From assembly GCA_030601425.1 (NCBI GenBank), contig JAUVTR010000005.1:1-32831 (forward strand): DNA of 32,831 nucleotides. Reading direction: 5' to 3'. A model generated the notes under the pieces. It did not search any database. It saw only the letters and a program-made list of their open reading frames with translations, and was not told the DNA's origin. Numbering within the stretch: position 1 is the stretch's first letter; each line of letters begins with the position of its first letter. Source of the stretch: Desulfobacterales bacterium. GTDB taxonomy: Bacteria; Desulfobacterota; Desulfobacteria; Desulfobacterales; JAHEIW01. A program made the translations under genes and the position numbers. Of the stretch, positions 1 through 32,831 are shown piece after piece.

Positions 1-115
1 GATGACGCTACGCTTTATCGATTTTAAAACAAGCGAACCGCAGAATTTCGAAAAGTAGCTTCGCTCGTGCAGCGCAGGCGCTTGCGCCGCGTGTTGCTCA
101 GTCTTTTTTTGAATT

Positions 116-150
116 GATCGTTCGACCCTGAGGCTCTCGACGGGCAGAAT
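116..150. repeat. 35-bp dispersed repeat, inverted copy at 3487-3521
   Basis: GATCGTTCGACCCTGAGGCTCTCGACGGGCAGAAT vs reverse complement of 3487-3521 GATCGTTCGACCCAGAGGCTCTCGACGGGTAGAAT: 33/35. Confidence 0.85.
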
Positions 151-299
151 ACATTATTCGATGTTGGGCGTTCAATGTTCGATGTTCATTTTTTAGTTAA
201 CCCATCATATGAAACTAACCAAGAACAAAGTTTCTTTTAAGATTAGACTGGCCGCTTTTCAGGCCAACGGCGGCGCTGACACTGAACCCTGAACCTGGT

Positions 300-2573
300 T
301 TAGTTTTGATCCTGTACGAGGATCCCCCGTAATCTCAGTTCGTCTCTGATCTTATCCGCCAGGTCCCAATTTTTCTCCGAGCGGGCCTTATCTCTTTTGT
401 TGAGCAGTCGCTGAACTTCAGGATCAGAATAATCATCAAAAAAATTAAATAGATTCAAGACTGCGTCGATACTGCGGAACCCATCAATAATCTTTGAAGC
501 ATCCTCGGGATGCAGTTGTTTGTTTAGGATGAGGGTATTTACTTTTTTAACGATTGTAAAAATCGTCGCCAGGGCCGCAGAAATATTTAAATCATCATCC
601 ATGGCATTGCTAAACCCGCTTTTAAGGTCGTAAAGCAACTGTTCTAACTCTGCATGCGGTTGACCCTGCTTTACATAGCACAGAATGGACACACACCGAT
701 CCAGTCGCTCAAGGGATCGCTTGGCATTATCCAAGCGCTCTTTTGAAAATGGAATCGGCTTGCGATAGTGGCTGGACAGCAGCCAAAATCGGATGGTCCG
801 ACCGGAATAGCCCATGCTCATTAAATCCGCTATCGTCAGTCCAGCAGATTTTTCGTCCAATTTTTTCCCATCAATAAGCACACGATCACAATGTACCCAG
901 AACTTAGCAAGGGGCTTACCGGTTAAAGCCACGGATATAGCGTTCTCATTTTCATGGTGGGGAAAGATCAGTTCTCGACTGCTGGTGTGTATATCGAAGC
1001 ATTCTCCGAAATATTTCATCGACATGGCCGCTGACTTAATGTGCCAGGAAGGCCGAGCATTCCCCCATTTAGTTTTCACAAAGATGCCTCTTTTTAATTC
1101 CGAAAGCTTGGATCGCTTAAAAAGGGTAAAATCCCGCGGGTTTTGTTTTTCATAATCATCAAGATCAACCGTGGCACCGACTTTTATTTTGTTGATATCA
1201 ATCCCGGAAAGGCGGCCATAAGCATCAAAACGTGAGATATCAAAGTACAATGAGTGCAGCTTTTCATAGGCAAAGTCCTTTTTAACCAGTTTTTCACCAA
1301 GAGCCACCATATCATCAACATGTTCGCTTGCCTGGACATAGGAGTTGGCCGGAGTAATGCCTAAAGTGGACAGATCTTTTTTTAATAGCGAAATGTTGGC
1401 TTCGGTAAATTCCCTTAAACCGACATCAGCCTTTTCGGAGCCGCTGATGGCTTTATCATCAAGATCATTGATATCCGTTAAATGATTGACCGCGTAACCG
1501 CGGTATTTAAGGTAGCGAGACAGGAGGTCGGCAAACACAATACGTCGCATTTCTCCAAGGTGGATTCGGGCATGGGCGGTAGGGCCGCAGGAGTAAATAG
1601 AAATCTTTCCTGGGATCTGGGGCTCAAAGGGCTCCTTTTTTCGGGACATCCGGTTAAATAATTTCAGGGTAATCTCGTCGCGCACTGCAAAAAGTGCGGT
1701 GCTTAAATAACGTTCGCCGTTGTCCGGAAATAACACGACAAGGGTGCCTTCGGTCATTTTTTCTGCAACCTTGCAAGCACCGAGCATGGCTGCGCCACTG
1801 CTCATCCCGACAAATATGCCCTCTTCCTTTGCCAGTCGCCGGGCCATTTCGTATGCTTCTTCATCTTCAATATTTAGCCTTTGATCCAGACGCCGTTTTT
1901 CAAATATCTCAGGGCAATAAGCCTCCTTCATGTTTTTTAGTCCCTGAATTTTGTGGCCCAGATAAGGCTCCACCCCGACGATTTGGATGGCCGGATTATA
2001 TTCCTTCAATTTTCTGGAAACGCCCATTAACGTGCCGGTGGTTCCCAGGGTGGCCACAAAAGCGGTAACGTTACCGTTGGTTTGCTGCCAGACCTCCTCA
2101 GCAGTCCCATGATAATGGGCTTTCCAATTGGCTTCATTATTAAATTGATCAGGAATATAATAAGTGTCTGGATTTTCACGCGCAAGACGGTAAGCCTCTT
2201 CAATGGCCCCGTCGGTACCCAGATGACCCGGTGTTAAAAGAATATCAGCACCCCGGGCTTTTAAGATCTTTTGGCGTTCGACACTGGCGGCGTCGGACAT
2301 CACCAGCAACAACCGGTAGCCCTTGACCGTACAAACCAGGGCCAGACCAATCCCGGTATTACCGCTGGTCGGCTCAATCACTTTTTTTTGCGGTGTAAGC
2401 TCCCCTGATTTTTCTGCGGCCTCAATCATATAAAGAGCCGCTCGATCTTTAACGGAGCCGCCGGGGTTAAAATGCTCAAGCTTGGCCAGCAGTTTTATGT
2501 TCGGATTCGGATTTAATTTATGGATTTCAACCATGGGCGTATTGCCAATGGTATCCAGGATAGAGTGCGGCAT
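300..2573 (-). CDS. Bifunctional cysteine synthase (CysK/CysM, PLP fold type II) fused to a cysteinyl-tRNA synthetase-like domain
   Basis: 757 aa ORF. N-terminal half has GGSVKDR, EPTSGNTGIGLA, GTTGTLMGV and SSGAA (cysteine synthase). C-terminal half has ISIYSCGPT, IHLGE, DINDLDDKAI, WHIKSAAM, FPHHENENA and a CysRS-like C-terminal helical region. Confidence 0.93.
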   Translation of the reverse strand: MPHSILDTIGNTPMVEIHKLNPNPNIKLLAKLEHFNPGGSVKDRAALYMIEAAEKSGELTPQKKVIEPTSGNTGIGLALVCTVKGYRLLLVMSDAASVERQKILKARGADILLTPGHLGTDGAIEEAYRLARENPDTYYIPDQFNNEANWKAHYHGTAEEVWQQTNGNVTAFVATLGTTGTLMGVSRKLKEYNPAIQIVGVEPYLGHKIQGLKNMKEAYCPEIFEKRRLDQRLNIEDEEAYEMARRLAKEEGIFVGMSSGAAMLGACKVAEKMTEGTLVVLFPDNGERYLSTALFAVRDEITLKLFNRMSRKKEPFEPQIPGKISIYSCGPTAHARIHLGEMRRIVFADLLSRYLKYRGYAVNHLTDINDLDDKAISGSEKADVGLREFTEANISLLKKDLSTLGITPANSYVQASEHVDDMVALGEKLVKKDFAYEKLHSLYFDISRFDAYGRLSGIDINKIKVGATVDLDDYEKQNPRDFTLFKRSKLSELKRGIFVKTKWGNARPSWHIKSAAMSMKYFGECFDIHTSSRELIFPHHENENAISVALTGKPLAKFWVHCDRVLIDGKKLDEKSAGLTIADLMSMGYSGRTIRFWLLSSHYRKPIPFSKERLDNAKRSLERLDRCVSILCYVKQGQPHAELEQLLYDLKSGFSNAMDDDLNISAALATIFTIVKKVNTLILNKQLHPEDASKIIDGFRSIDAVLNLFNFFDDYSDPEVQRLLNKRDKARSEKNWDLADKIRDELRLRGILVQDQN

Positions 2574-2624
2574 GCCTGAAACCTATCTTGATCTAACGGG
2601 TCAAAATTTTGGTTATTAACCAGG

Positions 2625-2661
2625 ACCCATATTCCCATTACTCCATAATTCCAACATTCCA
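2625..2661 (+). repeat. Degenerate ATTCC-word repeat (partner of 8194-8230)
   Basis: About 8-bp periodic TCCA words, 31/37 identical to the reverse complement of 8194-8230. Confidence 0.7.
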
Positions 2662-2738
2662 GTTAGGGCGGTCTTGTCTTTTCCAGACGAGGTGTCTCGT
2701 TAATTTGCCGCTACGAAGTGATGCAACCAGACATCGGA

Positions 2739-3377
2739 TTATGACTTATCAATAAAGGATGATAAGATTTTGCTTATATCGGCAAACACCTGATCATGTG
2801 TTTGGGCAGCATCGATGATTCGAATACGATCCGGTTCAAGACGGGCCAGTTCAAGATACCCGGCCCTGACTTTTTCATGGAACGCAACGGCTTCGGCTTC
2901 AAAACGACTTTCATGCCCGGCTCGTTGGCCGGTATTTAATTGTTCCCACGCACGTGCCAGACCTACCTGAGGAGAAAGATCCAGCAACAGCGTGACATCC
3001 GGCTTTAAATCATCAAACAAAAGTTGATGCAATTGCTGTATCAGCTCAATATTCAATTCCCGGGCAAAGCCCTGATAAACCACCGTGGCATCAAAATAAC
3101 GATCGCATATCACCGTCTTGCCCGCCTTTAGGCTGGGCCTGATAAGCTCAAGTATATGCTGGGCTCGGTCAGCCATGTATAAAAGCAATTCGGCCATCGG
3201 CGCCAGGGCACTGTTAGATGGATTCAGCAGGATCGATCGTATATTTTCCCCGATGAGCGTGCCCCCCGGCTGCCGAGTCGAAACGCATTCAAATCCCCTG
3301 TCTTCAAGGAACCGTACCAGTCTCCCCATCTGGGAAGTTTTGCCCGAACCTTCGATACCTTCGAGTGTAATGAACAT
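2739..3377 (-). CDS. tmk: Thymidylate kinase
   Basis: 212 aa; MFITLEGIEGSGKTSQ P-loop, TRQPGGT, CDRYFDATVVYQG. Confidence 0.95.
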   Translation of the reverse strand: MFITLEGIEGSGKTSQMGRLVRFLEDRGFECVSTRQPGGTLIGENIRSILLNPSNSALAPMAELLLYMADRAQHILELIRPSLKAGKTVICDRYFDATVVYQGFARELNIELIQQLHQLLFDDLKPDVTLLLDLSPQVGLARAWEQLNTGQRAGHESRFEAEAVAFHEKVRAGYLELARLEPDRIRIIDAAQTHDQVFADISKILSSFIDKS

Positions 3378-3449
3378 AAGGTTAACCTGTTGCCATTGAT
3401 CTGTTACCCATTTGAAGCCATCTCAAAAATGCATCAAAGGCAGTGCGCT

Positions 3450-3596
3450 AAAGTTCAAAGTGATCTAAAGTGACTAAAGTTAAGGAATTCTACCCGTCGA
3501 GAGCCTCTGGGTCGAACGATCATTTTAATAATAGATGCTGGAGCGAAGCGACACCGAAACTTTAGGCACTTCCAACTTTAGTTCACTTTAGTCACT
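3450..3596. repeat. Composite intergenic repeat related to 31761-31873 and 1-150
   Basis: AAAGTGATCTAAAGTGACTAAAGTTAAGG; GAGCGAAGCGACACC (3541-3555); CAACTTTAGTTCACTTTAGTCACT; 3487-3521 is the inverted copy of 116-150. Confidence 0.75.
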
Positions 3597-3626
3597 CGTT
3601 GTTTTTGTGCTTTTAGACTTGATCTA

Positions 3627-4415
3627 CTATTTCTGAGAAAGCTTCTCCTCTTTTGATCGGGCGACAATTTTCCAGCTCTTCAGGTCCTCCAGTACACGAT
3701 AATCTGTCTGGTCGCACTTTATGGGTGTAATCGAAATAAAATCTTCGCACAAGGCCGAACCGTCAATATCAGTGGATTTCCCCGCAGGCAGCGAATCACA
3801 TCCCTGCCAATAATAGGTCCGCTTGCGCGGATCTACCCGTTTATCAATAAATTCCGGGAAAAAATCCATATCGAGTCGGCTGATGCGGATGCCGGCAATT
3901 TCCTTTAAAGGCCGATTGGGAATGTTGACATTTAAAAACGTACCAAACGGAAGCCGGTTGACATACAGCTGTTCTGCCAGTTCCTCGATAAAGATGGCGG
4001 CCTCGTCATAATATTGGACGTCACGGCTATGTATGGATACCGCAATAGCCGGCATGCCGTATAACGTCGCTTCCTTGGCGGCCGCAACCGTTCCGGAATA
4101 ATTAATATTCACGCCGACGTTGGCACCCGGGTTAATTCCTGAAATCACCATATCCGGTTTGGAATCGAGAATCTCCAATACCCCCATTTTAATACAATCG
4201 GCCGGCGTCCCTGTTACGGCATATCCTTCAAAAGCCCCGTTAATAGACACTTTGTTTGCGCGCAGCGGTTCATTTAAGGTAATCGCATGGCCGACGGCAC
4301 TTTGCTCACGATCCGGGGCAATGACCGAAACGGAATGTCGCGCCGTCAGGCGTTTATGAAGTGCTCCCAGCCCGGGTGCATAAATACCATCGTCATTGGT
4401 TATCAGAATATCCAT
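3627..4415 (-). CDS. surE: 5'/3'-nucleotidase SurE
   Basis: 262 aa; MDILITNDDGIYAPGL, APDREQSAVGHAIT, SGINPGANVG, SGTVAAAKEA. Confidence 0.96.
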   Translation of the reverse strand: MDILITNDDGIYAPGLGALHKRLTARHSVSVIAPDREQSAVGHAITLNEPLRANKVSINGAFEGYAVTGTPADCIKMGVLEILDSKPDMVISGINPGANVGVNINYSGTVAAAKEATLYGMPAIAVSIHSRDVQYYDEAAIFIEELAEQLYVNRLPFGTFLNVNIPNRPLKEIAGIRISRLDMDFFPEFIDKRVDPRKRTYYWQGCDSLPAGKSTDIDGSALCEDFISITPIKCDQTDYRVLEDLKSWKIVARSKEEKLSQK

Positions 4416-4586
4416 AATTATTCACACGATTTTGGTTTTCGAAAGCTCATGATTTTCAGCTCAATTGACTTTCCAACAATATCTTGACATATTTAATTTG
4501 CTTGGATTTATATCCTAAATCGTAATTATATTCAAGATATATGAACGCAACCCCCGGTTTGCCAGCTGAGCTTTATAGTGATTGTC

Positions 4587-4618
4587 AAAAAAACGTTGCG
4601 GTATTCAAACGTTTTTTT
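4587..4618. terminator. A/T-tailed perfect hairpin, possible bidirectional intrinsic terminator in the divergent surE/lptD intergenic region
   Basis: AAAAAAACGTT (4587-4597), 10-nt loop GCGGTATTCA, AACGTTTTTTT (4608-4618): perfect 11-bp stem. The paired core excluding the A/T tail is short. Confidence 0.45.
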
Positions 4619-4660
4619 CTACAACCCCTTATGCCGCAATTCCGTCATTGGGTGTTTTCA

Positions 4661-4768
4661 AACCGGGTGCAAAGCACCCGGTTACACCCGCACCGATTAA
4701 GGCACTGCCGTGCCTTTGTATTTTTCCGCCGATAGCGGAAAAATCCAAGCCACCCGCTTTGCGTGTGG
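4661..4768. repeat. Cluster of four consecutive short hairpins
   Basis: AACCGGGTGC-AAA-GCACCCGGTT (4661-4683); AAGGCAC-TGCC-GTGCCTT (4699-4716); TTTTTCCGC-CGATA-GCGGAAAAA (4721-4743); CCACCCGC-TTT-GCGTGTGG (4750-4768, 1 mismatch). Confidence 0.75.
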
Positions 4769-4840
4769 TCGGTGACCCGGAACATTATTATGGAAAGCGG
4801 TATAAAACCCGGACGGGAATGAATAAAAAGACTTGATTGA

Positions 4841-7201
4841 ATGTTTCAATCCATACCGAAAAAAAAATGCAAGCCGGCAGGTTCCAGACGGAAACGATTC
4901 AATGGCTTGCATCGAATTTTCATTTCGAAGAAGTACATTCTGGCAGCCTTTTTGGCGGGGATGGCGTTTACTTCTTTTACATGTCCGGATCAAGCGAGTG
5001 CCCAAATCAGTGAACCGAAAGCAGATCAGACCTTGGAAGGCGACATTCAGCAACCATGGGTGCTGGAGGCCGATGAGATCGTCTATGACCGCCGGCTGGA
5101 TCAATATATGGCCCGCGGCAATGTTAAGATATCCAAGGCCGATAAACAGCTGACGGCAGATTTTATTCGATTTGATCACAAAACCATGCACGCATATGCC
5201 CAGGGCAATGTTGTCCTGACCGTGGGCCAGGATATTCTTTCCGGCAGTTCCCTGGAAATTGACCTCGATAAGCAGGTGGGTTCCATTGAAGAAGCTTATC
5301 TGTTCCTCAAAGAAAACAATTTTCATATCACAGGACACAAGATTCAGAAAACCGGCGAAAATACCTACCGCATCGATGAGGCCACTCTTACCACCTGCGA
5401 CGGGGATAAACCGGACTGGAAAATTACCGGCAAAGATATTAAGATTAAAGACGATGGCTCCGGCACTGCAAAACATGCCACCCTGCGCGTGAAAAATATA
5501 CCGGTATTATACTCGCCTTACTTTTACTACCCGGCAAATCGTGATCGGCAAAGTGGGTTTCTGATGCCCGAATTTGCAAGTTCGGAACGAAAAGGTGAAG
5601 AATACAACCAGCCTTTTTTCTGGGCAATTTCGGATAGTTCCGATGCCACCTTTTATGCCGATTACATGACCACGCGCGGCTTAAAACTCGGAGCCGAATA
5701 CCGGTATATCCTCAGCGAACGGTCCCAGGGTACGCTCATGCTCGATGGCTTGCACGATAGCAAGGTGGATGACGGCACCGGCGACTCAAGCAAGGATTAC
5801 GGCTATGAAGACGATCCCGTGGATGTACTGCGAACCAATGAAAATCGGTTTTGGTTCCGGGCCAGTCACCATCAGCAATTGCCCTATGATATCTTTGCCA
5901 AATTGGATCTGGACATTGCCAAAGACCAAGACTATCTGCGGGAGTTCCGAGATGGATATATGGGATATGAAGACACCGAAAAGTATTTTCTCAAGGTGTT
6001 TAAACGCCAGCTGAACGACATTAATGATCCGTTAAGAGTTAACCGCTTGAATTTGAATCGAATCTGGCCTAAATTCAGTTTCAATTTCGAACCCCGCTGG
6101 AATGACGATACCCGACGTAATGGGAATACGAGTAAGACGCTTCAAAGATTACCGTTTATCGGGTTTGATGGCGAAAAACAGAAGATTTTGGCCTCACCGT
6201 TTTATTTGGACCTGGAGTCTCAATACAACTATTTCTGGAGAGATAAAGGGCCCAGGGGCCAGCGCATAGACGTGCACCCCAGGTTTTATCTGCCGTTTCG
6301 TGTTCAAAACTACCTGACCATCGAACCGTCGGTGGGCCTCCGAGAAACCACCTATCGATTGGATCAGAAAAATTTCGGCGATGAATCCAGCAGCGATCGA
6401 TGGGAGCATCGTGAGCTTTTTGACACCCGTTTAGATTTTTTTAGCGACATAACCAAAGTATTCGATTTGGAAAATCAGGGATTTGAAAAAATAAAGCATA
6501 CCATCAGACCCCAGATTACCCATGAATTTATACCCGACGTAGATCAAGGTGATCTGCCCCGTTTTGACCCGATCGACCAAATCGATGAAACCAATAAAAT
6601 TACCTACTCTCTCACAAATACGTTGACTTCCAAATCGAAACCGGTTGAAGTTAAACAGGCGATCTCACAACACCCAGCAGCCGGCGGCAATCGTCAAACA
6701 CCTGTCAACTATGATTATAACGATTTTTTCCGTTTTGATGTGAGACATAGCTACGATTTTGAAAATTCAAATAGATCCTTTTCACCGATTTTGGCCAGAC
6801 TGGACATCACTCCCGGCAAATACATCCGGGCAGATGCAGAGGCAGCATGGTCGGTCTATGATAATGACTTTCTGTCCCATAATCTTCAGGCATCCCTGTG
6901 GGACCATCGCGGCGACGAGTTGTATGTCGACTATCGATATACTAAAAAATCTAAGGAAATCGACACCGATGAGACCATCCAGTCCATTTCCGGAAAATTA
7001 ACAATGCAGTTGACCGATCGGCTCTCCATCCTCCTAGACCACAAACAAAACATTGAAAAAAGTTTAAGGATCCGGACCGGTGCCGGTTTCTCCTATCAGG
7101 CCCGCTGCTGGTCCTTTGATTTTAAATATACGGATGAGCCCAATGACCAAATATTTGAATTTAAAGTCAACCTGTTCGGGCTCGGAGAAGTCGGCTATTG
7201 A
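4841..7201 (+). CDS. lptD: LPS-assembly protein LptD (OstA family)
   Basis: 786 aa with N-terminal hydrophobic segment; OstA-type repeat region (VLEADEIVYDRRLDQYMARGNVKISKADKQLTADFIRFD), PYFYYPANRDRQSGFLMPEF, then a beta-barrel-like C-terminus. Confidence 0.93.
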   Translation: MFQSIPKKKCKPAGSRRKRFNGLHRIFISKKYILAAFLAGMAFTSFTCPDQASAQISEPKADQTLEGDIQQPWVLEADEIVYDRRLDQYMARGNVKISKADKQLTADFIRFDHKTMHAYAQGNVVLTVGQDILSGSSLEIDLDKQVGSIEEAYLFLKENNFHITGHKIQKTGENTYRIDEATLTTCDGDKPDWKITGKDIKIKDDGSGTAKHATLRVKNIPVLYSPYFYYPANRDRQSGFLMPEFASSERKGEEYNQPFFWAISDSSDATFYADYMTTRGLKLGAEYRYILSERSQGTLMLDGLHDSKVDDGTGDSSKDYGYEDDPVDVLRTNENRFWFRASHHQQLPYDIFAKLDLDIAKDQDYLREFRDGYMGYEDTEKYFLKVFKRQLNDINDPLRVNRLNLNRIWPKFSFNFEPRWNDDTRRNGNTSKTLQRLPFIGFDGEKQKILASPFYLDLESQYNYFWRDKGPRGQRIDVHPRFYLPFRVQNYLTIEPSVGLRETTYRLDQKNFGDESSSDRWEHRELFDTRLDFFSDITKVFDLENQGFEKIKHTIRPQITHEFIPDVDQGDLPRFDPIDQIDETNKITYSLTNTLTSKSKPVEVKQAISQHPAAGGNRQTPVNYDYNDFFRFDVRHSYDFENSNRSFSPILARLDITPGKYIRADAEAAWSVYDNDFLSHNLQASLWDHRGDELYVDYRYTKKSKEIDTDETIQSISGKLTMQLTDRLSILLDHKQNIEKSLRIRTGAGFSYQARCWSFDFKYTDEPNDQIFEFKVNLFGLGEVGY

Positions 7202-7234
7202 TAAAATGAGGTATTTAAAATAGGATCATAACGA

Positions 7235-7762
7235 ATGGAAGACAAACGATTAAGCCGTCTCTGGTATGTGTTACACACCAAAAGTAGATTTGAAAATGTG
7301 GTCAATGACGGCCTGGGGAAAAAATCCATAGAGGTTTTTCTACCGAAGATTACAGTTAGGAGCAAACGCCGGGACAGAAAAGCTATGATTCGAATTCCGC
7401 TGTTTCCCGGGTACCTTTTTGTAAAAACCGATCTTGCCCCCGAGTCTCATCTGGAAATTGTTAAAACCGCTGGAGCGGTTCGGCTGATCGGTAGTAAACA
7501 GGAACCCGTATCGGTACCTGAAGAAACCATCGATTCATTGAAAATCATGGTGAACGGTGACCATCTCGTAACGACCGGTAACAGTCTGACGAAGGGAGAT
7601 AAAGTTCTTGTTGTTAGTGGACCGTTTGCCGGTGTTACCGGAACCTTTATCCGCTACGGTGGGAAAGGTCGCGTAGTTGTCAATATCGAAGCCCTCGGAC
7701 AATATGCCGGGGTAGAAGTCAATGAAGACGAAATTGAAATTCTACCCAAAATATTAACATAA
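7235..7762 (+). CDS. NusG-like transcription termination/antitermination factor (UpxY/RfaH-like)
   Basis: 175 aa; WYVLHTKSRFENVV, FPGYLFVKTD, KGDKVLVVSGPFAGVTGTFIRY (KOW). Confidence 0.88.
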   Translation: MEDKRLSRLWYVLHTKSRFENVVNDGLGKKSIEVFLPKITVRSKRRDRKAMIRIPLFPGYLFVKTDLAPESHLEIVKTAGAVRLIGSKQEPVSVPEETIDSLKIMVNGDHLVTTGNSLTKGDKVLVVSGPFAGVTGTFIRYGGKGRVVVNIEALGQYAGVEVNEDEIEILPKILT

Positions 7763-7841
7763 CTACTTGACATCTAATTAAGTTTTATCTTATAAATTTC
7801 GAACATTTTAAGCCGACTCGTATTTGGAAAAAGGAGGTTCT

Positions 7842-8117
7842 ATGAATAAGTTGGAGCTTATCTCCGCTCTGAAAACTGAGGCCAACATTTCGAAAGCGGA
7901 GGCAGCAAGGGTTGTTAAAATATTTTTCGATAACATGGCAGATGCCATGGCGCGTGGAGAACGGGTTGAAGTTCGTGGTCTTTGCAGCTTTTTTGTAAAA
8001 AATTACAAAAGCTATACCGGTAGAAATCCAAAAACCGGCGAGCAAGTTACCATACGACCAAAAAAACTTCCTTTTTTTAAATCCGGAAAAGAGCTGAAAG
8101 AACGGGTAGATTATTGA
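7842..8117 (+). CDS. HU/IHF family DNA-binding protein
   Basis: MNKLELISALKTEANISKAEAARVVKIFFDNMADAMARGERVEVRGLCSFFVKNYKSYTGRNPKTGEQV; start moved from 7824 to the ATG at 7842 downstream of AAAGGAGG. Confidence 0.92.
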   Translation: MNKLELISALKTEANISKAEAARVVKIFFDNMADAMARGERVEVRGLCSFFVKNYKSYTGRNPKTGEQVTIRPKKLPFFKSGKELKERVDY

Positions 8118-8193
8118 AGTTTTTCAATATTTCAACCCGCTTTTGGCGATAAACCGTTCAGATTCTAAAGGCGATCGATTTGCCCTTAGCGCA

Positions 8194-8230
8194 TGGAATA
8201 TTGGAAAGTTGGACTAATGGGAAAATGGGT
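8194..8230 (-). repeat. Degenerate ATTCC-word repeat, inverted copy of 2625-2661
   Basis: Reverse complement ACCCATTTTCCCATTAGTCCAACTTTCCAATATTCCA matches ACCCATATTCCCATTACTCCATAATTCCAACATTCCA at 31/37 by eye. Confidence 0.7.
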
Positions 8231-8336
8231 AAAGATACCGAAAAGGTCTAATTTTAAATGGTCCCTATCCATTAGATCCATGATTCCAGCCTTCCGATAC
8301 GCCAGGATGCAATTGGCCAACGGAGCGAAATGAATT

Positions 8337-9386
8337 GTGCCTGGGTTTGCACCGCCTATAAATCAAGAACGACCCATACGAATTTTACACACCCTCCTCA
8401 AAAACAGGACCCTCCCTCACGCTCTTCTTTTTACAGGTACCGAAGGTGTGGGCAAACAGGCGGCCGCCATTGCCCTGGCAATGGCATGTAACTGTCAGGG
8501 GGAGAATTCCGGGCTCAAGGCTGAAGATCGGGCAAAACAGGACACAGGCCGTCCATCCGTCAAATCTGATTTTGCAGCTTTCGAATTGTGTGGTGTCTGC
8601 AAATCGTGCAGAAAAATCGAGTCCGGGAACCACGCGGACATCATCCGAATCCAACCGTCCGGTGCATTTATTAAGATTTCACAGATTCGGGCACTGGTTC
8701 ACACGCTGGCCATGAAACCATACGAGGCCAGAACCCGGGTGGTTGTGATATCCGATGCCCAGGAACTGAATGCAGCGGCCAGCAATGCGCTCCTTAAAAT
8801 ATTGGAGGAACCACCAGATCGCACCATGCTGGTACTAATCGCGACACACAGATCCGCTCTTCTCCCAACGATCGTATCGCGCTGTCAGCATGTTGGATTT
8901 AATCCGATCTCCAAAAAAAATATGGCGGTTTTGCTCAGCGAAAAACATGGGCTTGCACCTGAAGCAGCCGAAATCATTGCAGCGATGGCCAATGGAAGCT
9001 TTTCTCGAGCTCAGGCCATGGTCCGCCACAACTGGTTAAAACGCAGAAAATGGTTGCTCGATGAAATTAACACGCTATCATTACAAAAGATGGGTCGCCT
9101 GTTTGCGCTAGCTGAAAAATTATCCGGGGAAAAGGAGGCACTTTCGGAAACCCTTGAGGTCATAAAAGTTTGGTTTAGAGATCTCATAATCGGACAGTAT
9201 GATCCCGGGAAAATCATCAATCAGGATGTTGCCGATAAAATTAAAATTGCATCAGAAAAGGCCAGCGTACCATCGCTGCTGTCGAAAGTTGATGCCGTTC
9301 AACAAGCCCAAAACCGTATCACCGCAAACACCAATTTGAGACTCACTATGGAAGGTTTGCTTATTCAGCTGGCACGCAAAACCTAA
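8337..9386 (+). CDS. holB: DNA polymerase III subunit delta'
   Basis: 349 aa; NRTLPHALLFTGTEGVGKQAAAIALA, C-rich zinc module CELCGVCKSCRKIESGNHADI, NALLKILEEPPDRTMLVLIATHRSALLPTIVSRCQ. GTG start. Confidence 0.93.
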   Translation: MPGFAPPINQERPIRILHTLLKNRTLPHALLFTGTEGVGKQAAAIALAMACNCQGENSGLKAEDRAKQDTGRPSVKSDFAAFELCGVCKSCRKIESGNHADIIRIQPSGAFIKISQIRALVHTLAMKPYEARTRVVVISDAQELNAAASNALLKILEEPPDRTMLVLIATHRSALLPTIVSRCQHVGFNPISKKNMAVLLSEKHGLAPEAAEIIAAMANGSFSRAQAMVRHNWLKRRKWLLDEINTLSLQKMGRLFALAEKLSGEKEALSETLEVIKVWFRDLIIGQYDPGKIINQDVADKIKIASEKASVPSLLSKVDAVQQAQNRITANTNLRLTMEGLLIQLARKT

Positions 9387-9397
9387 AAATTACGCTA

Positions 9398-10201
9398 ATG
9401 AAAAAAATAGTCGGCATACGATTCAAACCCGCAGGTAAGGTTTACGATTTTGACAGCGGTGCATTTGTCCTTAACCAGGGTGATCATGTGATCGTTGAAA
9501 CAGAGCAAGGACTCGGTTTCGGAACGGTGGTGGTGCCTCCGTCCCTCAGAGAAAAGCCGCCGCCCGGCAAGCCACTCAAAAAGGTCTTTCGGTTGGCTAC
9601 TGAAAAAGACTTCAACCAGCGTAAAAAAAATCTGGCCGATGAAAAGTCGGCGCATACCTTTTGCCTGGAGTGCATCCGAAAACTCGCGTTGAAAATGAAC
9701 CTCTTTTCTGTTGAAAAATCATTCGATGGGAGCAAATATACTTTTTTTTTCACAGCCGAGGGGCGTGTTGATTTTCGGCAACTCGTAAAAATGTTGGTTA
9801 AAGAACTCGGGGTCAGAATTGAAATGCGCCAGGTGGGGATACGCAACCAGGCCAAAATGTGCGGCGGTATCGGTCGCTGCGGCCGCCAACTGTGCTGTTC
9901 GACATTTTTGAACAAATTTGATCCCGTATCGATACGCATGGCCAAAGAACAAAGCCTGTCGCTTAACCCTACCAAAATTTCAGGACAATGCGGTCGGCTG
10001 ATGTGCTGTTTAACCTATGAGTTTGAAACATACCAGGAGCTAAAAAAGAATTTGCCCCGCTTGGGAAAAACTGTCATCACCCCTAGTGGAAAAGGCAAAG
10101 TTGTTCGTCATAATGCCATCTGCAACCGCATTGCCGTTCGGTTAGAAGGCGACCAGGAAATCGAATTCACCGCGGATAAAGTAAACCAGGAGAAGGAATA
10201 A
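9398..10201 (+). CDS. PSP1 C-terminal domain protein, RicT/YaaT-like
   Basis: 267 aa; GIGRCGRQLCCSTFL, SGQCGRLMCCLTYEFE. Located between holB and metG. Confidence 0.92.
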   Translation: MKKIVGIRFKPAGKVYDFDSGAFVLNQGDHVIVETEQGLGFGTVVVPPSLREKPPPGKPLKKVFRLATEKDFNQRKKNLADEKSAHTFCLECIRKLALKMNLFSVEKSFDGSKYTFFFTAEGRVDFRQLVKMLVKELGVRIEMRQVGIRNQAKMCGGIGRCGRQLCCSTFLNKFDPVSIRMAKEQSLSLNPTKISGQCGRLMCCLTYEFETYQELKKNLPRLGKTVITPSGKGKVVRHNAICNRIAVRLEGDQEIEFTADKVNQEKE

Positions 10202-10209
10202 GAAGGAAA

Positions 10210-12132
10210 ATGGCCAAGCCGTTTTACGTCACCACTCCCATTTACTATGTGAACGCGCGCCCGCATTTAGGACATGCCTATACGACCATTGTCGCCGATG
10301 TAATTACCCGGTTCCATACCATGCGCCCGGCAGAAGTTCATTTCCTGACGGGAACCGACGAACACGGAGACAAAGTTGTGCGCGCGGCTAAAAAGGAAAA
10401 CCTGAGCCCCAGGGCCTATGTCGATAAAATCAGTCAGCTATTTAGAGATCTGTGGCCGGAACTCAATATTTCCAACAATTATTTTATCCGAACCACCGAT
10501 GCCGCCCACATGGAGATCGTGAGCCAGATCCTTCAGAAAATATATGATGCAGGCGATATTTATTTCAGTGAATATGAGGGCCAGTATTGTTTCGGATGTG
10601 AGCGATTTTATACCGAACGGGAATTGATCGACGGCAAGTGCCCGGATCATGAAACAGTGCCCGAAACCATTAAAGAATCGAATTACTTTTTTAAGATGAG
10701 CCGCTACCAGGATTGGCTCATCGATCACATCAAGCAGCATCCGGGATTTATCCGCCCGGAGCGCTACCGTAACGAAGTGCTCGCATTTCTCAGAGAACCG
10801 CTTGAAGATCTTTGTATCTCTCGGCCAAAGAGCCGACTTAAGTGGGGCATCACGCTTCCTTTTGATGAAAATTACGTCACCTACGTTTGGTTTGATGCCT
10901 TATTAAACTACATTACAGCCCTTGGATTCCCTGACGGCGAGTTGTTTCATAAATTCTGGCCGGTAGCCCAGCACATCGTCGCCAAAGATATCCTCAAACC
11001 CCACGGTATTTATTGGCCCATCATGCTCAAGGCTGCCGGAATTCCAATATACCAGCACTTAAATGTGCACGGATACTGGAATATCGAGCAGAGCAAGATG
11101 TCGAAAAGCCTTGACAATGTGGTCGAACCGTTGCAGCTGAAAAATATCTATGGTCTGGATGCGTTTCGGTTTTTTCTAATTCGCGAAATGAACTTCGGGC
11201 TGGATTCAAGCTTTGGTGAAAGCGCATTGGTGCAGCGGATCAACTCGGATCTGGCCAATGATCTCGGCAACTTGTTTTCCAGAATTATTTCAATGGCCCA
11301 TAAATATTTCAAAGGACGAGTCCCCGAAGTCGATCCTCAGGCAGAGCAGGAATTAGGCCTTGATCTGCAATCCGGTGCCCTGAAAACCATCAAGGAGTTT
11401 GAAAGCTTTATGGGATCTTTTGAATTTCATAGAGCCCTGATGGCTGTATGGGAATTTATCAGGCAAATGAACAAAACGATCGACGTAACTGCCCCCTGGG
11501 TCCTGGCCAAGAAAAAATCAAGTCGCAAGCAATTGGAGGCTGTTATTTATCATCTGCTTGAAGGGCTTCGAATCATCTCAGGCCTTATTTACCCGGTGAT
11601 GCCGGATACGGCAAAAAACATGCAAAAACGTCTCGGGCTGAAACCAGACGACTCTTTTTATCACCTCGATCATCTCAAAACCTGGAAAGCAATAGCGCCG
11701 GGAACGGCGCTATTAAAATCGGTCGCCCTATTTCCAAGAATAGAGATCGGAGAAAAAGCTCCGGATTCGGCCCCTCAAACGCAGGAGGAACCCGCTGTTT
11801 TGAATATCAAACCCGAAATTACGCTGGACGAATTCAGTCGCATCGATCTGCGGGTTGCGACCGTTGTGCATGCCGAACAGATCCCTAAAGCAAAAAAGCT
11901 CCTAAAACTGGAAGTGGATATGGGGCAAAAACGAACCCTGGTAGCCGGAATTGCCGAAAAATACTCGCCTGAAGATCTGATCGGTAAGCAGGTGATCATT
12001 GTCGCCAATCTGAAGCCCGCCAAACTCATGGGAGTGATATCCAATGGGATGGTGATTGCCGCAGTTGACGACTCCGGCCCTACCCTGGCAACTTTGGAAA
12101 AACTGGTGGCGCCCGGAACACCCCTCAAATAA
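10210..12132 (+). CDS. metG: Methionyl-tRNA synthetase with C-terminal tRNA-binding domain
   Basis: 640 aa; TTPIYYVNARPHLGHAYTTI, GTDEHGDKV, KMSKSLDNVV, C-terminal FSRIDLRVATVVHAE EMAP-type domain. Confidence 0.97.
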   Translation: MAKPFYVTTPIYYVNARPHLGHAYTTIVADVITRFHTMRPAEVHFLTGTDEHGDKVVRAAKKENLSPRAYVDKISQLFRDLWPELNISNNYFIRTTDAAHMEIVSQILQKIYDAGDIYFSEYEGQYCFGCERFYTERELIDGKCPDHETVPETIKESNYFFKMSRYQDWLIDHIKQHPGFIRPERYRNEVLAFLREPLEDLCISRPKSRLKWGITLPFDENYVTYVWFDALLNYITALGFPDGELFHKFWPVAQHIVAKDILKPHGIYWPIMLKAAGIPIYQHLNVHGYWNIEQSKMSKSLDNVVEPLQLKNIYGLDAFRFFLIREMNFGLDSSFGESALVQRINSDLANDLGNLFSRIISMAHKYFKGRVPEVDPQAEQELGLDLQSGALKTIKEFESFMGSFEFHRALMAVWEFIRQMNKTIDVTAPWVLAKKKSSRKQLEAVIYHLLEGLRIISGLIYPVMPDTAKNMQKRLGLKPDDSFYHLDHLKTWKAIAPGTALLKSVALFPRIEIGEKAPDSAPQTQEEPAVLNIKPEITLDEFSRIDLRVATVVHAEQIPKAKKLLKLEVDMGQKRTLVAGIAEKYSPEDLIGKQVIIVANLKPAKLMGVISNGMVIAAVDDSGPTLATLEKLVAPGTPLK

Positions 12133-12164
12133 GACAGATGACAGAGGACAGAAAACAGAGAACC
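12132..12164 (-). repeat. Degenerate heptamer array, CTGTCCT type, minus orientation
   Basis: Reverse complement reads GGTTCT CTGTTTT CTGTCCT CTGTCAT CTGTCT, the same words as 12444-12520. Confidence 0.75.
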
Positions 12165-12403
12165 GAAGTATGCCATCACTGTGCCGACTCCCACTTTAGC
12201 GTGCAAGGTTACCCGCACTACTAAACTTTTAAATTGCGAACCGCAGAATATAGAATGTTGAAAATCGAAGGAAAAGAAAACTTCATCATTCGAAATTCTT
12301 GACTTTAGATCACGTCTTTAGCGTGATTCGATATTCGATATTCAAAATCGGCAAAACTTTCAGGGTTCATGTCTTTGGCTGCGGGTTTCTGGCTGACCTC
12401 AAC

Positions 12404-12520
12404 ATTCCGCAATCCGAAATTTGAAATCCGCAATCACCAGGATCTGCCATCTGTCTTCTGTCCTCTGACCTCTGTCCTCTGTTCTCTGTCCTCTGACTTC
12501 TGACATCTGAAACCTGACAG
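12404..12520 (+). repeat. Two adjacent 7-bp-period arrays
   Basis: ATTCCGC AATCCGA AATTTGA AATCCGC AATCACC (12404-12438), then CTGCCAT CTGTCTT CTGTCCT CTGACCT CTGTCCT CTGTTCT CTGTCCT CTGACTT CTGACAT CTGAAAC CTGACAG (12444-12520, 11 units). Confidence 0.85.
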
Positions 12521-12789
12521 AAAACTTGACCCCCGGTAAGCGATGGGAGATAATATTGTTTTGGACCGAGTATGGATCTGTTATTAACTGCTGAAAATAA
12601 TCAAAAAAAAGATACGAAATGAAACCATCATTGAACACTGAGCAGCTCCCGTTTTTGAGGCACATCTGTAATTTTCTCCGCAATCGGATTCTGCGGGTCC
12701 GATCGCTTTTGCAAGCCAATGTTTATTTCGGTAAACATATCCATCGAGTCCCTGATGGCGCCATTGTTTTTTTCCCGTGTCGGGAAACC

Positions 12790-15700
12790 ATGCTTTATTG
12801 CGGCATTGCTGGGATTGTTGCCTTTAAAAACAAACCGGCGATGCGTCATCGTTTCGACCTTGAATCGCTGGAAAAAATGGCCCGGCAGATCGAGGCCGGT
12901 GGGTATCAGTCCTGTCAGCACACCGATGCGTGGAATGAATGCTATCTAGGCGGCAGTGAAAAAATCGATGCGTTATGGCGCGGCGTACAGACCTTAAAAA
13001 CCGACACCCAATTTTTTTCAGTTTATTCAGACGAAAAAGCGCAAAAGTATCTTGAACAACTGGCAAATCGTCTAAGAGCGACCATTGAAACTGAAACCGA
13101 CCTGCTGGCCGAACAAATGGGCCATCTTTCAGCAGAACGGGTAGATCTAATCTCCCATCGTATCGAAAAACTGAAGGATATAACCTGGAGTCTTGACACC
13201 GATATTCTATCCAATACAAAAAAAATACGAAATCTTTTGGTTCACAGTCCTGAGCCGCCTTCACTGTCAAACGTAAGCCTATTTAAAAATCTAAATGCTG
13301 TACTGAACAGCATTGACCGACTAGAGGTCAGGGGCAGAGATTCGGCGGGAATTTCCATCATGTTTATTTTCGAGGTGCCTGAATTTCAAAAATTTGAAGC
13401 GGCCCTCGCACAGGCGGACGTACTGGATCAATTTAAAGAGCGATGTGAGCCTGACCCGTTGATCAACGCCGGAATCAACTGCCAGCCGTCAACAAAAACG
13501 GACGGCAAAAAGCAGGTGGCTATTGCGGTTACATATAAAATAGCGTTGGAAATCGGACGCCTGGGAGACAACGTCCAATATCTGCGCCAGCAGATCGCAA
13601 ATGATCCCGTTTTTCAGATTCTGGCGACGATCCCCGCATCATTTGAAACGGTTTCAGCGCACACTCGTTGGGCGTCGGTGGGAGCGATCACGGAGGCAAA
13701 CTGTCATCCGGTCGACAATCACACCCCCGGCAATGAGACGCCAAAATGTGGGATCATTCATACCTGTCTGAATGGCGATATCGATAACTTTCAGGAGCTT
13801 AAGGCTGAATTCGAACGTAATGGAGACCGAATCCACAGCGAAATAACCACCGATACGAAGATTATTCCCCTTAAGATCCAACAGTATTTCCAACAGGGCC
13901 ATGCGGTTGATGAGGCCTTTCGGCTGGCAGTGAACGATTTTGAGGGATCCCATGCCATATCCATGCATACGGATATAGCCCCTGGAAAACTATTCCTGGC
14001 GCAAAGAGGCAGCGGCCAGGCTGTCTTTGTGGGGATCGCAGATGAGCACTATATTCCAAGCTCTGAGGTATATGGCTTTGTTGAAGAAACCCCCTATTAC
14101 CTTAAACTGGATGGTGAAAAAACGGTTGAAGGTAAACAGGGAAAAACCCAGGGTCAAATTTTTATTTTAGACCAGATGAGCACCGGGGGATTAAATGGTA
14201 TTAAAGCCCAGTTTTATGATGGCACCCCGTTGGGGCTCAATGAAAGCGACATTAAATTTACGGAAATAACGTCGCGGGATATCGACCGCCAAAATTCTCC
14301 GCACTATTTTTTAAAAGAAATCTCAGAATCTCCGGATTCGGTTGCAAAAACCCTGCAAAACCGATGGAAAATCAAAGAAGATAACAAATCTCAATACGCG
14401 ATTGTGCTGGATGAAACCATTATCCCACAATCCCTGAAAAAAGCGCTGATAACGGATAAAATTAAGCGTATCTTTTTTATCGGACAGGGCACCGCCGGTG
14501 TGGCAGCATTAACCTGCGCCAATATCCTGAATTATTACCTGGATAACCCGTCGATTCAGATTAATGCCCTCAAAGCCTCTGAATTCAGCGGGTTCCAATT
14601 AAATGAAAATGACAGTGATAATTCCATGACCGACACGCTGGTTGTCGCGATCAGTCAATCCGGCACCACTACCGACACCAACCGCACCGTTGACATGGTC
14701 AAAGAACGCGGGGCTTACACACTGGCCATTGTCAACCGCCGGGATTCGGATATTACTTTTAAAGTCAACGGGGTGATGTATACCAGCAGTGGTCGCGACA
14801 TCGAAATGTCGGTGGCTTCCACCAAAGCTTTTTATTCCCAGATCGTTGCCGGCGCCATTTTGGGTCTTTATATCGCCAGATTGAAAAACCGCCGCAACGA
14901 CGCATTTGTAAACGAGGAAACCCGGCGTCTGTTGGAGCTTCCGTCACACATGCGCAAAGTGCTCGCTCTGGGAGAGGCCATTAAAAAATCCGCACAGAAA
15001 CTTGCGGTAACCAAAACCTACTGGGCGACTGTCGGCAGTGGACCCAACAAGGCCGCTGCCGATGAAATTCGTATCAAGCTGAGCGAACTTTGCTACAAAA
15101 CGATCTCCTCGGATTACGTTGAGGACAAAAAACACATCGACTTGTCATCCGAGCCGCTGATCATCATGTGCGCCGCTGGGTCACGGAGTACGGTAATCGG
15201 CGACATCATTAAAGATACGGCCATATTCAAAGCCCACAAAGCAACCCCCATTGTCATCGCAAACGAAGGCGAAGACCGATTTTTCCCATATGCCGCTGAT
15301 GTTTTTCAGGTCCCACCGATTAAAGAGCATCTGGCCCCCATCTTAAACACGCTGGTGGGTCATATCTGGGGCTATTATGCCGCCCTGGCTATCAATGATG
15401 GCTCGCGGTTTTTGTATCAATTCCAAGAGGAGTTACAAAATACCATTGATGCATATGCAGAAAAAGGATTAGATGTATACGAAATCATTCTTGAAAGGTC
15501 ATTCCGAGAAAAAGTTGCTTTTTTTGATAAGGCATTTAGAAGAAAAAAAGTCGAAAAACAGTTCCCCTCTGCGATTGGTTTTGAGGCCACTTCGGACTTA
15601 ACCCTTTTGCTCAAATATTTATCGGGAAGATTGCCGGTTGCAGACTTTGAGCTTGATTTTAGCCAAAAGGGAACCGCCACCAATCTGTTAAATGCAATGT

Positions 15701-16392
15701 TTAAGTGCCTGGGGGATGCCATTAACTGCCTGGCGCGCCCGGTGGATGCAATTAAGCACCAGGCTAAAACCGTAACCGTCGGCACCAGTCGGATTAGTGA
15801 GCGGATTGAAGGAATCTTATTTGATGTTTTAGCGACCGAAAAGTTTGGCATTTCTCAGCTAACAGCTAACAATATTATTGTACTAAAAAATTTTCAGGAC
15901 ATTGTTTCCGAGGTCGCCGGCTCCGTGCTCTACCGGATTGAAGGATTAGACCTTTTAGGGGAACCGGTTGAAGACACGACAATCCATATGATTACCAAAA
16001 GGGGCGTCATCAAGAAAATTCCTTCACGGGTTGAAACCGATACGACCCTGAAAGGAACCAAACGCATCATTGTCAGACAGGGCAACGTTTACATCGGCAA
16101 AGGCCGTAAAGACGAGCGCAGCATCGTGGTGATACCGATCCTTTCCAGTTCACCTGCTTCACCGAACATCATTGAATTTCTGGTATTGCTTCATGTGAAA
16201 TTTAAAGAAGACATCTCACTGAGTACCCGAATTAAAGCTCTGGGAGGCAAATACGAACACATCAAAAACATCGTTCAGGAAAACAGTGTCGCCTGGGATG
16301 ATCAGCTTCTCGAACGCATCCAGATAGAGGAGATGTTTGGACGATCCGCTGAAAAAGTGGCGGAATTCATCGTAGCCCAAGTAAAAGCCTAA
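12790..16392 (+). CDS. Very large GlmS-like protein: interrupted class II glutaminase domain, two SIS domains and a long C-terminal extension
   Basis: CGIAGIVAF, RLEVRGRDSAG, SAHTRWASVGAITEANCHPVDNH, CLNGDIDNFQELK, TDTKIIPLKI, FFIGQGTAGVAA, VVAISQSGTTTDT, SVASTKAFYSQ. ORF is open from 12619; ATG at 12790 (MLYCGIAG) is favoured because the first 57 residues look unlike protein. Confidence 0.88.
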   Translation: MLYCGIAGIVAFKNKPAMRHRFDLESLEKMARQIEAGGYQSCQHTDAWNECYLGGSEKIDALWRGVQTLKTDTQFFSVYSDEKAQKYLEQLANRLRATIETETDLLAEQMGHLSAERVDLISHRIEKLKDITWSLDTDILSNTKKIRNLLVHSPEPPSLSNVSLFKNLNAVLNSIDRLEVRGRDSAGISIMFIFEVPEFQKFEAALAQADVLDQFKERCEPDPLINAGINCQPSTKTDGKKQVAIAVTYKIALEIGRLGDNVQYLRQQIANDPVFQILATIPASFETVSAHTRWASVGAITEANCHPVDNHTPGNETPKCGIIHTCLNGDIDNFQELKAEFERNGDRIHSEITTDTKIIPLKIQQYFQQGHAVDEAFRLAVNDFEGSHAISMHTDIAPGKLFLAQRGSGQAVFVGIADEHYIPSSEVYGFVEETPYYLKLDGEKTVEGKQGKTQGQIFILDQMSTGGLNGIKAQFYDGTPLGLNESDIKFTEITSRDIDRQNSPHYFLKEISESPDSVAKTLQNRWKIKEDNKSQYAIVLDETIIPQSLKKALITDKIKRIFFIGQGTAGVAALTCANILNYYLDNPSIQINALKASEFSGFQLNENDSDNSMTDTLVVAISQSGTTTDTNRTVDMVKERGAYTLAIVNRRDSDITFKVNGVMYTSSGRDIEMSVASTKAFYSQIVAGAILGLYIARLKNRRNDAFVNEETRRLLELPSHMRKVLALGEAIKKSAQKLAVTKTYWATVGSGPNKAAADEIRIKLSELCYKTISSDYVEDKKHIDLSSEPLIIMCAAGSRSTVIGDIIKDTAIFKAHKATPIVIANEGEDRFFPYAADVFQVPPIKEHLAPILNTLVGHIWGYYAALAINDGSRFLYQFQEELQNTIDAYAEKGLDVYEIILERSFREKVAFFDKAFRRKKVEKQFPSAIGFEATSDLTLLLKYLSGRLPVADFELDFSQKGTATNLLNAMFKCLGDAINCLARPVDAIKHQAKTVTVGTSRISERIEGILFDVLATEKFGISQLTANNIIVLKNFQDIVSEVAGSVLYRIEGLDLLGEPVEDTTIHMITKRGVIKKIPSRVETDTTLKGTKRIIVRQGNVYIGKGRKDERSIVVIPILSSSPASPNIIEFLVLLHVKFKEDISLSTRIKALGGKYEHIKNIVQENSVAWDDQLLERIQIEEMFGRSAEKVAEFIVAQVKA

Positions 16393-16485
16393 TCACTCAA
16401 AAACACAAACACCCAGTTTTTATCAAGAAAGAACGGACGGCCATCCGTTAAACCAAGCCACAATCCACCCTTTCTGAGACCGCCC

Positions 16486-17130
16486 ATGCGATTCAACCTT
16501 CTCATTTACGCTATTGTTGCCCTTTGCTTAGCTGAAATTCCCGGTGTTGCATCGGAATTGTCGTCAGGGAAACCCATAGAAAAAGAACTGCTGGACGGCA
16601 AGGCCTTTATCACCAAGCTCAAACCGCCACATCAAACCGGCAAGGGTTATAAACTGGTATATGTAGTAGAGGCACCGATAGAAGTTTTTTGGAAGTTTAA
16701 GACCGACTTTGATAATGATTTTTTATTAAACAATAAATTTATCAAATCTCACCGACTACTGAGCCGCCGGGGAAATGTTGTGGTTACCGAGGACATATTC
16801 ACCGAAAATGTATATACCCATAGGCCAAGTGCAAAATTCCGCTGGCAGATTACGGTCTCCCCCGACAGGTATCGATTGGATTTTGTTCTTCTAAATCCGG
16901 AACAATGTGGCCAAAAATTTCATTATGGGCATATTCAGCTTGAGATGTTCGAGACCATCGGACAAAAAACCAAGGTCACACAGGTAGCGTATTTCGACTT
17001 TTTTGGCGCCTTTTTTTGGGTCAACTATCCCTGGTATGGTGGGATGATGGACTTTTTAAAATACACAGCCCGCTGGGAACAGGAGACAATTCTGAAGTTG
17101 AAATCAAAATATGGCAAAAGTGTACAATAA
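16486..17130 (+). CDS. Exported protein, START/SRPBCC-like fold (tentative)
   Basis: 214 aa with N-terminal signal-like segment; YVVEAPIEVFWKFKTDF... pattern and ending ...MDFLKYTARWEQETILKL. Confidence 0.6.
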   Translation: MRFNLLIYAIVALCLAEIPGVASELSSGKPIEKELLDGKAFITKLKPPHQTGKGYKLVYVVEAPIEVFWKFKTDFDNDFLLNNKFIKSHRLLSRRGNVVVTEDIFTENVYTHRPSAKFRWQITVSPDRYRLDFVLLNPEQCGQKFHYGHIQLEMFETIGQKTKVTQVAYFDFFGAFFWVNYPWYGGMMDFLKYTARWEQETILKLKSKYGKSVQ

Positions 17131-17142
17131 TCTATATTAAAA

Positions 17143-17170
17143 TTGACATAATACCGGGGTATGTTATAAT
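17143..17170 (+). promoter_or_regulatory. Sigma70-type promoter upstream of the sigma54 activator gene
   Basis: TTGACA (17143-17148), 16-bp spacer, TATAAT (17165-17170); flanked by GTGTACA (about 17120) and TGTACAC (about 17172). Confidence 0.7.
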
Positions 17171-17234
17171 CTGTACACAAAAGTGAATATATGTCCTTTT
17201 GTCGATTTTCCCGAACATCATAAGACTAAAGCCG

Positions 17235-17266
17235 GTTATAAAAACATAACATATTGTTTTTATAAC
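17235..17266. promoter_or_regulatory. Perfect 11-bp inverted repeat in the leader of the 17369 gene
   Basis: GTTATAAAAAC (17235-17245), 10-nt loop, GTTTTTATAAC (17256-17266). Confidence 0.6.
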
Positions 17267-17368
17267 AATATTATGACAACTCGCGCGAATTATTTTAAAA
17301 ATGCAACGCCATAATTGCTTTCCCAAATTGATCAAATTCATACTATTGCAGATTAAGGATGTATAAAA

Positions 17369-18871
17369 ATGGATAACAACCTGAAGCACACGGATACTTC
17401 TATTGATCGTTTGAAAGAAATCTCCACCTGGGTTTCATCGGTTCAGGATCTTGACCGGCTACTTGAGCTGATTATTGAAACAGCCACCCGAATGATGGAT
17501 GCAAAAGCCAGTTCGTTGCTGCTTTTGGATCCCAAGACCCAAAAGCTATATTTCAAGGTGGCCACCGGAGAAAAAAAAGATGATGTCAAGCAGTTCGAAA
17601 TCGATCTGGGGCAAGGCATAGCGGGTCATGTGGCTCAGACAGGAGAACGCCTTCTCATCCCTAATGTTTCCAAGGACCCGCGTTGGTACAAAGAAATCAG
17701 CGAAAGCATCGGGTTTGAAACCCGCTCAATTGCCTGTGTACCTATGAAAGTTCGCGGGGAGATTATCGGCGTTGTTGAGATCATTGACAAAGTAGATGGA
17801 AGCGCCATCACAGATGCGGATTTAAAGATTTTGTCCGTTTTTGCTGAACTTGCCGCGGTAGGGATTGGCAATGCTCGTAAAATCGAGCACGATAAAAAAG
17901 AAATCAAGGACCTCAAAGAAGAACTGGATCTTAAATATGAGCTGGTCGGTGAAAGCCCGGCACTTAGGAAGGTCATTTCCGATGCGGTCAAAGTCGCCAA
18001 TTCAAAAGCCAGTACCTTAATCTTAGGCGAAAGTGGAACCGGCAAGGAATTGCTTGCGCGTCTAATTCACCGGGTGGGCGCCAGAAAAGATGAGCCGATG
18101 ATTGTGCTCAATTGTGCCGCCTTGCCGGAATCGTTGCTTGAAGATGAGCTTTTCGGCCATGAGAAAGGCGCATATACGGGCGCCGTGGGCCGCAAAATAG
18201 GAAAATTTGAACTCGCAGACAAAGGCACAATTTTTCTTGATGAAATCGGCGAGATGAGCCCGGGTATGCAATCAAAACTGCTTCGTATTTTGCAGGAAGG
18301 GGTCTTTTACCGGGTGGGCGGCAACAAATCAATCCCGGTGGATGTCCGGGTCATCGCAGCTACCAACCGAAATATTGACGAAGATGTCACTGAAGGAAGG
18401 TTTCGTGAGGACCTTTATTACAGGCTAAATGTTGTTCAAATTCAAATGCCTCCTGTTAGGGAGAGAAAAGAAGATATCCCCTTGTTGGCGAATTATTTTT
18501 TAAAAATTTTTAAACACGAAAGGGGCCTGTCGAATCTGACCATCGCAAAAAAGGCAATGAATGCCATGCTCCAGTATGATTGGCCCGGCAACGTGCGCGA
18601 GATGAAAAACGCCATTGAAAGAGCCGTTGTAATGGGAAATGGGCGAGAAATTATGCCCGAAGACTTGCCTCAATTTGCCTCCAAGCCGAGTTATCCAGGG
18701 ATGAAAGTCGGCTTAACGCTAAAAGAAGCGACTGATATGTTTAAAAAGGAGTTTATCGCGTTGAATTTAAGACACACCGGCGGCAACCGAAGTTTAGCGG
18801 CCAAACAAATGAGTATTCAAAGAACCTACCTATCGCGCCTCATCAGCCGGTACAACCTGCTGGATACATGA
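17369..18871 (+). CDS. GAF domain, sigma54-dependent Fis-family transcriptional activator
   Basis: 500 aa; GAF region, GESGTGKELLARLIH Walker A, EKGAYTGA (GAFTGA loop), TIFLDEIGEM, YDWPGNVREMKNAIERA, C-terminal HTH. Confidence 0.95.
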   Translation: MDNNLKHTDTSIDRLKEISTWVSSVQDLDRLLELIIETATRMMDAKASSLLLLDPKTQKLYFKVATGEKKDDVKQFEIDLGQGIAGHVAQTGERLLIPNVSKDPRWYKEISESIGFETRSIACVPMKVRGEIIGVVEIIDKVDGSAITDADLKILSVFAELAAVGIGNARKIEHDKKEIKDLKEELDLKYELVGESPALRKVISDAVKVANSKASTLILGESGTGKELLARLIHRVGARKDEPMIVLNCAALPESLLEDELFGHEKGAYTGAVGRKIGKFELADKGTIFLDEIGEMSPGMQSKLLRILQEGVFYRVGGNKSIPVDVRVIAATNRNIDEDVTEGRFREDLYYRLNVVQIQMPPVRERKEDIPLLANYFLKIFKHERGLSNLTIAKKAMNAMLQYDWPGNVREMKNAIERAVVMGNGREIMPEDLPQFASKPSYPGMKVGLTLKEATDMFKKEFIALNLRHTGGNRSLAAKQMSIQRTYLSRLISRYNLLDT

Positions 18872-18977
18872 AAATGTTTGGTAATATCAAAAAACGTGTT
18901 ATGTTGTGTTCAGATCAGCGCTTATCCAATTCTTGCCTGCTTCAAAACATCCGCCGACCTTGAGAGGGTAGACCGCT

Positions 18978-19574
18978 ATGGAAAAATTTAGCATCTTATT
19001 AGTAGATGATGATCCGTATATTCTTGAAGGTATTGGAGCGGATCTTGAAAGCCAGGATTTTCACGTGACCAAAACCAATAGTGGAGATACGGCGCTGGAA
19101 CTGCTGCAGGAAAACAGTTTTGATCTGGTGATTACAGACCTGGTAATGGAAGATACCGATGGGATTCAGGTTTTGAAAAACACCAAGGAATTAAATCCTG
19201 ACACCATGGTCATTATCCTTACCGGCTATGGCGATATGAAATCCGCCATTGAAGCGTTACGGCAAGAAGCTGACGATTTTTTACTTAAACCCTGTGAATC
19301 CGCAGAGATGCTTTACCGCGTTAATCGCTGCCTGGAAAAAAGGGAGCTTGCACGCAAGATTAAAATTTACCAGAACATTCTTCCGATGTGCTGCGTATGT
19401 AAAAAAATCAGGGATGACCGTCACAAGGAGCCCGGCAAGGGAGAATGGGTTTCGATTGAGCAATTTATTCATGAAAAAGCTAAACTGGATATCACATCCA
19501 GTTACTGCCCGGAATGCGCCCAGGAGACCATGGATGCGTTCTCTAATAAAAAGGCGACCCGAACTACAAAATAG
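18978..19574 (+). CDS. Response regulator (REC) with C-terminal Cys-rich module
   Basis: 198 aa; LLVDDDPYILEGI, DLVITDLVMEDTDG, then CCVCKKIRDD...YCPEC. Confidence 0.9.
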   Translation: MEKFSILLVDDDPYILEGIGADLESQDFHVTKTNSGDTALELLQENSFDLVITDLVMEDTDGIQVLKNTKELNPDTMVIILTGYGDMKSAIEALRQEADDFLLKPCESAEMLYRVNRCLEKRELARKIKIYQNILPMCCVCKKIRDDRHKEPGKGEWVSIEQFIHEKAKLDITSSYCPECAQETMDAFSNKKATRTTK

Positions 19575-19673
19575 ACAACGCGTTCCCAAACGCTCTCAAG
19601 GTGTAATGGAAAGTTTGTCGTTCTTATGGCCCGGCCCGCATACCCGCGAGCACGCACCTATTTGGAGGTGAAG

Positions 19674-20534
19674 GTGAAAATGAAATCTAAATTCTGGAAA
19701 GCATTCCTGTTATTATCGATTTGGATGGTACCGGTTCCTCTTGGTTTTGCAACTGTTGACTGGGAGATCCTGAATACGTTGCAACTTGAGGCTCCTCCCC
19801 TGGATGTGGCCATCTCGCCCGATGGCAAAACTGTATATGTACTTAACAATAAAGGTGTCATACTCGTTTACGCTTTAGACGGCAATCTCACCGATAAAAT
19901 TGAAGTCGGCAAACAGATTGATCAGATTAAACTGGGTCCCAAGGGAGAGCGTCTGTTTGCAACCAGTCGACAGAGCAAAACTGTTGAAGTCATCGCCCTT
20001 GATTTTATTCAAGAACTATCCATCAAAGGATCGCCTTACAAAGGCCTCAAAGATGCACCAGTTGTTATTGCGGATTTCAGCGATTTTGAATGACGATACT
20101 GCGCGAGGCTTGTGCCTCTACTCGATCAGGTGCTCGAGAAAAATCCCCAAACGGTCAAAATTGTGTTTAAAAACTTCCCGATTCGCAGCCATAAGTTCGC
20201 CTTTAAGGCAGCCGTGGCAGCCCTCGCTGCCGATCGTCAGGGAAAATTTTGGGAATTTCATGATGAATTGTTTAAAAATCATAAAAATCTTAATGAAAAA
20301 AAAATCGAAGAAATTGCTTCACAACTCAAATTAAATAAAGCAAAATTCGAAAAAGATCGGGAAGATCCCCTGCTACTCGAAAAAGTGAAGCATGATTTCA
20401 ATGAAGGCATTAAAGCGGGCGTAAATGCGGTGCCGATGGTTTTCGTCAATGGGAGAAAACTAAAAAAAAGAAGCCTGCAAGGATTTCAGGAGCTGATAGA
20501 TAAAGAATTAAACACCCTTAAAATAAAAAAATAA
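19674..20534 (+). CDS. Putative selenoprotein: signal peptide, short beta-propeller-like segment, DsbA-like thioredoxin domain with UxxC (Sec encoded by TGA 20091-20093)
   Basis: ORFs 19626..20093 and 20112..20534 share a frame (offset 486 = 162 codons). Joined reading: VVIADFSDFE-[TGA]-RYCARLVPLLDQVLEKNPQTVKIVFKNFPIRSHKFAFKAAVAALAADRQGKFWEFHDELFKN. GTG 19674 (or ATG 19680) lies downstream of GGAGG at 19664. Confidence 0.85.
20091..20128 (+). promoter_or_regulatory. Candidate bacterial SECIS element directly 3' of the in-frame UGA
   Basis: GAGGC (20105-20109), loop UUGU (20110-20113), GCCUC (20114-20118); outer pairing UGACGA (20091-20096) with UCG-A-UCA (20122-20128). Loop contains G and starts 16 nt after the UGA. 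Confidence 0.7.
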
Positions 20535-20585
20535 TCGGAAAGTTATATCATTTTATTATGTAGTAGAAATTCCGAGATGTAAACT

Positions 20586-22247
<1,662 letters not shown>

Positions 22248-22312
22248 TCATACAGTTGCAAGCATAGAATTAATCATCAATTAACTGACGTATAACCTGG
22301 CGCAAAAAAGAG

Positions 22313-22346
22313 AAAAAGCCCTTGGTGCGATGCCCAAAGGGCCTTT
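22313..22346 (-). terminator. Intrinsic terminator or leader hairpin, minus strand, between the 22520 gene and pyrG
   Basis: Minus strand AAAGGCCCTTTGGGCATCGCACCAAGGGCTTTTT: GC-rich stem followed by T-tract. Confidence 0.65.
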
Positions 22347-22519
22347 CATTGCCGGCAACTATCAAATTTTGGGTTGTGCAAATTTTGAAAATGTTTGCTG
22401 CCTTTCTAAAGGAATGATACGTAAAAGCGATATCTTGTTATCTATATAATTTCTCAAAAAACGCAACAAATTGCAATATTAAAATTGGACCTGGAAGCTC
22501 AAATTCCAACTTACATCTC

Positions 22520-23482
22520 TTATTCAAATATTTTTTTGAATTCCTCGATGGTTTTTTGAACTTCGCTTAAGCCATCGGTCTCATTTGCACGAGTCGGTGT
22601 TTTAACAGGTTGCCGATATTCCAACTTCAGACGGGCAATATCAAATATGTCTTTAGAAAAGTTTGGGTTGATCTGATAATCATTAACCTCAATCGCCCGC
22701 ACGGTTATGCCATCCTGAATGAACTCAGTTCGCATCGGATACCATATTTTGCTAATTTTTCGCCATTCTGAGTATCTGATTTCCAAAAAATCAGTACTGT
22801 ATGCGCTGCTGCCACTGGGGATTATCATGCGCAGGGGGTGAAATGTTACCTTATCGATCCACACTTGCGGCCGGCTTTCATCCGGATATTCGGCCCCCAA
22901 CACAAAGGCATTTAGCCCTTCCAATTTCCCTAAACTTGATACAGAAATATCAACACCCAGAGACGAGAGTCTCTCAGAAAGCGCCTCACGAGACCGGTAC
23001 AATAACAGATCCTTGTAAAGGTCAAACCGAGTCTCGCCGCCACCTGAAATGACACCGTCAATCACCGTTAGCGTCTGACCGTCCCTGAAAACAAAAATTC
23101 GCTGATTATCATCCGAGACGATATCTGAACGAAAGGCCTCAGAAAACACATATCTCAACGACTCGTCTAATTGAATCGTCTTTTGCTGGACCGCAGCCTC
23201 ATCTGTCTCATCGGATACGGCTTGATGGTTATCTGGATTTTCCGCAGCACCATTACCGGTTTGACGGCTGTCATTTTGGCTTAAAGATACGGGCTGAGGC
23301 TGGATGTTGTAAAAAACCACTTTTTGGGAAATAAACAGACTGTCTGCTTGCCCCAGTTGCTCGGTCATGAGCTGAACTATGTGAGGGCCCTCAAGCACAT
23401 AGGCGGAAATAATCGTGGGAAACAAAGTGGCAAGGAACAGACCGAGGATGTATCCGAGAATTTTGTTTGATCGTGCAATCAT
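22520..23482 (-). CDS. Exported protein of unknown function, possible outer-membrane lipoprotein-sorting-like fold
   Basis: Start reassigned to ATG 23482 (MIARSNKILGYILGLFLATLFPT signal segment), immediately after the eno stop. C-terminal WIDKVTFHPLRMIIPS... EIRYSEWRKISKIWYP resembles the LolA/LolB-like fold family (by eye). Confidence 0.65.
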   Translation of the reverse strand: MIARSNKILGYILGLFLATLFPTIISAYVLEGPHIVQLMTEQLGQADSLFISQKVVFYNIQPQPVSLSQNDSRQTGNGAAENPDNHQAVSDETDEAAVQQKTIQLDESLRYVFSEAFRSDIVSDDNQRIFVFRDGQTLTVIDGVISGGGETRFDLYKDLLLYRSREALSERLSSLGVDISVSSLGKLEGLNAFVLGAEYPDESRPQVWIDKVTFHPLRMIIPSGSSAYSTDFLEIRYSEWRKISKIWYPMRTEFIQDGITVRAIEVNDYQINPNFSKDIFDIARLKLEYRQPVKTPTRANETDGLSEVQKTIEEFKKIFE

Positions 23483-23483
23483 G

Positions 23484-24842
<1,359 letters not shown>

Positions 24843-24919
24843 TTACGGCATGCCACAGTCCGAGCATCGCCTGGCAAGCTTCCCTTGTTGCTTGACAAAT
24901 TTTAAGAAAATGTTACTCT

Positions 24920-24960
24920 GCTAAAGAGCTGATGTCAAGTACAGCCAGCAGCTCTTTAGC
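24920..24960. promoter_or_regulatory. Perfect 12-bp inverted repeat upstream of the 24989 gene
   Basis: GCTAAAGAGCTG (24920-24931), 17-nt spacer, CAGCTCTTTAGC (24949-24960); TTGACA at 24892 just upstream. Confidence 0.65.
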
Positions 24961-24988
24961 ACATCATCTAAAGTAATAACCGGTAATT

Positions 24989-25414
24989 ATGGAAACTCAA
25001 AGCAAAGATTTATATACAAGCGCCCACCTTTTTATATCGGCCATAAGGGTTTGTGAACATCAAAATAGCACGCCCCCGACTGTAGAAGATATATGTCGAG
25101 TTCTATCGATGTCAATTGAGCGCAGCAGTTATCTCTCCAGAAAATTAAAGGAAATGGAGATTATTGATGTTGTCGAAGGATCTTATGGTAACAGACTATT
25201 TATCCGTGATTTTCTGAAAATTGAGGAGATTCCGCGAGGTGATGATGAGAGCAAGCTAGAAGAGGAACTTAAAAAATTTAAGGAATCCCAAAAAGGTCTT
25301 TTACAAAAAATTGAGTCAATTCAGACTCAGCAGGCAGAAAAAAAGAAGAACCTTTTTGCTGAAATGGAGAAAAAACTAAAACAAGAACTAAATAAAAAAT
25401 CAACAGCGCGTTGA
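24989..25414 (+). CDS. Small winged-helix-like protein with C-terminal coiled coil
   Basis: 141 aa; PTVEDICRVLSMSIERSSYLSRKLKEMEIIDVVEG HTH-like, then a charged E/K-rich helix. Confidence 0.65.
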   Translation: METQSKDLYTSAHLFISAIRVCEHQNSTPPTVEDICRVLSMSIERSSYLSRKLKEMEIIDVVEGSYGNRLFIRDFLKIEEIPRGDDESKLEEELKKFKESQKGLLQKIESIQTQQAEKKKNLFAEMEKKLKQELNKKSTAR

Positions 25415-25738
25415 TCCACACCATCAGCCATTAGGGTCTGCAAAGTCAGCTGTTGGAGGATTCTACGGCTTTTATGATGCGCCTTCCATCCGCAGCCAGC
25501 CTGATCCGTTTTCCCTCTTAACGCCTAAAACCAACCCAAGTATCAAATATTGTGATATTTTTTTCCTTGACATAAATTCGCCTTTATCATTAAGCTTAAT
25601 GTAATAAACCATCCATTCTCTATTGTTTTCAAGTAGATAAAATAATATCGTTAAGCACTCAACGCACAAATTGGCAACCCTCGGCAGGTTTCCAGCACGC
25701 CGAGGTTTATTTTATCCAATATCAACTTATAACGAAGA

Positions 25739-26221
25739 ATGGGATCGAAAATGGATATTGGCATGTCGGGCCATCAGGAGAACTATTACCGAAAGGTGAT
25801 CCGCACGGATAGTGACCAAATATCCTTGGATGCGGACATGATTCGTTTGCTCATTGCTATTGATGAGAGTAAGAGCCTGTATCAGATCGCCGACGAAGTG
25901 GAAATGAAAGCGGTCACTTTGAAAAAAAATTTATCGAAGTTACTGGAACAGGGGCTCATAGAACCTGTAAAAAAGGACCTACCTGTCCTGGATAAGATTT
26001 TCCTTCAAGCACTTAAAATTAATCTATCTATGGTCATAGGACCGATGGCCGAAATTTTGATCGAAGAGGTTGTGTCAGAAATGGAATTAACTAGTCCTGA
26101 AATCCCGGTACACCAGGCTGCCGAATTGATTACGATCCTTTCTCACGAAATCCTCGATGAGGGAAAACGGATCGAATTTAAAAAATCCATGATGGATATC
26201 TTAAATAAAAAGCGAACTTAA
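25739..26221 (+). CDS. Hypothetical regulator with HTH-like N-terminus
   Basis: 160 aa; SLYQIADEVEMKAVTLKKNLSKLLEQGLIEPV; KINLSMVIGPMAEILIEEVVSEM resembles domains found at the C-terminus of delta regulators (by eye). Confidence 0.65.
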   Translation: MGSKMDIGMSGHQENYYRKVIRTDSDQISLDADMIRLLIAIDESKSLYQIADEVEMKAVTLKKNLSKLLEQGLIEPVKKDLPVLDKIFLQALKINLSMVIGPMAEILIEEVVSEMELTSPEIPVHQAAELITILSHEILDEGKRIEFKKSMMDILNKKRT

Positions 26222-26238
26222 ATTAAGGAGCACAGCCC

Positions 26239-27594
26239 ATGATGGACATTATTTGTGATTCATGTGGAAAAAAGTATCGAGTTGATGAAACGAAAATGAA
26301 GGGTGAAAGTGCCAGGGTTAAATGCAAAGCCTGCAATAACATCATGGTCGTAACCAAACCAACGCCTGTATCCCACAGTGAGCCTGCACGCCCTTATGAA
26401 GTACCAGAGCCTGAGGTATCCCGGGCGTCGCAGAAGCCCGATCGGTACGTTGAACGCCCGATTTCGCGGCGTGAGGACGTTGAGGACCTCGCAAGCGAAG
26501 CACCGCCGTTTTATGGAGGCCAGAAGGTTCGCTTTGGTCTGTTCGGCAAGATTATCACAGTGATGCTTATCGTCAGTTTGTTGCCGTTTGCAATATTCTG
26601 GGGGATCACTTTGCGGGAAACCAACGAACGAATTCGTACCGACACCGAAGCATTGATGGCGCAAACGGCCCGAGGATTGGGAAATCAGGTCGACGGCTGG
26701 ATCAACAACAATGTTTCCATTTTGCGCACAGCGGCAAATCTTCCAGAGATCATTACCATGGATGGGGAACAGCAAAAACCGATTTTAGAAACCATTCAAA
26801 AACAATACCCGTGGATGTATCTTGTATTCACCGTTGGAACTGATGGAATGAACATCGCCAGAAATGATGATGTGCCCCTAAAAGATTACTCGGACCGACA
26901 ATATTACAAGAGTATAATGCGAGGCAAAAACCTCAGCTGGCAGACTCTAATCGGAAAAACCTCTAAAAAGCCGTCCCTTGTTCTGGCGGTGCCGATCAAA
27001 TCGGAAAACCAGACCATTGGTATCATGGCGGCCGCAATGACGGTAGACGACATATCCAAAAATATCGGCACATGGAAAAAAGGGAAAACCGGTTATGCAT
27101 TTTTGGTGGATGAAAAGGGTTATGTGATCTCCCATCCAAACCGACAATATATAGCAAAACGTAAAAACCTCAATAGCCATCCACTCATAGCCAACTATCG
27201 CAAAAAAGGCTGGACAACCATCACAACTCGATTCAATATGCCAAACGATCGATCGGCTTTGGGTCACGTGAGAAGTAACAATTATGGATGGGCTCTGGCA
27301 TTACAGCAGGAAGAGGAGGAAGTATTTTCTGCTTTGAACCGCGTACAGAAGTTCGCTTTGACCCTGCTGGGATGCACAATTTTATTGGTAGCGGTGATCG
27401 CATGGTTTTCCGCCCGCGCCATCGTTACGCCTATGATGAAGTTAACCGATGCCGCCGAACGCATGAGCCTGGGAGAACTTAACGTAAAAATTGATATCAA
27501 ATCCAGAGACGAGATCGGTCTATTGGCCCAGGCAATCGGACGGATGCAGACCAGTTTGCGGCTGGCTATGAACCGCCTTCGCCGTAAACGCTAA
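26239..27594 (+). CDS. Zinc-ribbon (MJ0042-type) + transmembrane + Cache sensor + HAMP protein without an output domain
   Basis: 451 aa; CDSCGKKYRVDETKMKGESARVKCKACNNIMVV; TM at about 105-125; Cache-like YLVFTVGTDGMNIARND; HAMP LTDAAERMSLGELNVKIDIKSRDEIGLLAQAIGRMQTSL; ends directly after HAMP. Confidence 0.85.
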   Translation: MMDIICDSCGKKYRVDETKMKGESARVKCKACNNIMVVTKPTPVSHSEPARPYEVPEPEVSRASQKPDRYVERPISRREDVEDLASEAPPFYGGQKVRFGLFGKIITVMLIVSLLPFAIFWGITLRETNERIRTDTEALMAQTARGLGNQVDGWINNNVSILRTAANLPEIITMDGEQQKPILETIQKQYPWMYLVFTVGTDGMNIARNDDVPLKDYSDRQYYKSIMRGKNLSWQTLIGKTSKKPSLVLAVPIKSENQTIGIMAAAMTVDDISKNIGTWKKGKTGYAFLVDEKGYVISHPNRQYIAKRKNLNSHPLIANYRKKGWTTITTRFNMPNDRSALGHVRSNNYGWALALQQEEEEVFSALNRVQKFALTLLGCTILLVAVIAWFSARAIVTPMMKLTDAAERMSLGELNVKIDIKSRDEIGLLAQAIGRMQTSLRLAMNRLRRKR

Positions 27595-27738
27595 AACCGG
27601 ACTTAGAGCATTTATCTCTTGCCCAGTGACTGTGTTACATTCCGCTTCAAAATGCTCGCGTACTATCGTGTACGCTCCTCTTTTGAAGCGGAACAAGCCT
27701 TGTCACTGAACAAGATCTAAACGCTCTAAGTCCGGTTT
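27594..27738. repeat. About 145-bp nested imperfect palindrome
   Basis: AAACCGGACTTAGAGC (27594-27609) pairs perfectly with GCTCTAAGTCCGGTTT (27723-27738); inner TTCCGCTTCAAAA / TTTTGAAGCGGAA perfect 13 bp; CAGTGAC / GTCACTG; core GCGTAC / GTACGC. Confidence 0.9.
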
Positions 27739-27856
27739 ACTTTTTTTATTTTGTCTTTTTAAAGTCTACCGATAATCGGAGATTCTGACCATCTTCACAG
27801 CGTATTTTCTTGTATCGCGTCCCAGAAGAAATTATAGGACACAATACCGGCCTAAA

Positions 27857-27922
27857 GGTCCGAAGGACCGCTCCTAAAGGCTCGCAGAGCCGCTCTTCAA
27901 GGCCTGAAGGGCCGATCTTTAA
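27857..27922. repeat. Three tandem 22-bp hairpin units with compensatory stems
   Basis: GGTCCGAAGGACCGCTCCTAAA / GGCTCGCAGAGCCGCTCTTCAA / GGCCTGAAGGGCCGATCTTTAA at 27857, 27879, 27901. Confidence 0.85.
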
Positions 27923-28353
27923 ACGGTTGTACCCGTGATGGTGACTTCTATGGTGCGTTGACGGGATCGATTGTCATGGTTGATGGCGACAACCTGCTGC
28001 CAGGTTCCCATTTTCAATTGCCCCATTCTGATCGGCAAGGCAATGGACGGGCCCAATAACGCTGCCTGAACATGGCTGTGACCGTTGCCATCATGCCAGG
28101 CCTTTTCATGTTCATATTCAAGATCCGGCGACGCAAGGCGATTAACAGCAGCCATTAAATCTCTGACCACCCCGGGTTCATATTCGATGGTCGTCAAAGA
28201 ACCTGTTGAACCTACCATAGTGGCACACAGACTTCCCTCTTCAACCTGTGAATCATGAATCAGGTGCTCAAGTACCGGTGTAATATCACGGATATCCGGT
28301 CCTGTATCCAGATTAACCTGAACGGATTTACAATAAATTGATACCGCTTTCAT
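27919..28353 (-). CDS. yjbQ: Secondary thiamine-phosphate synthase enzyme / UPF0047 (YjbQ) family
   Basis: 144 aa; GSLCATMVGSTGSLTTIEYEPGVVRDL, NGHSHVQAALLGPSIALPI, GTWQQVVAINHDNRSRQRTIEVTITG. Confidence 0.92.
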   Translation of the reverse strand: MKAVSIYCKSVQVNLDTGPDIRDITPVLEHLIHDSQVEEGSLCATMVGSTGSLTTIEYEPGVVRDLMAAVNRLASPDLEYEHEKAWHDGNGHSHVQAALLGPSIALPIRMGQLKMGTWQQVVAINHDNRSRQRTIEVTITGTTV

Positions 28354-28628
28354 ATTTTCTCTCCCTGCTGATAAAGTATCCTACTTATACAGCTTATATC
28401 TTTTTATGTACAATAGATGTTTGTTTAAAGGCCAAAATAAATCGAATATTATCCATTAATTAGACCATAAGGACCGACGACTGTATATAAAAGTGTACAT
28501 AATTAATTGAAATTCTTATAGACAAGATCAGAAAATGAATACATTTTCATTTTTTATAATATCATAACTATTTAAAATATATGCAATAACCGGGTGTTGC
28601 TTAAAATTTACCGCCCATTAAAAAGATA

Positions 28629-28645
28629 TTGGCAGGAAAATTGCT
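28629..28645 (+). promoter_or_regulatory. Sigma54 (-24/-12) promoter upstream of the PilZ gene
   Basis: TTGGCAGGAAAATTGCT: one mismatch to TTGGCACGNNNNTTGCW with GG-N10-GC spacing intact; start codon 44 nt downstream with RBS-like AAGAGGTAAAGAAG. Confidence 0.7.
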
Positions 28646-28688
28646 CATTATTTATGTTGTACATTCCCTATATTAAGAGGTAAAGAAG

Positions 28689-29198
28689 ATGGAGCGCAGA
28701 AATCACCAACGTTATGAGGTTCAACCGGGTACTTTCGCTGTTCTAAGGTCCACATCCATCGAGTTGAGCAAAATAAAAGATATGAGCATGGGTGAGATTG
28801 CCTTTGCGGTGATTAAGTCCAAACCCATTAAAATGGGTCAAATAATCAATATCTCGAAAGACGGGCTTGCATTTCATTATATCGATCGTCAAGGGGCATC
28901 GAACAGCCTGTTTAAAATGGATATCTTATTTGCTCAAGACGCATTTTATCTTGATCGCTTACTCTTTAAACCGATCTTTGATGTTGAGATTGATACAGAT
29001 ATCCCCCTAAATTCGTTTGCAATTCGCAAATGCGGCGTACAATTTGGCGAACTGAGCTCCCAGCAACATTCTCGTTTAGAGTATTTCATCCGTAATCACA
29101 CGCTGGATTCAGCAGATTTCAATAAGATGTTACAACCCTGGACTGATGAAAAAATGGTGCTATATAAAGAAAATGAGATGGTCGAGTCAATCAATTAA
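28689..29198 (+). CDS. PilZ-like domain protein
   Basis: 169 aa; MERRNHQRYEV..., MGQIINISKDGLAFHYID, CGVQFGELSSQQHSRLEYFI. Confidence 0.75.
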   Translation: MERRNHQRYEVQPGTFAVLRSTSIELSKIKDMSMGEIAFAVIKSKPIKMGQIINISKDGLAFHYIDRQGASNSLFKMDILFAQDAFYLDRLLFKPIFDVEIDTDIPLNSFAIRKCGVQFGELSSQQHSRLEYFIRNHTLDSADFNKMLQPWTDEKMVLYKENEMVESIN

Positions 29199-29229
29199 AC
29201 AATCTTTATCTGAACCTGTGTCCAAGGCA

Positions 29230-29496
29230 ATGAAAAATAAAAGAAAATATCCGAGGAAATTTTGCTCCGAGTCTTCATTTTTTGCGACTCGATACGGCAT
29301 CCACGAGTGTTTTATTAAAAACATAGGTAACAAGGGCGCATTTATTGAGACCGATTTATTTTTGCCTGAAGGAAATGTAGTAACGGTGGCCGTGCCTTCT
29401 ATCGAGAAAAATAGCAGTATTAAACTAAAAGGCAAGGTGGTCTGGACGGATCAATATGGATTTGGTGTGGAATTCAGAGAAGCCGTTCATTTTTAG
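29230..29496 (+). CDS. PilZ domain protein
   Basis: MKNKRKYPRKFCSESSFFATRYGIHECFIKNIGNKGAFIETDLFLPEGNVVTVAVPS...GKVVWTDQYGFGVEF. Start moved from 29146 to 29230 so that R-K-x-P-R-K is N-terminal. Confidence 0.8.
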   Translation: MKNKRKYPRKFCSESSFFATRYGIHECFIKNIGNKGAFIETDLFLPEGNVVTVAVPSIEKNSSIKLKGKVVWTDQYGFGVEFREAVHF

Positions 29497-29730
29497 ATCA
29501 TTTTAAGATACCTGCATAAAAATTCAGACGCTATACCTCCCCCAATTCTCCCGGGCACCCTTCACAACGCTTTCCTGCCACAATACCTTCCTACCGCCTT
29601 CAAATTGTGAAGTAAATTGCACAATATCTGACACCTTTTTTTCAGTTCCGAATCTGCCTCCGTTTCATCTAGGTAGATAAGTATTTGTAATTTTTTGCAA
29701 TGTCTCATTAATCCCTATAATACACCGTTT

Positions 29731-29746
29731 TTGCATGATTTTTGCA
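29731..29746 (+). promoter_or_regulatory. Weak candidate sigma54 promoter upstream of the pilin-like gene
   Basis: TTGCATGATTTTTGCA: two mismatches to TGGCACGNNNNTTGCA; -24 GG is TG. Confidence 0.3.
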
Positions 29747-29902
29747 GGAGGTAGGGGGTGGAGCAGTATATAAAAGCCTGGATACGAATAGCTACTCCAC
29801 CTAGAAAAACCAATTTTTCTATATAACTATATAACTATAAACCTTGAATCTATGGGGACTGATAGGGAATTGGTATCAATCAAAATAAAGAGGATGTTTT
29901 AC

Positions 29903-30292
29903 ATGAGTAAAAAGCTTAAAGGTTTGAACCAAAAAGGATTTACTTTAATTGAGCTCATATCGGTAATGATTATTATGGGGGTTGTGGCATCGGTATCTAT
30001 TCAGAAGTTTGACATTGTATCCGACACTGCAAGCGAAAGGGCATTGTATACCGGGATTAAAGAACTCAATATAAGAGAGTCACTGGTATGGTCAAACATT
30101 AAGATATCCAGTGAAGGATATTCGACAGATGAGGAGTTATATGGTCCGGAAATTACGGATCTGGGCAGCATCTATAAGTGGGGCCCCGGCCAGCCTGGTC
30201 GATTGACTGGGGGTACCCTGTCATTCAAATCAGCATCAAAAACGCTTAGCCGACAGGAATCAACACAATCTTCCGCGGGCAAATGGGAGTAA
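29903..30292 (+). CDS. Orphan type IV pilin / pseudopilin-like protein
   Basis: MSKKLKGLNQKGFTLIELISVMIIMGVVASVSIQKFD: class III prepilin signal with G^FTLIE. Start moved from 29852. Confidence 0.88.
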   Translation: MSKKLKGLNQKGFTLIELISVMIIMGVVASVSIQKFDIVSDTASERALYTGIKELNIRESLVWSNIKISSEGYSTDEELYGPEITDLGSIYKWGPGQPGRLTGGTLSFKSASKTLSRQESTQSSAGKWE

Positions 30293-30343
30293 TATCTATT
30301 ACGTTCAAATGTTTCGCCACATCCGAGTTACGAGATGCAGCTT

Positions 30344-31726
30344 TCACAAAACAAGCGATTCAATAAAATCCAGCAGTTGGTTTAAGTTCTGACAGGGTCG
30401 CACCTCATCACAATATTCCATGTAAGTTCGCATTTCGCTATCGCCCGTATACCAGAAATACTCTGTTTCCGGATTCAGCCAGATGAGCCTGCGGCTTCGT
30501 TCCCGCATTTCATCCAAAATGCCTTCTTCCGGATTGGCATAGTTGGTGCGACCGTCACCGATAATAATCAGTGTTGTTTTTTTGTTAAGAATATCCAGAT
30601 ACCTGTTTTTAAACTGTCGAAACGTCAGTCCGTAATCGGTGGCGGCGTTGTATTCAATGTTGGCTTCCTTCAGAATTTTTTCGATTGCCTGATTGATTTC
30701 ATGATCCTCAAAAACATTGGTTACTTCATCCAGCCCGGCCACAAACACGAAGCTTCGCACCTGGGTAAAGCATTCCTGCAGCGAATAAAGCATATTTAAC
30801 ATAAACCGCGCCGCCGACCATACGGACCCGGAAACATCACACAGGGCAACAATCTTGGTTTTGCGTAACGGACGATTTCGATAAAACAATTCCAGCGGAA
30901 TTCCTTGATAGCTTGCAGAACGGCGCAGCGTTTTCTTAATATCCAACACACCCTTGCGATGATGGGCATATCGTCTGCCGATCGTGTCTTTTAGTTTGCG
31001 CACCAGTTGCTCGATGACCTCCCGCATGGTCTCCACTTCCCTTTTGGTCAGGGACGCAAAATGAATTTCACCCAGGTGATCCAGACGTTGTCGGTAGGAA
31101 AGTGTTTTTTCAGCTTGATCCTCATAGGCATGACGGTCCTGAGTCAAGAGGCGGCGCGCACTTTCTAAACGGTCTTCAAAATATTCTTTTAAATCCCGAC
31201 GCATTTCCCAATTCATCTGATCACGGTGATCGGCGAACAACTGCTCCAGGGCATCTTCGACTGCATTGAGCCCCAGCATGATTTCAAGACGCCGGGTCAG
31301 CGCGCCTAAATTGGAACCCAGGCCGCGATTTTGATCATCAGCGTTTGATCCGATCTGCCGGAGTTGTTCAAAATAAGGAAGGGGGTCACCACCTAAAAAA
31401 TCAAGCATCGCCTGAAAAGTTTCATTTTCCGCTCCCTCTGCGGTCAGGGCTTGAAGAATATTTTGGATCTGTTCAGCAAGGGGTTCGGAATAAGCGACCG
31501 AAGCATTCTGGCGCAATTCGTGGAAAAATAATCGATAAAGCCCTTCAAAATGATGCTGTTCGCGCCGGCTTTTCGCAAAATTTGCACGTAAAACCGCCGC
31601 AAACTGAGATTCTTCTAGAATATCGACCAGTTCCAACTGATTCAGGCAATCCAACACCTCAGAAGTCGATACCCGCAAACCCGCTGTCCGAGCACAAGCC
31701 ACAAATTTTAAAACGAGGTTAACCAT
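30344..31726 (-). CDS. VWA domain protein, CoxE-like
   Basis: About 460 aa; ALCDVSGSVWSAARFMLNMLYSL (MIDAS DxSxS), IIIGDGRTNYANPEEGIL, RRLIWLNPETEYFWYTGDSEM. Confidence 0.88.
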   Translation of the reverse strand: MVNLVLKFVACARTAGLRVSTSEVLDCLNQLELVDILEESQFAAVLRANFAKSRREQHHFEGLYRLFFHELRQNASVAYSEPLAEQIQNILQALTAEGAENETFQAMLDFLGGDPLPYFEQLRQIGSNADDQNRGLGSNLGALTRRLEIMLGLNAVEDALEQLFADHRDQMNWEMRRDLKEYFEDRLESARRLLTQDRHAYEDQAEKTLSYRQRLDHLGEIHFASLTKREVETMREVIEQLVRKLKDTIGRRYAHHRKGVLDIKKTLRRSASYQGIPLELFYRNRPLRKTKIVALCDVSGSVWSAARFMLNMLYSLQECFTQVRSFVFVAGLDEVTNVFEDHEINQAIEKILKEANIEYNAATDYGLTFRQFKNRYLDILNKKTTLIIIGDGRTNYANPEEGILDEMRERSRRLIWLNPETEYFWYTGDSEMRTYMEYCDEVRPCQNLNQLLDFIESLVL

Positions 31727-31794
31727 ATGAGGAAATAATAGCAATTGAGGTAGAGTGACTAAAATGATCTAAAGTGGGAAGTGACTAAAGTTAA

Positions 31795-31873
31795 GGTGTC
31801 GCTACGCTCTATCTTTTAAATATAAATGACAGAATTCCTTAACTTTAGACACTTTAGTCACTTTAGTTCACTT
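31795..31873. repeat. Composite repeat: GGTGTCGCTACGCTC core plus period-9 ACTTTAGNC array
   Basis: ACTTTAGAC ACTTTAGTC ACTTTAGTT; GTGACTAAAGTTAAGG at 31781-31796 is near-complementary to CCTTAACTTTAGACAC. Related blocks at 3450-3596 and 1-19. Confidence 0.75.
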
Positions 31874-31874
31874 C

Positions 31875-32804
31875 TCACTTTTTAATTAATTGAGCCAGCT
31901 TCTCCCTGACCTGATCCACATCCGCCTGATACTTGAGAATAACGTTCAGGGTATCGCTAACCACTTCCGGGGACAAATCTTCGATTTGAAGTGCAATCAG
32001 TGATTGGGCCCAATCCAATGTTTCCGAAACACAGGGCTTCTTTTTAAGATCAAGATCACGTATCTTGTGGATCGCATCGATCAACTGACCGGCCAATCGA
32101 TCCGTAATTTTGGGAATTTTGAGTCTGACGATTTTCATTTCAAGGTCGCGACCCGGATAATCGATATACAGGTGGATGCAGCGCCGCTTCAAGGCATCGC
32201 TCATGTCTCGCGAATCATTGGAGGTCAAAAATACAAAGGGTATGCTGCGCGCCGTGCGGGTGCCCAGTTCGGGAATGGATACCTGAAAGTCACTCAGCAC
32301 TTCTAAAAGAAACGCCTCGAATTCAGGATCGGATTTATCGACTTCATCGACAAGCAAAACAACCGGCTGTGCGGATGAAATGGCCTGCAGCAGCGGTCGC
32401 GGTTGAATAAAACGTTCGGAAAAGAAGGCATCTTCCTGCGCCGCGATGCGATCCACCGCTTCCGGCAGATTTTGAGCGCCGGCAACCACATCATCAATTT
32501 TTTCTTTCACCATCTGCGTATAAAGCAGTTGCTTGGCGTACTCCCACTCATAAAGTGCTTTGGTTTCATCCAGCCCCTCGTAACATTGCAAACGAATCAA
32601 TTCACGTTCCAGACTGCGGGCCACGGCTTTTGACAGCTCCGTTTTACCCACTCCGGCAGGACCTTCCACCAGCACCGGTTTCTGGGTTGCCTGGGCCAAA
32701 AAAACGACCGTGGCAATCGTTTTTGAACAAATATAGTCGGCCGACTCCAGCGATTCAGCCACATGGTCGACATTTTTAAATTTCTTTAATTTTTTAACCA
32801 TCAA
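31875..32804 (-). CDS. MoxR-family AAA+ ATPase
   Basis: 309 aa; KPVLVEGPAGVGKTELSKAVA Walker A, VVLLVDEVDKSDPEFEAFLLEVLSDFQVSIPE Walker B, VFLTSNDSRDMSDALKRRCIHLYIDYP. Confidence 0.93.
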   Translation of the reverse strand: MMVKKLKKFKNVDHVAESLESADYICSKTIATVVFLAQATQKPVLVEGPAGVGKTELSKAVARSLERELIRLQCYEGLDETKALYEWEYAKQLLYTQMVKEKIDDVVAGAQNLPEAVDRIAAQEDAFFSERFIQPRPLLQAISSAQPVVLLVDEVDKSDPEFEAFLLEVLSDFQVSIPELGTRTARSIPFVFLTSNDSRDMSDALKRRCIHLYIDYPGRDLEMKIVRLKIPKITDRLAGQLIDAIHKIRDLDLKKKPCVSETLDWAQSLIALQIEDLSPEVVSDTLNVILKYQADVDQVREKLAQLIKK

Positions 32805-32831
32805 AATTCACCCGGATCTATCGTGCGGTTG

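Follow-up and report, generated by a model that had tools for sequence, protein, structure and literature searches.

The locus of interest lies in a window of 32,831 nucleotides, by which we mean the whole stretch of DNA analysed here, and consists of a 284-residue candidate selenoprotein gene whose sole in-frame stop is a TGA at 20091-20093, followed by an intact open frame of 146 codons. When the whole 32.8 kb was searched for pairs of open frames (≥90 and ≥70 residues) split by a TGA only, this gene was the one pair recovered. An earlier note had already read positions 19674-20534 as a single TGA-split frame, which holds; as its start, ATG 19680 is preferable to 19674, because a GGAGGTG motif lies about 9 nt upstream of the former. 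The peptide that it gave around the TGA (DFSDFE-U-RYCARLVPLLDQ) is likewise correct, whereas it overlooked both the SECIS hairpin and the beta-propeller blades at the N-terminus. The readthrough product begins with a putative signal peptide, continues with beta strands over about 70 residues and ends in a DsbA-like domain, whose active-site motif is U138-R-Y-C141. The features are as follows:

19664-19670, + strand: Shine-Dalgarno-like GGAGGTG, read from the sequence
19680-20534, + strand: candidate selenoprotein gene, ATG to TAA (20532-20534), 284 residues with predicted Sec138; full-length homologues have about the same starts and stops
19680-19757, + strand: putative signal peptide MKSKFWKAFLLLSIWMVPVPLGFA, without a lipobox Cys, read from the sequence; the N-terminus is hydrophobic across the family alignment (A3)
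19788-19997, + strand: two beta-propeller blades, seven strands, residues ~37-106 (sequence match to the YVTN propeller 1l0q, AF2, Foldseek)
20028-20531, + strand: DsbA/Thioredoxin_4 catalytic domain with U138xxC141 and invariant Pro252 at the cis-Pro position (Pfam, alignment, AF2, Foldseek)
20091-20093, + strand: TGA predicted to be read as selenocysteine, first active-site residue (frame, homologue alignment, tree)
20121-20138, + strand: candidate bacterial SECIS hairpin, with 5' arm 20121-20127, loop AGGU 20128-20131 and 3' arm 20132-20138; one U-C mismatch in the window copy

Both Pfam matches of the catalytic domain, Thioredoxin_4 (8e-24, residues 119-277) and DSBA (4.7e-15, residues 132-263, both numbered from 19674), cross the UGA and align it with the first active-site Cys of the DsbA family, in agreement with the earlier reading of this TGA. 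The full protein is predicted by AF2 with a pLDDT of 92.8 and a pTM of 0.79, and its catalytic domain has 3gyk, BdbD, Corynebacterium DsbA/TsdA, ScsC and alpha-DsbA2 as Foldseek neighbours. The protein thus displays the hallmarks of the DsbA superfamily (PF01323/PF13462), namely a thioredoxin fold with a helical insertion, a [UC]xxC motif and a cis-Pro position, the last assigned by alignment and not by geometry.

A first scan of 84,980 species genomes retrieved 43 loci with the full-length or near-full-length family, together with shorter Cys-containing DsbA relatives. The UGA column of these 43 loci holds TGA in 36 and TGC or TGT in 7; one extra locus (L064) is unreadable at this column on account of a frame break. 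The Cys-containing homologues align their Cys with the TGA across both fragments, a check that had been proposed with the original observation. Further TGA and Cys members are contributed by same-order and same-genus genomes in a second scan, and a strong match is present in 43 of 296 genomes spread over the phylum, Cys being commoner among them than TGA. The family also occurs in the Candidatus Magnetocorallium phylum (Nitrospirota in the record's taxonomy), in 7 of 198 genomes, six of them with UGA; in one genome of this phylum, two near-identical UGA-bearing gene copies lie about 3 kb apart (L118:1135 and L118:4315). Protein identity is ~37-57% over dozens of UGA-bearing genomes, with both halves conserved and with C141 and P252 invariant in the alignment. 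The active-site motif is URYC in the window protein and UPYC or UPHC in most relatives, with UKYC in a genus mate (L091) and UQYC in L092. One member (L111) has an in-frame TAG in its signal-peptide region, some 350 bases before the UGA at 1894. Pyrrolysine was rejected as an explanation, PylS being absent above the cut-off from the genomes of both L111 and the window, and the TAG is likely an assembly error, a mutation or the sign of a different start.

In a tree of 64 proteins, the 46 U and 14 C rows are intermingled and well-supported branches force at least 9-10 changes; U and C therefore appear to substitute for each other at the active site. Such a pattern of repeated exchange between predicted Sec and Cys rules out error and decay. 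Independent assemblies, including the chromosome-level CP070746, CP070694 and CP070689, carry the TGA together with the hairpin, so that a sequencing or assembly error for TGC, TGT or TGG is scarcely credible, even in a genome as fragmented as this draft of 282 contigs. Decay of the gene, in which the UGA would be a nonsense mutation leaving fragments only, could draw on the slightly damaged hairpin of the window copy and on the otherwise rare R that follows its UGA. This reading is very improbable and already contradicted by the presence of the same UGA in dozens of divergent genomes, by the conservation of both halves and by the open frame that remains intact downstream.

The window's genome, 79.7% complete, encodes the selenocysteine machinery that the earlier note had named as a check: a tRNA-Sec with anticodon TCA was found together with SelA (622 bits), SelB (375 bits) and SelD (368 bits), the Sel proteins all scoring over their cut-offs. 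Its SelD (L016) has an in-frame TGA of its own. On the minus strand of another contig of this genome (G000:C101:1492-1770, L119), an OmpA-like/DUF1573 protein also has an in-frame TGA, in the context KTD-U-GCTAVSYTR, and is likely a further selenoprotein. These in-frame TGA codons in SelD, DUF1573 and the candidate gene are what could be expected if this organism had a reassigned code in which TGA generally stands for an amino acid; yet a single TGA-split pair in 32.8 kb, the Sec-type position of each TGA and the complete Sec machinery leave that explanation with next to no probability. Among the genomes with homologues, tRNA-Sec exceeds the curated cut-off in 35 of 42 and SelB in 31 of 42, Cys-bearing genomes included, and several of the remainder are fragmented drafts. 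Presence or absence of the machinery was rejected as a predictor of U versus C: it is uninformative, tRNA-Sec being found also in Cys-bearing genomes.

A candidate SECIS hairpin is shared by the UGA-bearing genes. With columns numbered from the UGA, 31-37 pair with 42-48 and surround a loop, AGGU or AGUU, at a distance of 34 nt downstream of the UGA. Over 48 UGA-bearing sequences, pairing is found in 97.0% of cells, with two-sided changes in four of the seven pairs and a covariation score of 0.250; shuffled controls score 0.123 and slid ones no more than 0.072. Because the hairpin region is coding, synonymous codon resampling was used as a further control: 6.79 of 7 pairs were seen against 4.17 +/- 0.14 expected, and the pairing goes far beyond protein-sequence constraint alone. 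The published model for bacterial SECIS elements sets their distance from the UGA at 16-37 nt and requires a G within the first two positions of the loop (PMC13188914); both the loop and the spacing of the family agree with it. Both gene copies read from one Magnetocorallium-phylum genome have the hairpin.

The window copy forms six of the seven pairs, the second one counted from the loop being the U-C mismatch, and follows the published loop rule only if this one mismatch is allowed; taken alone, its stability is not unusual (z -1.1), and a scan of the window against Rfam at gathering scores gave no match. The mismatch seems to be tolerated, since this pair is also mismatched in L092, as A-C, and the window hairpin might be less efficient. 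Another hairpin closer to the UGA, GAGGC-UUGU-GCCUC (20105-20118), is stable in the window and was rejected as the SECIS because its register shifts among relatives and it is absent from the consensus fold. Among the Cys genes, the seven rows from the first scan have only 63% of hairpin cells paired. One of these seven, L046 (L046:4406-4459), keeps a fully paired hairpin beside its TGC, and a Cys (TGC) gene of the second scan (L098:1894-1947) retains one as well; by their sequence, these hairpins are apparent fossils of a Sec-encoding ancestor. Together with the Sec-Cys exchange, such fossil hairpins make this family well suited to asking why some genes keep selenocysteine and others lose it.

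Computation establishes, at the level of sequence, the gene, the conservation of its UGA, the SECIS element, the machinery and the fold. The apparently stop-broken gene is almost certainly intact and codes for an exported DsbA-like selenocysteine protein, and we put at about 0.95 the probability that 19680-20534 is a selenoprotein gene whose UGA directs Sec incorporation. This would add a widespread full-length selenoprotein family, found in Desulfobacterota and also in Nitrospirota, whose gene a gene caller would split in two.

Gene neighbours vary by lineage: pyrG is convergent in the window's family, and PhoH and YbeY-PdxJ lie downstream in Desulfocapsa-type genomes. Operon partners were consequently rejected as a clue to the pathway, as none of them fixes the redox direction. 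Directly upstream in the window and on the same strand (18978-19574) is a response regulator with two CxxC pairs in its C-terminal part (CCVCKKIRD ... YCPECA), and a response regulator with CxxC pairs also adjoins the selenoprotein gene in L023. In four relatives, the gene directly upstream encodes a DUF1573 protein that likewise has an in-frame TGA, in the context SGG-U-GC (L021:1047-1049, L022:946-948, L025:2842-2844 and L031:1141-1143). The DUF1573 family is already listed as the selenoprotein OS_HP2 (PMC2398784). The DUF1573 and DsbA-like genes would be two candidate selenoprotein genes in tandem, and their products are possibly redox partners.

In the proposed mechanism, ribosomes, helped by SelB, Sec-tRNA(UCA) and the hairpin that follows 34 nt later, would decode UGA 20091 as selenocysteine. 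The product is probably exported, and the mature protein would reside in the periplasm, where the C-terminal DsbA-like domain, with its Sec138-Cys141 pair and cis-Pro loop, would swap disulfides with client proteins, Sec138 attacking and Cys141 resolving. The most likely function is that of a periplasmic thiol-disulfide reductase/isomerase, and we regard this catalytic direction, rather than oxidation, as reasonably probable. Action as a thiol oxidase (DsbA proper) is a less probable but serious alternative: oxidases, BdbD for one, are among the best structural matches beside isomerases, and the catalytic domains of the two kinds are similar. Arguing against an oxidase, no quinone-linked VKOR partner was found in the window's genome, which is incomplete (~80%). 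Selenocysteine, moreover, favours a low redox potential. Oligomeric isomerases like ScsC, too, typically have an extra domain at the N-terminus (PMC5524982, PMC8900818).

The N-terminal ~70 residues form two predicted beta-propeller blades conserved throughout the family. Modelled alone, this domain reaches a pLDDT of 93 with AF2, and its Foldseek neighbours are beta-propellers, including the YVTN S-layer protein 1l0q and 6r5x, an eight-bladed propeller of four two-bladed fragments. The half propeller would most likely serve for oligomerisation or docking. A propeller cannot be closed by two blades, and a designed fragment of two blades forms trimers (PMC7734218), which makes oligomerisation a reasonable guess, albeit a tentative one. 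The blades of three or four chains could conceivably close into a six- or eight-bladed propeller ringed by several selenocysteine DsbA domains; if this rather speculative assembly were true, the closed multi-chain propeller would be a selenium-based oligomeric disulfide isomerase of new architecture. The half-propeller front end thereby gives a directly testable idea of how the enzyme assembles.

DsbA-like and DsbG-like UxxC selenoproteins are, as had been pointed out in the earlier note, a class described in reviews (PMC13188914, PMC9312934, PMC1794560). The DsbA-like selenoprotein of Zhang and Gladyshev (PF01323, UxxC) shares with the present family the DsbA domain, the UxxC motif, a UGA at the first active-site Cys and an occurrence in Deltaproteobacteria (PMC1794560, PMC2398784, PMC13188914); no propeller is mentioned in these three papers, and the two are set apart by descriptions, not by sequences. 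None of the curated models searched names the family. The nearest, NF041057 (Rcas_1661 family thioredoxin-like (seleno)lipoprotein), appears as DsbG-like in PMC13188914, has a homologous catalytic domain with UxxC and matches all 42 family members; the window protein, however, scores 73 bits against a cut-off of 190, is matched only over profile positions 78-246 and differs in its N-terminal part, where the lipoprotein signal is absent, the region having no Cys as read from the sequence. Our literature search, whose coverage stopped short of the Olavius delta-1 selenoproteome, found no paper in which selenocysteine and DsbA are combined with a propeller. Since an Olavius-associated bacterium is among the family members (L030), it is quite possible that the gene has been seen before, though not its architecture. 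UxxC DsbA/DsbG-like selenoproteins are thus already known, and their fusion with a half propeller is a new architecture as far as we have found. ScsC and alpha-DsbA2, which are trimeric DsbA-like isomerases (PMC5524982, PMC8900818, PMC6450060), also join a DsbA-like catalytic domain to an N-terminal part, theirs serving oligomerisation; their N-terminal parts are not propellers and their nucleophile is Cys, whereas an oligomer of the present family is putative. The N-terminal blades resemble in sequence and fold the YVTN beta-propeller of the archaeal S-layer protein 1l0q, which is a full propeller, whereas the window protein has two blades.
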